Assembly: GCA_937981765.1 (NCBI GenBank)
Contig: CALJOM010000001.1
Coordinates: 29,778-93,777 of the forward strand
DNA length: 64,000 nt
Reading direction: 5' to 3'
DNA from: an uncultured Bacteroidales bacterium
Lineage (GTDB): Bacteria > Bacteroidota > Bacteroidia > Bacteroidales > Salinivirgaceae
Program-made: the position numbers and the translations under genes
The notes under the pieces: generated by a model
What the model saw: the letters and a program-made list of their open reading frames with translations, nothing else
The model's database searches: none
Told to the model about the DNA's origin: nothing
Shown: one piece after another, positions 1 through 64,000 of the stretch
How positions within the stretch are numbered: position 1 is the first letter of the stretch
Layout of the letters: each line of letters opens with the position of its first letter

Positions 1-255
1 AAAAATGTTACCCCGTAGCTTATAGAGATTCCCTGAAATCTGTGTGTTTTGCGAAGACGATATTTCTTTCACGGAGTTATCGATAAAAAACATTGCGCTA
101 TCGAAATTTCGTTTCTTAATGTATGCCTCGGCAAGTCGAAATCCGATTTCGGCTTTTTTATGCTCTCGCGTCTTTTTAAACTCATGCCGCAAGCTGTCGA
201 TGTTTTGTGCACAAATGTTGCTAAGTACGACAGCGGGAAGAATTATGGCTATCAT
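1..255 (-). CDS. N-terminal fragment of a secreted TPR-like protein, cut by the window edge
   Basis: An open frame runs from an ATG at 255 down to base 1 without a stop, giving the first 85 residues of a longer protein. It begins with a hydrophobic export signal ending near an Ala-Gln pair (residues 1-17). A charged helical stretch follows (FRLAEAYIKKRNFDSAMFFI region, residues 43-62), which looks like the start of a tetratricopeptide repeat. The ATG lies 13 nt after the stop of the upstream phosphodiesterase gene, so the two are probably co-transcribed. In this phylum, secreted TPR proteins of this kind often continue into a sensor kinase or LuxR-type regulator, but the rest lies outside the window, so no function is assigned. 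Confidence 0.6.
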   Translation of the reverse strand, partial: MIAIILPAVVLSNICAQNIDSLRHEFKKTREHKKAEIGFRLAEAYIKKRNFDSAMFFIDNSVKEISSSQNTQISGNLYKLRGNIF

Positions 256-268
256 AGGAGCCTCAAGG

Positions 269-1510
269 TTATTTGTTAATGTGAAATATTGGTTCTATAT
301 CATCAACCCTACCATCGTTTGGGGCTGGTTTTAATTTAAAGGTTCGTATCACAATATTATAAAGATTGAGATTCAGCATGGGCGGATGTAGGTAGTTTTT
401 TTTGAATGCCGGACCAATTGCATAAAAAATTCCCCACATTTCGTGAAACTGATTGTCATACCCGTGTGTGGCCCCTCTATAATTATTTGCTTTTGCCTCA
501 AATCCCAAGTTGTATCCAGGATCTGCTATCACCACAATGGGTAAAATTCGGGGGTTTTTACCAAAATGAAACCGTTCTGGCATTTGGGTCCGTCTCCATG
601 CTGTAAGGTTGGGTATTTTTTGAAGTTGTTGCAACAAAGAATCTTCCGAGCCTTTTATGGCAGAAATGTGCAGTACAGGTGTTCCGCCAGTGACAAGAGC
701 CACTAACGATGTGTCAATATAGTTGTTAAGATTGATGTAGTTATCGGGCGTTATGTCTGTCATCCCATGATCGGACACCAAAATAAAGTTAATTTGGGAG
801 GCAATGGGCAAATCGTTCAAACGGCCGAGTAAAACTCCGGTTAGGCTGTCGAGTTTGGATATTAACAAAAGCACACTGTCGTGAGTGGCACCATGCCGAT
901 GAATTGTTTTATCAGGTTCCGGATAATACAAGGTTATAATCTGGGGGCGTTTTTCTTCTGGCAACGACAGCCAATATATTGTAGTGTCAATTCTAGCCTC
1001 GAATGAAACCTCGTCAGAATAAATTTTCCAGTAGGTGGGATATCTCCCTCCAATGGGCGCCTCGGAGCCTACCCAATAGAAGGTAGCTGTTTTTATACCT
1101 TGATTTTCTGCCGTTACCCAAAATGGTTCTCCTCCATAGAAAGCCGGGTTTTCAACGGCATTTCTTCGTCCAATGGAGTACATACCTAATGTGCTATCCC
1201 AAAAACGGTTGTCAACAATTCCGTGATTGTCTGGATGTAACCCTGTGGCCATGCTGTAATGGTTCGGGAATGTCTTGGTGGGAAAACAAGGAATGAAGGC
1301 TACAGCTTTGGTACCGTATTTTTGAATGGAATCCAGAGTGGGGGTATGTGTTAGGTTTTGGAAATCGTAGCGAAATCCATCCAGCGATAATATGACTAAA
1401 TATGGTTGATTTTTTCCCTTACCGCTGTAAATCAGATACCATCCAACCATTACTATCAGCAGAAGGAGTATGCCTAAGGCAAGAATCCTTAATTTGGAAT
1501 GCAATCTCAT
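269..1510 (-). CDS. NPP-type (ectonucleotide pyrophosphatase/phosphodiesterase) family protein
   Basis: This is a 413-residue member of the type I phosphodiesterase/nucleotide pyrophosphatase branch of the alkaline phosphatase superfamily. It has one N-terminal membrane anchor (residues about 9-27), so the catalytic domain is probably periplasmic. The metal site and nucleophile are visible: Asp44 in SLDGFRYD and Thr80 in FPTKTFPNH, the typical NPP nucleophile motif. Later metal ligands lie in EPDKTIHRHG, in SDHGM and in the C-terminal HGYDNQFHEM stretch. The family hydrolyses phosphodiester or pyrophosphate bonds in nucleotides, nucleotide sugars or lipid headgroups; the substrate cannot be read from the sequence. 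A secreted TPR-like gene follows 13 nt downstream. The divergent neighbour is the ion exchanger. Confidence 0.88.
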   Translation of the reverse strand: MRLHSKLRILALGILLLLIVMVGWYLIYSGKGKNQPYLVILSLDGFRYDFQNLTHTPTLDSIQKYGTKAVAFIPCFPTKTFPNHYSMATGLHPDNHGIVDNRFWDSTLGMYSIGRRNAVENPAFYGGEPFWVTAENQGIKTATFYWVGSEAPIGGRYPTYWKIYSDEVSFEARIDTTIYWLSLPEEKRPQIITLYYPEPDKTIHRHGATHDSVLLLISKLDSLTGVLLGRLNDLPIASQINFILVSDHGMTDITPDNYINLNNYIDTSLVALVTGGTPVLHISAIKGSEDSLLQQLQKIPNLTAWRRTQMPERFHFGKNPRILPIVVIADPGYNLGFEAKANNYRGATHGYDNQFHEMWGIFYAIGPAFKKNYLHPPMLNLNLYNIVIRTFKLKPAPNDGRVDDIEPIFHINK

Positions 1511-1585
1511 TGCCGAAACTTTTGGCTAAATTTAACTATTTTTATTTATCACCCGCAAACTACACCCAATTTTTAAATAAAAGCG

Positions 1586-1593
1586 TACCTTTG
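1586..1593 (+). promoter_or_regulatory. Candidate -7 element (TACCTTTG) for the ion exchanger gene
   Basis: TACCTTTG matches the Bacteroidota -7 consensus TAnnTTTG exactly. No clear TTTG -33 box lies 19-21 nt upstream. It implies transcription starting near 1600, which leaves the ATG at 1625 as the sensible start. Confidence 0.4.
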
Positions 1594-1624
1594 TTAAACC
1601 TCACAGAAATGGGATTGATTGTTT

Positions 1625-2581
1625 ATGATTTTCGAATTACTTGTATTTGTTTTGGGGCTAGCACTAACTATTTTGGGGGCTAACTGGCTTATCGATGGTG
1701 CAACATCCATTGCCCGACGGTTTGGAATTTCTGATCTAGTGGTAGGGTTGTTAATCGTCTCTATCGGGACCTCTTCTCCGGAACTAATTGTTACGTTATT
1801 GTCTTCGCTAAAAGGTCAACCCGATCTGGCAATTGGGAATATTCTAGGTAGCAACATTGCAAACATACTGCTGATTTTAGGTCTTTCATCAGTAATCCGA
1901 CCAATTCCCTTAGAAGGTTCAACATTATGGAAAGAGATTCCATTCGGATTTTTGGCAGCGTTAGCCCTTGGAGTTATGGTAAACGATATTTTGTTTGATG
2001 TTTCTGCCTCTAACAACTACCTTTCGCGAGCTGATGGTATTGTATTATTGCTGTTTATGGCAATATTTTTTGTATATTCCTTTGAAATGATGCGTAATAC
2101 CACCCAGCATACCAGCTCCAGTCCAAAGTATTCGCTTGTAGTAGCGTTTCTTTGGGTGATTGTTGGAGTAAGTGGGCTTTATTTTGGAGGAGAATTGCTG
2201 CTTCGTGGGGCACTGAAAATGGCTGAATATGCCGGATTAAGCCCCCGTGTTATTGGGTTGACCATTGTTGCGGTTGGAACCTCAATTCCTGAATTGGTTA
2301 CCAGTTTGGTGGCTGTTGCAAAGAAAAAAACGGAAATTTTGGTTGGGAACCTTGTAGGGTCCAACATTTTTAACATATTTTTAATCCTTGGCGTCTCAGC
2401 AACTATTCATGAAATACCATTTGCCCAGGAAGCAAATTTCGATGTTATTACTTTGCTATTGACAACCGTGCTGTTTTTCTTTTTCGGATTATTTTTTGGA
2501 TACAAGGTGATTACTCGTGTCGAGGGCGCTATTATGCTGGCAATGTATGGAACCTACATAACATTATTGATGTTTATCTAA
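1625..2581 (+). CDS. Calcium/sodium antiporter, CaCA family (YrbG-like)
   Basis: This 318-residue integral membrane protein of the Ca2+:cation antiporter family exchanges Ca2+ for Na+ (or K+/H+) across the inner membrane. Two homologous halves are visible. The first alpha repeat contains GTSSPE near residue 50. The second contains GTSIPE followed by VGNLVGSNIFNIFLI near residues 220-250. These acidic and small-residue motifs form the ion site in the family. About ten hydrophobic helices are spaced as in YrbG. The frame extends to a TTG at 1619, but the ATG at 1625 is preferred because it follows a TACCTTTG promoter element by about 30 nt. pepD follows 74 nt downstream on the same strand. Confidence 0.9.
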   Translation: MIFELLVFVLGLALTILGANWLIDGATSIARRFGISDLVVGLLIVSIGTSSPELIVTLLSSLKGQPDLAIGNILGSNIANILLILGLSSVIRPIPLEGSTLWKEIPFGFLAALALGVMVNDILFDVSASNNYLSRADGIVLLLFMAIFFVYSFEMMRNTTQHTSSSPKYSLVVAFLWVIVGVSGLYFGGELLLRGALKMAEYAGLSPRVIGLTIVAVGTSIPELVTSLVAVAKKKTEILVGNLVGSNIFNIFLILGVSATIHEIPFAQEANFDVITLLLTTVLFFFFGLFFGYKVITRVEGAIMLAMYGTYITLLMFI

Positions 2582-2655
2582 CCACTTTCAAAAACAACCT
2601 AGTTTGAAAAACATTTTGTAAATTTAGCCTATGAACAAAAATAAAATAACCAGCC

Positions 2656-4110
2656 ATGTCTGTACTAAAAAATTTGCAGCCGAATGAAGTATGGCACTAT
2701 TTCGAAGAAATTTGTCAGGTGCCGCGACCTTCCAAAAAAGAAAGCAAAATCATTGAGTATTTAAAACAATTTGGTTTAAGACACGGTCTGAACACCAAAA
2801 TTGATCATGCTGGAAATGTTTTGATTTGCAAACCGGCCACCCCTGGTATGGAAAACAAACCCACTGTTGTGCTCCAAAGTCATATGGATATGGTTTGCGA
2901 AAAAAATTCCGATGTTAAGTTCGATTTCGAAACCGATCCTATTCAGCCCGTTATTGACGGCGACTGGGTGAAAGCCAACGGAACCACCCTGGGTGCCGAC
3001 GATGGAATTGGAATGGCTGCTCAATTGGCAATTCTAGCTTCTAAAGATATTCAACACGGCCCTATCGAATGTTTGTTTACCGTGGATGAAGAAACAGGCC
3101 TTACCGGAGCTTTTGCTCTTGAGCCCAATTTTTTCTCAGGGGAAATTTTGATAAATCTTGATTCGGAAGACGACAACGAAATCTGTATAGGATGTGCTGG
3201 AGGAATTGATACCGTGGCAACGTTTAGTTACCATACCAAATCAAAACCCTCCAATTCCAAAGCCTTCCAATTATCGATTTCTGGTTTGAAAGGCGGTCAT
3301 TCTGGCGATGACATCAATAAAGGGCTAGCCAACAGCAACAAGTTGGCTGTACGCTTTTTGCTCGAGGCACAAAAGCTCTTTGATATCAAGCTATCGCATT
3401 TCGACGGAGGAAATCTTCGAAACGCAATACCACGAGAGGCTAAGGCGATCTTCTTTGTAAAAGAAAAACTCGTTGAAAGCCTTTTCAAATTTTATGAAAG
3501 CTATACCCAGAACGTTAAAAAAGAATACAAAACCACAGAGCCAAATTTAACGGTTGAATTAAAAGAGGTTAAAGCCCCCAAGTATACAATAAACAACAAA
3601 GCACAACACAATTTGTTTCATGCCCTGAATAGTGTATGGCATGGTGTGGTTGAAATGAGCAGCGATATTCCCGGATTGGTTCAAACGTCAACCAATCTGG
3701 CTTCGGTAAAATTTGTTGGCAAGAAAACAATCGAGGTAACTACAAGTCAGAGAAGCTCTGTAGAATCACAAAAGCGCGCAATAGCGCAAACGGTTGCCTC
3801 AACCTTTATTCTTGCTGAAGCAAAAGTAAAACATTCCGACGGCTATCCCGGTTGGACACCCAACGTTGAAAGCCCCATTTTAAAGGTTGCTGTAATTCAA
3901 TACGAAAAACTTTTCGGAGAAAAACCTCACGTAAGAGCCATACACGCCGGCTTAGAATGTGGCTTGTTTTTAGAAAAGTACCCAGATTTGGATATGATCT
4001 CAATTGGCCCAACATTACGTGGAGTTCATTCTCCCGATGAGAGAATTCATATTCCATCGACTAAGAAGTTTTGGGATTTTTTGATACATATAATCAAGGC
4101 AATTGAATAA
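2656..4110 (+). CDS. pepD: Aminoacyl-histidine dipeptidase (PepD, M20 family)
   Basis: This 484-residue cytosolic zinc metallopeptidase of the M20 clan, PepD/carnosinase-like, cleaves Xaa-His and other dipeptides. All family signatures are present: His76 and Asp78 in SHMDMVCEK, bridging Asp115 in GADDGIGMA, the catalytic base pair Glu145-Glu146 in VDEETGLTGA, a metal Asp in INLDSED, and the C-terminal ligand region RGVHSPDERIHIP. The lid and dimerisation domain occupies the middle third. Length matches the family. The ATG at 2656 fits the family N-terminus; a weak -7-like TAAATTTA lies at 2619-2626. The gene ends at a bidirectional terminator shared with the convergent M23 peptidase. Confidence 0.95.
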   Translation: MSVLKNLQPNEVWHYFEEICQVPRPSKKESKIIEYLKQFGLRHGLNTKIDHAGNVLICKPATPGMENKPTVVLQSHMDMVCEKNSDVKFDFETDPIQPVIDGDWVKANGTTLGADDGIGMAAQLAILASKDIQHGPIECLFTVDEETGLTGAFALEPNFFSGEILINLDSEDDNEICIGCAGGIDTVATFSYHTKSKPSNSKAFQLSISGLKGGHSGDDINKGLANSNKLAVRFLLEAQKLFDIKLSHFDGGNLRNAIPREAKAIFFVKEKLVESLFKFYESYTQNVKKEYKTTEPNLTVELKEVKAPKYTINNKAQHNLFHALNSVWHGVVEMSSDIPGLVQTSTNLASVKFVGKKTIEVTTSQRSSVESQKRAIAQTVASTFILAEAKVKHSDGYPGWTPNVESPILKVAVIQYEKLFGEKPHVRAIHAGLECGLFLEKYPDLDMISIGPTLRGVHSPDERIHIPSTKKFWDFLIHIIKAIE

Positions 4111-4120
4111 TGCTCGAAAT

Positions 4121-4150
4121 AAAAAAGCCGCCTTTTGGTGGCTTTTTGTT
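4121..4150. terminator. Bidirectional rho-independent terminator between pepD and the M23 gene
   Basis: AAAAAGCCGCC pairs with GGTGGCTTTTT around a TTTT loop (one G-T pair). An A-run on one side and a T-run on the other serve both convergent genes. Confidence 0.8.
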
Positions 4151-4163
4151 TATTGTCAGATTG

Positions 4164-5102
4164 TTACTTGTGTGCAATTTGATTGTACTCGTCATCGGGA
4201 ATATCGTCGATATAATAACGAATAGGATTTACCGGCTTATTGTTAAGTCGAACTTCATAGTGAAGGTGAGGTCCGGTAGATACACCGGTATTTCCAACAA
4301 ACCCTAGGAGTTTTCCTCGTTTGATAGAATCGCCAACATGAACTACAATTCGTTGCAAATGGGCATAAATGGTTGTATATCCATATCCGTGATTTATTAA
4401 AACGCGTAATCCGTAGCCATTATCCCAACCTGTGGCTGCGACAACACCGCCACCGCTGGCGTAAACCGGAGTTCCGGGTAATGCCGCATAATCTATTCCA
4501 GTATGTTCTTTGTATTCTCCAAAAACCGGATGAAAACGGGTGCCAAAATAGTCTGAGATACGGAAATAATTGCTTTTACGCATTGGACAAATACTTGGCA
4601 CGAAGGCTATGTAGCGCACTTTTTCTTCGCCTAGAGATTGTATATCGTCGAAAGATTTTTGTTGGATATGAATTTGATTTTCAAGTAAATCTGCTTTTTG
4701 GAACACCTTGGCTAACAATCTACCGTTGCTCAGTATATTAAACTTGTGATATCGGTCTGTACCCCCAAAACCAGCTTGGCGAATAGTAGGTGGAAGTGGA
4801 TTTAACCCTACAAAGTTTCGGTACAGAATATCGTCTTTTTCTTCAATTTCAGCTAAATCTTGGGAATGTTTATCGAATTTCTTTTCTAAGGCCATCAACT
4901 CCTTAATTAAGGTTTGATTTTGTTTCTCAAAGAATTTTCCCGTTAAAGAAAATCCTGATAGAATACTTACAACAAAGAAAAGAGCCGCAATGGCAAAAGA
5001 AATTGTTAAATAGCGCCCAACACTCTTTAAACGCTGCTTGAATGTAGGTTTATGTGGCTTAAATGTTAGTGTTACCGGATCTAGGATAAACTTTTGTTTC
5101 AT
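4164..5102 (-). CDS. M23-family (LytM-type) murein endopeptidase, membrane anchored
   Basis: This is a 312-residue protein. It has a cytoplasmic N-terminus, one transmembrane helix (about 32-54), a coiled-coil stretch (about 57-95), a linker and a C-terminal LytM domain. The zinc and catalytic residues are intact: His200 and Asp204 in HTGIDY, His248 in YAHLQ, and His279/His281 in HLHYEV. The family cleaves peptide cross-links in peptidoglycan during growth or division, or activates amidases when degenerate. An intact metal site argues for an active enzyme facing the periplasm. It has its own well-formed promoter at 5144-5174, so it is probably a single-gene unit. Confidence 0.9.
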   Translation of the reverse strand: MKQKFILDPVTLTFKPHKPTFKQRLKSVGRYLTISFAIAALFFVVSILSGFSLTGKFFEKQNQTLIKELMALEKKFDKHSQDLAEIEEKDDILYRNFVGLNPLPPTIRQAGFGGTDRYHKFNILSNGRLLAKVFQKADLLENQIHIQQKSFDDIQSLGEEKVRYIAFVPSICPMRKSNYFRISDYFGTRFHPVFGEYKEHTGIDYAALPGTPVYASGGGVVAATGWDNGYGLRVLINHGYGYTTIYAHLQRIVVHVGDSIKRGKLLGFVGNTGVSTGPHLHYEVRLNNKPVNPIRYYIDDIPDDEYNQIAHK

Positions 5103-5143
5103 TAACCCTTATATAACGCTATTTAACAATTTGTTAACGATTG

Positions 5144-5174
5144 CAAATATATGCCATTTTTTTCGAATACCAAA
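5144..5174 (-). promoter_or_regulatory. Promoter of the M23 peptidase gene (TTTG-N19-TATATTTG)
   Basis: Read on the minus strand, TTTG at 5174-5171 is followed after 19 nt by TATATTTG at 5151-5144. This is a perfect match to the Bacteroidota consensus and spacing. The expected transcript start is near 5137, about 35 nt before the ATG at 5102. Confidence 0.65.
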
Positions 5175-5488
5175 TTTTTTGTGATTTTTTTTCATTCTTC
5201 TGGATATCAATTTGATAAGTTCCTTTTATTAATATGCACAAAGCCTGTTTCAAGGCGTTAATTTCATAACTAGTTAAATTTTACGTTTACTGAAGCTTAT
5301 TCGCGAAAAAATGTTTCATATGAGATTTTTTTAACCCTAAATGACAATATGACTGCAATTGGTTTTGCTGAGATGACAAGGTGGCATTACTGCCGTTTTA
5401 TTTCTTGTAAAAACTACTATGGATTCATCATAAATATAGGCTGTTGGATTTAAAATTAGTTTGTTCCTCCGCCACTTATCTCTGACAG
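5175..5488. other. AT-rich intergenic stretch between the M23 gene and clpB
   Basis: No gene is supported here. The only open frames are short, lack family resemblance and run against the clpB leader. It holds the divergent upstream regions. No CIRCE-type inverted repeat for HrcA was seen upstream of clpB. Confidence 0.5.
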
Positions 5489-5521
5489 ATTGCCCGATGG
5501 TAAAATTTGGTAAAACCTTTG
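5489..5521 (+). promoter_or_regulatory. Candidate clpB promoter (ATTG-N21-AACCTTTG)
   Basis: ATTG at 5489-5492 and AACCTTTG at 5514-5521 are spaced as in the Bacteroidota consensus, each with one mismatch. A transcript start near 5528 would exclude the in-frame TTG at 5507 and support the ATG at 5558. Confidence 0.4.
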
Positions 5522-5557
5522 TCAAGGAATTATCAAAACAAAATAAACGTAACTATT

Positions 5558-8152
5558 ATGAATTTGAATCAGTTTACCATAAAAGCCCAAGAGGCTGTTG
5601 AAACTGCTGCTTTAAAAGTGAGGGAACTTGAACAGCAGGCTATTGAACCGTCACATTTACTTTACGGTGTGCTTAACGTTGAAAATAGTATTGCTCCAAG
5701 GCTTATTGAAAAATGTGGCGGAAATGTTTCGCGCATTTCTTCCGTCTTGGATTCCATAATTCGTAGCTATGCTAAGGTTAGCGGAGCAGAGCCCTATTTG
5801 TCGGGCGATGCCCAAAAGGTCTTAGTCGATGCTACTGAACTTGCCCGTAAAAATAAGGATGCTTATGCCTCGATTGAGCATCTGTTGCTGGCAATTTCAC
5901 AGGGGAAATATCAGGTAGCCACTATGCTTCGAGACAGCGGTGTGGATCACAAAGCCCTTGAACAGGCCATTGCGGAACTACGAAAAGGAGCCAAAGTCAA
6001 TTCTCAAACCGCCGAAGACACATATCAGGCTTTGGAGCGTTATGCCATTAATCTTAACCATTTAGCTGCTTCAGGGAAACTCGACCCGGTTATTGGTCGC
6101 GATGATGAAATTCGGCGTATTTTGCAAATTCTTTCGCGTCGAACTAAAAATAATCCCATTTTAATTGGAGAGCCCGGTGTTGGTAAAACGGCTATAGCCG
6201 AAGGTTTGGCACACCGGATTGTTAAAGGCGATGTACCGGAAAATTTAAAATCCAAGCAAATCTATTCGCTCGATATGGGCGCTCTAATTGCTGGAGCTAA
6301 ATACAAAGGGGAATTTGAAGAGCGCCTCAAGGGGGTTATTCGCCAAGTGATTGAGTCGGATGGGGAAATTATTCTTTTTATCGACGAAATTCATACCTTA
6401 GTGGGGGCTGGCAAAAGCGAGGGTGCCATGGATGCTGCTAACATCCTCAAACCGGCTTTAGCCCGTGGAGAATTGAGAGCTATAGGAGCAACCACTCTTA
6501 ATGAATATCAAAAGTATTTTGAGAAAGATAAAGCCCTGGAGCGTAGGTTCCAGATTGTTATGGTTGATGAACCCGATGTTCAGGATGCCATAGCCATTCT
6601 TCGCGGACTAAAAGAACGCTACGAAAATCATCATAAGGTTCGCATTAAAGACGAAGCTATTATTGCTGCCGTTGAATTTAGCCACCGCTACATTAGCGAC
6701 CGATTTTTACCCGACAAGGCAATCGACCTAATGGACGAAGCAGCTTCAAAACTGCGAATCGAAATCAATAGTGTGCCCGAAGAAATCGACGATTTGCAGC
6801 GACAAATAATGCAACTTGAAATTGAAAAAGCTGCTATTACTCGTGAGGGCATTAAGGAGCGATTACACGAAATCGAAAGCAAACTTTCCAATCTACAGGA
6901 AGAGTTGCGTGAAAAAATGTCGCGATGGAAAACTGAAAAATCGCTCATAGAGGAGTTGCAGTCGTGGAAACAAAAAATTGAACAGCTCAAGTTTGAAGCC
7001 GAAAGGGCTGAGCGTGAGGGAGAATATGGCAGAGTAGCTGAAATTCGGTATGGAAAAATCCGCGAGGCTCAGGTTAAAATTGGTGAAATTCAAGAAAAAA
7101 TTCGGGAGATTCAAGGTCAGCAACCGATGATTAAGGAAGTGGTTGACGCTGCTGATATCGCTGAGGTTGTTTCCAGATGGACCGGAATTCCGGTTTCAAA
7201 AATGCTGAGTTCCGAACGAGAAAAACTATTGAAGCTGGAAGAGGCCCTACAGCGTCGGGTTGTTGGACAGGATGAAGCCATACGGGCAGTGGCCGATGCA
7301 GTCCGCCGTAGCAGGGCTGGATTGCAGGATGCCAACAGGCCTATTGGTTCCTTCATATTTATGGGGCCGAGTGGTGTGGGAAAAACCGAATTAGCCAAGG
7401 CTCTTGCCGAGCAATTGTTTGATAATGAATCGCAATTAACTCGTATTGATATGAGCGAATATCAGGAGCGTCATTCTGTGAGCAGGCTTATCGGAGCCCC
7501 TCCAGGATATGTCGGATACGATGAAGGTGGACAACTCACCGAGGCAGTGCGTCGTAAGCCTTATTCGGTAATTCTTCTTGATGAAATTGAAAAGGCTCAT
7601 CCTGATGTTTTCAATATTTTGCTACAGGTTTTGGACGATGGTCGTCTTACTGATAACAAAGGTAGAACCGCTGATTTTCGAAATACCATAGTAATAATGA
7701 CTTCGAATCTAGGTAGCCATCGAATTCAGGAATATTTTTCAACATATGGAACCCAAAGTCCGGAAAAGATTCGCGAAACACTGCAACCGGAATTGTTGCG
7801 TATGCTGATGCAAACAATCAGACCTGAATTTGTGAACCGTATCGATGAAATTATCATGTTTGCTCCTCTTTCTATGGAAACGATGAGAGAGGTGGTTAAA
7901 ATTCAGTTTAATCGATTGGCTCAAACTTTAGCTAAGAATAAGGTTGAAATTTCAATTACCGACCAAGCAGTTAAATACCTGGCTGAGATAAGCTACGACC
8001 CAACTTTTGGAGCTCGTCCGGTGAAAAGAAATCTACAACGTTTGTTGATGAACGATTTGGCTCGAGAAATTATTGAAGGATATGTGGCTTCTGATACCAA
8101 AATTTCTGTAGATTTTAACGGCTATGGAATTTCCTTTAAAAATGTTGCCTAA
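5558..8152 (+). CDS. clpB: ATP-dependent disaggregase ClpB
   Basis: This 864-residue Hsp100 chaperone works with DnaK to dissolve protein aggregates in the cytosol. Domains in order: a Clp N-terminal double repeat (1-145), the first AAA+ module with Walker A GEPGVGKT near 205 and Walker B LFIDEIH, a long coiled-coil middle domain (about 400-530, rich in Glu/Arg/Gln) that separates ClpB from ClpA/ClpC, the second AAA+ module with GPSGVGKT, and the C-terminal D2-small domain. The frame extends upstream to a TTG at 5507, but ATG 5558 gives the normal N-terminus and lies downstream of the candidate promoter. dnaK is also in this window (34.4 kb) but not adjacent. Confidence 0.97.
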
Positions 8153-8190
8153 TGGTTAGCTTTTATCGATGCTAGTACGATTTTTTTCAA

Positions 8191-8229
8191 GCCGGGGACA
8201 AGGATTATCCCTGGCTCCTTTTGTTTTTT
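8191..8229 (+). terminator. clpB terminator
   Basis: GCCGGGGA pairs with TCCCTGGC (one wobble) around a 9-nt loop and is followed by TCCTTTTGTTTTTT. It overlaps the end of the convergent SiaC-like gene by two bases. Confidence 0.75.
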
Positions 8230-8602
8230 ATAACGGCTCAACTGAAATATCAATTTTGATAATTTCCTTGTAACGATTACCGGCAGCTTCCATATCTCTG
8301 TCGCCGGTTTTATAGTTCCATATTACTTTTACTTTGCTTCGCTCACTTAGTTTTTCAAGCAAAAACATCAGTTTAGTAAGTTGCTTAGCTGTGCTTGTTG
8401 AGTAGTATTCCAGATTGAATCGAAAAATTGTTTCTGGATTCGGATCGTCAATATATAAATTCATCCACTCAAAAACTGTGTTGAAAAAGCCCACGGCGTC
8501 TTCCGGCAAACTTTTTTGCGAAATTTCAAAAATTCCTTTAGATGGGTCGAGAATAACCCGTGGAGAATCTTCTGTTTCTTCAATAAATAGTGGATAGAGC
8601 AT
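8228..8602 (-). CDS. SiaC-family regulatory phosphoprotein (DUF1987), second copy
   Basis: This 124-residue protein belongs to the DUF1987/SiaC family. In Pseudomonas aeruginosa, SiaC is phosphorylated on a conserved Thr by the kinase SiaB and, in its unphosphorylated form, binds and activates the diguanylate cyclase SiaD. The core motif FRFNLEYYSTSTAKQL (residues 60-75) is present; Thr69 aligns with the phospho-acceptor Thr68 of the neighbouring copy. It sits 14 nt downstream of that first SiaC-like gene and is last in the cluster siaB(tandem)-siaC-siaC. The two copies are clearly diverged in sequence, so they probably have different partners or kinase-domain preferences. No diguanylate cyclase is encoded nearby. 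Confidence 0.82.
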   Translation of the reverse strand: MLYPLFIEETEDSPRVILDPSKGIFEISQKSLPEDAVGFFNTVFEWMNLYIDDPNPETIFRFNLEYYSTSTAKQLTKLMFLLEKLSERSKVKVIWNYKTGDRDMEAAGNRYKEIIKIDISVEPL

Positions 8603-8616
8603 AGTTCGTTAGAATT

Positions 8617-9021
8617 TTAGTTAATAATAATCTCAAAGTTATCGTCGTCCACAGCCGGTAGGGGAACAAGCGAAAATTCCAAACCGGTAAGTTTTTCAAA
8701 ACGTTTTCCATTTTCCAACATATCCACATCGTCGTGATGATAACACCACACAATTCTGACTTTCGACTGTAGTTCCTTTAGGAATATGAATAATTTCGAT
8801 AGTTGTTTCGATGAGGCTGTATTGTAATATTCGAGCTCGAATCGGAAAACGGTTTCTTGTTTGGGCTTTTTTGCGTATTCCTGGAGCCAATCGAATACGG
8901 GTTTATAAAAATCGAAGGCATCTTCCGGTAACGACCGGCCAGCTATTAGAAATTCGGGTAAATCTTCGTCGAGCAAAATCTTGGGGCAATCTTCTTTTCC
9001 GTTGTAGGTAAAGGGTTTCAT
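8617..9021 (-). CDS. SiaC-family regulatory phosphoprotein (DUF1987), first copy
   Basis: This is a 134-residue DUF1987/SiaC-like protein. The family motif FRFELEYYNTASSKQL covers residues 59-74. Thr68 is in the position of the phosphorylated Thr of Pseudomonas SiaC, which switches partner binding. The start ATG overlaps the stop of the upstream kinase gene in an ATGA arrangement (9018-9021), so translation of kinase and substrate is probably coupled. A short acidic tail (residues about 124-134) distinguishes it from the second copy. The role as substrate of the adjacent kinase is inferred from family and overlap; the output partner is unknown. Confidence 0.85.
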   Translation of the reverse strand: MKPFTYNGKEDCPKILLDEDLPEFLIAGRSLPEDAFDFYKPVFDWLQEYAKKPKQETVFRFELEYYNTASSKQLSKLFIFLKELQSKVRIVWCYHHDDVDMLENGKRFEKLTGLEFSLVPLPAVDDDNFEIIIN

Positions 9022-10145
9022 AGGTTGGTGCTATCAACTATCACTTTTAAGGTAAAGAATAATTTGTTTGTGTCAACCGGATAAAAATCGTACTGCAATA
9101 AGTTGTTTGATTTCATCCGTAATTCAATTAGGCCTAATCCGGATTCTTTGGAATTATCAATTTGGAAGTCGAAAAGACATTGGTTGTAGTAGTCGTTTAA
9201 CTCCTTGATACTTAAACTATTTACGTGTTCTATTTTTCGAATAAGCGGCTCTTTCTCCTGTTGATCGATATAGTTACCTGAGTTCAGAATGTATTGATTG
9301 TTAGCTTTATTGATGAAAAAGACACCTTGGCTTCCATCTTTGTCGGTGGATTTAACAGCGTGTTTAACAATGTTTTGCAACATTTCAACCATTAAGTTAA
9401 ACACCACGCGTTTTAGTCGGCCAAGGCCGGCCATCTGATTTTCAATAATATTGAGGAGATTGATAAGACTTTCCTGGTTAAACAATCCGTTGAATATGAT
9501 TTGTACCCCGTTTTGTTTTAAAAGTTGGTGGAGAAGGTAAACATTATCCATCTGAACCAGATCGGTATCATCAAAGGATTCGCCTTCATCTTGCGGGGTA
9601 ATGCAGGTATGGAAGTAAAAATAGCTATACTCGTCGTTGATGCGATGGAAATGGTAAGATACTTTGTTGTTCGATTTTCTAGCTATTTCAATAAGGCCTA
9701 ATCCAGCACCACCTTTTTCCGAAATTTCATTTTCTAACAATACCGATTTGTAATAAATTTTTAGCTCCTCCGGGGTTAGACTTTTTATCTTTTTTAAAAG
9801 ACTTTCTACATGACTGATATTTTTGTTGTATATCAGGTTAACAGTTGTTACAAAGTAATTTCCATCTTTCTGTTCGATAGCAAAGAATCCATGATATTCA
9901 TCGGTGGTATCCTGGTGACGTGTAATATTTTGCAGACTTTCTACCATAATGGAGAAAACCCGCTTTTTAATTTTTGCGGATTCTCCCGAACGATTCATGT
10001 TTATTTCGGCAAGGAGTATAATAAGATCCGTAATTTTTTGTGTGAAGAGCCCATGATAAACGTAGCTCAGATCAGCGCTTCTGAAGCTGTCGTATAATTC
10101 AAAGGCCAGGCCTTTGGGGTAGGATTCATCGTTCGACATGCCCAT
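9018..10145 (-). CDS. Tandem-domain SiaB-type protein kinase (two DUF6272 domains fused)
   Basis: This 375-residue protein is made of two successive SiaB-type (GHKL-fold) kinase domains, about 1-190 and 195-375. Each half repeats the same landmarks: YVYHGLFTQ versus IIFNGLFNQ, then an N-box with VESLQNITRH (Asn73) versus VEMLQNIVKH (Asn258), then a G-box with GAGLGLIE (146-153) versus SGLGLIE (335-341), each followed by a KSNN motif. SiaB proteins are normally single-domain, about 180 residues. In Pseudomonas, SiaB phosphorylates SiaC. The frame continues upstream to 10211 overlapping dapF, but ATG 10145 (or 10139) matches the start of the first domain. Two SiaC-like genes follow, the first overlapping by 4 nt. 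dapF lies 37 nt upstream and may share the transcript. Confidence 0.8.
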   Translation of the reverse strand: MGMSNDESYPKGLAFELYDSFRSADLSYVYHGLFTQKITDLIILLAEINMNRSGESAKIKKRVFSIMVESLQNITRHQDTTDEYHGFFAIEQKDGNYFVTTVNLIYNKNISHVESLLKKIKSLTPEELKIYYKSVLLENEISEKGGAGLGLIEIARKSNNKVSYHFHRINDEYSYFYFHTCITPQDEGESFDDTDLVQMDNVYLLHQLLKQNGVQIIFNGLFNQESLINLLNIIENQMAGLGRLKRVVFNLMVEMLQNIVKHAVKSTDKDGSQGVFFINKANNQYILNSGNYIDQQEKEPLIRKIEHVNSLSIKELNDYYNQCLFDFQIDNSKESGLGLIELRMKSNNLLQYDFYPVDTNKLFFTLKVIVDSTNL

Positions 10146-10182
10146 AAAATGGTTTTTGACGGATAAATTTAATGATTTTTTA

Positions 10183-10983
10183 CTAAAACCCAAAATTTGG
10201 ATCAAAATCAATCTCCCCGTAGAAAACTTTTCTAGCCTCTCCGGAAAGGTAAATGTTGGTAATCATATTGTTAGTTGGTTCAAACGAAACTTGCAGCCGA
10301 CCACCTTTAGCAATTACCTCAACCGGTATAGCGTTGATTTTTTTGGTAACAACCGATGTTATTGCGGCTGCTACAGAACCTGTTCCACAAGCCAATGTTT
10401 CGTTTTCCACACCTCGTTCGTAAGTTCGGATTAGTATGGTTTGATTTTCAATCTGGCAAAAATTAACGTTTACTCCATGGGGAGATATCTCTTTGTTGTA
10501 ACGCAATTCTGTCCCCAGAAGATTTACATTGATTGTAGAAACATCGTCGGTAAATACCACCAAATGTGGTGAGCCTGTATCGATCATATAATGGTTCGGA
10601 AAGATTTGTACAGGGATTTGTGCATTACTCATTTTCAGTTTTACAAAACTGTCGGATACAATTGTTGCTTCATGCAATCCATCAATGGCTGAAAATAAGG
10701 TGCTTTCCCCAATTATTCCGAGATGGTAGGCAAGCATAACTATACACCGACCTCCATTGCCGCACATGGTGGATTCACGTCCATCGCTGTTGAAATATCG
10801 CATAAAGAAGTCGCTGTTTGGGCTATTTTCAAGCATAATTAATCCATCTGCCCCTATGCCAAAATGGCGGTTACAGAGAAATCGTATTTGCTCTGTCGTA
10901 AGTTTTGAGGCTGTACCGGTGCGATTGTCGAGCATGATAAAATCGTTACCGGCTCCTTGATATTTCCAAAAATCCAATTTCAT
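10183..10983 (-). CDS. dapF: Diaminopimelate epimerase
   Basis: This 266-residue PLP-independent epimerase converts LL- to meso-diaminopimelate for lysine and peptidoglycan synthesis. The two catalytic cysteines of the thiol acid/base pair are visible: Cys74 in MCGNGGRC and Cys199 in ACGTGS. The N-terminal GAGNDFIMLD motif and GADGLI loop are typical. Length matches the family. It is the first gene of a minus-strand group followed by the SiaB/SiaC-type cluster; the pairing with that cluster may be incidental. A 233-nt divergent region separates it from the DegP-type gene. Confidence 0.96.
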   Translation of the reverse strand: MKLDFWKYQGAGNDFIMLDNRTGTASKLTTEQIRFLCNRHFGIGADGLIMLENSPNSDFFMRYFNSDGRESTMCGNGGRCIVMLAYHLGIIGESTLFSAIDGLHEATIVSDSFVKLKMSNAQIPVQIFPNHYMIDTGSPHLVVFTDDVSTINVNLLGTELRYNKEISPHGVNVNFCQIENQTILIRTYERGVENETLACGTGSVAAAITSVVTKKINAIPVEVIAKGGRLQVSFEPTNNMITNIYLSGEARKVFYGEIDFDPNFGF

Positions 10984-11216
10984 AGTTGCAATAAATTATC
11001 CGCAAAATAACAAATATTTTTCTGGTTTGGAATAAAAGACTAAATAGGTATTCCCCAAAAGGTGTTTTTTATTTATCTGACAAAACGAGCTGAATATTAC
11101 CAAGATACCTGCCATCTTTTCTGTTTTTGTTAAAATATGGTTAAATTTTTGATCTACAAACAACATTTCACACCATTTGTAAGTAATAAGATGAGTACCC
11201 CTAAAACAAATGAACT

Positions 11217-12689
11217 ATGAACTCACGGATGAAAACATTAGCCACTTCATTTATTTCAGGCCTTGTAGGAGGTTTAATGATAGTTTTGATTTATAGTTAC
11301 TTATTGAAGAATAATTCGCCAACTCCAAACGGGGCCGGGTTTGGAAATAAAAATCCTGCAACGACACAAATTTTTTCAACCGGTAATGGTTCTCGAGTTG
11401 TTTATGGCACTCCGGTTGATTTAACCGAAGCTGCTCAAAAATCTGTCGATGCAGTAGTGCACGTAAAAACACTTAGTCGGACACAATCAATAGGTTCCGG
11501 TAATCCATTTTTCGATTTTTTCTTTGGCGATCCCAGAGGCATGAACATCCCTCCTCTGGTTGGAACCGGGTCGGGGGTAATAATCACTTCCGACGGATAT
11601 ATCGTAACCAATAACCACGTGATTGAAAATGCCGACAAGATTGAGGTAACTCTCAATGACAGAAGAGTATATGAAGCATCGGTGATTGGTGCAGATCCTG
11701 GAACTGATATCGCGTTATTAAAAATCAACGACACTGAGCTTCCATTTCTTCCCTTTGGCAATTCCGATTCAACCAGGGTTGGTGAGTGGGTATTGGCTGT
11801 AGGGAATCCTTTCAATCTGACATCCACGGTTACTGCCGGTATTATATCGGCTAAAGCCAGAAACATAAACATTTTAAATCGCCGCTATGCCATTGAGTCG
11901 TTTATTCAAACCGACGCGGCCGTTAATCCCGGTAATAGTGGTGGGGCTTTGGTTAACAGCCGCGGCGAACTGATTGGAATAAACACTGCCATTGCCTCTC
12001 AGACAGGTTCGTTCACAGGATATTCTTTTGCTGTCCCCATAAGCATTGTTGCCAAGGTTGTTTCCGATTTAATCGAGTTTGGTGAGGTACAACGGGCTTT
12101 TTTAGGGGTAGTGATTAGCGATATTAATCGACAGCTTATTGAGCAGTATAAACTGGCAGTTCGCGACGGTGTGCTTATTCAGCAGGTAGAGAGCGGTAGC
12201 CCGGCACAAATTGCTGGAATTGAGCCAGGAGACGTAATTACCCACATTGGAACGGTTCGGGTACGCTCGGTAGCAGAATTTCAGGCCCATATGATACGTT
12301 TCCGCCCAGGTGATGTTGTTGTCTTCACCATTAACCGTCAGGGGAAAGTTTCGGAACGTTCTACAACTTTACATAACCGTTTTGGAACAACGGCATCGAT
12401 TAGGCGTACCGACGTTGTAGCATTGTTAGGAGCGTATTTTAGACCGGTTGCCCCTAGCGTAGCCAAAACATTAGGAATCCGAAGCGGATTACAAGTGGTT
12501 GAAATTGAGCAGGGGAAATTGCTAAAGGCCGGTGTTCAGAGGGGATTTATTATCACCTTCGTAAATGGAGAGCCGATTACTGATATCGAAAGTTTGAGTA
12601 AAGCACTGCAAAAAGCCAACAATGGTGGTGTTTATGTAGAGGGAATTTATCCCAATGGCATGCGTGCCTACTATGCGTTTGCTCTGTAG
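11217..12689 (+). CDS. DegP/HtrA-type periplasmic serine protease with two PDZ domains
   Basis: This is a 490-residue S1C-family protease with an N-terminal signal-anchor (about 5-30). It degrades or refolds damaged envelope proteins. The catalytic triad is His134 in NNHVIENAD, Asp164 in GTDIALLK and Ser241 in NPGNSGGAL. PDZ1 spans about 290-385 and PDZ2 about 400-490. The second PDZ is the less canonical one but retains the GLQVVEIEQGKLLKAGVQ core. An in-frame Met at 11229 is an alternative start that keeps the hydrophobic segment. rpoD follows 366 nt later. No stress-sigma promoter could be identified. Confidence 0.93.
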   Translation: MNSRMKTLATSFISGLVGGLMIVLIYSYLLKNNSPTPNGAGFGNKNPATTQIFSTGNGSRVVYGTPVDLTEAAQKSVDAVVHVKTLSRTQSIGSGNPFFDFFFGDPRGMNIPPLVGTGSGVIITSDGYIVTNNHVIENADKIEVTLNDRRVYEASVIGADPGTDIALLKINDTELPFLPFGNSDSTRVGEWVLAVGNPFNLTSTVTAGIISAKARNINILNRRYAIESFIQTDAAVNPGNSGGALVNSRGELIGINTAIASQTGSFTGYSFAVPISIVAKVVSDLIEFGEVQRAFLGVVISDINRQLIEQYKLAVRDGVLIQQVESGSPAQIAGIEPGDVITHIGTVRVRSVAEFQAHMIRFRPGDVVVFTINRQGKVSERSTTLHNRFGTTASIRRTDVVALLGAYFRPVAPSVAKTLGIRSGLQVVEIEQGKLLKAGVQRGFIITFVNGEPITDIESLSKALQKANNGGVYVEGIYPNGMRAYYAFAL

Positions 12690-13055
12690 ATAGGTGATTA
12701 ATAACGTTTTTGATTCTTACCAAAGAGCATGGAATTTAACCTCAGGTCCCAATCCCGCTTACCAGACCAATATTGAGTTGGATACCGTGTTGAGGGGGAT
12801 TATTATTGCTAATGACTCTGACTTTAGAGAAAAAATAGTGCAAAACAGAATTTTTATGGTACAAATTTTGTTAATTATTCCCGCCGCTAAAACGCAAAGA
12901 TTTGACAAATTATCCCCCAAAAAAATCCATTAAAACTAATGGAAAATTGAAACCTTTTTTCTAATTGTTCGTAAATAGAGCAACCGTTTGTTTTTTTTGA
13001 CACTTTTCACTAACCCCATCATAGCTCAGAATTAATTAGCAATAATAGAAATTTT
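12690..13055 (+). other. Leader and intergenic region upstream of rpoD
   Basis: A 79-codon GTG-started frame at 12694-12933 shows no domain, no repeated codon pattern and no family resemblance, and is treated as non-coding. No exact TAnnTTTG element was found. Several T- and A-runs and a CCGTTTG word near 12990 could belong to the rpoD promoter region, but this is not secure. Confidence 0.4.
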
Positions 13056-13916
13056 ATGAGACAACTTAAGATCACAAAATCAATCACAAATCGTGAGAGT
13101 GCTTCGCTTGATAAGTATTTACAGGAAATTGGCAAAGAAGAACTTATCACCGTTGAAGAAGAAGTGGAGTTAGCGCAGCGCATTCATAAGGGCGATGACG
13201 CAGCATTGGAGCGACTGACCAAAGCAAATTTGCGTTTTGTGGTATCGGTTGCCAAGCAGTATCAAAATCAGGGCTTAAGCCTCCCAGACCTAATCAATGA
13301 AGGGAATATGGGGTTAATTAAGGCTGCCCGTAAATTTGATGAAACCCGTGGTTTTAAGTTTATTTCTTATGCTGTATGGTGGATTCGTCAATCTATTTTA
13401 CAGGCATTAGCTGAACAATCACGTATTGTTCGTTTGCCCCTCAATCAGGTTGGCTCGTTAAATAAAATTAACAAGGCATATGCAAAATTTGAACAAGAAA
13501 ACGAACGCCCCCCGACACCTGAAGAATTAGCCGAATTACTTGATCTCCCCAAAGACAAAGTGGTTGACACACTTAGAGTTTCCGGCCGTCATGTATCCAT
13601 GGATGCTCCTTTGGGTGAGAGCGAAGATAACTGCTTGCTCGACGTAATTGAAAACACCGACAGTCCGGAAGCGGATCGCACTTTGATGAAGGAATCACTC
13701 AGCCGTGAAATTGAGCGTGCTTTAGCTACTCTAACCGAGCGAGAAAGAGATATTATTCGCCTCCATTTTGGAATATCGTGTCAGGAGATGACTCTTGAAG
13801 AGGTTGGCGAAAAGTTTGGATTAACCCGTGAACGGGTGCGTCAGATAAAAGAGAAGGCCATTCGCCGGTTACGACATACATCGAGAAGCCGATTGCTCAA
13901 AGCTTATTTAGGATAA
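13056..13916 (+). CDS. rpoD: Primary RNA polymerase sigma factor (RpoD/SigA, Bacteroidota short form)
   Basis: This 286-residue group 1 sigma-70 factor directs RNA polymerase to housekeeping promoters. Region 1.1 is absent, as is normal in Bacteroidota. Region 1.2 ([14 protein letters not shown]) starts near residue 20. Region 2 follows with [37 protein letters not shown] and WWIRQSI. Region 3 contains [13 protein letters not shown]. Region 4 ends with [20 protein letters not shown]. It is the probable reader of the TTTG/TAnnTTTG promoters found throughout this window. A strong terminator follows directly. Confidence 0.97.
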
Positions 13917-13921
13917 TATCC

Positions 13922-13958
13922 GGGAGCCCCAGAAAGGGGCTCAAATATTTTATTTTTT
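13922..13958 (+). terminator. rpoD terminator
   Basis: GAGCCCC (13924-13930), loop AGAAA, GGGGCTC (13936-13942), then AAATATTTTATTTTTT. A compact 7-bp GC-rich stem with a T-rich tail. Confidence 0.8.
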
Positions 13959-13978
13959 AACCCCAAACACAAACATTT

Positions 13979-14506
13979 ATGCTTATTGACAACAACTTGC
14001 TGGTATCACTTACCTACCAACTGAGAAAGGAAAGCATTAACGGGGAAATCGTTGAAACCGTTAATGAGTCAAACCCCTTGAAATTTATCTATGGCCAGGG
14101 AATGCTCCTCCCTAAGTTTGAAGAAAATCTTGCCGGTAAAAAAACAGGCGATGAATTTTCATTTACTCTTGCATCGGAAGAAGCCTATGGAGCTTATACC
14201 CAAGAGGATATTATAGACCTGCCGATGTCGGTTTTTGAAATCGATGGTCAAGTTGAAAGTAATCTCTTAACTGTTGGAAATGCTATTCCTATGATGGATT
14301 CTTACGGAAACCGTTTAACCGGCATTGTAAAATCAATTAACGAAACTACAGTTACCATGGATTTTAATCACCCGTTGGCCGGCGTAAATCTTCATTTCAG
14401 CGGGAAGGTAATCGATGTTAGATTTCCGTCGGAAGAGGACCTGGCAATGTTTAACCAAAGTTGTTCAAGCTGTGGCGGTGGATGTGAAGATGGTTCATGT
14501 CACTAA
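13979..14506 (+). CDS. slyD: SlyD-like FKBP-type peptidyl-prolyl isomerase with Cys-rich tail
   Basis: This 175-residue protein has the SlyD arrangement: a split FKBP prolyl isomerase domain (about 1-70 and 125-150) with an inserted chaperone flap (IF domain, about 72-125). Motifs include FIYGQGMLLPKFEENLAGK and the AYGAY segment at the domain junction. The tail carries Cys162, Cys165, Cys169, Cys174 and His175, which fits the metal-binding C-terminus that lets SlyD bind nickel or zinc. It probably acts in the cytosol in folding or metal delivery. It is flanked by its own upstream (rpoD) and downstream terminators. Confidence 0.88.
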   Translation: MLIDNNLLVSLTYQLRKESINGEIVETVNESNPLKFIYGQGMLLPKFEENLAGKKTGDEFSFTLASEEAYGAYTQEDIIDLPMSVFEIDGQVESNLLTVGNAIPMMDSYGNRLTGIVKSINETTVTMDFNHPLAGVNLHFSGKVIDVRFPSEEDLAMFNQSCSSCGGGCEDGSCH

Positions 14507-14529
14507 AATTCAGCTTTTAAAATAGTAAT

Positions 14530-14557
14530 AAGCCCGTTCTAAGAATGGGCTTTTTTT
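14530..14557 (+). terminator. slyD terminator
   Basis: AAGCCCGTTC pairs with GAATGGGCTT (one G-T pair) around TAA and is followed by seven T. The T-run also forms the -33 region of the next promoter. Confidence 0.78.
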
Positions 14558-14583
14558 AGCCTTAGAATTATTTTCTACTTTTG
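14552..14583 (+). promoter_or_regulatory. Promoter of the NtrC-type regulator (TTTT-N20-TACTTTTG)
   Basis: TACTTTTG at 14576-14583 matches TAnnTTTG. A TTTT -33 box lies 20 nt upstream, inside the T-tract of the slyD terminator. It overlaps the in-frame TTG at 14581, so translation should begin at ATG 14614. Confidence 0.5.
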
Positions 14584-14613
14584 TTGTCGAAAATTCTGAC
14601 CTTTTTCAAAATC

Positions 14614-15990
14614 ATGACTATCAACGGAACAGTGCTAATAATCGACGACAACGAAGACGTTCTCCTTTCATTACGACTTCTGCTTAAGCCGCATGTAGAG
14701 CAAATAATTACCGAAAGCAATCCAAACAAAATTCCGGAACTACTCCAACAAAAGTCAGTAGATGTAATTTTGCTGGATATGAACTTTAAGCAAGATGCCA
14801 TAAGCGGGCAGGAAGGGCTTTTCTTCCTTGACCAAATTTTATCCATCGATCCGGATGCTGTGGTTATCTTTATAACAGCGTATGGAAACACCGAAAAAGC
14901 CGTAAATGCTATAAAATCCGGGGCAACCGATTTTATTTTAAAACCTTGGCAAAACGAAAAACTTCTTGCCACGGTTTTTGCCGGGATTAGGCTCCGCCAG
15001 TCGCGAAATGAGATTTTGTTGCAACGTTCCAGAGTTCGTCAGATAGCTGATACAGTAGATACTCCTTTTAAAGAAATCATTAGCCACTCGAAGGCTATGC
15101 AGAAAGTTTGTGAAACAGTACAAAAGGTTGCTCCTACTGATGCCAGTATATTAATATTGGGTGAAAATGGCACGGGAAAAGAGGTAGTAGGGCGGGCAAT
15201 TCATCGGGCAAGCCTTAGAAATCAGGAGGTATTTATACCCGTAGATTTAGGCGCAATTCCTGAAACGTTGTTTGAAAGTGAACTTTTTGGTTATGAGAAA
15301 GGAGCCTTTACCGATGCCAAACAAGCCAAAGAAGGAAGGTTTGAAGTGGCCAACCGGGGAACTTTATTTCTTGATGAGATAGGAAATTTGCCGTTACCCA
15401 TGCAAGCAAAACTTCTAACAGCAATAGAACGGCGCGAAGTAATCCGTCTGGGAAGTAATTCACCCAAAAAAATTGATATTCGACTTATTTGTGCAACTAA
15501 CGCCAATATTTTCGAAATGCGGAATCAGGGTCTTTTCCGACAGGATTTGTTGTACAGGATTAATACCGTAGAAATTCGCATCCCACCACTGCGGGAACGT
15601 CCCGAAGACATTTATCCACTGGCACAGCATTATTTCGATATTTTTAATCGTAAATATCGTAAAGGTTTGAAGAAAATAAGTCAGGCAGCTATGTTGAAAC
15701 TGGAAAATTATTCATGGCCGGGGAATATTCGTGAACTGCAACACGCTGTTGAACGTGCAGTAATTCTCTCCGAGGGTACAAACCTGGAACCCGACGACTT
15801 TGTTTTGGAAATTCAACACACCCAAACAAGCGATGATTTCATATTCGACACTTATAACCTCGATGAAATAGAAAAACGGGTTATAAAGTCGGTTATTGAA
15901 AAAACCAAAGGAAACATTTCTCTTGCTTCCAAGATGCTTGGTTTGACTAGAGCTTCTTTATACCGAAGAATAGAAAAACATGGCCTCTAA
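14614..15990 (+). CDS. NtrC-family sigma-54-dependent response regulator
   Basis: This is a 458-residue activator of RpoN promoters. Domains: a receiver (1-120) with acidic pocket Asp11/Asp12, phospho-acceptor Asp55 in LLDMNF, Thr in FITAYG and Lys in LKPW; an AAA+ domain (about 145-370) with Walker A GENGTGKE and the sigma-54 contact loop GAFTDA; and a Fis-type helix-turn-helix at the C-terminus (NISLASKMLGLTRASLYRR). A TTG 33 nt upstream is rejected because it lies within the promoter. The 3' end overlaps its cognate sensor kinase by 11 nt. Target genes are not evident from the window. Confidence 0.92.
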   Translation: MTINGTVLIIDDNEDVLLSLRLLLKPHVEQIITESNPNKIPELLQQKSVDVILLDMNFKQDAISGQEGLFFLDQILSIDPDAVVIFITAYGNTEKAVNAIKSGATDFILKPWQNEKLLATVFAGIRLRQSRNEILLQRSRVRQIADTVDTPFKEIISHSKAMQKVCETVQKVAPTDASILILGENGTGKEVVGRAIHRASLRNQEVFIPVDLGAIPETLFESELFGYEKGAFTDAKQAKEGRFEVANRGTLFLDEIGNLPLPMQAKLLTAIERREVIRLGSNSPKKIDIRLICATNANIFEMRNQGLFRQDLLYRINTVEIRIPPLRERPEDIYPLAQHYFDIFNRKYRKGLKKISQAAMLKLENYSWPGNIRELQHAVERAVILSEGTNLEPDDFVLEIQHTQTSDDFIFDTYNLDEIEKRVIKSVIEKTKGNISLASKMLGLTRASLYRRIEKHGL

Positions 15991-17308
15991 ACATTTCGAA
16001 CTGGTATTAGCCCTGAGGATTATTCTCCTTGTGATTTCCATTAGCATAACGGTACTGCTTTATAGCACAACCTCCTTTTATTTCACCGCTTCGTTATTAG
16101 TGATCCTTGTAATTTTTCAAGTTTGGGGACTATACTATTTTTTGCAAAAAGTAGTTAGAAAAATTTCGCTGTTTTTTATGGCAGTTAAAACCTCCGAGTT
16201 TAATCATACGTTTCAAACTGAAAAGGAGGGGCTGTTATTTTCTGAGTTAAATCAAACCCTGAATGAATTGTTCCAAAGCCTTGCCACCTTGCGAAAAAAT
16301 AATCAGGAGCAGGTATATTTTTATCACAACCTGATACAACACATTGCTATTGGTATTTTAGCCTACCGTCTCGATAATTCGATTCTGATTATTAACAATC
16401 TGGCGGGCAAGTTATTGGGTTGTGGAAATATTGCAAATATGGAAGTTCTTGAAAAAAAATCCCCGGCAATTTTCAATGAAATAACTCAACTCGAAAGTGG
16501 GAAACGAAAACTAATAAAAGTTATAACCGATAATGAAATTCAGTCGATTTCATTGGCTGCACGGATCATTAAGCAGGACGACGGAATAGTAAAGATTGTT
16601 GCCATTCAGAACATTCATTCGGAAATGGAAGAACAAGAAATGCTGGCATGGCAGAAGCTAATTAGCGTGCTTACTCATGAAATTATGAATTCTGTAACCC
16701 CCTTGGTTTCATTATCGGAAACATTGAAGGAGATAACCTTAGGAGAATCACTCAACAAAGATCAGATGTCCGATTTGCGTCTGGCAATAGAAACCATTAA
16801 CCGACGCAGCAAAGGGCTAATATCGTTTGTAGAAACCTACCGAAGTTTGGCAAAAATTCCAACACCCAATTTTACACCCATTGTGGTTGAAGAGTTTTAT
16901 CGGCGTATTGGCAACCTTTTTCAAAATGAGTGCAACGAAAAGGGGATTTCTCTACAAACGAACCTCCTATCACCGGAACTAACCTTTATGGGCGATGAAT
17001 TAATGCTTGAACAGGTTTTTATTAATCTTGTGAGAAACTCTATGCAGGCCCTATCCGATACCCAGAACCCCAAAATTCTCTTAGAAGGGATAGCAAATCC
17101 ACAGGGAACTGTTCAACTTTGTATACTTGATAATGGACATGGAATTTTACCCGAAGTGCTCGATAAGGTTTTTATCCCGTTTTTTTCCACGCGCCAGGGA
17201 GGTTCGGGGATTGGATTGGCGCTTTCCCGGCAAATGATAAAAGCATTGGGAGGAACTATTTCCATAGCATCTAAACCGGGTGAAACTAAAGTAACCATTA
17301 CGTTTTAA
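15980..17308 (+). CDS. Membrane sensor histidine kinase paired with the NtrC-type regulator
   Basis: This 442-residue kinase has two N-terminal membrane helices (about 8-28 and 34-56) joined by only a very short loop. A HAMP-like/coiled linker (60-110) and a PAS-like region (115-210) follow. The dimerisation helix has His233 in VLTHEIMNSVTPL, and a HATPase domain ends with DNGHGI and GGSGIGLALS. The tiny periplasmic loop suggests a membrane or cytoplasmic cue rather than a large extracellular ligand. It overlaps the upstream regulator gene by 11 nt, so it is almost certainly the cognate sensor. pnuC follows after 6 nt. Confidence 0.9.
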   Translation: MASKHFELVLALRIILLVISISITVLLYSTTSFYFTASLLVILVIFQVWGLYYFLQKVVRKISLFFMAVKTSEFNHTFQTEKEGLLFSELNQTLNELFQSLATLRKNNQEQVYFYHNLIQHIAIGILAYRLDNSILIINNLAGKLLGCGNIANMEVLEKKSPAIFNEITQLESGKRKLIKVITDNEIQSISLAARIIKQDDGIVKIVAIQNIHSEMEEQEMLAWQKLISVLTHEIMNSVTPLVSLSETLKEITLGESLNKDQMSDLRLAIETINRRSKGLISFVETYRSLAKIPTPNFTPIVVEEFYRRIGNLFQNECNEKGISLQTNLLSPELTFMGDELMLEQVFINLVRNSMQALSDTQNPKILLEGIANPQGTVQLCILDNGHGILPEVLDKVFIPFFSTRQGGSGIGLALSRQMIKALGGTISIASKPGETKVTITF

Positions 17309-17314
17309 AAGACT

Positions 17315-17884
17315 ATGGAAGAATGGATTAGACTTCATGCCGTAGAAATTTTTGGAGCGCTATCGGGCTTCGTTTATCTCTACTTTTCAATTCGGCAAAA
17401 TATTCTATTATGGCCGTTTGGACTATTAAATTCCTTAATTTACATTTACGTTTATTATGTTTCGGCGTTTTATGCTGATATGTCGTTGCAATTTTATTAT
17501 GTTGCCGTTAGTATTTATGGATGGATACATTGGAAAAAGGGAGATACAGAGGAGGGATTGCCTGTAAGTTCGGTTTCATTTCAAGGGTGGTTATGGCTAA
17601 TCTTTTCAGGATTATTATTGTGGATACTTTTGTATCAGCTTCTACTTCTTACACCGACCGACGTACCACTCGGTGATGCCTTTACTACAGCCTATTCCAT
17701 TGTTGCTACCTGGATGCTTGCCCGTAAGATACTTGAAAACTGGCTATTTTGGATAGTTGTGGATTTAGTAAGCATGATTTTGTATATTTACAAAGACTTG
17801 TGGGCTACGGCAGTTCTATTTGGGGTGTATACTGTGGTTGCCATAATCGGATACAATTCATGGAAAAAATCCATGAATTGGTAA
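17315..17884 (+). CDS. pnuC: PnuC-family vitamin transporter
   Basis: This 189-residue membrane protein of the PnuC family has about seven hydrophobic helices. The conserved WPFGLLNSLIYIYVYY and FYADMSLQFYYVAVSIYGW blocks that line the substrate path are present. PnuC proteins carry nicotinamide riboside by facilitated diffusion with intracellular trapping; relatives carry thiamine or riboflavin. Thiamine-type members in this phylum are often preceded by a TPP riboswitch, and none is visible here, which leaves the substrate open. It starts 6 nt after the kinase gene and so belongs to the regulator-kinase transcript. Confidence 0.85.
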   Translation: MEEWIRLHAVEIFGALSGFVYLYFSIRQNILLWPFGLLNSLIYIYVYYVSAFYADMSLQFYYVAVSIYGWIHWKKGDTEEGLPVSSVSFQGWLWLIFSGLLLWILLYQLLLLTPTDVPLGDAFTTAYSIVATWMLARKILENWLFWIVVDLVSMILYIYKDLWATAVLFGVYTVVAIIGYNSWKKSMNW

Positions 17885-17969
17885 AGGAATCATCCTTCGA
17901 TATGAATTATCAACAATAAAACGCTTTCAAATCTTTTCGCTGAAAGACAAAAAAATATTATGCAATTTT

Positions 17970-18001
17970 TTTGATTATATGAATTAAAATTCTGAAATTT
18001 G
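17970..18001 (+). promoter_or_regulatory. Promoter of the rpmB operon (TTTG-N20-GAAATTTG)
   Basis: TTTG at 17970-17973 is followed after 20 nt by GAAATTTG at 17994-18001, one base off the TAnnTTTG consensus. The expected start is near 18008, 33 nt before rpmB. Confidence 0.55.
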
Positions 18002-18040
18002 CAGTCCGAAAAAAGACTAACATATTAACAATATATCATC

Positions 18041-18283
18041 ATGTCACGAGTTTGTCAGATAACAGGAAAACGGGCGATGGTTGGTAACAACGTATCACAC
18101 TCAAATCGAAAAACTAAAAGACGTTTTTATCCCAACCTAATGAAGAAAAGATTCTATATTCCTGAAGAGGATCGATGGATTACGCTCAAGGTTTCAGCTC
18201 AGGGGCTGAGAACAATAAACAAGAAAGGTTTGTTAAATGCTTTGAAAGAGGCAAAACAAAACGGGATAGTAACTAACTTTTAA
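18041..18283 (+). CDS. rpmB: 50S ribosomal protein L28
   Basis: An 80-residue bL28 with the family opening [20 protein letters not shown] and the [15 protein letters not shown] core. It is a component of the large subunit near the exit side. It heads the Bacteroidota-type block rpmB-rpmG-DUF4295, with an 11-nt gap to rpmG. It has its own promoter upstream and none of the zinc-binding cysteine pairs seen in some L28 proteins. Confidence 0.97.
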
Positions 18284-18294
18284 TACACACTACG

Positions 18295-18483
18295 ATGGCT
18301 AAGAAAGGGAAAGGAAATCGTGTTCAGGTAATTCTTGAGTGCACCGAGCACAAAGAAAGCGGTATGCCCGGGACTTCCCGCTATATTACCACTAAAAATC
18401 GCAAAAACACCACCAATCGTTTGGAGTTGAAAAAATACAACCCAATTCTGAAACGAGTTACACTACATCGTGAAATTAAATAA
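18295..18483 (+). CDS. rpmG: 50S ribosomal protein L33
   Basis: A 62-residue bL33 with the [11 protein letters not shown] opening and [21 protein letters not shown] core. It contains a single Cys, so it is the zinc-free (C-) type that does not report zinc status. It follows rpmB by 11 nt and precedes the DUF4295 gene by 8 nt in one operon. Confidence 0.97.
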
Positions 18484-18491
18484 AGATAGTC

Positions 18492-18650
18492 ATGGCAAAG
18501 AAAGTTGTTGCAACGCTGCGTAAGACCGGAGAAGGAAAGGGATACGCCAAAGTAATTAAAATGGTTAAATCGGCAAAAACCGGTGCTTATACATTCAAAC
18601 AGGACATTGTTCCCTCCGATCAGGTAAAAGATTTTTTTGCAAAGAAATAA
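18492..18650 (+). CDS. DUF4295 family small protein
   Basis: A 52-residue basic protein, starting AKKVVATLRKTGEGKGYAKV and ending in KDFFAKK. It matches the DUF4295 family, found in Bacteroidota directly after rpmB and rpmG. Its size, charge (many Lys) and fixed position suggest a ribosome-associated protein, but no function is established. It starts 8 nt after rpmG and is followed by a terminator. Confidence 0.88.
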   Translation: MAKKVVATLRKTGEGKGYAKVIKMVKSAKTGAYTFKQDIVPSDQVKDFFAKK

Positions 18651-18675
18651 TTGCAACTAGCGTTGGTAAATATGC

Positions 18676-18706
18676 AAGAGCCTCAGGTTTCGACGGCTCT
18701 TTTTTT
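18676..18706 (+). terminator. Terminator after the rpmB-rpmG-DUF4295 operon
   Basis: AAGAGCC (18676-18682) pairs with GGCTCTT (18695-18701) across a 12-nt loop and is followed by a T-run that merges into the ftsY promoter. Confidence 0.7.
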
Positions 18707-18707
18707 G

Positions 18708-18739
18708 TTTGTTATTCATATTAAAAATTGTCATATTTG
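18708..18739 (+). promoter_or_regulatory. Promoter of the ftsY operon (TTTG-N20-CATATTTG)
   Basis: TTTG at 18708-18711 and CATATTTG at 18732-18739 are spaced exactly as the consensus, one base off in the -7 box. It places the transcript start near 18746 and therefore selects ATG 18772 for ftsY rather than the in-frame codon at 18709. Confidence 0.6.
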
Positions 18740-18771
18740 CATATATTTTACGAAAGGCAAATAAACCGGTT

Positions 18772-19719
18772 ATGGGAATTTTTTCAAGAGAAAAGAAAGA
18801 AACACTCGACAAAGGCTTAGGCAAAACACGCGAGAATATTTTTTCTCGGTTGGGCAGAGCGTTAATGGGTAAATCAAAAATCGATGATGAAGTGCTGGAT
18901 AATCTTGAAGAGGTGTTAATCAGTTCCGACGTCGGGGTTGACACTACTTTAAAGATTATAGAAAGGATTCAGAAACGTGTGGCTCGCGATAAGTATACTA
19001 GTACTTCGGAATTGCACCTTATTTTAAAAGAAGAAATAGCAGCTTTATTGCAAGAAAATCAATCGAGTGAAGTTTCCGATTTCGATTTACCCGACGGAAT
19101 TCGCCCCTATATCATTCTGGTTGTTGGGGTAAACGGAGTTGGGAAAACAACTACTATTGGGAAATTGGCACACCAATATAAAAAGAAAGGTTATTCTGTG
19201 TTATTGGGGGCTGCTGACACATTTCGTGCAGCGGCTATTGAACAATTAACCATTTGGAGTGAGCGTGTAGGCGTTCCCGTGATAAAACAACAAATGGGGG
19301 CCGATCCGGCTTCGGTAGCCTACGATACCGTAAATTCTGCCAAAGCAAAGAATGTCGATGTGGCTATTATTGATACTGCGGGAAGATTGCACAATAAGGT
19401 CAACCTAATGAATGAACTTTCCAAAATTCGGAAAGTGATTCAAAAAGTGGACCCAACTGCACCGCATCAGGTTTTATTGGTTTTGGATGGAAGCACCGGC
19501 CAGAATGCTTTTGAACAGGCAAAACAGTTCACTGCGGTTACAGAAGTTACTGATATAGCACTTACAAAATTGGATGGCACAGCTAAAGGGGGCGTAGTTA
19601 TTGGAATTTCCGATCAGTTTAAAATACCGGTTCGCTATTTGGGAGTTGGAGAGGGGATTGAACATCTACAGGTTTTTGACCGTATGGAATTTGTTGACTC
19701 TCTTTTTAAGCAACAGTAG
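18772..19719 (+). CDS. ftsY: Signal recognition particle receptor FtsY
   Basis: This 315-residue SRP receptor GTPase pairs with Ffh at the membrane to deliver nascent membrane proteins to SecYEG. The acidic A domain is very short, as is usual in this phylum. An N domain helix bundle (about 20-100) and a G domain follow, with G1 GVNGVGKTTT, the ADTFRAAA insertion motif, G3 DTAGRLHNK and G4 TKLDGTAKGG. The upstream in-frame extension (from 18709) lies inside the promoter and is discarded. It leads a six-gene operon with rimO 14 nt downstream. Confidence 0.96.
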   Translation: MGIFSREKKETLDKGLGKTRENIFSRLGRALMGKSKIDDEVLDNLEEVLISSDVGVDTTLKIIERIQKRVARDKYTSTSELHLILKEEIAALLQENQSSEVSDFDLPDGIRPYIILVVGVNGVGKTTTIGKLAHQYKKKGYSVLLGAADTFRAAAIEQLTIWSERVGVPVIKQQMGADPASVAYDTVNSAKAKNVDVAIIDTAGRLHNKVNLMNELSKIRKVIQKVDPTAPHQVLLVLDGSTGQNAFEQAKQFTAVTEVTDIALTKLDGTAKGGVVIGISDQFKIPVRYLGVGEGIEHLQVFDRMEFVDSLFKQQ

Positions 19720-19733
19720 AATATAATTCCCTC

Positions 19734-21044
19734 ATGTACAAGAAGGTAAAAACAGTTACACTGGGATGTTATAAAAACTTGGTGGACAGTGAACGCCTGA
19801 TGCGACAATTTCAGGTTCATGGGTTTCAATTAATCCCTGAGGATGATTCAAGCCAGTATGTTGACCTGGTGGTAATAAACACCTGCGGTTTTATCCACGA
19901 CGCCAAGATGGAATCTATCGATACCATCTTGGCGTATGTTGAAGAGAAACAGCGGGGGAATGTTGGTAAAATTGTTGTCTTTGGTTGTTTAAGCGAACGT
20001 TATGCTGATGAACTTAAGGTTGAGATCCCTGAGGTTGACTTTTATTTTGGAAAATTTAGCCTGGCAGATATTATAAACGTTACCAATTATTCGGTTGATG
20101 ACAAACATTTGTATCAACGGGTTTTGACAACACCAAGTCATTATGCCTACCTAAAAATTTCCGAAGGGTGCAACCGTAAATGTGCTTTCTGTGCCATTCC
20201 AAAAATTACGGGAAAACATCAGTCAACCCCCATTGAGATGCTTATAAAAGAGGCCTCTTACCTTGCTTATAAAGGGGTGAAAGAGCTGATTCTGGTAGCT
20301 CAGGATTTGAATCCCTATGGATTGGACTTATCGCCCAAAGCCAACCTGTATGAACTTATCCAAAGAATTTCTGAGATAAACGGTATTGAATGGATACGCC
20401 TTCAGTATCTTTATCCTAAAGGGTTTCCGGCAAAACTCCCGGAGATTATTGCCAACAATCCAAAGGTGTGCCATTATATCGACATTCCATTTCAACACGC
20501 AAGCAACAAAATTCTGGCTAGAATGAACCGTCAGCATTCACTGCAGGATAATTGGGACATCGTTAAAAAGTTAAGAAAGATAGTTCCAGATATTGCTATC
20601 AGAACCACTTTGATTGTTGGATTTCCAGGCGAGACCTATCACGATTTTCAAACTCTCTTGCGCTTTGTTGAAATGGCGGAGATTGATCGTTTGGGGGCCT
20701 TTACCTATTCCCATGAAGAAAACACTCCTGCCGCAAGAAAATTCAGCGATAGTGTGTTAGATCGAACTAAGCAAAAGCGATTGCTGGAATTAATGGCTTT
20801 GCAGGAAAAAATATCCTTGAAAAAGAACGAAGCTAAAGTTGGAACACGGCAAAAAGTTATTATAGACAAACAGGAAAACGGTTATTATGTTGGGAGAACC
20901 CAGTACGATTCGCCAGAGATAGACAATGAGGTTACGATTTACAATCCTAATAATTTATCCTTTCACGTGGGGGACTTTATACAGGTTGAAATAACCGGAG
21001 CACTGCCTTACGATTTGGAAGGAATTGCTGTGAACAAATGGTAA
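19734..21044 (+). CDS. rimO: Ribosomal protein S12 methylthiotransferase RimO
   Basis: This 436-residue radical-SAM enzyme adds a methylthio group to the conserved Asp of ribosomal protein S12. The N-terminal UPF0004 domain provides Cys12, Cys51 and Cys85 for the auxiliary [4Fe-4S] cluster. The radical-SAM motif is Cys146, Cys150 and Cys153 in SEGCNRKCAFC. A C-terminal TRAM domain (about 370-436) contacts the substrate. The ftsY-rimO pairing is common in Bacteroidota. The coding sequence contains a perfect 12-bp inverted repeat at 19900-19935, annotated separately. Confidence 0.95.
   Translation: MYKKVKTVTLGCYKNLVDSERLMRQFQVHGFQLIPEDDSSQYVDLVVINTCGFIHDAKMESIDTILAYVEEKQRGNVGKIVVFGCLSERYADELKVEIPEVDFYFGKFSLADIINVTNYSVDDKHLYQRVLTTPSHYAYLKISEGCNRKCAFCAIPKITGKHQSTPIEMLIKEASYLAYKGVKELILVAQDLNPYGLDLSPKANLYELIQRISEINGIEWIRLQYLYPKGFPAKLPEIIANNPKVCHYIDIPFQHASNKILARMNRQHSLQDNWDIVKKLRKIVPDIAIRTTLIVGFPGETYHDFQTLLRFVEMAEIDRLGAFTYSHEENTPAARKFSDSVLDRTKQKRLLELMALQEKISLKKNEAKVGTRQKVIIDKQENGYYVGRTQYDSPEIDNEVTIYNPNNLSFHVGDFIQVEITGALPYDLEGIAVNKW
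19900..19935 (+). repeat. Perfect 12-bp inverted repeat inside rimO
   Basis: ACGCCAAGATGG at 19900-19911 and CCATCTTGGCGT at 19924-19935 are exact reverse complements around a 12-nt loop that itself contains the palindrome ATCGAT. No T-run follows, so it is not a typical terminator. It encodes DAKMESIDTILAYV of RimO. Confidence 0.85.
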
Positions 21045-21063
21045 CAATTCAAAGGATTGATTT

Positions 21064-22020
21064 ATGCTTGAGGCACTAAAGGTACTTGACCCCATACGCT
21101 TAAATTTTGATAAGGGCGGAGTGTTTTTGCTCAATTTAATATTAGCCTTTATAATGTATGGTGTGGCTTTAAATATTCAGCTTAAGCATTTTCGGGATAT
21201 TGCTCAAAATCCACGCATTGTTGTAACAGGAATAGTTTCACAATTTGTGGTTTTGCCGTTAGTAACCTTTATAACAACGTTGATTCTCAGCCAATGGATT
21301 ACGGTTGGAGTTGCTTTGGGAATGATTTTAGTAGCATCGTGTCCCGGAGGAAATATATCGAATTTTATTAGTGCCTTGGCGAAAGGAAATATTGCCTTGT
21401 CGGTTTCACTAACTGCTATTTCCAGCCTTAGTGCCATAGTTATGACTCCCTTGAATTTTGCTTTTTACGGGAATGCCTATCTCTATTTTTTCACCATAAA
21501 AACAAACCTGGCACGTCCGCTGGAAATAGATGCTGTTCAAATGTTTCAAACGGTTTTTATCATTCTTGGAATACCATTGATTCTTGGTATGCTGACGAAC
21601 AAGTATTTACCGGTTGTGACAAAAAAAATTAATCGTCCCATCAGAATACTATCCATTGTAATATTTGCCGGATTTGTAATTGTAGCTTTTCGAAATAATT
21701 ACGATTTTTTTATTCGCTATATTCATTACATTTTTATTCTGGTTTTTATTCACAATGCTTTAGCCATGGGTTCGGGATACTTTTTTGCCAAAATTATGAA
21801 GCAGTCTGAAATCGACAGTAGAACTATTGCCATCGAAACCGGAATACAAAACAGCGGGCTAGCCCTGGCATTGATTTTTAACCCCAAAATTTTCCCACCT
21901 GAGCTAGAAGTGGGAGGAATGGCTTTCATTGCCGCGTGGTGGGGAATCTGGCATCTTATTTCGGGTATGTTGGTTGCCTATTGGTTTGCCCGAAATCCTG
22001 ATAAAACAAACATCTCATAA
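21064..22020 (+). CDS. Bile acid:sodium symporter (BASS/SBF) family transporter
   Basis: This 318-residue membrane protein has about nine to ten hydrophobic helices. BASS-family motifs include ASCPGGNISNF (about 97-107), part of the first crossover region, and the helix pair around AIETGIQNSGLALALIF (about 258-274) that contributes the second sodium site. Family members import bile acids, pyruvate, pantothenate, steroid sulfates or other organic anions with Na+, so the substrate is not assigned. It sits 19 nt after rimO and 20 nt before an acyltransferase gene in the same operon. Confidence 0.88.
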   Translation: MLEALKVLDPIRLNFDKGGVFLLNLILAFIMYGVALNIQLKHFRDIAQNPRIVVTGIVSQFVVLPLVTFITTLILSQWITVGVALGMILVASCPGGNISNFISALAKGNIALSVSLTAISSLSAIVMTPLNFAFYGNAYLYFFTIKTNLARPLEIDAVQMFQTVFIILGIPLILGMLTNKYLPVVTKKINRPIRILSIVIFAGFVIVAFRNNYDFFIRYIHYIFILVFIHNALAMGSGYFFAKIMKQSEIDSRTIAIETGIQNSGLALALIFNPKIFPPELEVGGMAFIAAWWGIWHLISGMLVAYWFARNPDKTNIS

Positions 22021-22040
22021 TCTTTCAAACGCTGTATTTT

Positions 22041-23369
22041 ATGGGCAAGCACAATATTGAAAAATTTTCGTTGGGGTATGAGGCGTTGAAGTTTGTTGGA
22101 AGAGCATATCACAATGCGCTCTATTCTGAAGTGTATACTTTTAACCGTCCAGCTAAGCTAACGGGTCCACATATATTTGTATGTAACCACCAAAATGCAT
22201 TAATGGATGCTATGGCTGTGTTGTTTGCAGCTAATCGCCCCATTGTGTTTCTTGCCAGAAGCGATATTTTTCAAAACCCCAGGGTTGCCAGTCTTTTGTA
22301 TTTTTTGAAAATACTTCCGGTATATCGGATGCGAGATGGGTTTGACTCTCTAAAAAATAACGACGAGGTTTTTCTTCATACCTTAAGAGTTTTAAAATCA
22401 TGTCGGTCGGTAGGAATATATCCTGAGGGATCGCATGCCGGTTTACGGAGACTAAGACCATTGCAAAAGGGAGTGGGGCGGATTGCGTTTCAAACGCTGG
22501 AGGAGCAAGGGACTGATAAAAGCCTTATGATTATTCCAACCGGAATCGATTACGAACACTTTCAGAAGTTTGGCACCCGACTCGTGGTGAAGTTTGGACA
22601 ACCGTTCGATGTTGCCCCTTATTTCCCTCTTTACAAGCAAGATCCGGCAAAAGCCCTTAATGCCCTCAAGGAAAGAATATCGGAAGTTATTAGCAAACAA
22701 ATGGTGGATATTACTTCCGAGCGGTGGTATGACACCATTGATAACCTTAGAGATTGGATATGGGAGTATGGACGATTTAAGGGCTTAAAACCGTTGCAAA
22801 CTTATCAATTAACAGTCGATTTATCGCATAAATTGTCGGTGGAGGCTGAACAATCGGAGGTTATGTTCAAATTGGAAGAAACATGTGGGAAACTATCGTC
22901 AACCCTGAAAAAATATAATCTTAAGCCCCGGGAATTGGATCATAAAAAAGCGATATTCAAAAATCTATTTGCAACAACTTTTGCAGGTCTTTTTACCCTG
23001 ATAGGAATACCTGTATTTTTACTCTTCGGGTGGTTTCATTTTCTTGTTAAACGGATTGTGAATAAACATATCAAAGATCCGCAATTCCGTACATCTGTGA
23101 GATTTGGTGTAACGGTTATTGGTTACATCCTGTTTGCATTTATGTTCAATGCCTGGATATTCTTTTTCTTTACATGGTATTGGTATATGTTTGCAGTTAT
23201 TATTACGGGTGTTTCCGGAATAGTTGGCCTTAGAATGTTTTCAAAAGCCAGGCTATTTTTTAATCGATTACGTTCCTCGGTATTTCACTCATTGGGTAAC
23301 AAAGAAATTTCCAGAGCTCTGGAACTTAGGAATAGTTTGTTTGTACAAATCGAATTTCTAATACAATAA
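22041..23369 (+). CDS. Membrane glycerolipid acyltransferase (PlsC-like)
   Basis: This 442-residue LPLAT-superfamily protein probably transfers acyl chains to glycerol-3-phosphate or lysophosphatidate. The catalytic motif is NHQNALMD with His50 and Asp56. The five-residue spacing is like the Gpt2/Sct1-type enzymes rather than the usual HX4D. A second motif, IYPEGSHAG, follows near residue 133. The C-terminal third has three to four hydrophobic helices (about 310-415), unusual for plain PlsC. It is sandwiched between the BASS transporter and cysteine desulfidase genes; the operon order suggests a housekeeping transcript rather than a dedicated pathway. Confidence 0.85.
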   Translation: MGKHNIEKFSLGYEALKFVGRAYHNALYSEVYTFNRPAKLTGPHIFVCNHQNALMDAMAVLFAANRPIVFLARSDIFQNPRVASLLYFLKILPVYRMRDGFDSLKNNDEVFLHTLRVLKSCRSVGIYPEGSHAGLRRLRPLQKGVGRIAFQTLEEQGTDKSLMIIPTGIDYEHFQKFGTRLVVKFGQPFDVAPYFPLYKQDPAKALNALKERISEVISKQMVDITSERWYDTIDNLRDWIWEYGRFKGLKPLQTYQLTVDLSHKLSVEAEQSEVMFKLEETCGKLSSTLKKYNLKPRELDHKKAIFKNLFATTFAGLFTLIGIPVFLLFGWFHFLVKRIVNKHIKDPQFRTSVRFGVTVIGYILFAFMFNAWIFFFFTWYWYMFAVIITGVSGIVGLRMFSKARLFFNRLRSSVFHSLGNKEISRALELRNSLFVQIEFLIQ

Positions 23370-23374
23370 CCTTT

Positions 23375-24661
23375 ATGAATCCCTCACAAATTGGATCTAT
23401 TCTTGAAATCATGAAGTCGGAAATAAAACCGGCTCTTGGTTGTACAGAACCTGCAGCGGTTGCTTTGGCGTGCTGTAAGGCAAGGGAAATACTTGGCACG
23501 GCCCCAACAGTGGCTAAAATATATGTAAGCGGAAATATTTATAAAAACGCAATGGGGGTTGGAATTCCGGGAACTGGATTAACAGGCCTACCTATTGCCA
23601 TTGCTCTAGGTTTTCTGAAAGGGGACTCCAGCGATGCTTTAGAGTGTTTGAAATCGGTTGATGAAGCTCTGCTGAGGGAGGCTCAGGAAATGGTTAAACA
23701 AAAGATATTTTCTATAAAGGTTAAGGAAGATGTGCCTAAATTGTACATTGAAGTTCAAGCCGAAAATAATAAAGACACGGTAACGGTAATAATTAGCCAT
23801 AGCCACACCCATTTTTCTTTTATCAAGCGAAATGGAGAGGTGCTTTTGAATAATTTCCCAAACGATGATGTTAAAACAGAGTTTAATCAATCCAACACAG
23901 AACTTACCGTGGATATAGTTTGGGAATTTGTTCACGCTGTATCTATAAAAGAGCTCGATTTTTTTGCCAAAACCATTGAGCTAAATTCCCGAATAGCCAG
24001 GGAGGGTATCGAGAAAAAATATGGCTTGCAAATTGGGCGTTTAATGGCTGAACCATACCTGTTTGATACATCCAAAATGTCAGTAGCCGAATATGCCCTA
24101 TTGCTAACTACTGCAGCAAGCGACGCCCGAATGGGGGGAAGTATGTTGGCAGTTATGTCGAACACCGGAAGCGGAAATCAGGGGCTAGTTTCTTCACTAC
24201 CAATCATAGCCTATGCAGAGAGGCAGGGTGCTACTACGGAGCTATTGTATCGCGCTTTAGCTTTGGGACATTTGATTCCAATTCACATGAAAAAGAAGTT
24301 AGGCCCGTTAAGTGCTTTGTGCGGAGTTTTACTAGCGGCTACGGGTGCTGCCTGCGGCATTGCATTTCTCAAGGGGGCAAACAATATTCAGATTAAAGCT
24401 GCCATACAATATATGGCATCCAACATCACCGGAATGCTTTGTGATGGTGCTAAGCCAGGATGCTCTTTGAAAGTTCATTCGGGAGTTTCAGCAGCCATTC
24501 AGGCTGTTACTCTTGCTATGAATGCTGATGTCCAGGTTTTAGCCGATGGCATTGTGGAAAAGGATGTTGAAAAAACCATTGAGAATATTGCGGCTATTGG
24601 TTCTAAAGGATTAACTCCAACCGATAAACTAATCATTCAACTGATGCAAAATAAATCCTGA
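23375..24661 (+). CDS. L-cysteine desulfidase family protein (CyuA/UPF0597)
   Basis: This 428-residue [4Fe-4S] enzyme of the serine dehydratase alpha/CyuA family probably breaks L-cysteine into pyruvate, ammonia and sulfide. Cluster ligands are visible as Cys23 in KPALGCTEPAAVA and the C-terminal pair in LCDGAKPGCSLKVHSG. The central MGGSMLAVMSNTGSGNQG segment is a family hallmark. Related proteins act on serine or other substrates, so cysteine is the likely but not proven substrate. It starts 5 nt after the acyltransferase gene, and the aminotransferase gene begins one base after its stop, so the two are translationally tight. Confidence 0.85.
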   Translation: MNPSQIGSILEIMKSEIKPALGCTEPAAVALACCKAREILGTAPTVAKIYVSGNIYKNAMGVGIPGTGLTGLPIAIALGFLKGDSSDALECLKSVDEALLREAQEMVKQKIFSIKVKEDVPKLYIEVQAENNKDTVTVIISHSHTHFSFIKRNGEVLLNNFPNDDVKTEFNQSNTELTVDIVWEFVHAVSIKELDFFAKTIELNSRIAREGIEKKYGLQIGRLMAEPYLFDTSKMSVAEYALLLTTAASDARMGGSMLAVMSNTGSGNQGLVSSLPIIAYAERQGATTELLYRALALGHLIPIHMKKKLGPLSALCGVLLAATGAACGIAFLKGANNIQIKAAIQYMASNITGMLCDGAKPGCSLKVHSGVSAAIQAVTLAMNADVQVLADGIVEKDVEKTIENIAAIGSKGLTPTDKLIIQLMQNKS

Positions 24662-24662
24662 T

Positions 24663-25451
24663 ATGAATATATCGCGTGGAAATTTTTTCTGGCTTAATGG
24701 AGAAATAACGGATATCAAACACTTTAAATATCCTAAGGGTGAAAAAGTGGCATACGAGGTTTTGCGTATTATTAACGGAAAGCCTTTATTTCTTGATGAA
24801 CATCTTCAAAGGCTAAATTCTACCCTTAAAATATCTGGAATTCCCAAAATAGTGCAGTCCGAAACGTATTGGGAGGCTATTTCTTTGTTGTGCCAGGAAA
24901 GTGATATTGATACTGGGAATATTGAAATTATTGAATCTGTTGAAGGTTCTTCAATCAGGTTTATTCCACATCGATATCCCTCAGAAAACGACTATCGAAT
25001 AGGGGTGGCTGTGGGGTATTTTTATGCCGAAAGATTGAATCCCAATGCCAAACTGAAAAACCACCAGCTTAGGCATCGTATCCATCGTTATCTTCAACGA
25101 CGAAAGCTTTATGAAGTTCTTTTGGTTAGCCATGAAGGGTTTGTTACCGAAGGGAGTAGGAGCAATATCTTTTTTGTGGATTCTGAAAATTGCTTAATAA
25201 CTGCGCCTCAACCTATGGTACTGCCGGGAATAACTCGGCAGATAATCATGCAATTATGTGCTCAGAATAATATCCCGATAGTGGAGCGAAAAATTCGAAA
25301 GAAAGAACTAAAAACTTTTGTTTCAGCTTTTATTTCTGGAACATCTCCTGGAATATTGCCAATTTCGATAATTGGCTCCAAGCGATTTAGTCCTACCAAT
25401 TCGAGATTGTTGGAGTTGCAGCATCTCTACCGTCAAAAGGCTGGTTTGTAA
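24663..25451 (+). CDS. Class IV (branched-chain/D-amino-acid type) PLP aminotransferase
   Basis: This 262-residue fold-type IV PLP protein belongs to the family of IlvE, D-alanine aminotransferase and 4-amino-4-deoxychorismate lyase. The probable Schiff-base Lys lies in NPNAKLKNHQLRHRI (about 136-150), and the phosphate-binding EGSRSNIFF follows. The remainder of the PLP site is LPGITRQ and SGTSPGILP. The protein is short and lacks the motifs that would set the substrate. Its one-base separation from the cysteine desulfidase gene suggests linked amino-acid catabolism, with pyruvate from the first enzyme as a possible acceptor; this is inference. Confidence 0.8.
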   Translation: MNISRGNFFWLNGEITDIKHFKYPKGEKVAYEVLRIINGKPLFLDEHLQRLNSTLKISGIPKIVQSETYWEAISLLCQESDIDTGNIEIIESVEGSSIRFIPHRYPSENDYRIGVAVGYFYAERLNPNAKLKNHQLRHRIHRYLQRRKLYEVLLVSHEGFVTEGSRSNIFFVDSENCLITAPQPMVLPGITRQIIMQLCAQNNIPIVERKIRKKELKTFVSAFISGTSPGILPISIIGSKRFSPTNSRLLELQHLYRQKAGL

Positions 25452-25489
25452 CAGGCGATTGTGAGTTGAGTTCTCTTTGCGGGCAATAA

Positions 25490-25523
25490 AAAAAGAAGCT
25501 GTCTACTAAGACAGCTTCTTTCG
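25490..25523. terminator. Bidirectional terminator between the ftsY-rimO operon and gdhA
   Basis: AAAGAAGCTGTCT pairs perfectly (13 bp) with AGACAGCTTCTTT around ACTA. A-runs lie on the left side and T-rich sequence on the right. It closes both the plus-strand operon and minus-strand gdhA. Confidence 0.85.
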
Positions 25524-25540
25524 TTGAGGTAATGTTTATG

Positions 25541-26884
25541 TTAAATTATTCCAAGATCTAACATTGCGTCGGCAACTTTGATAAAGCCTGCGATGTTGGC
25601 TCCTTTAACATAGTTAACATATCCGTCTTTCTCGCGGCCATATTTTACGCACGATTCGTGAATGTTAACCATGATTTGGTGTAAGCGTTGATCAACCTCC
25701 TCACGCGACCAGCTCATGCGAAGAGAGTTTTGGCTCATTTCCAAACCAGAGGTTGCCACACCACCAGCGTTAGAAGCTTTGCCAGGTGCAAATAAAATTT
25801 TGTTTTTGTGGAAAATTTCGATAGCCTCCGGAGTACATGGCATATTAGCGCCTTCGCTTACACAAATACATCCGTTAGCAACCAACATTTTAGCATCCTC
25901 TCCGTTAAGTTCGTTTTGAGTTGCGCATGGAAGAGCTATGTCAACTTTTACTTCCCAAGGCTTCTTGCCAGCAACAAATTTTGCATTTGGGAAACGTTTT
26001 GCATAAGGAGCAACGATGTCGTTGTTCGATGCACGGAGCTCAAGCATGTAGTCGAATTTCTCCTGGGTTGAAATGCCATCCGGATCGTAGATGTAACCAT
26101 CCGGGCCGGAAATAGCAACCACTTTACCGCCTAACTCGGTGGCTTTAATAACAGCTCCCCAAGCAACGTTACCAAATCCTGAAACGGCTACAGTTTTCCC
26201 TTTGAATGACTCACCGCGGGTTGCCAACATTTCTTTTGCAAAGTAAACGTTACCAAAACCAGTTGCTTCCGGGCGAATCAGAGAGCCACCCCATTTGATA
26301 CCTTTTCCGGTAAGAACTCCACCAGAGTGCTCGTTGGTGAGTTTTTTGTACATACCGAGCATGTAACCAATTTCACGGCCGCCTACGCCAATGTCACCTG
26401 CGGGAACGTCTGTGTCGGGACCAACATGACGGTATAATTCAGACATGAAAGCCTGGCAGAAGCGCATAATTTCGCCTTCTGATTTTCCTTTAGGATCGAA
26501 GTCTGAACCACCTTTTCCACCACCCATCGGCAATGTGGTTAGGGCGTTTTTAAAGATTTGCTCAAAACCAAGGAATTTAAGAATTGAAAGGTTAACGCTG
26601 GGATGGAAACGAAGACCACCTTTGTAAGGGCCAATAGCGCTGTTGTACTCAATACGGTAACCGCGATTAACTTGTACTTGACCTTTGTCGTCAACCCATG
26701 TTACACGAAACATAATTACGCGCTCGGGTTCGAGCATGCGTTCAATAATTTTTGCATTGTCGTACTTTGGGTTTGCTTTCACAAACTCCTCAATGCTTTC
26801 TAGCACTTCGTAGGCTGCTTGCAGGAATTCTGGTTGGCCGGGATTTCTTTTTTCTAGGTCGGCCATGATTTTTTGTAGATCCAT
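25541..26884 (-). CDS. gdhA: NADP-type glutamate dehydrogenase
   Basis: This is a 447-residue hexameric GDH of the small (about 450 aa) type, which reductively aminates 2-oxoglutarate to glutamate. Substrate and catalytic residues are visible: Lys88 in IGPYKGGLRFH and Lys124 in PMGGGKGGSDF. The Rossmann domain has VSGFGNVAWGA, and CVSEGANMP follows. Length and the presence of GDIGVGGREIGYM fit the anabolic class, though Bacteroidota enzymes vary in NAD/NADP use. It has its own promoter 56-87 nt upstream and a strong terminator. Confidence 0.96.
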   Translation of the reverse strand: MDLQKIMADLEKRNPGQPEFLQAAYEVLESIEEFVKANPKYDNAKIIERMLEPERVIMFRVTWVDDKGQVQVNRGYRIEYNSAIGPYKGGLRFHPSVNLSILKFLGFEQIFKNALTTLPMGGGKGGSDFDPKGKSEGEIMRFCQAFMSELYRHVGPDTDVPAGDIGVGGREIGYMLGMYKKLTNEHSGGVLTGKGIKWGGSLIRPEATGFGNVYFAKEMLATRGESFKGKTVAVSGFGNVAWGAVIKATELGGKVVAISGPDGYIYDPDGISTQEKFDYMLELRASNNDIVAPYAKRFPNAKFVAGKKPWEVKVDIALPCATQNELNGEDAKMLVANGCICVSEGANMPCTPEAIEIFHKNKILFAPGKASNAGGVATSGLEMSQNSLRMSWSREEVDQRLHQIMVNIHESCVKYGREKDGYVNYVKGANIAGFIKVADAMLDLGII

Positions 26885-26939
26885 ATCAATTGAGTTTAGT
26901 TAGGTTTGAAATAATGTTGGATGTTTTCAATTGGTAATG

Positions 26940-26971
26940 CAAAGTAAAATCTTTAAAACGGATTATACAAC
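26940..26971 (-). promoter_or_regulatory. gdhA promoter (GTTG-N20-TTACTTTG)
   Basis: On the minus strand, GTTG (26971-26968) and TTACTTTG (26947-26940) are spaced by 20 nt, each one base off consensus. The predicted leader is about 50 nt. Confidence 0.5.
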
Positions 26972-27033
26972 TAAAACGATTGCGGAATTGAATTTTTTTA
27001 TTTGTTCTTTAACATAAAAGTTGGAAAGCAAGT

Positions 27034-30018
27034 TTATTCGTTGTAGAATTCTGGTTTTAAAACAACGCCAACATTTCGTTTTGCTTCAATTTTTATTTTT
27101 ACAGGATTGGAGAATTTCACATGGCGTATAAACTCCGATTCAAAAACTGCCGGCTGACAATTAAGGTATTCTACATCGTAATGCCCATCGTTCATGTAGG
27201 GATTTATGGTAAAATATCCAACTCTGAACGAAGTTAGATTTTGAAAGAAATGGGTTCCCTGGCTAGGGTCAATTCTAAAATTGTCGAGACCTGATTCGAC
27301 AATTAATCGTGCCTGAGAAATTTGCGACCACTTAATCGGAATACCCAGCCATGGGTCGGACGAACCCCAACGCCCCGGACCAATCAGAATGTAATTTTTC
27401 TTCTTGTTGATAAACCATTGGTTTATTTTTTCCACTTCCGCAGCTATCAGTTTTGTATTGGCTGCATTGAAGGTTTCGGGCCTGACATAGACAACATCAT
27501 AAATGTTGTCGATTATGCCGTTTCCGAGTGCTTTGTGAGATAAAAGAAGGCATTTTTCAGGTTCAATGTCTCCTAAATGGAACGATAGGCGGTCGCTTTC
27601 TTCTACAATGGGACGGATTTGCAGAAACCCGAACATTTTGGGGAGTCCCTTTGGAACATCCAATTGTACGGCAAATTCTATTTCTACAGGATTGTTCATT
27701 TCGCGTTGCCCGATTTCCAAAAGTTCTTGTAGAATTTCCGAAAGCGGGAAGGTGTTGTATTTAAGTATGTTAGCAAAGGTTATTAATTTTTTGCCATCGC
27801 CAAAAGCTCCGTCGCGTACAATGTTGTCTTGATAATCATAAACCGAACATATTTCGTTGATACTTCCATCATTATCGGCAACAGAAATGTCGAATTCCTT
27901 CAGGTTAGCGCTATCGTCGCAACAGGCGGTGAAAGAATCGGGATTCATATCAATGGCGTAGAATTTCTTTTGCGAATCGGAGATGGTTAGGCTTGGGGTT
28001 GAGAGTTGGAGAACTTTTTTGGGATACTTTGGTGAAAAACGTAGTACTTTCCCTCCTTCTACAATAACTTTTCCCATGCCTAACCCAATGGACGCTATGC
28101 CATCTTCAGGTTTTTCCGGGTCAATTGGGTAGAAATTTACAGAGCGAGCTACTCCAGAGAAGGTGGGGTAGAACTTGCCGTTGTATTCTTTACCGACAAC
28201 TTCCTGCAAAACAATGGCCATTTTTTCTTCATCGATTACGTTGCTGGTAGCTTCCATATAGGCTTTACTACTACGGAAAAACACTGAAGCGTATACGCCT
28301 TTTATGGCAGATTTTATCATAGAAATCATTCGGCGTGGGTCGGGGGTGTAGGGAACCATGTAGGTTGAATAGATGCCTGCAAAGGGTTGGTAATGACTAT
28401 CTTCCAACAAACTTGAGGAGCGTACGGCTACAGGACTTTCAACGTGGTCTACAAAATCGGCTATCACCTCATCGATCCAATTGGGTAGGTAGGCTTGGGT
28501 GAAATGATGAATTATTTCTTCGTCGGGGATATCTTTTAAGGCTATTTCATAAAGCCCATTGATACTCATAAATTGGTCGAAAATGTCGGTGCATAATACA
28601 ACAGTATGAGGTATGGTTATTACGATATCGGAGTATTTGTAGAAAAGTCCGTTTTTCTTTATGATATTGTCCACAAAGGCCAAACCTCTGGCTTTTCCAC
28701 CCAAAGAGCCTTCTCCGACTCTGACAAAAATGGCGTAATCGTCGATTCTGTCTCCATTGTATTTTGTAATCACGCCCCGCCCGCGGTTTATTCGGAAGAG
28801 ACCAATTTCGTGGTGAACATATTTTCGAACATCATCGATTGACTGAAAATCGGCTGCTGTGGCGCGTGCAAAGATTTCGGCAATACTAAAAAGAGCTCTT
28901 GCTCGTAGCCATTTACTTAAATCGTGGCGCTCAATATGGTAGCGTAGCGATTCTTCGGGTACAAAGAGTATCTGATTTTGAAACGTTATCAGGTCGGTTG
29001 CCCTTCCGACTTCTGCTCCGGCAGGATTGCGAAAAACAAAATCGCCAAAAGCAAAGAAGGTGGTTACGTATTCGGTTAACTCGTGGAGAAGAATTTTGGA
29101 GTTTTTGTCGATAAATCCTACTTGCAATGCTTCGGCTCGCTTACGGTTTTCGCTTTCCGACGATTGGAGCAGAATGGCCATGTATGGATTTTCTTTTCTT
29201 ATGGTTTCTGCCAGCCGGAATCCTGCTTCAGGATCTTTAGTGCCATTTCGGGGGTAGCGTATGTCGGAAATTATTCCCAAAATATTTTCTTTGTATTTTT
29301 GGTAGAGGTCCCAGGCTTTATTGTACGTTGTTGCAAGCAATACCTTGGGGCGTCCGCGCCGACGGAGCATTTGTTGGTATTCGTTTGCACCCTCGATCAT
29401 AAATTTTTGCGATTGTCCGAGTAGAAGTTTGAATAGTATGGGTAAATACGAAGAGTAAAAACGTATGGAGTCTTCCACAAGGAGAATGGCTTGAACACCT
29501 ACATTTAGAATATCGTTGTCGGCGTTCATTTCGTCCTCAATAAGTTTTACTATAGCTAGTAGGAGATCTGTATTTCCTAACCAGCAGAATACGTAATCGA
29601 TGGCTGAAAGGTCTTCGTTGCTCAATTTCATCCGAACTTCCCTTGAAAATGGGGTTAGCACCACTATCGGGATGTTGGACCAGCTGGCTTTTATTTTTTT
29701 TGCCAATTGGAATGCGTCCATATCGCGAACGCTCAGCATGGTTATTATCAGGTCGATCTGATCGTTTTCTAATATTTCAAAAGCTTGTTCGGCTGTGTTG
29801 GCAATAATAAAAACCGGAATTTGATGAAGATTTAGTTGGTAGTATTCGGTGAATATTCTCTCGTCAATCCGGCCATCTTCTTCGAGCATGAACATGTCGT
29901 AGTAACTGCAGATTAGCAATACCCTATTTATTCGAACCTGCATCAAGTTTTTAAAAGATGTTTCCCGGTCGTAGTATTTTTTCGATTCCTGAAAGTGTTT
30001 GTAGAAGTGGGGTTTCAT
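27034..30018 (-). CDS. Receiver-domain/PEP-synthase N-domain protein of unknown role
   Basis: This is a 994-residue cytosolic protein with an unusual layout. Residues about 30-165 resemble a receiver domain without the acceptor Asp (IIITM-like LIITMLS at the site). Residues about 180-325 form a second receiver with VED pocket, acceptor Asp252 in ISDIRYP, Ser286 and Lys305, so that one may be phosphorylated. Residues about 440-900 are a PPDK/PEP-synthase N-terminal ATP-grasp domain with GSLGGKARGL and VAVRSSSLLED. The phospho-His swivelling domain and C-terminal PEP-binding barrel of true PEP synthase are missing, so it cannot be a complete PEP synthase. The frame extends to a TTG at 30042, but ATG 30018 fits the promoter at 30056-30063. 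Substrate and role are unknown. Confidence 0.8.
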   Translation of the reverse strand: MKPHFYKHFQESKKYYDRETSFKNLMQVRINRVLLICSYYDMFMLEEDGRIDERIFTEYYQLNLHQIPVFIIANTAEQAFEILENDQIDLIITMLSVRDMDAFQLAKKIKASWSNIPIVVLTPFSREVRMKLSNEDLSAIDYVFCWLGNTDLLLAIVKLIEDEMNADNDILNVGVQAILLVEDSIRFYSSYLPILFKLLLGQSQKFMIEGANEYQQMLRRRGRPKVLLATTYNKAWDLYQKYKENILGIISDIRYPRNGTKDPEAGFRLAETIRKENPYMAILLQSSESENRKRAEALQVGFIDKNSKILLHELTEYVTTFFAFGDFVFRNPAGAEVGRATDLITFQNQILFVPEESLRYHIERHDLSKWLRARALFSIAEIFARATAADFQSIDDVRKYVHHEIGLFRINRGRGVITKYNGDRIDDYAIFVRVGEGSLGGKARGLAFVDNIIKKNGLFYKYSDIVITIPHTVVLCTDIFDQFMSINGLYEIALKDIPDEEIIHHFTQAYLPNWIDEVIADFVDHVESPVAVRSSSLLEDSHYQPFAGIYSTYMVPYTPDPRRMISMIKSAIKGVYASVFFRSSKAYMEATSNVIDEEKMAIVLQEVVGKEYNGKFYPTFSGVARSVNFYPIDPEKPEDGIASIGLGMGKVIVEGGKVLRFSPKYPKKVLQLSTPSLTISDSQKKFYAIDMNPDSFTACCDDSANLKEFDISVADNDGSINEICSVYDYQDNIVRDGAFGDGKKLITFANILKYNTFPLSEILQELLEIGQREMNNPVEIEFAVQLDVPKGLPKMFGFLQIRPIVEESDRLSFHLGDIEPEKCLLLSHKALGNGIIDNIYDVVYVRPETFNAANTKLIAAEVEKINQWFINKKKNYILIGPGRWGSSDPWLGIPIKWSQISQARLIVESGLDNFRIDPSQGTHFFQNLTSFRVGYFTINPYMNDGHYDVEYLNCQPAVFESEFIRHVKFSNPVKIKIEAKRNVGVVLKPEFYNE

Positions 30019-30055
30019 AGTATAAGGATTTTTTGAAACCAAAGTTTTGGTAGTT

Positions 30056-30063
30056 CAAAGATA
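30056..30063 (-). promoter_or_regulatory. -7 element (TATCTTTG) upstream of the receiver/PPDK-N gene
   Basis: An exact TAnnTTTG match on the minus strand; the -33 box is weak. The start would fall near 30049, which rules out the TTG at 30042 in favour of ATG 30018. Confidence 0.45.
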
Positions 30064-30161
30064 GAAAAATGGTTTGATTATGCTAAGCTTTTCGGGGGAT
30101 TTTTGGATAGTTTTTAACCAGGTTAGGTGATTGTTAGTAGCACTTGGTCTGTGAGATAATA

Positions 30162-30202
30162 TAAAAACGAGAGCCCTTTACTTAGGAAAGGCTCTCGTTT
30201 TA
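30162..30202 (-). terminator. Terminator directly after tRNA-Leu
   Basis: An 11-bp stem with one bulged C (CGAGAGCC...TTT with AAA...GGCTCTCG). It is followed on the minus strand by TTTTTATATT and starts 4 nt after the tRNA 3' end. Confidence 0.75.
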
Positions 30203-30205
30203 TTG

Positions 30206-30289
30206 TGCCCAGAACAAGACTCGAACTTGCACGTCCTTACGGACACTACCCCCTCAAAGTAGCGTGTCTACCAATTCCACCATCTGGGC
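30206..30289 (-). tRNA. tRNA-Leu (anticodon GAG)
   Basis: An 84-nt gene. The acceptor stem GCCCAGA pairs with TCTGGGC, with discriminator A. The D-loop region is TGGTGGAATTGGTAGACA. The anticodon stem CTACT/GGTAG encloses GAG (30255-30253). A long variable arm (GTCCGTAAGGAC region) is typical of Leu, and the T-arm contains GTTCGAGTC. CCA is not encoded. It lies 62 nt downstream of the kinase gene on the same strand and has its own terminator. Confidence 0.95.
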
Positions 30290-30351
30290 AGATAGTTTTG
30301 GGACTGCAAAAATAAAATTTTGATTAGTTGTGTGCAAATTTTTTTGTTGTT

Positions 30352-32913
30352 TTATGCTAATTTTGAATTTGCCGGCAGTTCAATCCGAACGGTTGTCCCT
30401 GTAAAAAGCTGACTTTCAACACTTATTTCTCCTCCATGTTCTTTAATTATTCCATAGGTTATAGTCAATCCCAATCCCATGGCGGTGCCAATTGGTTTGG
30501 AGGTGAAGAAGGGATCGAAAATTTTTGTCAGGTTTTCGCTGGCAATACCTTTTCCATTGTCTTTTATTTCCAGGATAACTTTTTGTTCGTTGAGTTGGGT
30601 TGAAAGTTCTATTATTCCACTATCGACAATTGAATCAATTGCGTTTTGGATAACATTCACAATTGCTGAGGTTAATCGTGAAATAAGGCATTGAACCTGA
30701 ATTTTACATGGCTGGAAGTTGGTTTTAAAAGTAATGTTTTTGAAAAGATTGCTTTTAGCCGTTTGAAGGGCTTCTTGAATTATATAGTGGATATCAAAAA
30801 ATTGCCACTTCTCGTGTTCAAAGCGTGTGTAGAACTGCATTTTCTTTATGATTTTAGCGGTTCGTTCGGCGCCGTGAATTATATCCTCCAGGGTTTCTTG
30901 AATAATTTGTGTTATTTCTTGATATTCAATTTGGTCGATAACTTCGGTTATTTTGTTAATTTTTTCAGAGGTGTCAACGTTGCTGCTGAGTATTTCTCGC
31001 AAGGAATTAACAGCTTCTGTAATCGAAGAGAATTCACGACTTAGGATTGTAGTTCCGCCATAAACAAAGTTTATCGGATTGTTTATTTCGTGGGCAATGC
31101 CGGCTATAAAATTACCAATGGATGCCATTTTTTCCGTTTGAATCAGGCGTATTTGAGTTTGCTGGAGCATCTCGGCTTGTTGTTCTATTTCTGCATTTTT
31201 CTCTTTTAGTTCTTTGTTTAGTTCAAGCAAGTGGTCGCGTTGAGCTTTTATTTCTTCATTTTTGCTACTAAGATCGGCAGCTTTTTCTTTGAGTTCATCG
31301 GTAAGTTTTATTAGCATGGCTTCATACTCTTTTAAGGCGGAAATGTCGGTGTCGATAGCCACGAAAAACTCTATTTTTCCTTCGTCGTTGAATATCGGCG
31401 TAATGGAGGTTTGTATCCATAGGGTAGAGCCGTCGGAACGATAGACTTGGGTATTGTAAATTACTGGTTTTTGTCCATAAATGCATTCTTCAATGACTTG
31501 TTTAACCTCGAGGTTTTTGCTAACTTGGGTCAAATTGTGATGGTAAGCATTTTTAAACTCTTCCAGGGTATATCCATAAAGTCGGGTGAACGAGTTGTTT
31601 ACCCATTCAATATCGCCGTTAGGTTTTAGCAACATTACGGAGTTAATGGTTCTATCTGCAATTACGGATAGTTTCTTTAACGATTCGGCCTGTTTTTCAA
31701 TCTGAAATTTGCTTTGTCGGAGTTCCTCATTTTGTTCGGCCAGTAGTGATCTTGCTTCACGAAGTTTTTTATTACGTCGCCACAGAGAGAATAAGTAGAA
31801 GATTATAAGCCCGGAAATAGCAATCAGCGAGGTTAAAAGAATTCGTTGCTGTTTAATACGCAGTTGACTTAGTTCGTTCGATTTGCTAAGTAGGTCAATG
31901 TGTATTTTATGTTTCTCCATTTCGTAGTAGCTTTCAATGGATGCAATGCGGGATTGGCTTTCTATGGAAAAGATGGAGTCGTTATAAATGGTGTATAGCT
32001 GGAGGTTTTCGTATGCTTTTTGGTGGTTGCCGGTTTGTTCATAAAGTTTGGACAGTATTTCATAGGTGTCTTTAAGGTCGTTTTTCAGGTTTAATTTTTT
32101 ACCATAATCGAGGGCTTTAAATAATGCCTTTTCAGCCTGTGGAAAGGCGGCTTTTTTAATGTAAATTTCGCCCAGCCTGTTCATCGTGGAAGGAATGCTG
32201 AATAGATTTCGTGTTTGCTCGGCAATTTCAAAAGCTTTTTGATAGTAGGTTAGGGCAATGTTAGGTTCGTTGTTGATGACATAATATTCTCCCAACAATT
32301 GATAGCATGAAACAGTGTTTGCTGGGGAGTTTAGTCGAAGGGTTTTTTCGAGTGCTTTTTCCAGGTAAATAATTGCTTGTTGGTAATCTCCTTTGTAGGT
32401 TAGCGTTCCTCCTATATTTCTTAAATAGATAGCTACACCAAGACTGTCGTTACGGCTTTGCGCAACTTCTAGTGCTTTGCTAAAGTATTCAAAGGCTTTG
32501 TCGTAATTTTTTTGGAGGCGGAAAATGTTTCCAATTCCGTTATAGCAAAACGAAATGCCTTTCTTATTGCCCATTTTTTCGTAGAGTAACAGAGCTTCGG
32601 TGTAGTAGTGCATTGAGCGGTCGTAGTCTCCGGTTTGCCGGTAAAAACTTCCAAGACGATTTTTTGCTCCTGCCATTCCCTCGGTGTAATCAATTTGCTG
32701 GGAAATTTGCAGAGCCATATTGGCATAATGTAAAACCTTACGTGTATCCATTGCTCTATAGCGGAATGCCAGATCGATAAGTGCGTTTACTTTGGAACTA
32801 TCGTCGGGCATAGATAACACCTGTCTTTCCTTTTCTGTCAAGGTATCCTGAGAAAAAAGAGACAAGTTGAGGAACAAAAAAAATAAAATTAACGAATAGC
32901 GGATTGGTGGCAT
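30352..32913 (-). CDS. TPR-containing PAS sensor histidine kinase (orphan)
   Basis: This is an 853-residue membrane kinase. It has a signal peptide (1-22), about six tetratricopeptide repeats in the periplasmic half (about 45-310), one membrane helix (357-378), a PAS domain (about 412-530), a long coiled coil (530-595), a phospho-acceptor His608 in AGIAHEINNPINF, and a HATPase domain ending DNGKGI, GLGLTITYGIIKEHGG. The frame continues upstream to 33000, but that segment is the gcvT terminator, so ATG 32913 with its signal peptide is the real start. No response regulator gene is adjacent. The TPRs may sense a periplasmic protein or peptide; this is inference. Confidence 0.9.
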   Translation of the reverse strand: MPPIRYSLILFFLFLNLSLFSQDTLTEKERQVLSMPDDSSKVNALIDLAFRYRAMDTRKVLHYANMALQISQQIDYTEGMAGAKNRLGSFYRQTGDYDRSMHYYTEALLLYEKMGNKKGISFCYNGIGNIFRLQKNYDKAFEYFSKALEVAQSRNDSLGVAIYLRNIGGTLTYKGDYQQAIIYLEKALEKTLRLNSPANTVSCYQLLGEYYVINNEPNIALTYYQKAFEIAEQTRNLFSIPSTMNRLGEIYIKKAAFPQAEKALFKALDYGKKLNLKNDLKDTYEILSKLYEQTGNHQKAYENLQLYTIYNDSIFSIESQSRIASIESYYEMEKHKIHIDLLSKSNELSQLRIKQQRILLTSLIAISGLIIFYLFSLWRRNKKLREARSLLAEQNEELRQSKFQIEKQAESLKKLSVIADRTINSVMLLKPNGDIEWVNNSFTRLYGYTLEEFKNAYHHNLTQVSKNLEVKQVIEECIYGQKPVIYNTQVYRSDGSTLWIQTSITPIFNDEGKIEFFVAIDTDISALKEYEAMLIKLTDELKEKAADLSSKNEEIKAQRDHLLELNKELKEKNAEIEQQAEMLQQTQIRLIQTEKMASIGNFIAGIAHEINNPINFVYGGTTILSREFSSITEAVNSLREILSSNVDTSEKINKITEVIDQIEYQEITQIIQETLEDIIHGAERTAKIIKKMQFYTRFEHEKWQFFDIHYIIQEALQTAKSNLFKNITFKTNFQPCKIQVQCLISRLTSAIVNVIQNAIDSIVDSGIIELSTQLNEQKVILEIKDNGKGIASENLTKIFDPFFTSKPIGTAMGLGLTITYGIIKEHGGEISVESQLFTGTTVRIELPANSKLA

Positions 32914-32971
32914 TGAATTTTTCAATTGCTCGACTAATATACCAAAATGGGCTCTGTTTTCCAAATTTTTG

Positions 32972-33007
32972 GTAAATAAAAAGGTTGCCGAAAACGGCAA
33001 CCTTTCA
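32972..33007 (-). terminator. gcvT terminator
   Basis: AAAGGTTGCCG pairs perfectly with CGGCAACCTTT around AAAA. On the minus strand it is followed by a T-rich tract. It lies between gcvT and the kinase start. Confidence 0.85.
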
Positions 33008-33031
33008 TAATTTGGAAATCGTTAGTTCAAT

Positions 33032-34144
33032 TTATTTATTCTTTTCTTTATAGAACGGGATTTTTACAATTTTGGCTTTCAGATCTTTGTTACGAATGCG
33101 GATATAGATTTCCGTTCCTTCGTTCCAAAACCCTTTGGCTACATAGCCCATTCCAATGGCTTTGTCAATGCTTGGCGAATGTGTTCCGCTAGTAACTTCG
33201 CCTATATGGTTGCCATTCTGATCAACAATTTCGTATCCATGGCGCGGTATTCCACGGTCGATCATCTCAAATCCTTTTAAACGACGGGTAACTCCTTCGT
33301 TTTTTTGTTTCTCCAACAATGGACGATCAATAAAATTGTTATTATCGGTAAATTTGGTAATCCATCCTAGGCCGGCTTCAATGGGTGAGTGTTCGTCGTC
33401 GATATCGTTTCCGTAAAGGCAAAATCCCATTTCAAGGCGTAGCGTGTCGCGGGCAGCCAATCCGCAAGGCTTTATTCCAAATTCTGCACCGGCTTCAAAC
33501 ACTGCTTTCCAAAGTTTAGGACCATCTTCGTTGGCAACATAGATTTCGCAACCTCCTGCGCCTGTGTATCCGGTTGTGGACAAAATGGCATCTTTAATTC
33601 CGGCAATGGTTACTTTTTGAAAGGTGTAGTATTCCATATTTTCTATTGGACGATCGCAAATTTTTTGCATTGCCTTGAGTGCTAACGGGCCTTGAACCGC
33701 CAATTGGCAAATTTCGTCGGAAGCATTATATAACTCTTTACCTACCTCCATACCCATTTCACGGGCATGTTTGGCACACCATTCCCAATCCTTTTCAATA
33801 TTGGCTGCGTTGACTACCAATAGATAAGTTTCAGCGTTGATGCGATACACCAGCAGATCGTCAACAATTCCTCCCCGCCCATTGGGAAAGCAACTGTATT
33901 GAACTTTACCATCATGCAAAAGGGAAACATCGTTGGTTGTTAATTTTTGAACCAAATCGAAAGCCTTGGGGCCCTTAACCCAAAATTCACCCATATGGCT
34001 AACATCGAATACTCCGATTTTTGTGCGCGTGGCAATATGTTCATCCTTAATTCCTGTATATTCCAGGGGCATATTATAGCCGGCAAAGGGCACCATCCGT
34101 GCTCCTAGTTCGATGTGAAACTGAGTAAATGCTGTATTTTTCAT
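33032..34144 (-). CDS. gcvT: Glycine cleavage system aminomethyltransferase (T protein)
   Basis: This 370-residue GcvT takes the aminomethyl group from the lipoyl H protein, passes C1 to tetrahydrofolate and releases ammonia. Family landmarks: [11 protein letters not shown] (folate-domain entry), [12 protein letters not shown] with the catalytic Asp pair, [12 protein letters not shown], and [19 protein letters not shown]. Length is normal. The other cleavage-system genes (gcvH, gcvP) are not in the window, so the system is dispersed, as is common in this phylum. It has its own promoter and terminator. Confidence 0.95.
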
Positions 34145-34173
34145 GATACATTAAATTTTGAAAAGTTTTTCTA

Positions 34174-34207
34174 CAAATGTAGTAATTTAACCTCGATTTT
34201 TGGCAAA
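34174..34207 (-). promoter_or_regulatory. gcvT promoter (TTTG-N22-TACATTTG)
   Basis: TACATTTG (34181-34174, minus strand) is an exact -7 match. TTTG at 34207-34204 lies 22 nt upstream, one base wider than usual. The leader would be about 23 nt. Confidence 0.5.
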
Positions 34208-34322
34208 AGCCTTTTTTATGATTTTTTACAAAATGGGGAAATAGTGTCGGACAATAAAATTCATTGACAATTTATGTCATAATGTCGCAGTTGGAATGGT
34301 TTGCCAGCTATAAAATGGCATC

Positions 34323-34353
34323 TTTTAATAAAAAACTGTCATAAATACATTTG
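34323..34353 (+). promoter_or_regulatory. dnaK promoter (TTTT-N19-TACATTTG)
   Basis: TACATTTG at 34346-34353 is an exact -7 match, with a TTTT -33 box 19 nt upstream. The predicted start near 34360 gives a 75-nt leader. No CIRCE-type repeat was seen. Confidence 0.55.
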
Positions 34354-34434
34354 TTTCTTATGGCGGACGGCATGGCATAATGGTTGATAACCTCAAAGAA
34401 GAAAAATATGATTAAAAAATTAAAATAGAACATT

Positions 34435-36336
34435 ATGGGAAAGATAATTGGAATAGACCTGGGAACAACCAATAGTTGCGTTGCTGTTATGGAGGGTAAC
34501 GAACCGGTTGTAATTCCCAACAGCGAAGGGAAAAACACAACCCCATCGGTTGTTGCATTCATGCCTAATGGAGAACGCAAAGTAGGTGACCCTGCAAAAC
34601 GTCAGGCAATTACCAACCCTGAGAAAACCATATATTCTATTAAACGTTTTATGGGTGAAACCTACGACAGGGTTACCAAAGAAATTCAGCGTGTTTCGTA
34701 CAAGGTTATAAAAGGCGACAACAATACACCAAGGGTAAAAATTGACGACCGGATGTATACGCCTCAGGAAATCAGTGCTATGATTCTTCAGAAAATGAAA
34801 AAAACAGCCGAAGACTTTCTTGGCACTGAAGTAACGGAAGCTGTAATTACTGTTCCGGCATATTTTAACGATTCTCAGCGTCAGGCTACCAAAGAGGCAG
34901 GCGAAATTGCAGGATTAAAGGTTCGTAGGATCATTAACGAACCAACAGCAGCCGCTTTAGCCTATGGGCTCGACAAACGCGATCGCGATATGAAAGTTGC
35001 CGTTTATGACCTCGGTGGCGGAACCTTCGATATTTCAATTCTTGAGCTCGGCGACGGCGTGTTTGAGGTTAAATCTACCAACGGTGATACCCATCTCGGT
35101 GGCGACGACTTCGATCAAAGAATCGTTGATTGGCTAGCCGATGAGTTTAAACGTGAAGAGGGGGTAGATTTGCGAAAAGATCCAATGGCACTGCAACGGC
35201 TGAAAGAAGCTGCAGAAAAGGCTAAAATTGAACTTTCCAGTTCCTCCCAAACCGAAATTAATTTGCCCTACATCACCGCCATTGATGGTATACCAAAGCA
35301 CTTGGTAAAAACTTTTACCAGAGCTAAGTTTGAACAGTTGATTGACGACCTGGTGCAACGCACAATTGAACCATGCCGTAAAGCCTTGGAAGATGCCGGG
35401 CTTTCCAAATCCGATATCGACGAAGTAATTCTTGTGGGTGGTTCAACTCGTGTACCTATTATCCAAAAGGTAGTTCAGGATTTCTTTGGAAAAGTACCAT
35501 CGAAAGGTGTTAACCCGGATGAAGTTGTAGCCATTGGCGCTGCCATTCAGGGAGGAGTTCTAACCGGAGAAGTAAAAGATGTGCTTCTTCTTGATGTTAC
35601 ACCATTATCACTGGGTATTGAAACTTTAGGTGGTGTAATGACAAAACTTATTGAAGCGAATACAACCATTCCAACAAAAAAGTCGGAGGTGTTTACAACC
35701 GCTGCCGACAATCAACCATCGGTTGAAATACATGTGCTTCAAGGAGAGCGTCCTTTAGCCAAAGACAATAAAACTATAGGCCGATTCATACTTGATAATA
35801 TACCACCAGCACCTCGTGGAATTCCACAAATTGAGGTTACCTTCGATATCGACGCCAACGGTATTTTAAATGTTTCGGCCAAAGATAAAGGCACAGGCAA
35901 GGTTCAAAGTATTCGTATTGAGGCTTCAACTGGCTTGAGTAAGGAAGAGGTTGAACGGATGAAGCGTGAGGCTGAATTGCATGCTGAAGAAGACCGCAGA
36001 GAAAAAGAGAGAATTGACAAACTTAATCATGCCGATTCTCTTATTTTCCAAACCGAGAAACAACTTAAAGAGTTTGGAGACAAAATACCCGAAACCAAAC
36101 GCAGGCCTATTACTGAGGCATTAGAGCGTCTCAAAGAGGCTCACAAAAAGCAGGATCTGGCTGCAATAGATCAAGTTACGGCCGACTTGAATGCTGCATT
36201 CCAGGCTGCATCGCAAGACCTTTACAATGCGCAGAATGCTCAATCGTCCGGTAGTAGTGGTTCAACACAATCCGGCACTCAAAGCAAAGGTGCCTCGGAT
36301 GAAGTAACCGATGTTGATTTTGAGGAAGTTAAATAG
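34435..36336 (+). CDS. dnaK: Molecular chaperone DnaK (Hsp70)
   Basis: This is a 633-residue Hsp70. The nucleotide-binding domain opens with [20 protein letters not shown] and contains [14 protein letters not shown] and the VGGSTRVP loop. The substrate-binding domain follows the [19 protein letters not shown] linker. The C-terminal lid ends in a Gly/Ser/Gln-rich segment and the EEVD-like DVDFEEVK tail. It works with ClpB (same window) on aggregates. grpE and dnaJ are not adjacent. It stands alone between its promoter and a hairpin before mgsA. Confidence 0.98.
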
Positions 36337-36357
36337 AAAAATACCATCCATCCCGTT

Positions 36358-36400
36358 AAGGCTGTGCAGATTCATCTTCGATCTGTGCAGCCTTTGTTAT
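36358..36400 (+). terminator. Hairpin between dnaK and mgsA
   Basis: A 14-bp stem (AAGGCTGTGCAGAT with ATCTGTGCAGCCTT, two G-T pairs) with a 9-nt loop, followed by TTTGTTAT. The short tail suggests a partial terminator that could let some dnaK transcripts continue into mgsA. Confidence 0.6.
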
Positions 36401-36414
36401 GAAAATTCAACATT

Positions 36415-36894
36415 ATGGAAAAAAAGAAAACCATAGCTTTGGTTGCACACGATAATCGTAAAATGGACATGGTTGAGTGGGTTAAATGGAACTGGGAAAC
36501 GTTGGTAAACTACCATTTGGTATGTACAGGAACCACCGGTAGACTAGTTTCAGAAGCCCTGCAAGAGAAAGCCGAAGAAGAGGTTTCTCCCAAACTTTCG
36601 TTCACCTTTTTAAAATCGGGGCCACTTGGCGGCGATCAACAGTTAGGAGCGCTAATTTGCGAAGGGAAAATAGACATGCTCTTTTTTCTTTGGGACCCAA
36701 TGACCGCACAGCCTCACGATGTGGATGTTAAGGCTTTGCTCCGGTTGGCTACACTGTACAACATTCCTACGGCAATAAATCGTTCTACGGCCGATTTTCT
36801 TATCAGCTCGCCGCTAATGGATTCGGATTACAAGCCTATAATTAAGGATTATTCTAGCTATATTACGCGTACAATTCATAAAACTGAAAACTAA
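36415..36894 (+). CDS. mgsA: Methylglyoxal synthase
   Basis: This 159-residue enzyme turns dihydroxyacetone phosphate into methylglyoxal and phosphate, relieving sugar-phosphate stress. The active site is visible: His12 in VAHDNRK, the phosphate loop CTGTTGRL (37-44), the catalytic Asp74 in GPLGGDQQ, and His101 in QPHDVDVKALLR. Size fits the family. The stop shares one base with the start of the nitroreductase gene, so the two are co-translated. That enzyme may help with carbonyl or redox stress, but this is inference. Confidence 0.95.
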   Translation: MEKKKTIALVAHDNRKMDMVEWVKWNWETLVNYHLVCTGTTGRLVSEALQEKAEEEVSPKLSFTFLKSGPLGGDQQLGALICEGKIDMLFFLWDPMTAQPHDVDVKALLRLATLYNIPTAINRSTADFLISSPLMDSDYKPIIKDYSSYITRTIHKTEN

Positions 36895-37427
36895 TGCTGG
36901 AGTTATTTCGAAAACGTCAAAGCGACAGGGCTTATGAAACCCGTCCTGTTGAATCGGAGAAAATCGAACGAATACTTGAAGCAGCACGTTTAGCTCCTTC
37001 GGCCTGTAATGCCCAACCCTGGAAATTTATTGTTGTAACCGATCCGGAAATTAAAAATCAACTAGCTGATGCAACTTCCGCCAAACTTTTGGGCATGAAT
37101 CACTGGACTAAGCAAGCTCCGGTGCATATTGTGGTGGTGGAGGAGAGTGCCAACCTAACAAGCAACCTAGGGAGTTTTGTTAAACGCCGTTATTTTCCAT
37201 TAATCGACATTGGCATTGCTGCCGAACACATTTGCCTTCAGGCGGCCTATGAGGGACTTGGAACCTGCATGATTGGCTGGTTTAACGAAAAAAAAGTTAG
37301 GCAACTGCTCCAAATTCCAAGGGATAAACGTCCTCAACTAATAATAACTCTCGGATATCCAGCAGGCGAAACGCGGCAAAAAGTACGTAAATCTATCGAG
37401 CAGATTGTTTCTTACAATCGTTATTAA
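36894..37427 (+). CDS. Nitroreductase-family FMN oxidoreductase
   Basis: This 177-residue flavoprotein of the nitroreductase superfamily probably binds FMN as a dimer and uses NAD(P)H. The FMN-phosphate motif RQSDRAYETRPV, the SACNAQPWKF loop, and the late motif GLGTCMIGWF with LGYPAGE are present. The family reduces nitroaromatics, quinones, enones or flavins; the substrate is unknown. It overlaps mgsA by one base, suggesting a two-gene unit, possibly in reactive-carbonyl defence. It ends at a bidirectional terminator. Confidence 0.88.
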   Translation: MLELFRKRQSDRAYETRPVESEKIERILEAARLAPSACNAQPWKFIVVTDPEIKNQLADATSAKLLGMNHWTKQAPVHIVVVEESANLTSNLGSFVKRRYFPLIDIGIAAEHICLQAAYEGLGTCMIGWFNEKKVRQLLQIPRDKRPQLIITLGYPAGETRQKVRKSIEQIVSYNRY

Positions 37428-37430
37428 TTG

Positions 37431-37460
37431 AAAAGGGAGACCTCTAAGGCTCCCTTTATT
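37431..37460. terminator. Bidirectional terminator, nitroreductase / TonB-dependent receptor
   Basis: AAAGGGAG pairs with CTCCCTTT, with an inner CCT/AGG pairing around CTA, followed by TATTTCT. It separates convergent genes. Confidence 0.75.
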
Positions 37461-37461
37461 T

Positions 37462-39441
37462 CTAGAAACTATATCGAATGCGTCCCATAAACGAAATCCC
37501 GTGAGATGGTAGCGGACCATGCTGGCTAATATAAGGTGCTAGAAAATATACTTTTTCGTTCAAAAGGTTATTAACACCCAAGGTAAGTTCCAAATTATCG
37601 ACTAGGAACTTATCTATTCTAACATTGGTGTTAATAATTGCCTGGGGATTGTGTTTAGTTAGTACATCATTCCCATTATTATCTGCGTGGGTATAGCTGT
37701 AACGGGTTCCATAAATGGAAGCGTTGGCATTCCAGAAAACATTTTTTCGTATCTTGTAGCTAGCAAACAGCCCGATTTTATGTTTGGCAAATCCCAGAAA
37801 ATAATCCTTTTGAGATTTGATTCGATAGGTATAGATGGTATCGAATAATGGTTGATAGTAGGAATAGGTAATTCCACCGCTGAAATTCCCCAACGAAATT
37901 TTGTAATCGGCTTCAATACCTGCAGTGCCAAGTTTCCCAGCATTTTTGTAGGATCCAATTCCCGATGTATCACTGGAGTAGGTAATTATATCGTTAAACA
38001 ACGAATAAAAAGCATTGATTGTTAACCAAGAAAATCTTGTTAATTTGTACCCTATTTCTATTTCAAAATTGGTACTCTTTTCGGGATGAATTTTGGGTGT
38101 TCCTACCGGTTGACGGTTTATCAGGATCCCTCCAGGGATTCTGAACGCTTGGGCGGTTATTAGCTTAATATGTAATTTGTCGAAGGCTTTAGTAAGCCCT
38201 ATTCTTGGGACAAACGAGCCTCCGAATTCGTCGCTGTGATCGTAGCGACCGCCTAAAGTTAGATTAAAACTAGAAAATATAAAAACTCCTTGGGCAAATG
38301 CAGTAAAATTGTTAATTACTAAAACCTCTTTTCCATTCTGAAACGGCTCTTCATAGGCTGTCGGGTTGTCTGGAAGTGCCAATTGTTGGTTGTAGAAGCT
38401 TAGCCCTCCGTTTAAGGAGTTTTTATCGAAGATGTAGTCGACATTGATTCCTGCAGAACTTTTTTGTATATGTTTTTGATTGGAGTATAGCTTTTCAGGA
38501 ATGTCGGTGTTCCAAGGTTGCTGGAATTTATATTGTATCCATGGAGTTAGTTTTAAATTATCTATTGCCTCCATTGTATATTCCAGGTACCCAATACTGG
38601 TGTTAAAATCTTCTTTAATTACATAATCAGTAAAGTTGGTTCCCCATAGATCGATGTAATTTAGTTGATAGTTATCTATCAATCCATAGAATTTCAATCC
38701 TTTGTAATGGGCAGTGAGGTCTACAAAAATGGAGCGTATTGCAGAGCTGTCTTCCATGGAATTTGTGTTAAGGGAGTAGTCGGTAATTTTTTCCTGACTA
38801 CGGTTGCCAAGGTTGTAAGAGGCGTTGAGGTTTAGTTTAAAATCGTTTTTATTGATGCCCCCTCCTCCTGCAAAATTTAGGTGGGAATAGGTTTGTGTAA
38901 GCATCGACGATTGTAATGAGGCATATCCCGAATTATTTTTGTCGTGAGTAATAATGTTGATGACTCCCATGGAAGCATATCCACCATAAACAGCCGAACC
39001 GGGGCCTCGTATAATTTCAACACGTTCAATATTTTCCGGATTATAGCGATTTCCCAGTTGAGTGGTAGCAAACATGTCTTCGTTAACTTCCATTCCATTA
39101 ATTAGAAGCAGTACTTTTCCTTCGTTCGACCAAAGTCCTCTCATTCCTATTCCTACGACACCTTCTACATCTACACCAAAATCAACTCCGGGAACAAAAA
39201 TTCGCAGTAGTTCCAATAAATCGCGAGCTCCACTGTTTCGGATATCATCCTTTGAGATTACCGACACCACTCCCGGTGTTTCACGAATGGAGAGGGATTG
39301 TTTGGTTGCAACGGAAACTTCGATATTCATGAGTTCCTCTAACGACATGGAAAAAATTTCTTCGTCCGAAAGTTGTTGTGCCGTTAAAGTAACAGGTAGA
39401 AATAGCAAAATCATAGCGGATAGATGCAGAGCTTTTTTCAT
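37462..39441 (-). CDS. TonB-dependent outer-membrane receptor
   Basis: This 659-residue receptor has a signal peptide (1-21) and a short N-terminal SLEELMNIEVSVATKQ segment seen in siderophore/vitamin-type receptors. A plug domain (about 45-165) has GVVSVISKDDIRNSGARDL and the ERVEIIRGPGSAVYG signature, and a beta-barrel ends in the aromatic RYSF. It lacks the carboxypeptidase-like N-terminal domain of SusC proteins and has no SusD neighbour, which points to a siderophore, cobalamin or metal ligand rather than a glycan. The exact ligand is unknown. It stands as a single gene between terminators. Confidence 0.9.
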   Translation of the reverse strand: MKKALHLSAMILLFLPVTLTAQQLSDEEIFSMSLEELMNIEVSVATKQSLSIRETPGVVSVISKDDIRNSGARDLLELLRIFVPGVDFGVDVEGVVGIGMRGLWSNEGKVLLLINGMEVNEDMFATTQLGNRYNPENIERVEIIRGPGSAVYGGYASMGVINIITHDKNNSGYASLQSSMLTQTYSHLNFAGGGGINKNDFKLNLNASYNLGNRSQEKITDYSLNTNSMEDSSAIRSIFVDLTAHYKGLKFYGLIDNYQLNYIDLWGTNFTDYVIKEDFNTSIGYLEYTMEAIDNLKLTPWIQYKFQQPWNTDIPEKLYSNQKHIQKSSAGINVDYIFDKNSLNGGLSFYNQQLALPDNPTAYEEPFQNGKEVLVINNFTAFAQGVFIFSSFNLTLGGRYDHSDEFGGSFVPRIGLTKAFDKLHIKLITAQAFRIPGGILINRQPVGTPKIHPEKSTNFEIEIGYKLTRFSWLTINAFYSLFNDIITYSSDTSGIGSYKNAGKLGTAGIEADYKISLGNFSGGITYSYYQPLFDTIYTYRIKSQKDYFLGFAKHKIGLFASYKIRKNVFWNANASIYGTRYSYTHADNNGNDVLTKHNPQAIINTNVRIDKFLVDNLELTLGVNNLLNEKVYFLAPYISQHGPLPSHGISFMGRIRYSF

Positions 39442-39578
39442 GGTTATGAGTTTTTAGGGTTTCTGTTTTGGGTATCTAAGTTTAATATTTTTTTTCATTT
39501 CTCAAAATTTTGTGAATTTTTTAAGAGTTTGGGCGCGCTAAATTCAACCCAAAACAGTTTGGCCTCTAATGTGGATTT

Positions 39579-39618
39579 CTAAAAATAATCGGGATTAAAA
39601 CTTTTCCAATCCCGATTT
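39579..39618 (-). terminator. Terminator of the DEAD-box helicase gene
   Basis: AATCGGGATT and AATCCCGATT form a perfect 10-bp stem with an 11-nt loop, followed on the minus strand by ATTTTTAG. Confidence 0.75.
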
Positions 39619-39665
39619 ATGCTATCAAATCTCAAGCTTTAGCAATTGCTGTGGTGCTGTGTTTG

Positions 39666-41321
39666 TTATTTTTTTTTGAGAGATTCTGCATACACGTTGA
39701 TTCCGCTGAAAGTTATTCCGTTGAGTGCGTTGGCAACTTCCTCTAAGTGATTTTGTGAGACTTCGAATATTGTAAATTTATCATCAATCTCAATCTTACC
39801 GAAATGAATATCGCGGTTGCGTGTGCGATCGTTAATGATGCCGATTAGTTTAGTAGGTTTAAGACCATGATTTTTCCCAATATTGATCTTCAATTTTGCA
39901 TAACCTTTCTTTCCGGATCTTGCTGGTTGCTGGTCCAGGTTTCGGGAATTCTGTGTCTTTTCTTTTTTATATGGTGTGCTTTTCGATGTAGATTCTTTGT
40001 AGATATTTAAATCGGGAGCATTTTTATAATATTCGAGAAAACGATTGAATTCAACGGAAACAAAGTGCTGAATTAGTTCATCGCGGTCGAGCCATTGAAG
40101 TTTTTTATAGATAACCTCTAGGTATGGAGCAACTTCAGGAATAACAGTAACTTTTTCAACTTTATCAATGAGGTTGAAGAGTTGTTTTTCGCAGATTTGC
40201 TTTCCTGTGGGAACTGGCTTTCGCAGAATGTTCTTTTTCAGCATATTTTCGATAGTGCGAAGTTTGCCTTGCTCTTTGGAGTGTATGATTGAGATTGATA
40301 TTCCACTACGACCGGCACGTCCTGTTCTTCCACTGCGATGGATATAAACCTCGGGATCGTCGGGAAGACTGTAGTTGATAATATGGGTGATATTTTCTAC
40401 ATCAATCCCACGAGCTGCAACATCAGTAGCTACAAGTAGCTGAAGGTGGTGTGTTCTGAAACGCAACATTACTTGGTCGCGTTGCGCTTGACTTAGGTCT
40501 CCGTGAAGGGCATCAGCATTGTATCCGTCGTTAATTAAGTTTTCGGCAATTTCTTTGGTTTCCTGGCGGGTGCGACAGAAAATTATCCCATAGATATCGG
40601 GGTTCATGTCGCAAATTCGTTTTAATGCAGCATATTTGTCTTTGGCATGAACTAAATAGTATTCGTGCTGAACGTTTTCGGCACCGGTATTTTTTCTTCC
40701 CACAGCAATTTCTATGGGGTTTTTCATGTATTTTTGGGATATACGTGCAATTTCGGGAGGCATGGTTGCCGAAAAAAGCCAAATTTGCTTCTGAGCGGGT
40801 GTTGCAGCTAGAATGGTATCAATGTCTTCGATAAATCCCATATTGAGCATCTCGTCGGCTTCATCGAGAATAACACGCTCAACGCTAGCCAGATTCAGAG
40901 CTTTACGCTTAATCAAGTCGATAACTCTGCCAGGGGTTCCTACTACTATGTGGCAACCTCTTTTTAGCTGTTGTATTTGTGCTACAATGTTAGCTCCGCC
41001 ATAAACGGCAGCGATGTTGAGGTCTTTAACATAGTAGGCAAAGTTTTCAAGATCGCGGGTTATTTGCAGGCAGAGTTCGCGTGTAGGGCAGAGAATCAGG
41101 GTTTGAACCTGAAGTAGGTTGCTGTCTGTAAGTTCTATGGCTGGAAGCCCGAATGCTGCTGTTTTCCCGGTACCTGTTTGGGCAAGGCCAATTACGTCGG
41201 TACGATTGTTTATCAGTACCGGAATAGTTTCGGCCTGGATAGGTGTGGGTTTTTCAAAACCTAGTTTTTTAATTCCTTCAAGAATTTCCGGACTCAAGTT
41301 GGTTTCCAGAAATGATTCCAT
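39666..41321 (-). CDS. DEAD-box ATP-dependent RNA helicase (DeaD/CsdA-like)
   Basis: This 551-residue RNA helicase has a Q motif (GFEKPTPIQ), motif I AQTGTGKT, motif II DEAD, motif III SAT, and motif VI HRSGRTGRAGRSG. A C-terminal DbpA/CsdA-type RNA-binding domain (about 465-548, KGYAKLKINIGKNHGL onward) follows a basic linker. This domain set fits helicases that remodel rRNA in 50S assembly or act in the cold. The 271 nt upstream hold no other gene and could contain a long leader, as in cold-inducible helicases, but no motif confirms this. Confidence 0.93.
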   Translation of the reverse strand: MESFLETNLSPEILEGIKKLGFEKPTPIQAETIPVLINNRTDVIGLAQTGTGKTAAFGLPAIELTDSNLLQVQTLILCPTRELCLQITRDLENFAYYVKDLNIAAVYGGANIVAQIQQLKRGCHIVVGTPGRVIDLIKRKALNLASVERVILDEADEMLNMGFIEDIDTILAATPAQKQIWLFSATMPPEIARISQKYMKNPIEIAVGRKNTGAENVQHEYYLVHAKDKYAALKRICDMNPDIYGIIFCRTRQETKEIAENLINDGYNADALHGDLSQAQRDQVMLRFRTHHLQLLVATDVAARGIDVENITHIINYSLPDDPEVYIHRSGRTGRAGRSGISISIIHSKEQGKLRTIENMLKKNILRKPVPTGKQICEKQLFNLIDKVEKVTVIPEVAPYLEVIYKKLQWLDRDELIQHFVSVEFNRFLEYYKNAPDLNIYKESTSKSTPYKKEKTQNSRNLDQQPARSGKKGYAKLKINIGKNHGLKPTKLIGIINDRTRNRDIHFGKIEIDDKFTIFEVSQNHLEEVANALNGITFSGINVYAESLKKK

Positions 41322-41592
41322 AATTTTTCAATTTTTGTGGTTAATAACTGATTTTCCACTAATTATGACAAATCCGGAATCATATATGTGTTTCTCCCGA
41401 AAATTATCCGAATCTTTCAGAATTCAGTGGCTATTGAACGTTTCCTCCAAATTCGGAGAAAAAAGTACGTGGCTTGTTAGCAATAATAAGACCAAATTTG
41501 CTCTATGGCATGATTTCGCAATATTTTATTCTAATTGACTATGTAGATTAGGGATTAAAGTGTTGATTTTAAAATGCTTATTGAGTTTTGTG

Positions 41593-43656
41593 CTAGAAAG
41601 TAATTTTTAATTTGAATGCTATTTGACTTCGGGTGTTTCCTTCAATTCGGTCGTTACCGGAACTGAGTTCCCATACATCCTGGTAAATGGTTTGTGACCA
41701 TTTGGCATAGAGAATTGCGTTGGGGGTAATTTGCCATTTTGCTACCAGATAATACCGGGATCCGATGCCGGAGAATGCAGGTACGGAGAATGCGTAAAGT
41801 ACATCTTTTTCATAGGTATAAATTCGTGCATCCCACGAATCTACGTTAAATATGACGTATCGGGCAGATATTCGCAACGGAAGGGTTGTGAAATTGTAGG
41901 TCATTTCGTGATACATTAACCACCCGTTTTTTTCTCTGCTAAAGTTTTTAAAAATGGTTGTAGCAAGCCGTGTTTGGGATGACCATGATTTGGAATAGCG
42001 GATGTCTGCCTGAAAATGAAGGCGAGTTGTTTTTTCGTCGCCGATGAGGTATTCGGGCAGGGTATCGTTGGTAATGTTTCGTTTGGTTTCTTTAATGCGT
42101 AATCGCGACGATATTCTCAGGTTTCTGTTTGGGCTCCATTGTGCATCGACCATATAGTCGTATGCCGGGGAAGGGGTGTATCGGCGGTATGTCATCCATG
42201 GATAGCTGAATAGATCGGCATAGGCGTTGATATCAACACGTGGAATAGGACTAAGCAAAATACCTGCATAAAAGCCGCGTTCGTTTGCTCCATTGGAGGA
42301 TTCACCAAATGCAATTGCTTTTGGGCTGAAATATTCGGCCGAATAGTCACGGTAGTGAAACGCTAGCTGTACCAGATCGTTGGTGCGAATTTGCAACCCT
42401 TGCATGAAAGCAGTGTTGCCGTTTTTATCTACGGCAGCTTCTCCCCAGAAAATATATCGCCGGAAGATGTATTGATAATCGATGGAGGAGTTTATGAAAT
42501 TTTTGGTTTTTGGTTCATGGATTCGGTAGAGATCTGCGCGACGCATTAACATTTTACCGTATTGGAGTGTATAAAAATTTGCGCCAATCCTTAAATGGTC
42601 GGTTCGTAGAGTAACGTTACCTCCTACAACGGTTTCCGTGCCCTGATTTCGATAGGCGAGTTCGGTGTTCGTTCGGTGCAATCCTGTTTCGGCTATTGTT
42701 GAGTAATACGAAATGTTTTCAATAGTATTGGTTTGAAGATTGACATCAATGGGAGTATGAGCAGCAAAGAGTATGGCCGATAGGTTTCGGTATCGAAACG
42801 AGGCTGCAAATCCTCGTAGAAAGCCATATTCTGTGGCGCTGGAGTATCGTCGAATTCGGGTTGTGTTTTGCTTTATGGTTAAGGCTTGGCTGCTTTTGCC
42901 TGAATAAAATCCGGACCCCATTGTCAATCCATTACCGAGGTTTACGGTGTAATCTCCTACGGCTATTTCGTTAACAATTCTGTTGAGCTTTAGATAGGCA
43001 TGAGCTGAATAAAAGTCAAAGCCATCCTTTCGATTGCCTGAAAAGAACTCTTCTCCGGGATCTTTCTCCATGGTGACTCCGGCTGAGAAGTTTTGGACTT
43101 TGGTCACTCGGTAGCGGGCATAAATTTTTTCGGGACTTCCCGGATAGGCAGGTGGTTTATCGTTTTTGGGTTTGTAACCGTCGGCTTTTTCGATGGTGCG
43201 GCGCACTTCGCTTAAAATTTCATGTTTAGGGTTTCGGATAAGTTGGTAGAGTGATGGTTTTGTTTCTGGAATTTCTGTGGTTACAAAATAGCTTAATCTC
43301 TCCAGGTCTTCAGGGGTGAATTCTGGAATCATAGAGAGTTCGGAGAGTGTTTGTATTGCACCAAACTGTCGGCGGTATTTTAAAATGATGTTTTTCTGAA
43401 ATTCGGTTATCAGTTTTAGTTCTACCAGAATGTCTATGGTGGGGTCGTTAAGAGATATGGGGTTTTCTGAAAGGTTTTGGAGTTCTTCTGCCATTACTGC
43501 AATCTCGTCTTCCGAGAGGTCGTTTTCGGTCCAAATCTCAGACATTTGTTCAATAATGGATTGAACAGGGTCGTCGGTTTGCCCGAATGTTGCGATTGTA
43601 GGGAGCAGCCAGAGCAGAAGCAGCCAAGGTAGAATTTTTATGGTTTTGAATTTCAT
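41593..43656 (-). CDS. Outer-membrane beta-barrel protein with N-terminal helix-hairpin-helix domain
   Basis: This 687-residue exported protein has a signal peptide (1-26). A ComEA-like helix-hairpin-helix region follows (about 60-130, containing ITEFQKNIILKYRRQFG and TLSELSMIPEF). The rest is a long beta-rich barrel of aromatic strands ending in IAFKLKITF. The HhH motif normally binds DNA backbones; placed at the surface or periplasmic side of a barrel, it suggests binding of DNA or of another protein, but this is unproven. The start at 43656 is preferred over 43677 because it directly begins the signal peptide. It sits 45 nt downstream of a second outer-membrane protein gene. Confidence 0.72.
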   Translation of the reverse strand: MKFKTIKILPWLLLLWLLPTIATFGQTDDPVQSIIEQMSEIWTENDLSEDEIAVMAEELQNLSENPISLNDPTIDILVELKLITEFQKNIILKYRRQFGAIQTLSELSMIPEFTPEDLERLSYFVTTEIPETKPSLYQLIRNPKHEILSEVRRTIEKADGYKPKNDKPPAYPGSPEKIYARYRVTKVQNFSAGVTMEKDPGEEFFSGNRKDGFDFYSAHAYLKLNRIVNEIAVGDYTVNLGNGLTMGSGFYSGKSSQALTIKQNTTRIRRYSSATEYGFLRGFAASFRYRNLSAILFAAHTPIDVNLQTNTIENISYYSTIAETGLHRTNTELAYRNQGTETVVGGNVTLRTDHLRIGANFYTLQYGKMLMRRADLYRIHEPKTKNFINSSIDYQYIFRRYIFWGEAAVDKNGNTAFMQGLQIRTNDLVQLAFHYRDYSAEYFSPKAIAFGESSNGANERGFYAGILLSPIPRVDINAYADLFSYPWMTYRRYTPSPAYDYMVDAQWSPNRNLRISSRLRIKETKRNITNDTLPEYLIGDEKTTRLHFQADIRYSKSWSSQTRLATTIFKNFSREKNGWLMYHEMTYNFTTLPLRISARYVIFNVDSWDARIYTYEKDVLYAFSVPAFSGIGSRYYLVAKWQITPNAILYAKWSQTIYQDVWELSSGNDRIEGNTRSQIAFKLKITF

Positions 43657-43701
43657 AGTTCCAAAATCTTCACGCATGATTTCTTAATAGGTCTAGTGGG
43701 G

Positions 43702-44526
43702 TTAAAAGTACCTGCCCAGCGAAAAATGGGGTGTTAGGCCTAATAAGTTATGATAGTCAGCCGCCAGATTGATTCGGTACGATTGGCTTAAAAATCCCAA
43801 GCCTATGCTTAAAGTTTTGGGAGTGTGGTTATATCCGGCCTGAAGGGTAAAATTTCGGGAGAGTTCTAAATCTACTCCAGCTCGAAAGGATGTTTTGTAG
43901 TTAAGTTGCTGCACTAGTTCAAGGAGCAGAGTTGCTTGTTCAATTGGGGTATAGGCAATTCCTGTGCGGATGGCTGCTAGTGGCTTTTCTTGAATATCAT
44001 CTACCGGTTTGGATAGGTTGGGGTTATAGATATGTACTCCCCACTGGAGTGGCGGTGTGATTTTGTAGGAAAAACCAACTTCAGCTATCAATTGGTTGTA
44101 GTTTTCATAAGGTTCGGAGAGTGATGTTCGTAACCAATTGATCTGAACTCCTCCGCTGAATTTTTCTGATAGTTTTAATGCATAGGCTAAACCTAATTTA
44201 CTTTCGTTGTAATGTTCATAGCCAAAGAAGTTGAATTGTAGGGCTGTGTATCCTTTCAGCAATGGAGCCGCAGCAAATACCGAATAATTTCCAAACTCTT
44301 TGATTCTGTTAGGTATGGCTGAATAGGCTTCTACGTATAGTGAGTCAAACAGGGTTAAATGTGCCTGATTTTGATAGTATCCTGCTTTGGGATATGCTAT
44401 CACTGCCGAGCTCAATCCTGCCGAGTAGGCTCCACCTTGTTGAAGATGGTTGGTAGACTTTGCGTTAAGTGAAACCGACAATTGTAACGCTACCAGGAGG
44501 ATTTTTCGGTAATTTCCTTGCTTCAT
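43702..44526 (-). CDS. PorV/UPF0164-like outer-membrane beta-barrel protein
   Basis: This 274-residue protein has a signal peptide (1-22), a GGAYSAGLSSAVIAYP segment and alternating amphipathic strands ending in HFSLGRYF, as in PorV/PorQ/FadL-like small barrels of Bacteroidota. No enzymatic motif is seen. It is directly upstream of the HhH-barrel gene and probably in the same transcript. In type IX secretion, PorV-like proteins shuttle cargo, but no other type IX gene is in the window, so that link is only a possibility. Confidence 0.65.
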   Translation of the reverse strand: MKQGNYRKILLVALQLSVSLNAKSTNHLQQGGAYSAGLSSAVIAYPKAGYYQNQAHLTLFDSLYVEAYSAIPNRIKEFGNYSVFAAAPLLKGYTALQFNFFGYEHYNESKLGLAYALKLSEKFSGGVQINWLRTSLSEPYENYNQLIAEVGFSYKITPPLQWGVHIYNPNLSKPVDDIQEKPLAAIRTGIAYTPIEQATLLLELVQQLNYKTSFRAGVDLELSRNFTLQAGYNHTPKTLSIGLGFLSQSYRINLAADYHNLLGLTPHFSLGRYF

Positions 44527-44616
44527 CGGGTTGGTGCTTTAAGGGTCTGAATTACGATTATGCCACTAATCTAAATCTTTTTTTTCATTTTGCAAAATTC
44601 GGCTTTAAGTAAGCTC

Positions 44617-45459
44617 TTATTTGATTATGAGTTTAATTCCAGCTTTGGAAATGGTTGTGTATCGTTTTTTAAAAAGTCTGCCTATGGATTTTTTAAAAAG
44701 CTTTTTGCTCATACCGAAAGTAGAAAGAATTTCTCCGGGGGAGCTATGATCGCCGAAGGTCAGGAAATTTTCGGGCACTGCCTGGAGCATCGACATTATT
44801 TTTGCTTCGGTTTCTCGTTGTCAGGGTTCTCCTTGGGGGAATTGCGGTTAGGTCTATTTTCCCATCAGGGCGCCCTTTTAGAACATAGCCGTCCACAATA
44901 TCATAAATGTTCAAAGGCTGAGGGGGTATTGTTTTTATAAAGCATACCAAGGTAGCTTTGATTAAAAATGGCCATGTATCCAAGGGGAGTCTCACGCCAG
45001 ATTTTCTGGCTTACTTTTTCTCCTTCATTGAGTTGGATATCCTTGTTTTTCAGAAATTGGTCGATTTTTTCGGTAGCAGCCAGGCGGTTGGCGATGATAT
45101 CCAGATAGAGGGTAACCATTATCTTTTGGTTGGGTTGATGGTTGCTGGTAGCTTGATTTTTTGGGGAGCAGTAAGTGCTTCTTCAATCCCCAGTGGAGAA
45201 AATAGCCAAATGAGGTTTTGTCTATAACGGTTAGGGCTTTTGCTTGTCCCAGAAGGAGCATTGGTTTTTGAGTTGTTGCTGTTGGGAGGTTTTCGTTATC
45301 GTTGAATATAAAAAGTTCAATTTTATCGTCCGGTGTTAGGGTTGCGGTGACATATTTTTGTGGTAGCAGAACCTCGTTGTTTTCAAGGTCGGTGAGATAA
45401 AATCCGTCTGGTGAGATTCTTTATGCAGCAAGTTGCTGGATTTTTACTAAATAGTTCAT
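44617..45459 (-). pseudogene. Decayed CvfB-like S1/winged-helix RNA-binding protein gene
   Basis: All of a CvfB-type protein (S1-like domains plus winged helix, normally about 280 residues) can be traced, but in pieces. It runs from ATG 45459 (MNYLVKIQQLAA) to an in-frame TAA at 45423-45421. The same frame continues through the first S1-like domains (SFGYFLHWGLKKHLLLP). A shift near 45120-45160 leads to VTLYLDIIANRLAATEK. A second shift near 44925-44940 leads to GYVLKGRPDGKIDL. A third near 44825-44850 restores the original frame for the winged helix (FGDHSSPGEILSTFGMSKK) and stop at 44619. One nonsense and three same-direction shifts suggest a dead gene, or local sequencing error at homopolymers. 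recG lies 21 nt upstream. Confidence 0.8.
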
Positions 45460-45480
45460 TGGAATGAATTTTTTTTTAAG

Positions 45481-47583
45481 TCATGAGATCATGCTCCATG
45501 ATAGGTTACCGTTTTTTGTGTTGTTTACAACCCGGAGTAGTTTGGTATTTTCGGGGTTTTCTAACAATGGGTCTTGTTCTAGTATTTTTTCTGCGGCTTG
45601 ACGTGCAATTTGCGATATTTTCTGGTCGGCACTGATGCTTGCTATTCTAAGGTTGAACGGAAGTCCGCTTTGCCTGGTTCCTTCAATATCGCCGGCACCT
45701 CGCATGGTTAGGTCTTTTTCTGCGATTAAGAAGCCATCGTTGGTTGATGCCATTACGAGAATTCTTTTACGGCTGTCGGAAGATAGTTCATACGGTGTTA
45801 GCAGTATGCAATAAGATTGTTCGTCCCCCCGGCCGACTCTTCCTCGTAGCTGGTGCAATTGCGACAAACCAAATCGATGGGCGCTTTCAATTACCATTAC
45901 CGTTGCGTTTGGAACATCAACTCCAACTTCAATTACGGTGGTGGATACCATTATCATGGCTTCCTTGCGGATAAATTTTTGCATGGACTCCTCTTTTTCT
46001 TTCGGACTCATCCGGCCATGGAGCATTACAGTCAGGTTTTTCCCAAAAGTGGAGGAAATACGTTCGTAGCCTTCCATGAGATTTTGGTAATCGAGCTTTT
46101 CCGATTCTTCAATCAATGGGAATACAAAATAAATCTGTTGCCCCAACGCAATTTGTTTCTTAATAAAGTCATTTAATTTGGTGCGGTCGTTTTCAAAGTA
46201 ATGAATGGTTTTAATTGGTTTACGGCCGGGAGGAAGTTCATCTATTACGGATAAATCAAGGTCTCCATAGAGGGTCATGGCCAATGTTCTTGGAATTGGA
46301 GTTGCTGTTACCACCAGCACATGGGGATATTGCTCGCTTTTCGTCCAGAGTTTTGCGCGTTGTGCTACTCCAAATCGGTGTTGTTCGTCGATGGCTACAA
46401 AACCAAGTTTTGCAAATTCTACAGTATCCTCAATCAATGCATGGGTTCCTATAAGAAGGTGTATTTTCCCTTTTCGTAGTTGTGAGTGAATTTCTTCTCT
46501 TTCTTTGCGTTTGGTGGATCCGGTGAGGAGTGCCACGTTGAATCCTAAGGGGCCAATAAGTTTGGTTATGCTTTTGTAATGCTGATTTGCCAAAATTTCG
46601 GTTGGTGCCATAATGGCCGATTGGTAGCCGTTGTCGGCAGTTAAGAGTACCGCTAAAAGAATCACAAGTGTTTTACCCGAGCCAACGTCGCCTTGCAAGA
46701 GTCGGTTCATTTGTTTACCGCTTTTAAGGTCGTTGAAAATTTCACGAACAACCCGTTTCTGTGCATTGGTTAGTTCAAACGGTAGGCGAGTTTTATAGAA
46801 TTGATTAAAGAAATATCCTACCTTGGGCATGGGAAAGCCCTTAATGTTCTTCTTTCGTAGCTGCTGCCTGTAAAGAAGGGTGAGGTGGATTATGAAAAAT
46901 TCGTCGAATTTAAGTCTGTATTCTGCTTTTTTCAGTAGGTTATGGTTGTTGGGAAAATGAATTTGCCGAATTGCTTCCTGAAACGATAACAATCCAAGGT
47001 CATTTCGAACACTCTCCGGAAGCATATCTTTAAGAAACGCCTCACCCATGGAAAGAGCCTGAAGCATTAATTCCTGGATGTGTTTTGATGTGATATTGTT
47101 TTTCCTGAATTTTTCCGGTAAGCTGTAGACAGGCGAAAAGGTAAAATTGTTTCTGGCATAATACTTCTCAAGCGGTTCAATTTCCGGATGGGCAAAGCTG
47201 ATTTGATTGTTGAACAGATTTGGTTTTCCGAAAAAAAGATATTCGGTGGTTGTATTAAGGTTTTTGGTTATCCAGGAATGTCCGGCAAACCAAATAACTT
47301 CGGTAGTTCCGGTGTTGTCGCTAACCGTTGCGGATAAGATTTTGCGGTTTCTGGCCTCGATGGTTTTAAATCCTGTTATTCTACCCTTAAATTGTATTAG
47401 TGCTTCGCCTGGTTGGATATCGCAAATATTAAAGATGCGGCTTCGGTCGTAGTGTTTGTAGGGGAAATACATTAACAGGTCGAAGACAGTGGTTATTCCC
47501 AGTTCTTCTTCGAATAGTTTGGCACGTTTTTCACCAACGCTTTTCAAAAATTTTATCGGGGTTTCTAACGGATTTTGTCTCAT
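45481..47583 (-). CDS. recG: ATP-dependent DNA helicase RecG
   Basis: This is a 700-residue branch-migration helicase for stalled forks and Holliday junctions. The N-terminal wedge domain with OB fold (about 60-160) is followed by helicase motifs: I GDVGSGKT, Ia APTEILANQH, II DEQH, III VTATPIPRT, V/VI STTVIEVGVDVPNA and QLRGRVGRG. A C-terminal TRG-like region follows. Length is normal. A TACCTTTG element at 47591-47598 would give an almost leaderless transcript, and it is divergent from an ABC transporter promoter only 20 nt away. Confidence 0.97.
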   Translation of the reverse strand: MRQNPLETPIKFLKSVGEKRAKLFEEELGITTVFDLLMYFPYKHYDRSRIFNICDIQPGEALIQFKGRITGFKTIEARNRKILSATVSDNTGTTEVIWFAGHSWITKNLNTTTEYLFFGKPNLFNNQISFAHPEIEPLEKYYARNNFTFSPVYSLPEKFRKNNITSKHIQELMLQALSMGEAFLKDMLPESVRNDLGLLSFQEAIRQIHFPNNHNLLKKAEYRLKFDEFFIIHLTLLYRQQLRKKNIKGFPMPKVGYFFNQFYKTRLPFELTNAQKRVVREIFNDLKSGKQMNRLLQGDVGSGKTLVILLAVLLTADNGYQSAIMAPTEILANQHYKSITKLIGPLGFNVALLTGSTKRKEREEIHSQLRKGKIHLLIGTHALIEDTVEFAKLGFVAIDEQHRFGVAQRAKLWTKSEQYPHVLVVTATPIPRTLAMTLYGDLDLSVIDELPPGRKPIKTIHYFENDRTKLNDFIKKQIALGQQIYFVFPLIEESEKLDYQNLMEGYERISSTFGKNLTVMLHGRMSPKEKEESMQKFIRKEAMIMVSTTVIEVGVDVPNATVMVIESAHRFGLSQLHQLRGRVGRGDEQSYCILLTPYELSSDSRKRILVMASTNDGFLIAEKDLTMRGAGDIEGTRQSGLPFNLRIASISADQKISQIARQAAEKILEQDPLLENPENTKLLRVVNNTKNGNLSWSMIS

Positions 47584-47590
47584 ACAATCA

Positions 47591-47598
47591 CAAAGGTA
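47591..47598 (-). promoter_or_regulatory. -7 element (TACCTTTG) of recG
   Basis: An exact TAnnTTTG match on the minus strand, 8 nt before the recG ATG, so the leader would be only a few bases. The -33 box is not clear. Confidence 0.4.
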
Positions 47599-47619
47599 AG
47601 CAAAAATCTCATTCTATTT

Positions 47620-47652
47620 TTTGGGGTTAAATGGCAGGTTTTTTAATCTTTG
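47620..47652 (+). promoter_or_regulatory. Promoter of the ABC exporter genes (TTTG-N21-AATCTTTG)
   Basis: TTTG at 47620-47623 and AATCTTTG at 47645-47652 show consensus spacing with one -7 mismatch. The predicted start near 47659 excludes the in-frame ATG at 47631 and leaves ATG 47673. Confidence 0.5.
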
Positions 47653-47672
47653 CACTCAGAAATTATTCGAAT

Positions 47673-48386
47673 ATGGAATCCGCATATCTGCGTTTGGTAA
47701 ATTTATCGCGCTATTTTTCTTCCGGTGGTTTGCTTACAATGGCGTTGAAAAACATTACTCTCGATATTCAGCGGGGAGAATTTGTGGCTGTTATGGGGCC
47801 ATCGGGTTGTGGCAAAACTACCCTGCTGAATATTTTGGGATTAATTGATGTGTCAACTTCAGGGCATTATTTTTTCTCCGGCACCGAAATCACAGGCCTA
47901 AAGGAGCGCGAGCGTGTTGCACTTCGGAGAGGTAATATTGGTTTCGTTTTTCAGAATTTTAATCTGATTGACGATTTGACAGTATATCAAAATATTGAAT
48001 TGCCACTGGTGTATTTAAAAATCGGTGCAGGGAAACGTCGACAGTTGGTTGAGGAGGCTATCGAGCGCCTTCAGATTACTATGCAGATGGATTATTTCCC
48101 GTGGCAGTTGTCGGGTGGGCAACAGCAGCAAGTGGCTATTGCGCGGGCTATTGTAGCCAAGCCAAAATTAATTCTTGCCGACGAACCAACCGGAAATCTC
48201 GACTCTATTAGCGGCACAAAAATCATGGAAATTCTTTCGGGGCTTAATCGTGAAGACACAACAATTGTAATGGTTACCCATTCTGAACGTGATGCAGATT
48301 ACGCCTCACGAATTATTCAACTTTTTGACGGTAGAATTATTCACGAAAGTGCGCAACGTTTCCTGACAAAATCTAAACAGCCATGA
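47673..48386 (+). CDS. ABC transporter ATP-binding protein (MacB/LolD-type)
   Basis: This is a 237-residue ATPase subunit with Walker [12 protein letters not shown]-loop [14 protein letters not shown], signature LSGGQQQQ, Walker [14 protein letters not shown] and the H-loop VTHSERDA. This class powers MacB/LolCDE-type mechanotransmission complexes in the inner membrane rather than substrate import. Its stop overlaps the start of the FtsX-type permease gene (ATGA at 48383-48386), so the two form one complex. The ATG at 47673 is chosen because the upstream ATG lies within the promoter. Confidence 0.93.
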
Positions 48387-50791
48387 CCAAGGCTTCCCTT
48401 CAAACGTTTATTCGATTTTTATTCAGGAATCCCTTTTATTCAATCCTGAAGCTATTGGGATTGTCCATTGGGCTGGCGGTAATTATTATGGTTGGGATGT
48501 ATGTAATTCATGAAACCAGCTACGATAGGTTTCATTCGGATTACCAAAGAATTTACCGTGTGGTTCAAGTTTCAAATTTCAATGGCATTGTGGAAAATTC
48601 CTCCAGTGCGCCTTTTCCCTTAAAAAATCATCTCGAAAGGGAATTTCACGGGAAAATCGATGGGTGTTTTCGGATTTTTAACTATCAGAATGCTTCGCAG
48701 TTAGTATCTTCGAGCGATAAAACGGCATTCGAGAGCGGTTTATTCTATGTTGACCCTGATTTTTTTCAAATTTTCGGTATCGAGATTTTGCAGCAGAAAA
48801 AATCAAATTGCCTGAAAGACCCTTTTACTGCTATAATCACTCAATCGGCTGCTGAAAAATATTTCCCTGGAACAAATCCCATCGGTAAGAAATTAACCAT
48901 TAACGGCCGTTACGATGTACTTATCGAAGCCTTGGCTAAAGATCCCCCATCTCAAACTCACTTTAAATTTCAATTACTGGTTTCCATGGAAACGGTGCGG
49001 GAAAATTATGGTGGGCGTTTCCCCGATACTTGGGCATGGAATCCTTGCTGGACCTATGTCAAACTGAAAGAGAATGTTTCTAGGAAAGAATTTGAGTCTG
49101 AGTTGTTGGCCTTCTCTTACAGACTTTTCCCGGCTAAAAGAGATTACAGTTCATATTTTACGTTGCAACCAATAGCCGACATTCATCTTTTTTCACGACT
49201 CGATTATGAAATTGCACCCAATGGCAGTTGGTCAAACGTAATAACCTTGGCAGCGCTTGGGTTGTTTATTTTTATCTTATCTGTCATTAATTATATTGGA
49301 TTAAGCAGTGCCAAAAGTTTTGAGCGCTCGAAGGAGATTGCCGTGCGAAAAGTTACAGGAGCAACCGATTGGCAGATAGTTATCCAGTATATTCGTGAGG
49401 TGGCATTTTTTGCCTTCCTGGCTGTGTTGATTTCTTTATCTCTGGTTGAAATTTTTATGCCCTATTTCAGAGCATTAGCCGGCGTTTCGTTCACTTATGG
49501 ATCAATTACCTCATTATCAAGCCTAGTGTTGATTATCGCCGTTTTGGTAATTGTAACTATTCTGGTAGGAATTTATCCTGCATTTTTGTTGTTAAAAATC
49601 GATATGCTTGAAATTATAAAAGGGAAACTTCCGGCAGAAAAAACTCAGAGCCGGATTCGAAAGTCGTTGGTTATGATTCAGGTTGCGTTGGCTATTGGTT
49701 TGTTGGTTGTTAATCAAGTGGTTAAAAGGCAATACAACTTACTTACTACACACAATCTCGGATTTCGTTCGAAAGATATTCTCATAATTCCAACCCGATT
49801 GCCCGAGGTTCGGGAAAATTATGATCGATTAATCGCAAAAATCAGATCCTTGCCAAAGGTGACCCACATTACCGGTATGGACTATAAAATCGGGATTAAC
49901 CACAACTTTTACCTTTTCAATACAGACAGTGACCGCAAAAACGATTGGCAGTACTTCCCGGCGCTTTTAGTCCAGGATAATTTTGTAGAAACCTTTGATA
50001 TTGAGATTATTGCCGGGCGTAGCTACAATTCGGCTTTTCCCGGGGAAGGTAATCGTTCCATTCTGATAAGCGAAACCATGTGTAACCATTTGGGAATTAC
50101 TCCGCAAGAGGCATTGGGACACCCTTTCATATCGTGGAGAGGTGAGGAGCGGGTTGTGGGGGTATTCCGGAATTTCTCGGCAAAATCGTTGCACTTCCGT
50201 CAGGAACCTTTTGTGCTCGATATGAAAACCTCGGAATACGATAAAGTGTTAACCAGCCACTATACAGCCATTCGTGTTAAAGAGGGGGCTATGTCAGAAG
50301 TAATCCCAACCATTGAAACCATTTGGAAGGAGATTTTTCCAGCCAAGCCCTTTCAATATTCACTGCTCGAAGACGAAATCCAAAATCATTATCGAATCGA
50401 AAAAATGCTTCTCTTGGTTGCTTCGGTGTTGACAATCATAGCCGTTTTAATGGCAATGGTGGGTTTGTGGGGGCTTGGGGTGTATTATTCTTCACGCCGG
50501 AAAAAAGAATTTGCTGTCCGCTTAATTCATGGAGCAATGTTTGGAGATATTCTTAAACTTTTGTTTCGCGATTATCTTCCTTCTTTAGTATTAGCTACTC
50601 TGGCAGCTTTGATTATAAGTTGTATAGTCTCTGCCACATGGTTAAGTGTTTTTGCTGTTTTGGGAACAACTTTGGTTGTATCGTTTTTCTATACTTTTGC
50701 TATGGCAGCAGTTGTTTTTTCGGCAGTGATAATTCTGTACGCTTACCGGATTTCTCAACTTCAGCCTGCAATAATTTTAAAGAGCGATTGA
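48383..50791 (+). CDS. FtsX/MacB-type ABC permease with large periplasmic domains
   Basis: This is an 802-residue permease of the duplicated eight-helix type common in Bacteroidota. An N-terminal helix (about 17-38) is followed by a MacB-like periplasmic core (about 45-270). Three helices (about 285-305, 335-355, 375-400) form the first FtsX domain. A further helix (about 425-445) precedes a second periplasmic domain (450-670), and three final helices lie near 680-795. The SFERSKEIAVRKVTGA segment is the conserved coupling-helix region. It probably exports a peptide, lipid-linked molecule or antibiotic with the adjacent ATPase; the substrate is unknown, and no periplasmic adaptor gene is adjacent. 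Confidence 0.9.
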   Translation: MTKASLQTFIRFLFRNPFYSILKLLGLSIGLAVIIMVGMYVIHETSYDRFHSDYQRIYRVVQVSNFNGIVENSSSAPFPLKNHLEREFHGKIDGCFRIFNYQNASQLVSSSDKTAFESGLFYVDPDFFQIFGIEILQQKKSNCLKDPFTAIITQSAAEKYFPGTNPIGKKLTINGRYDVLIEALAKDPPSQTHFKFQLLVSMETVRENYGGRFPDTWAWNPCWTYVKLKENVSRKEFESELLAFSYRLFPAKRDYSSYFTLQPIADIHLFSRLDYEIAPNGSWSNVITLAALGLFIFILSVINYIGLSSAKSFERSKEIAVRKVTGATDWQIVIQYIREVAFFAFLAVLISLSLVEIFMPYFRALAGVSFTYGSITSLSSLVLIIAVLVIVTILVGIYPAFLLLKIDMLEIIKGKLPAEKTQSRIRKSLVMIQVALAIGLLVVNQVVKRQYNLLTTHNLGFRSKDILIIPTRLPEVRENYDRLIAKIRSLPKVTHITGMDYKIGINHNFYLFNTDSDRKNDWQYFPALLVQDNFVETFDIEIIAGRSYNSAFPGEGNRSILISETMCNHLGITPQEALGHPFISWRGEERVVGVFRNFSAKSLHFRQEPFVLDMKTSEYDKVLTSHYTAIRVKEGAMSEVIPTIETIWKEIFPAKPFQYSLLEDEIQNHYRIEKMLLLVASVLTIIAVLMAMVGLWGLGVYYSSRRKKEFAVRLIHGAMFGDILKLLFRDYLPSLVLATLAALIISCIVSATWLSVFAVLGTTLVVSFFYTFAMAAVVFSAVIILYAYRISQLQPAIILKSD

Positions 50792-50816
50792 AGATTTCAC
50801 GTATTTGTTAATTTTG
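50787..50816 (+). promoter_or_regulatory. Candidate promoter of the TlpA-like gene (ATTG-N18-TAATTTTG)
   Basis: TAATTTTG at 50809-50816 is an exact -7 match. ATTG at 50787-50790 is slightly closer than usual. The leader would be about 40 nt. Confidence 0.4.
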
Positions 50817-50863
50817 CCACATCAGAATTGAAACGTTTCTTACACTAGTAAATCTACCCAATT

Positions 50864-51382
50864 ATGAAACAGTGTATTGTGCTTCTTTTTTTGCTAATGC
50901 TCGTTCAGCTCAACGCACAACCGTATGAGCATAGTTATTTGGTTAAGGTTGGCGATATGGCTCCCGATTTTCAGATTACAGAGCTCAACGGCAAAACCTA
51001 TCGGCTTAGCGACCTGCGTGGAAGTGTTGTTATGCTGCAATTCACCGCGAGTTGGTGTCCGGTTTGTTTAAAGAAAAAACCATATATCGAAAATGAAATA
51101 TGGTTGCCCGGAAAATCCAAAGGGCTGAAAGTAATAGGGATTTGTTACGACGAATCGAAAGAAAAAGTAAAAGAGTTTACGAAGATGGCTAAAGTAACCT
51201 ACCCATTGGTCCCTGATATGGGTGGCGACATTTTCGGTCTGTATGCAGTTAAAGGTTCGGGGGTTACACGAGATGTAGTAATCGATAGGAATGGAAAAAT
51301 TATTGCACTAACCCGCTTGTTTAACATCGAGGAGTTTAATGCAATGAAGGAAATAATTTTTAAGGAATTGGATAGGAAGTAG
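50864..51382 (+). CDS. TlpA/AhpC-type thiol-disulfide oxidoreductase
   Basis: This 172-residue exported thioredoxin-fold protein has a signal peptide (1-18), a redoxin opening GDMAPDFQITELNGK, and the active-site WCPVC (about 63-67) in FTASWCPVCLKKKP. A conserved cis-Pro region lies near SGVTRDVVIDRNG. Such proteins reduce disulfides in the periplasm, for example in cytochrome c maturation or peroxide defence; the partner is unknown. It probably has its own promoter and is not part of the ABC operon. Confidence 0.88.
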   Translation: MKQCIVLLFLLMLVQLNAQPYEHSYLVKVGDMAPDFQITELNGKTYRLSDLRGSVVMLQFTASWCPVCLKKKPYIENEIWLPGKSKGLKVIGICYDESKEKVKEFTKMAKVTYPLVPDMGGDIFGLYAVKGSGVTRDVVIDRNGKIIALTRLFNIEEFNAMKEIIFKELDRK

Positions 51383-51545
51383 GCTCTATGTATGACAAAA
51401 CACTAACAAAACTTTCTTTCTCACTGCCAAAAAAATGCTTTTGCCATGGGAATTATTGTCTACATGGCTTCTTATTTTACGGTTAAATTATTTCTTCGTT
51501 CTGAGTAATAGCCTTGCAGTTAAACAGAAGGTTACAGACTGAATA

Positions 51546-52226
51546 TCAGACTTTCCTAAAGATGGCCATAACCGAGCAGATTTCTCCTTCTTTGTAAATA
51601 TATTCTTCGGTAACCAATTCAAATCCGTTACGGGTGTACATTTCAATGTATTTTTGCTTATTACGGTAAATAGCCCGGTATTTTAGATTGGGTTTGCCGA
51701 TTTTTGGTTCACCTTCCGAAATAGTGTCTTTAATGACAATATAGGATTTGGGTTTTACGGCATTCCCGATTTTCTTAATGAAGTTTTCACAAACCGAATC
51801 GTCGAAAATGCAGGTAAACAATCCTAAAACCATTATTGAATCGTAAACTTTCTCAAATTCAAAGGTTTCAGCCTCAGAAACTTGAAAATTGATATTCGTG
51901 ATATTTCGTTTTTCGGCCTCTTGTTTAGCCTTTTCAATCATCGACGGACTGATATCGTAAGCATCAATATGTTTTACATATGGGCTCACCATAAACGACC
52001 AGTCGCCGCAGGCACAGGCATAATCGCATATAACCTGATTTTTATCCAGTATCGGAATATAATGGGTTAACAAAAATTGCTTCTGATTATTGAATCGTTC
52101 AACGGATACCTTTGATATTTGCCAATTTTTGTGATTTTTCCAAAATGAACGCGATATCTCGTTATCGGCTTTGAAAAGGTTGGTGAATTTGAAATTGAGA
52201 ATATACAGCAAAAACTTTTTTATCAT
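51546..52226 (-). CDS. Class I SAM-dependent methyltransferase
   Basis: This 226-residue cytosolic methyltransferase has a Rossmann-type SAM site: motif I VICDYACACGDWSF (the GxGxG is replaced by ACACG), motif II IDAYDISPSMIEKA, and post-motifs VYDSIMVLGLFTCIF and KPKSYIVIKD. The closest broad resemblance is to small-molecule or lipid methyltransferases (UbiE/BchM-like), but no substrate-defining motif is seen. The N-terminal 40 residues are basic and amphipathic, perhaps for membrane contact. The sequence looks more AT-rich than its neighbours, which might hint at transfer. It lies 146 nt downstream of the rhodanese gene. Confidence 0.78.
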   Translation of the reverse strand: MIKKFLLYILNFKFTNLFKADNEISRSFWKNHKNWQISKVSVERFNNQKQFLLTHYIPILDKNQVICDYACACGDWSFMVSPYVKHIDAYDISPSMIEKAKQEAEKRNITNINFQVSEAETFEFEKVYDSIMVLGLFTCIFDDSVCENFIKKIGNAVKPKSYIVIKDTISEGEPKIGKPNLKYRAIYRNKQKYIEMYTRNGFELVTEEYIYKEGEICSVMAIFRKV

Positions 52227-52372
52227 GGTGAATAGTTTTTGTTAATTTTGATTTTACTCGCCAAGTGGATTCAAAAACGAAGGCTCTGAATACCTGCTCG
52301 ATTGATTATTGAAAACGAGTAGAGAAAAAACTCAAAAACGTCTCTTATAAACAGGAGTGAATTGGGTTTGGT

Positions 52373-52807
52373 TTATAAACAATCGTTGGAACAATCCGAA
52401 CTTTTGCAGCCACAACCACATCCGCCAGTGGGACGATACCCCAATTTCTTCCGGTAGGGCAGATTTGCCTGAATCCACGAAACGATTCCGCCATCGAGGT
52501 TGGCAATCGATGGATAACCCGCTCGATTTAGCAGGTTGGCTATTTTTGTACTGCGCACTCCTTCGTTGCAGATTAAAATAATATTCTGGTTTTTAGGTAT
52601 ATAGTTCATTCTGTCGAGGATAACCGACATGGGATGATAAAAAACATTTTCCATAGGAATTTCATCGCGTTTGGTTTCGTCGGCTTCCCGAACATCAATA
52701 AGTATTGCCTTTTGTTCTTCCAGCAAGGCAAATGCTTTTTCCGGAGTTATGTGTTTTACTCCTTCAATGTGAAAGGTTTGGATGGTTGGATAGGGTGTTG
52801 TTTCCAT
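52373..52807 (-). CDS. Rhodanese-like sulfurtransferase with Cys-rich C-terminal tail
   Basis: This 144-residue protein consists of one rhodanese domain (about 18-120) with active-site Cys80 in LICNEGVRSTKIA, the six-residue loop that holds a persulfide. After the domain comes a tail with Cys130, Cys132, Cys134, Cys139 and Cys143 in about 14 residues, interleaved with Gly and Ser. It could bind metal or carry extra persulfides, but neither is proven. The start codon is 33 nt downstream of the OlsF-type gene, so it is probably the third gene of ftsE-olsF-rhodanese. Sulfur donor and acceptor are unknown. Confidence 0.85.
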   Translation of the reverse strand: METTPYPTIQTFHIEGVKHITPEKAFALLEEQKAILIDVREADETKRDEIPMENVFYHPMSVILDRMNYIPKNQNIILICNEGVRSTKIANLLNRAGYPSIANLDGGIVSWIQANLPYRKKLGYRPTGGCGCGCKSSDCSNDCL

Positions 52808-52839
52808 AATTTGTATTTTTTCAGCGGTGAAGAAAATTG

Positions 52840-54558
52840 TTAACTACCCTTGTTGAAACGTTCCAGAATTGTGTTGTCGTCGATTTCTTTGGAAAGCGAT
52901 TCAATGGTGCTGTAGGGAACGTCAAACAAATCTAGAATTATCAGGCCATCCAAAGCATCGTTGAATTTCGGGTCGATATTGAATTCAATGATACGGGCGT
53001 TTTGTTTTAGGTACTTTTTCAACAAAACGGGCATTTTAAAATTATCTGGCTCTATTTCACTGATTAGTTTGTCGATTTTATTCATGTCGTTTTTGGACTT
53101 TTCTACAATAATATCGGTATCGAATTTCATGTTTGGTTTAAATGGGGTTCGAGGCTTAACATATTTTGCCAGGTCATGGTCGAAATGGTATTCTTTAATA
53201 AATCGTATAATTAACTCTTTGCTAAATTTGGAATACTGGTTGCTGATGCTTACCGGGCCAATCAAATAACGATATTCGGGGTTTTTTAACAGGAAATAAA
53301 GTATCCCCTTCCAGAGAAGGAACAGGGAGAACGGTTTTTTCTGGTATTCTTGTACAATAAATGACCGTCCTAATTCTAGGCTTTGTTCGAGAATAGGTAG
53401 CATTTGTTCGGAAATCCTGAAAAGCGAACTGATATAAAATCCATCAATACCGTATAGGTTTACGATATCTTTTCCGCGACCAACACGATATGCGCCAACG
53501 ATTTTCGATTCTTTTTCGTCCCAAATAAATAAATGGTAATAATATAGGTCGTATTCATCTAAATCTATGCTGAGGTTAGTTCCCTCACCAACGGCTCGGA
53601 AGGTAACTTCGCGAAGTCGGCCTATTTCTTTTAATATATTCGGAATAACACTGCTGGGAGAGCAAAATACGGTCATTTCTCCGCTTTCGAAGAGCTTATA
53701 ATGTTTGCGCAGGTTTTCCACCTCCTTTATAAGCTGTTCGGCAGAAATTGGGTCCACAATGGGTTGTGGCTCTTTTTCCAGCTTGAGACGGGGGATATAG
53801 AATTTCTTGATATCGATGTTATTATCCAAAGCATAAACTCTCGACCGCAAATAGCGACCGAGTTTTTCTATGTTGTGCGATAGTTCTTCAATTTCTGTGG
53901 GAGAAATCACGCCTCCAATTCGCACCTTAATGTCGCGATTACGTTTGGCAATTAAATCGGCGGCACTACCTATGGCTGGGTGGATGGCTCCCAAAATGTG
54001 GAATAGGTTTCCGTTGTTTCCTCCTATGTGGATTGGGATAACCGGTAATTTTACGTTTTGAATAAATTTAATGTATTGTGTTTTCCATCGACGGTCGATG
54101 ATGTTTCTTGCGTCGATACTGTAGGTGCTAACTTCACCGGCGGGGAAAATTATCAGGGGGTGCCCTGAGCCTAGATGCTCCATGGCTTTTCGAAGTTGAC
54201 CAAGTCCAGCTCCAAAGGGGCCAAGAGTTTTGGATGTATCGAAATGAATGGTCTGTTCTTTTAAAATATCGATTCGGTTGATTAATTCGGTTCCAAGAAT
54301 TTTTATATCGGGTCGGATGGAATTCAACGCTTTAAAAAGAATAAGCCCGTCAACTCCCCCGAACGGGTGATTGCTTATAACTATAAAACTTCCCTCAGCG
54401 GGAATTTGTTTTAATTCCGATTCGTTGAATTTGATGTTTAGCCCAATTTCCTCAATAAATTTGCTTAAGGCTTCTATGTCGATTTTTTCCTGAGCTTTTT
54501 CGGCTGGATGAATATCGATAATGAACTTAATCAGTTTTTTGAGTGTTTTATTTGCCAT
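52840..54558 (-). CDS. olsF: OlsF-type bifunctional acyltransferase (PlsC-like plus GNAT domains)
   Basis: This is a 572-residue two-domain protein. The N-terminal half (about 1-255) is a PlsC-like O-acyltransferase with SNHPFGGVD (His64, Asp70) and IIFPAGE. The C-terminal half (about 280-500) is a hemolysin/OlsB-type GNAT domain (GEMTVFCSPSS, VGAYRVGRG, YISSLFRI). OlsF fusions in Serratia and Flavobacterium make the amino-acid lipid ornithine lipid; Bacteroides makes glycine lipid with separate GlsA/GlsB. A phosphate-free amino-acid lipid is the likely product, but the headgroup cannot be read here. It begins 12 nt after ftsE and precedes the rhodanese gene. Confidence 0.78.
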   Translation of the reverse strand: MANKTLKKLIKFIIDIHPAEKAQEKIDIEALSKFIEEIGLNIKFNESELKQIPAEGSFIVISNHPFGGVDGLILFKALNSIRPDIKILGTELINRIDILKEQTIHFDTSKTLGPFGAGLGQLRKAMEHLGSGHPLIIFPAGEVSTYSIDARNIIDRRWKTQYIKFIQNVKLPVIPIHIGGNNGNLFHILGAIHPAIGSAADLIAKRNRDIKVRIGGVISPTEIEELSHNIEKLGRYLRSRVYALDNNIDIKKFYIPRLKLEKEPQPIVDPISAEQLIKEVENLRKHYKLFESGEMTVFCSPSSVIPNILKEIGRLREVTFRAVGEGTNLSIDLDEYDLYYYHLFIWDEKESKIVGAYRVGRGKDIVNLYGIDGFYISSLFRISEQMLPILEQSLELGRSFIVQEYQKKPFSLFLLWKGILYFLLKNPEYRYLIGPVSISNQYSKFSKELIIRFIKEYHFDHDLAKYVKPRTPFKPNMKFDTDIIVEKSKNDMNKIDKLISEIEPDNFKMPVLLKKYLKQNARIIEFNIDPKFNDALDGLIILDLFDVPYSTIESLSKEIDDNTILERFNKGS

Positions 54559-54570
54559 TGGTAGATGCTT

Positions 54571-55314
54571 TTAGAGAGATTCGGGTTTGTGTGCTCGTAA
54601 AATGGTGTCAATTTGTTTTTCTAGTTCTATAAAGTCGATTACTGCATCTTGTTGCTCACTGGTGGTGTTGTTGGTGCATATAATGGTTCTTGAATTAAAT
54701 TTTCTGAGGGTTTCGTAGTCGTGGGTTGCCACAATAATTGTGTTACCTTTTTGTTTTAGCTCCCACAATAGGCGCATAATTCCTTCGGATGTTTCGGGGT
54801 CTAGATTACCTGTGGGCTCGTCGGCCAGGATAAGCTGAGGGTTGTTGAGAATGGCACGGGCTATAACCACGCGTTGCTGTTCGCCTCCGGAAAGTTCGTG
54901 TGGCATTTTATAGCCTTTGAAACTTAATCCTACCATTTCCAATACTTCGTTGATTCTAAGATCGATTTCTTTCTTTTTATTCCATCCGGTGGCTTTTAAT
55001 ACAAAGCTAAGGTTTTCATATACTGAACGGTCGGTGAGAAGTCGGAAATCCTGAAAAACCATGCCTAATTTTCTTCGTAGCATGGGAATTTCTTTAGGCT
55101 TTAGTTTTCGCAGATTAAAACCACAGACCATGGCTTCGCCTTGATTAACAGGTAAATCGGCAAACAGTGCTCTCAGGAGAGTTGTTTTACCGGTTCCTGT
55201 TTTTCCGATAATATAAACAAATTCTCCCGGATTTACCGAAAGATTTACATCTTTCAGTGTGGGGATGTTGTCGTGTGCTATAACGGCATTTTTTAGTACA
55301 CAGATTGGCTCCAT
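54571..55314 (-). CDS. ftsE: Cell division ATP-binding protein FtsE
   Basis: This 247-residue ABC ATPase resembles FtsE: Walker A GKTGTGKTTL, Q-loop MVFQDFRLLTDRSV, signature LSGGEQQR, Walker [13 protein letters not shown] and H-loop ATHDYETL. With FtsX it controls periplasmic murein hydrolases at the septum. The C-terminal extension past the H-loop (about 215-247) is Thr/Gln/Glu-rich. The frame runs up to 55332, but that TTG lies in the promoter, so ATG 55314 is used. ftsX is not adjacent; instead an OlsF-type lipid acyltransferase gene follows after 12 nt. Confidence 0.88.
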   Translation of the reverse strand: MEPICVLKNAVIAHDNIPTLKDVNLSVNPGEFVYIIGKTGTGKTTLLRALFADLPVNQGEAMVCGFNLRKLKPKEIPMLRRKLGMVFQDFRLLTDRSVYENLSFVLKATGWNKKKEIDLRINEVLEMVGLSFKGYKMPHELSGGEQQRVVIARAILNNPQLILADEPTGNLDPETSEGIMRLLWELKQKGNTIIVATHDYETLRKFNSRTIICTNNTTSEQQDAVIDFIELEKQIDTILRAHKPESL

Positions 55315-55329
55315 AAATTTGGATTTGCA

Positions 55330-55337
55330 CAAAGATA
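55330..55337 (-). promoter_or_regulatory. -7 element (TATCTTTG) of the ftsE operon
   Basis: An exact TAnnTTTG match on the minus strand with a weak -33 region. The start near 55323 would leave a leader of about 10 nt before ATG 55314. Confidence 0.45.
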
Positions 55338-55407
55338 ATAAAAATCGGGTGGTAAACCTGAATTAGTTTTGGGTGTTCATTTTTGTTTTCTATTGATTCC
55401 AATGAAA

Positions 55408-56190
55408 TTAATTTCCCCTGCCGAACCCATATTGTTTACGTATTTGGATTGCATTGGTTTCTTCTTCCTTGAAAATTGTTGGGCCAATGGGAGTTAGCAA
55501 TTCTTTAGAGTTGTTTTTGGGCGATTTTATTTGGTTTGAAATTGGGTAGGCGTTCATAATTTCTGGGTCGGGTGGTGTTAGCAGTTCGGTAATTTTCGAT
55601 AGTGGTGTATCAGGATTAAGCCACAGCTTTTCGTCGCTGGGTTTTAATATTACTGGGCAGCGGTCGTGCGAAATGGCTTGCAAAACAGCATTTGCAGGGG
55701 TTGTAATTATGGCAAATGAATAGATTTCCTGGCCTGTTTCCGGATTGCGCCAGGAGTCCCATATTCCGGCAAAGGAAAATGGATACATTTTGTATTTAAG
55801 GTAAACAACGTAGGGTTTGTTCAGTTTGTTTTGGCGGGAGCCTTCTATGAAACAGTCGGCAGGAATCAAACATCGCTGAGAACGGATTGGTTTTCTGAAT
55901 GCGGGTTTGTTAATTATGTCGCGGGCTCCTTTGTAATCGGGGTTGTTGTTTGGATTTCTGTCGCCTTCTGAGCGGGCATTAAATAGTAGCATGCTGTTTT
56001 TTGCCCAGAAAGGCGTAAGTCCAAATCGAAAAAGCTGAATTGTGTTAGGAGCGTTGGAGGCTATTACGGGAGCCAAGGTGCCAGGCGAAATGTTATAGTT
56101 GGCTTCCCATTTCAAATCAACAGGAGCCGTAACACCAAAACGTGTTTCCAACGTCTCTAGTTTTGATGCCAGAACATATCGACCGCACAT
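55408..56190 (-). CDS. HMCES/YedK-family abasic-site DNA-protein crosslink protein (SRAP)
   Basis: This 260-residue SOS-response-associated peptidase-fold protein crosslinks to abasic sites in single-stranded DNA through its N-terminal cysteine. Cys2 follows the initiator Met in MCGRY. The remaining active-site residues are Asn33 in YNISPG, Glu116 in CFIEGS and His175 in SHDRCPV. The upstream in-frame Met at 56211 would bury Cys2 and is rejected. It is 38 nt downstream of speA on the same strand and may be read through from it. A C-terminal Lys/Gln-rich extension (about 225-260) is longer than in E. coli YedK. Confidence 0.92.
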   Translation of the reverse strand: MCGRYVLASKLETLETRFGVTAPVDLKWEANYNISPGTLAPVIASNAPNTIQLFRFGLTPFWAKNSMLLFNARSEGDRNPNNNPDYKGARDIINKPAFRKPIRSQRCLIPADCFIEGSRQNKLNKPYVVYLKYKMYPFSFAGIWDSWRNPETGQEIYSFAIITTPANAVLQAISHDRCPVILKPSDEKLWLNPDTPLSKITELLTPPDPEIMNAYPISNQIKSPKNNSKELLTPIGPTIFKEEETNAIQIRKQYGFGRGN

Positions 56191-56228
56191 GTTGTATATT
56201 TTTGAAAACAACTTTTCCCGGCGGAGCT

Positions 56229-58121
56229 TTACTCCAGGTAGGTATAACCGTACAATCCTGAACGATAATTCGACAGGAATTCTTTCCCTTCCTGAGTGGT
56301 AATCTTGCCCTCTTTTACCGATTGCGTTACCCAGGTCTCTACCGTTCTGACAAGTTTTTTGGCGTTGTATTGAACATAGTCGAGAACCTCGGCTACGGTT
56401 TCTCCATCGATTATTTGGTCGATGGTATAGCCATCCTTATCGACAGAAATGTGTACGGCATTCGTATCGCCGAACAGATTGTGAAGGTCGCCCAAGATTT
56501 CCTGATAGGCGCCAACTAAAAATACTCCTATATAATAAGGCTCTCGCTGTTTAATGCTGTGCACGGGTAGGTAGTAAGAAAAGTTTTTGGTTGAGATAAA
56601 ATTATCGATTTTCCCGTCGGAATCGCAGGTTATGTCTTGTATGGTGGCCGAACGATCTGGTTTTTCGTTAAGCCGTTGCAACGGAATGATTGGGAAAATT
56701 TGGTCAATTGCCCAAACGTCGGGCAGCGATTGAAACAGGGAAAAATTGCAGAAATATTTGTCCGACAGAAGCTTAGGCAATTGCCGAAGTTCCTCTGGAA
56801 CATGCTTCATTTCCTGGGTCATTAAATAAAGATCGTTGGCTATTGCCCAAAACAAACGTTCTATCTGTGCGCGGGTTTTTAAATCCAGCAGCCCAAGGCT
56901 AAACCGGTCGAGTGCTTCTTCTCTGATTTGTTGGGCATCGTGCCAGCTTTCAAACATTCGGCTTTGGTTCAAATTATCCCAAATTTTGTATAGGTCACGA
57001 ACTAATTCGTGGTCGTTTTCCGAAATCTCCTCTTCGCTTCCCCACATTGGGAGTTTAGTTGTTTCAAGTACCTCAAATACCAAAATGGAATGGTGGGCGG
57101 TAAGCGAACGACCCGACTCGGTGATGATGTTGGGATGACTCAGGTTGTTTTTATCGGCTGCATCAACTATGGTCGATACTGCATCGTTAACATATTCCTG
57201 AATAGAGTAGTTTACACTGCTTCCACTTTCGGAAGAACGTGTTCCATCGTAATCCACACCCAACCCTCCACCAATGTCGACAAACTCTAAGTTGAATCCC
57301 ATTTGCGAAATCTGAACAAAGAAATGAGAAGCCTCTCTAAGTGCTGTTTTGATTCGGCGGATTTTGGTAATCTGGCTGCCCAGGTGGAAATGAACCAACT
57401 TCAAACAATCTTTCAATCCATAGTTCTCCAGCATTTCAAGGGCTTGAAGCAATTCACTCGATGTTAATCCAAACTTACTGATATCGCCACCACTGTCTTC
57501 CCATTTTCCACTGCCGGAGCTGGCTAGTTTAACGCGTATGCCTATGTTGGGTTTAACTTTTAATCGTTTGGCAACGTAGGCAATTAGTTTGAGTTCGTTA
57601 AGTTTTTCAACCACCAAAAATATTCTTCTGCCCATTTTTTGGGCTAGAAGCGCAAGTTCTATGTAATCTTCATCCTTGTATCCGTTGCAGATAATTAGCG
57701 AATCACTATCGGTGTTGATAGCAATAACGGCATGTAGCTCGGGTTTCGAACCAGCTTCGAGTCCTATATTGAATTTTTTCCCGTGGTTAATTATTTCTTC
57801 AACCACCGGACGCATTTGATTCACTTTGATTGGGTAAATAATAAAATTTTGGCCCTTGTATTTATATTCTTCTTTTGCTATTTTGAAACAGCTGTCCATT
57901 TGCTCAATTCTCGTATCGAGAATATCGGGAAACCTTATCAACATTGGAGTCGATAAATCCCGGAGTTGCAATTCATCAACCAGTTCCTTGAGATCCACCG
58001 GATAATCGCCTTCCCTTGGTGTAACAATTACATTGCCCTTTTCATTTACCGAAAAATAGTTCAGGCCCCATCCATTGATGTTGTATAACTCCATTGAGTC
58101 TTCAATGCGCCATTTTCTCAT
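56229..58121 (-). CDS. speA: Biosynthetic arginine decarboxylase
   Basis: This 630-residue fold-III PLP enzyme makes agmatine from arginine, the first step of polyamine synthesis by the agmatine route. The Schiff-base Lys99 lies in IIYPIKVNQ. The GLEAGSKPEL, LVHFHLGSQI, FVDIGGGLGVDYDG and ESGRSLTAHHSILVFE motifs are in family order. Length and the helical insert (about 370-470) match SpeA rather than ornithine decarboxylase. It is divergent from pgi across a 111-nt region. An HMCES-type gene follows. Confidence 0.95.
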   Translation of the reverse strand: MRKWRIEDSMELYNINGWGLNYFSVNEKGNVIVTPREGDYPVDLKELVDELQLRDLSTPMLIRFPDILDTRIEQMDSCFKIAKEEYKYKGQNFIIYPIKVNQMRPVVEEIINHGKKFNIGLEAGSKPELHAVIAINTDSDSLIICNGYKDEDYIELALLAQKMGRRIFLVVEKLNELKLIAYVAKRLKVKPNIGIRVKLASSGSGKWEDSGGDISKFGLTSSELLQALEMLENYGLKDCLKLVHFHLGSQITKIRRIKTALREASHFFVQISQMGFNLEFVDIGGGLGVDYDGTRSSESGSSVNYSIQEYVNDAVSTIVDAADKNNLSHPNIITESGRSLTAHHSILVFEVLETTKLPMWGSEEEISENDHELVRDLYKIWDNLNQSRMFESWHDAQQIREEALDRFSLGLLDLKTRAQIERLFWAIANDLYLMTQEMKHVPEELRQLPKLLSDKYFCNFSLFQSLPDVWAIDQIFPIIPLQRLNEKPDRSATIQDITCDSDGKIDNFISTKNFSYYLPVHSIKQREPYYIGVFLVGAYQEILGDLHNLFGDTNAVHISVDKDGYTIDQIIDGETVAEVLDYVQYNAKKLVRTVETWVTQSVKEGKITTQEGKEFLSNYRSGLYGYTYLE

Positions 58122-58202
58122 TTCCCTTGTGTTTGCCAGTTAAAAAATAATTTCAGACAAGCAAAGATATAAATTTACCTCCAAAATTCAGGGGGAAATC
58201 AT

Positions 58203-58210
58203 TATCTTTG
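58203..58210 (+). promoter_or_regulatory. -7 element (TATCTTTG) of pgi
   Basis: An exact TAnnTTTG match. Transcription near 58217 would exclude the in-frame GTG at 58212 and supports ATG 58233. The -33 box is weak. Confidence 0.45.
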
Positions 58211-58232
58211 TGTGCTAACAAAAAATATTACC

Positions 58233-59546
58233 ATGATGAAGATTAATTTAAACAAGGCGTTCAATAATGGAATTGCGGACATTCGGATTGAAATACAACA
58301 GGCAAAAGAGGCACTAGCTTTATTACAAAGCGGAAAGGGGAAAGGAAACGATTTTTTAGGTTGGTTAACTTTGCCGGGTTCTATCACTGCGGAATTGATT
58401 TCGGATATTTCCAATACTGCCGAACAAATTCGCAACTCCTCCGACACTGTGGTAGTGGTAGGAATTGGTGGCTCCTATCTGGGAGCACGAGCTGTGATTG
58501 ACGCTCTTACACCACCGTTTTTCAGTCATAAAACAGAAATTATTTATGCCGGTCACCACCTGGATGCCGACTATTATCACCATTTACTAAACTATTTGCG
58601 AAATAAACGCTGGAGCATTGTGGTTATCAGTAAATCGGGTACTACTACCGAACCTGCAGTAGCGTTTAGACTACTAAGAAAGGCTCATATTGAGGCTTTT
58701 GGGCTGGAAGGAGCAAACCGAAGAACCATTGCAATTACCGATGCTTCGAAAGGGGCACTTCGAAAAATGGCTAATCAGAATGGGTTTAAAACCTACGTTA
58801 TCCCTGACGATGTTGGCGGACGCTACAGTGTGCTAACACCGGTAGGGTTGCTTCCGATTGCCATTTCCGGGATTGACATTAAACATTTGGTAGAGGGAGC
58901 GAAAAATGCTGAGAAACAATTAAATCAGCCGTCGTCAGAAAACTATGCCATTCTTTATGCTGCTGCACGAAACAAATTGTATCGTGAAGGAAAGAAAATA
59001 GAAATGATGGTTACCTACCACCCGCAATTGCTCTATTTTATTGAATGGTGGAAACAACTTTACGGTGAATCCGAAGGTAAAGAGAACAAGGGGATTTTTG
59101 TTAGCGGAGCCACATTTACCACCGATCTTCATTCGCTTGGACAATATATTCAGCAGGGTGAGAGGCATTTGTTTGAAACACTGATTTTGGTTGAAAATTC
59201 GCACCAAAAAGTTTCTGTGGTGAACGATGAGCAAAATATCGATGGGCTGAACTATCTTTCCGGTATGGATATTCACAACATTAATAACACGGCTGCACAG
59301 GCAACACTTTTGGCGCATTGCAACGGAGGAGTCCCCAACATAGTTCTTTCTATCGACAAAATTACCCCAGAAAACATTGGTTATTTAATCTATTTTTATG
59401 AGATAGCTTGTGGCATAAGTGGATACATGCTCGGGGTAAATCCTTTTGATCAACCAGGTGTGGAAGATTATAAGGTTAATATGTTCGCATTACTGGGTAA
59501 ACCTGGTTTTGAACAGCAACGAGAGCAATTGAAAAAAATGCTGTAA
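58233..59546 (+). CDS. pgi: Glucose-6-phosphate isomerase
   Basis: This 437-residue short-type phosphoglucose isomerase interconverts glucose-6-phosphate and fructose-6-phosphate in glycolysis. The sugar-phosphate sites are visible as IGGSYLGARAVIDAL and VISKSGTTTEPAVAF. The active-site GGRYSVLTPVGLLPIA and SLGQYIQQG segments and the HNINNTAAQATLLAHCNGG stretch follow. Two tandem Met codons (58233, 58236) are both possible; a GTG 21 nt upstream is rejected because it abuts the -7 element. A broken lipoprotein gene follows 68 nt later. Confidence 0.95.
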   Translation: MMKINLNKAFNNGIADIRIEIQQAKEALALLQSGKGKGNDFLGWLTLPGSITAELISDISNTAEQIRNSSDTVVVVGIGGSYLGARAVIDALTPPFFSHKTEIIYAGHHLDADYYHHLLNYLRNKRWSIVVISKSGTTTEPAVAFRLLRKAHIEAFGLEGANRRTIAITDASKGALRKMANQNGFKTYVIPDDVGGRYSVLTPVGLLPIAISGIDIKHLVEGAKNAEKQLNQPSSENYAILYAAARNKLYREGKKIEMMVTYHPQLLYFIEWWKQLYGESEGKENKGIFVSGATFTTDLHSLGQYIQQGERHLFETLILVENSHQKVSVVNDEQNIDGLNYLSGMDIHNINNTAAQATLLAHCNGGVPNIVLSIDKITPENIGYLIYFYEIACGISGYMLGVNPFDQPGVEDYKVNMFALLGKPGFEQQREQLKKML

Positions 59547-59614
59547 ATTAAACGCTTGTACAGTGTTAAAAGTTTGTAATGATAGAATAGTTTGAATTAT
59601 AAAACTAATTGATT

Positions 59615-60152
59615 ATGAAATATTTATCTTTTATCGTTGCCGGTATCTTTTTGCTTGTAACATTAAGCTAATATTCAAATTAACCACAACAACCGCAGAA
59701 TCAAGGCAAACTGCCACTGTTTCGGAGGTTTTGGATTCTGATTATGTCAACATGGTTCAATCCATTAAGGATTACTACCGAAGCAAACATTCATTAGAGG
59801 CTAAAATTGAAGGAACAAAAACCGATACTACGTGGAGTTAACCTTTTATGATCCGCAAAACGCTCTTGAGCGGCCCCGAGAGTTTATGACCACGGTAGTG
59901 ATCCCGTTAACAGCCAGACAAAACTTTTATGAAGCCACTTCAGTTTTGATGGGCGATTTAAACAACGATAACAAAAAAGACGTTGCCATTGTTGTTCATA
60001 CCGAAGGAGGTGAAATGGGGGCAAACATCTCATGGCAGGATATTTTCGTTTTTCTTGCCGATAAAGTAGGCTCTTTTAAACTCATAACCGTTGTCAGCGA
60101 TCCCGATCTAACTAATTGCGGAGGAATTTTCAAAATTCGGAAAATAGAATAG
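59615..60152 (+). pseudogene. Frameshifted lipoprotein-like gene
   Basis: Three reading frames in sequence make up one probable protein of about 175 residues. The signal peptide MKYLSFIVAGIFLLVTLS ends in TAA at 59669. The next frame gives SEVLDSDYVNMVQSIKDYY and stops at 59839. A third frame (RYYVELTFYDPQ onward) continues to TAG at 60150-60152 and includes DLNNDNKKDVAI, which resembles an FG-GAP/VCBS-type calcium-binding loop. The second shift lies at an A5 run near 59815-59820. The function of the ancestor is unknown. It may be dead or may reflect indel errors. Confidence 0.7.
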
Positions 60153-60229
60153 AATTTTTTAGTTGGAATTATGGATTGTTATGGAGAGGACGATTCCCGC
60201 TGCTGTCCATCTTTAAAAGGCTTAAAAAC

Positions 60230-60262
60230 AAAAAAGACTGTCGAACTCGACAGTCTTTTTTT
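60230..60262. terminator. Bidirectional terminator beside tRNA-Arg
   Basis: AAAAAAGACTGTCG pairs perfectly with CGACAGTCTTTTTT around AACT. It lies 3 nt from the tRNA 3' end, so it ends the tRNA transcript and the plus-strand unit. Confidence 0.85.
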
Positions 60263-60265
60263 GTG

Positions 60266-60339
60266 TGACCCCGACAGGACTCAAACCTGTGACTTTCAGA
60301 ACCGGAATCTGACGTTCTATTCAACTGAACTACGGGGCC
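60266..60339 (-). tRNA. tRNA-Arg (anticodon CCG)
   Basis: A 74-nt gene. The acceptor stem GGCCCCG pairs with CGGGGTC, with discriminator A. The D-arm is AGTTCAGTTGAATAGAAC. The anticodon stem TCAGA/TCTGA encloses a TTCCGGT loop with CCG at 60305-60303. The T-arm contains GGTTTGAGTCC. CCA is not encoded. It reads CGG codons. Confidence 0.95.
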
Positions 60340-60407
60340 AGTGTTTATCCGCCTGCAAAGATAAAATCTTTTTTGCGAAAAATAAGGGTGTGATTCAATT
60401 TTTCTGA

Positions 60408-62318
60408 TTATGGCAAAGGCCATTTGGGAACAAGACGGTTGTTAATTAACCGGAATCGGTAATCTTGAATTACGGCCTTGAGAAAATCCAATTCGTTCTG
60501 CGTTTGTTGTTTTGTATCGAGTCTGTTGTCCTGTAGTAATGGGTCGGTAACCGGATTGTAGATTCCAAGAACATGGGTCCCGTCGAATTGAATTAGAAGG
60601 CTGTCGGTTATTATTTGGTAAACACCGCTAAGGTAATTAACAGTCCAGCCTGTGTCTCTAACAAATACAGAACTTCCATACGATACAATAGCTTCGTTCA
60701 AACCCAGATAATGAATAACGGAGGGATAGATATCTGTGTGTTGTACAACATAATCCAATGTTTTTCTGGCTTTTGGATGTTCGGGAATGTAAAATATCAA
60801 TGGTATTCTGTAACTACCGTGAATATTCGCAAAGCTATCCGTAAACGAAACTGAGGTATGGTCGGCCGTTATCACAAAAAGCGTGTTGCGATACCATGGA
60901 GATTGTTTTGCTCGGTTAAAAAATTTTCGCAAAGCATAATCAGTATATGCTATGGTTTTGAGTATCGGTAATTTCCCTTCGGGGAAACTATCGCGGTATT
61001 TTTCTGGCAACCGGTAAGGATGGTGACTCGACAAGGTGAAAATCCCGGCAAAAAACGGTGTGGAAATGGTGTCCAAAACATTGGCTACGTATTGCAGGTA
61101 TGGTTCATCGTAAATACCCCATGCCCCATCGTAATCTTCTTTATTCCCCCGGTATTCGTTCAACCCGTAGTAATTATCTACTCCTGTTGCCTTGGTGAAA
61201 TTGTCGAAGGCCATGGTACCGTTGGCACCTCCATGAAAAAAGTGGGTAGAATAGCCGTGCTTTTTTAGGATTGCGGGTATTCCCTGAATGTTATTTGCGT
61301 GAAATCGGGTTGAAACGTATGGATAATCCATCAGAGCGGGAATTCCACTCAGAATGGCAGGTAGTGCTTCAATTGATTTTTTGGCGTTTGCATAAGCGCG
61401 GCGAAAAGTTATGCTTTGATTCATGAGTGAATCTAAGAATGGGGTATAACCGGGGGCATTTCCCGATAAAAATTGGCTGTATTCTGCCCCAAAACTTTCT
61501 AATATTAGTAGCACTACATTTTGATTCGGGAAATCCTTGTCAAAATTAACGTATGCTTGTTCGGGGGTGAAAATTGCTGAAAGTTGGTCGGGAGTAAAAT
61601 AGTCGATATTTTCGAGCCGTATCTCACCGTAAGAATTGAGAATTGTAAAGGTAGAATTGGTTATAAGAGCTATTTTATCGGGGGAAATATATTGCGCAGC
61701 AGTAAGCGAGTTGATTGGCCTGAGTTGTACGCCTCCACGGGTTCCTATAGTAAAGATTCCCAGGAACGCCAGAAATAGGGGTGTTTGGTTAATCAGGTTT
61801 TTTGCCCGGATGGGTTCTTTTTCATAATTCGGGTTCTTAAAAGGATAGAGCTTGTAAAGAGCCACTAAAGAGATAATCCACAGCACAAGAATATACCAGA
61901 AATCCATCAGGTATTTAGGTAGGAGGGTAATAACATCGTTTCCCGTATTAAGAAAGTAGAAGAAATCAAAAGTAGAGCGTTTCAGTACATAAGAGTAATA
62001 TTCTATGTCGATAAAATTGAAAATTAGCCAGAAGCCATTAACAACCAAAAAATAATATCGGTTGAATAGTTGAAGCCATCTTCGATTTTCCAAATTCCCG
62101 GGTAGTATGTGTAGCAGTATAAAAGGAATATTGGTGTAAACAATTGCCGAAATATCGAATCGAACCCCGGCTGCAAAGGCCTTCAATAAGTCGGGGAATG
62201 GTAATTGAAAGTGAGAAAAGTTAAAAACAAGGAAAAGGAGTCGTAGGCTGGTGTATATAGCTAACAAGAGTAGCAAACGAAGGAAGAGAAACTTAACTAT
62301 TTTCAGGTAGTTGTTCAT
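60408..62318 (-). CDS. LTA-synthase-like membrane sulfatase (alkaline phosphatase superfamily)
   Basis: This is a 636-residue membrane protein with five helices in the first 170 residues and a large periplasmic sulfatase-fold domain (about 265-570). The metal and active-site region includes LLILESFG, the nucleophile loop NAKKSIEALPAIL with Ser at the usual Thr position, and the late metal ligands in TADHTS. Family members transfer phosphoglycerol or phosphoethanolamine to glycans or lipids; in Bacteroidota the product is not defined. The last residues form a basic tail. It is followed on the minus strand by tRNA-Arg and preceded by an alkaline phosphatase gene 107 nt upstream. Confidence 0.88.
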   Translation of the reverse strand: MNNYLKIVKFLFLRLLLLLAIYTSLRLLFLVFNFSHFQLPFPDLLKAFAAGVRFDISAIVYTNIPFILLHILPGNLENRRWLQLFNRYYFLVVNGFWLIFNFIDIEYYSYVLKRSTFDFFYFLNTGNDVITLLPKYLMDFWYILVLWIISLVALYKLYPFKNPNYEKEPIRAKNLINQTPLFLAFLGIFTIGTRGGVQLRPINSLTAAQYISPDKIALITNSTFTILNSYGEIRLENIDYFTPDQLSAIFTPEQAYVNFDKDFPNQNVVLLILESFGAEYSQFLSGNAPGYTPFLDSLMNQSITFRRAYANAKKSIEALPAILSGIPALMDYPYVSTRFHANNIQGIPAILKKHGYSTHFFHGGANGTMAFDNFTKATGVDNYYGLNEYRGNKEDYDGAWGIYDEPYLQYVANVLDTISTPFFAGIFTLSSHHPYRLPEKYRDSFPEGKLPILKTIAYTDYALRKFFNRAKQSPWYRNTLFVITADHTSVSFTDSFANIHGSYRIPLIFYIPEHPKARKTLDYVVQHTDIYPSVIHYLGLNEAIVSYGSSVFVRDTGWTVNYLSGVYQIITDSLLIQFDGTHVLGIYNPVTDPLLQDNRLDTKQQTQNELDFLKAVIQDYRFRLINNRLVPKWPLP

Positions 62319-62425
62319 GTTCAGGGGTGTGCTTTCCGATTATGTTCTAAACAAATTGCGTGCTCAAATTTATCTGTCGGAGATTTTCCCTTCCTCAAAG
62401 TATGATTTTTTTTTAAAGTGATTTG

Positions 62426-63847
62426 TCATTCTCCCCGAAAGCTAAAATCGTGATTGATTCCCATGGCTTTCATTATTTTTTTGGGGAGGTCGGTATTATC
62501 GTAAACACCCTGGAATAATTCTGATTTTACTCCAGTAGCAAAAACCGGGGTGGGGTGGAAGGTGTGGGCTTCCGTTCCCCAGGCTATACCTGCTTTACGA
62601 TTTAGCAACTCAATAGCCATGGCTGCTATGGGATACAAATCAACTTTTGATTTTTTCGACTTAATGGTCGTAAGCATTGCTTCCAATTTCTTGAACTCAT
62701 CGGCAGATAAAGGAATTTGTTCGGTTCCAGCACCGGTGTATTTTGCTATGGTGTCGGTTACCATTGTTACGGTTGTGGCATTACCCTTAATTTGATATAA
62801 ATTGTTCAGTACGGCTGCCAGAGAATCAATGCTAATTCGTTGATATTGTAATAATTGAAGATTTGATTTATATTCCATCTCTCTGGACCCTAGACTTAAA
62901 CCTCCGGTTTCGTGGTCGGCACAAACTATGATTAACGTTTCTTTGGGATGTTTCCGGTAGAATTCCAGGGCTACTTGGATAGCATTGTTGAAGTCGATAA
63001 TTTCGTGAATGGTTGTTGCTGCATCGTTGGCATGGTTTGCCCAATCGATTTTTCCTCCTTCGAACATAAGGAAAAACCCTTTAGGATTGTAGAGTAATTC
63101 AATCGATTTTCTGACTAAATCTGCCAGGCTTAGGTCGTTATTATTCCTGTTAATTGCAAAGGGTATGGCACCCTCGTTGTCGAGCTGTTGGTTAATTACA
63201 ATCAAAGGTTTTTCCAGCTTGATTAATTCTTTAAATTGCTGATTATTCCTTAAAATTTGCAATTCAGTGGTTTGCAGAAATTGGTAGAGCGAATCATAAT
63301 TTTCTTTTTCGCTGTTAATGGCAATTCCGCCTCCGCCATACATATCGTACATAAACTCTGAGAGTTGTTTTCCGATGATTGCATATTCTGAGCGGCTTTG
63401 AACGTGGGCAAAAAATGCCGCCGGAGTGGCATGATTTACTTGAACGGTTGAGAAAATTCCAACTTTAAAACCATTCTCTTTTAGTGTGTGGGTAATTGGT
63501 TTTAACCTCTTGCCCTGCGGATCTAAACCAATATAGTTCACGTTGGTTTTGTTGCCAGTAGATAGAGCTGTCCCAGCTTCAGCACTTCCTGTGATAAGGC
63601 GGTTAGCCGCATGCGTTTTGGTTAATCCAACATGATCCATGGAATAGAAAACCAGGTGATTGGTGTCGTAGCCTGTTTTGCTTATATCGGCAAGGTAGGC
63701 TTCTGTCAACGCAATATGTGCCAATCCCATTCCATCGCCGATAAAATAAAACACATATTTTGCCCGTGGCTCTGTAATTGAATTTTTGCAGGCTGATATG
63801 GCAATCGTAATGATTAATGCAAAGATCCACAAAGTTTGTTTCTTCAT
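62426..63847 (-). CDS. Lipoprotein alkaline phosphatase (PhoA-type)
   Basis: This is a 473-residue exported phosphomonoesterase. The lipobox is ISAC with Cys20, so the mature protein is membrane-tethered. Active-site features are Asp38 in YFIGDGMG, phospho-Ser88 in TGSAEAGTAL, EGGKIDWANHAND, ADHETGG and AHTFHPTPVFA. The frame extends to 63883, but ATG 63847 begins the signal peptide. The family releases phosphate from organic esters; no Pho box can be claimed. It is probably transcribed apart from the sulfatase-like gene. Confidence 0.93.
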   Translation of the reverse strand: MKKQTLWIFALIITIAISACKNSITEPRAKYVFYFIGDGMGLAHIALTEAYLADISKTGYDTNHLVFYSMDHVGLTKTHAANRLITGSAEAGTALSTGNKTNVNYIGLDPQGKRLKPITHTLKENGFKVGIFSTVQVNHATPAAFFAHVQSRSEYAIIGKQLSEFMYDMYGGGGIAINSEKENYDSLYQFLQTTELQILRNNQQFKELIKLEKPLIVINQQLDNEGAIPFAINRNNNDLSLADLVRKSIELLYNPKGFFLMFEGGKIDWANHANDAATTIHEIIDFNNAIQVALEFYRKHPKETLIIVCADHETGGLSLGSREMEYKSNLQLLQYQRISIDSLAAVLNNLYQIKGNATTVTMVTDTIAKYTGAGTEQIPLSADEFKKLEAMLTTIKSKKSKVDLYPIAAMAIELLNRKAGIAWGTEAHTFHPTPVFATGVKSELFQGVYDNTDLPKKIMKAMGINHDFSFRGE

Positions 63848-64000
63848 GTTGATACGACATTTTTGATTATTAATAAACCCCAAACTGCTTGCACTTAAGA
63901 TTTTCCGCTTTTACCCTAAATACGGAAACGCTATGAACAGCCGGAGAATTGTAACTAAAATCTCGTTTTGTATATTGTTGCATGATAATATTTAGAGCCT

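Follow-up and report, generated by a model that had tools for sequence, protein, structure and literature searches.

A tandem, asymmetric SiaB-family kinase adjoining SiaC proteins in Bacteroidales, with an output other than c-di-GMP

Partner switches of a kinase and its small substrate have been described in Bacillus (SpoIIAB/SpoIIAA and RsbW/RsbV) and, as part of the SiaABCD system, in Pseudomonas aeruginosa. In the dimers of the kinases RsbW and SpoIIAB, the beta1 strands of the subunits are joined into one sheet (PMC7340262). The P. aeruginosa SiaC protein is phosphorylated at the position of Thr68 of the protein called SiaC1 below (PMC7647112). SiaC proteins are widespread, and the only published SiaC output found in our literature search was a diguanylate cyclase; the same search turned up no papers about SiaB-like, SiaC-like, or DUF6272 proteins outside the Pseudomonas system.

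In the present study, we analyzed a stretch of 64,000 nucleotides (hereafter, the window) from an uncultured bacterium of the family Salinivirgaceae, order Bacteroidales, in which a gene for two fused SiaB-type domains is followed by two SiaC-type genes. We then examined the corresponding genes in related genomes. The tandem SiaB/SiaC design is spread through the Bacteroidales, and its output is not c-di-GMP. We consider it likely that the locus encodes a SiaABC-type partner switch with a covalently dimerised, asymmetric tandem kinase, and that the second SiaC is a later duplicate.

The locus, its protein families, and their folds

The genes for the kinase, SiaC1, and SiaC2 are all on the minus strand (Table 1). 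The original prediction, which was made from the window sequence, had placed two SiaC-type genes directly after the kinase, the first with an ATGA overlap, and both the coordinates and the profile matches agree with it. PF19788 matched the kinase twice (8e-66; 220.2 bits, curated cut-off 26.6), as did NF038262 (SiaB_fam_kinase; 1.8e-73; 245.8 bits, curated cut-off 85). PF09345 (SiaC; curated cut-off 24.5 bits) matched SiaC1 (3e-32; 111.2 bits) and SiaC2 (2.1e-29; 102.1 bits).

Table 1. Positions of the features discussed (window numbering, or our own genome and locus handles; G000 is the window genome)
Feature	Position	Strand	Remarks
Tandem SiaB-family kinase	10145..9018	-	375 aa; ATG at 10145, TGA at 9018
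Half 1 of kinase	9582..10109	-	about aa 13-188; N-box E69..N73; canonical-type
Half 2 of kinase	9021..9560	-	about aa 196-375; N-box E254..N258; diverged
SiaC1	9021..8617	-	134 aa; start overlaps kinase stop by ATGA
SiaC2	8602..8228	-	124 aa; 14 bp after SiaC1
dapF-like gene	10183..10983	-	directly upstream of kinase, 37 bp gap (ORF position)
Channel-like protein in relatives	L104:8046-10040; L142, L146, L154, L158, L160, L168, L169, L172, L180
Channel homologue, window genome	G000:C4:114350-116263 (L213, L215:5348-7345)
Single SiaB and class III cyclase, window genome	G000:C5:99859 onward; L114:4827-9371
Tandem SiaB-SiaC fusion and class III cyclase	L091:2067-5303
TPR-SpoIIE phosphatase, window genome	G000:C1:27537-28148; L123:6535-9033		832 aa
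[FeFe]-hydrogenase-like + PAS + SpoIIE protein	L142:1783-5724		1313 aa

In its AlphaFold2 model (pLDDT 85), the kinase consists of two GHKL halves; among the matches listed were SpoIIAB for half 1 (Z 9.5) and P. aeruginosa SiaB (6kko) for half 2 (Z 15.2). It is half 1, together with the profile match, that places the kinase in the SiaB family; half 2 by itself lacks the complete GxGxG lid. The model of SiaC1 (pLDDT 93) agrees with P. aeruginosa SiaC (7e6g/6kko/6kkp) at TM 0.82-0.84 and 1.4-1.7 A, and its second helix (residues 68-82) begins at Thr68. As modelled, SiaC1 has the STAS-like SiaC fold with a Thr at the start of helix 2; SiaC2, which is 43% identical to SiaC1 (BLASTP 49/114), is predicted from its sequence to have the same fold. 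The alignment with Pseudomonas SiaC also agrees with the earlier placement of the predicted phosphosite at Thr68 of SiaC1 and Thr69 of SiaC2, and this residue is Thr or Ser in 121/121 related SiaC proteins (Thr in 103 and Ser in 18). The assignment of the locus to the SiaB/SiaC partner switches is well supported.

The upstream gene, presumably dapF as judged from its sequence, is probably on the same transcript as the tandem kinase and is no part of the switch. Of 13 relative loci with a dapF homologue, 12 have it upstream in the same orientation. The order of dapF on the kinase strand and a divergent DegP-like gene (10183-12689 in the window) is repeated in relatives; clpB comes next after the tandem locus in the window genome. 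Promoter and terminator scans gave results no better than those with shuffled sequences. A mobile element was rejected as an explanation, as there was no phage match and the plasmid matches cover stretches of single-SiaB length.

Unequal halves of an old fusion

The original prediction had assigned an N-box and a G-box to each of the two SiaB domains. The N-boxes are both present: Asn73 and Asn258 are, as predicted, the two N-box Asn residues, the predicted catalytic Glu residues are Glu69 and Glu254, and the Glu and Asn are invariant in half 1 (45/45) and in half 2 (45/45). The G-box was confirmed in half 1 but not in half 2. The ATP lid of half 1 in the window is K144-G-G-A-G-L-G150, and that of half 2 is K333-E-S-G-L-G338 (KESGLGL), which is not GxGxG. 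A GxGxG lid of the GGAGLG type occurs in half 1 of 45/45 tandem kinases, and 21 of 23 single SiaB proteins have a GxGxG lid; in half 2, GxGxG is found in 6/45 and GxG in 43/45. Nearly all members lack S-x-K-G-x-G-A and A-R-K around the lid of half 2. The mean pairwise identity is 47% for half 1 versus 38% for half 2, and the identity to stand-alone SiaB is 32% versus 27%. The two halves are unequal: half 1 is like a stand-alone SiaB protein, and half 2 is less so. In the genus of the window, the TGN motif of half 1 contains Val102, where most of the others have Gly.

This asymmetry is long-standing and lineage-wide. We collected 106 distinct related tandem genes, mostly from Bacteroidales; this number rules out an assembly or frame error as the origin of the fusion. 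The hits of a genome scan were in metagenome assemblies of Bacteroidales, Salinivirgaceae, and other Bacteroidota. The tandem gene was found in 6/6 genomes of the family and in 36/149 genomes of the order, and outside the order in 1 of about 294 genomes of the phylum at a strict limit of E <= 1e-45. In a kinase tree of 45 tandems and 23 single SiaB proteins, half 1 and half 2 each formed one clade (support 0.958 and 0.89, respectively); the sequences thus point to a single, old SiaB-SiaB fusion. The design is expanded further at four loci (L094, L095, L110, and L153), where one tandem SiaB gene follows another, for a total of four SiaB domains.

The halves might still be equivalent in function, so that the protein is a covalent homodimer, each of its two sites phosphorylates either of the SiaC proteins, and the fusion only fixes the dimer. 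The N-box E/Q/N/H and the TGN-type Asn are present in both halves, and half 2 retains a SiaB-like fold, as expected for such a protein; we nevertheless regard it as unlikely, because nearly all members have lost the surroundings of the half 2 lid, whereas half 1 has kept its lid in every member. This does not mean that half 2 is inactive. Active SpoIIAB also lacks the first Gly of the lid, and the SGLGL lid of half 2 resembles it; as the catalytic Glu and Asn are kept as well, half 2 may be a full kinase.

In the asymmetric kinase that we favor, half 1 would be the standard catalytic half, which phosphorylates Thr68 and Thr69 of the SiaC proteins, and half 2, with its altered ATP lid, would be an asymmetric partner that is nucleotide-binding or regulatory and perhaps still catalytic. 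The two halves would pack as a built-in pseudo-dimer, like the separate subunits in RsbW and SpoIIAB; by analogy with these kinases, the tandem would hold such a dimer together within a single polypeptide. Some two-domain platforms with one sheet matched the tandem model over aa 22-374 at low Z, in weak agreement with a pseudo-dimer. With its unequal halves, the protein lends itself to tests of GHKL kinase dimer function.

One kinase and one or two SiaC proteins

Two kinase halves with two SiaC proteins had been read in the original prediction as a match that could mean dedicated pairs or cross-talk, and a search of genomes for tandem SiaB occurring together with paired SiaC had been proposed. 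The search spoke against a designed match. One SiaC gene is the commonest arrangement (64 of the 106 tandems); 18 tandems are fused to one SiaC, 16 have none within 900 bp, and only eight have two. These eight are all close relatives, namely the family of the window and its near neighbours. Their SiaC2 genes group in a single clade (0.89) within the tandem-associated SiaC genes, so the tandem kinase came first and SiaC2 is a late duplicate. Only four kinase residues, two per half, are both fixed in and specific to the two-SiaC group. The SiaC counts, the SiaC2 clade, and the fixed residues together rule out two-to-two pairing as the origin of the layout; the two-by-two match appears to be secondary and looks like a coincidence of gene duplication.

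Dedicated pairs could in principle have formed afterwards, with half 1 phosphorylating one SiaC and half 2 the other, as two insulated channels in one protein. Such pairs would agree with the Glu and Asn kept in both halves of 45/45 tandems and with the two SiaC proteins, each with the conserved Thr, in 8/8 close relatives. Yet 98 of the 106 tandems do without two SiaC proteins (18 being fused to a single one), SiaC2 arose after the fusion, and the four fixed residues amount to no burst of change in either half of the two-SiaC group, which makes dedicated pairs distinctly improbable. Since all eight SiaC2 orthologues have kept the phosphosite Thr, the duplicate itself looks functional. We infer that SiaC2 is a later duplicate of SiaC1 and that one kinase probably feeds two outputs, rather than one target per half.

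The 18 natural fusions consist of tandem SiaB and a C-terminal SiaC (502-519 aa, with one shorter ORF). At the level of gene structure, they provide a Rosetta-stone link between the kinase and SiaC.

The window genome contains five SiaB-like genes, one of them the tandem, and ten SiaC genes. It also has a single-domain SpoIIE-SiaB-SiaC operon with the normal layout, like SiaA-SiaB-SiaC, followed by an ABC transporter gene. Five of the ten SiaC genes have no adjoining SiaB, and one of these five adjoins a sigma-54-type response regulator (L120).

Phosphatases, outputs, and comparison with known systems

It had been noted beforehand that neither a diguanylate cyclase nor a SiaA phosphatase is nearby. 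This is correct for the window, and for GGDEF proteins it extends to the whole genome; as to phosphatases, the window contains none of the SiaA type, but the window genome encodes 16 SpoIIE phosphatases elsewhere, and such genes adjoin the locus in sister species. The absent neighbour can therefore be ruled out as a true loss of the phosphorylation cycle. The nearest is a TPR-SpoIIE phosphatase (Table 1), at a distance of about 10 kb from the tandem locus and 1.6 kb beyond the left end of the window. The SiaC end of the locus in sister genomes faces one or two convergent SpoIIE genes, mostly no more than 35 bp away, and several of their products have propeller, PAS, or TPR parts. A convergent SpoIIE gene lies within 1 kb at 15 of the 106 loci, versus about 0.45 expected from the density of SpoIIE genes (1298 in 152 Mb); some of these 15 loci are related to one another, and the actual events are therefore fewer. 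SpoIIE genes anywhere within 8 kb (22/106) are only mildly above the background, so that the enrichment lies in the convergent neighbours at up to 1 kb. Proteins of the window genome are up to 40% identical to the 1243-aa neighbouring phosphatase of a sister over the phosphatase domain, and none is a clear orthologue of it; the lineage of the window seems to have lost or moved the adjacent phosphatases. Sensor-fused SpoIIE phosphatases, encoded elsewhere in the window genome and next door in sister species, would remove the phosphate from SiaC. At one locus in a relative, the [FeFe]-hydrogenase-like protein with PAS and SpoIIE parts (Table 1) is encoded directly upstream of a tandem SiaB-SiaC fusion; it might serve the switch as a phosphatase that senses H2 or redox state.

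Unphosphorylated SiaC would then bind an output protein other than a diguanylate cyclase. No GGDEF protein was found in the window genome (92% complete) by a search that found GGDEF in 8/14 controls, and GGDEF is absent from 39/40 tandem-bearing genomes, the remaining one having a single GGDEF protein. The earlier reading, in which the targets of a tandem SiaB-type kinase are SiaC proteins, agrees with the family profiles, and a c-di-GMP output is ruled out in this clade. Because this order-wide branch is rich in SiaB, SiaC, and SpoIIE genes but nearly devoid of GGDEF proteins, its output must differ from c-di-GMP.

Gene order in relatives suggests candidates. At 10 of the 18 tandem SiaB-SiaC fusions, a channel-like protein of about 660 aa is encoded downstream on the same strand; it combines a long N-terminal region that is repeat-like with a two-helix ion-channel domain (Ion_trans_2) and a TIGYGD filter. 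A homologue in the window genome is 40% identical over nearly the full length and does not adjoin any Sia gene. In the same genome, a single SiaB gene directly precedes that of a Reg_prop/Y_Y_Y/PAS class III adenylate/guanylate cyclase. SiaB and the start of a homologous cyclase protein were found in 6/6 genomes of the family, the cyclase domain having been read in the window genome only. At another locus, the gene that comes after a tandem SiaB-SiaC fusion, in the same orientation, encodes a class III cyclase with a receiver domain. As leads from gene order, both the K+ channel and class III cyclases are thus candidate SiaC outputs in relatives. A bolder proposal seems doubtful at present, namely that Bacteroidales evolved a one-chain, asymmetric kinase whose half 2 acts as a pseudokinase-like sensor or clamp, and that SiaC was rewired to control ion channels and class III cyclases instead of c-di-GMP synthesis; if true, it would mean a SiaC-controlled output in c-di-GMP-free Bacteroidales. 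With the K+ channel and the cyclase as neighbours of natural kinase-substrate fusions, the output can be tested directly.

An anti-sigma switch, with a sigma factor held by the tandem kinase and SiaC as its antagonist, as in RsbW/RsbV, is very unlikely: the folds of both proteins are similar to those of SpoIIAB/RsbW and SpoIIAA/RsbV, and sigma-70-type genes, at 22 loci, rank second among the neighbour clusters, but the one in the window (13056-13916), which we take to be a primary and not an alternative sigma factor, is about 3 kb off across dapF and the DegP-like gene, and the operon contains no alternative sigma gene. Moreover, Pseudomonas SiaC acts on an enzyme (PMC8457831).

Among the known systems, the slr1658/slr1659 regulators of cyanobacteria (NF047703 and NF047705) show a weak likeness to the kinase (9.5e-12) and SiaC1 (0.062), with scores far under the cut-off (44.7 of 100 and 13.6 of 100, respectively). 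Like SpoIIAB/SpoIIAA and RsbW/RsbV of Bacillus, the present locus would combine a GHKL Ser/Thr kinase dimer with a STAS-type substrate, opposed by PP2C/SpoIIE phosphatases. The Bacillus kinases are two separate identical chains that hold a sigma factor, whereas the kinase here is one chain with unequal halves, and no alternative sigma factor was found. Unlike SiaABCD of P. aeruginosa, the locus encodes a kinase made of two fused, asymmetric SiaB domains and a pair of SiaC proteins, its operon lacks a SiaA phosphatase, and the genome lacks SiaD or any GGDEF protein; the equivalog cut-offs are also missed, by SiaB (105.3 of 225 bits) and by the two SiaC proteins (57.7 and 56.2 of 150). Like SiaABCD, it has a SiaB-family GHKL kinase adjoining its putative SiaC substrate, a predicted phosphosite of the Thr68 type where helix 2 begins, and folds that match 6kko, 6kkp, and 7e6g.
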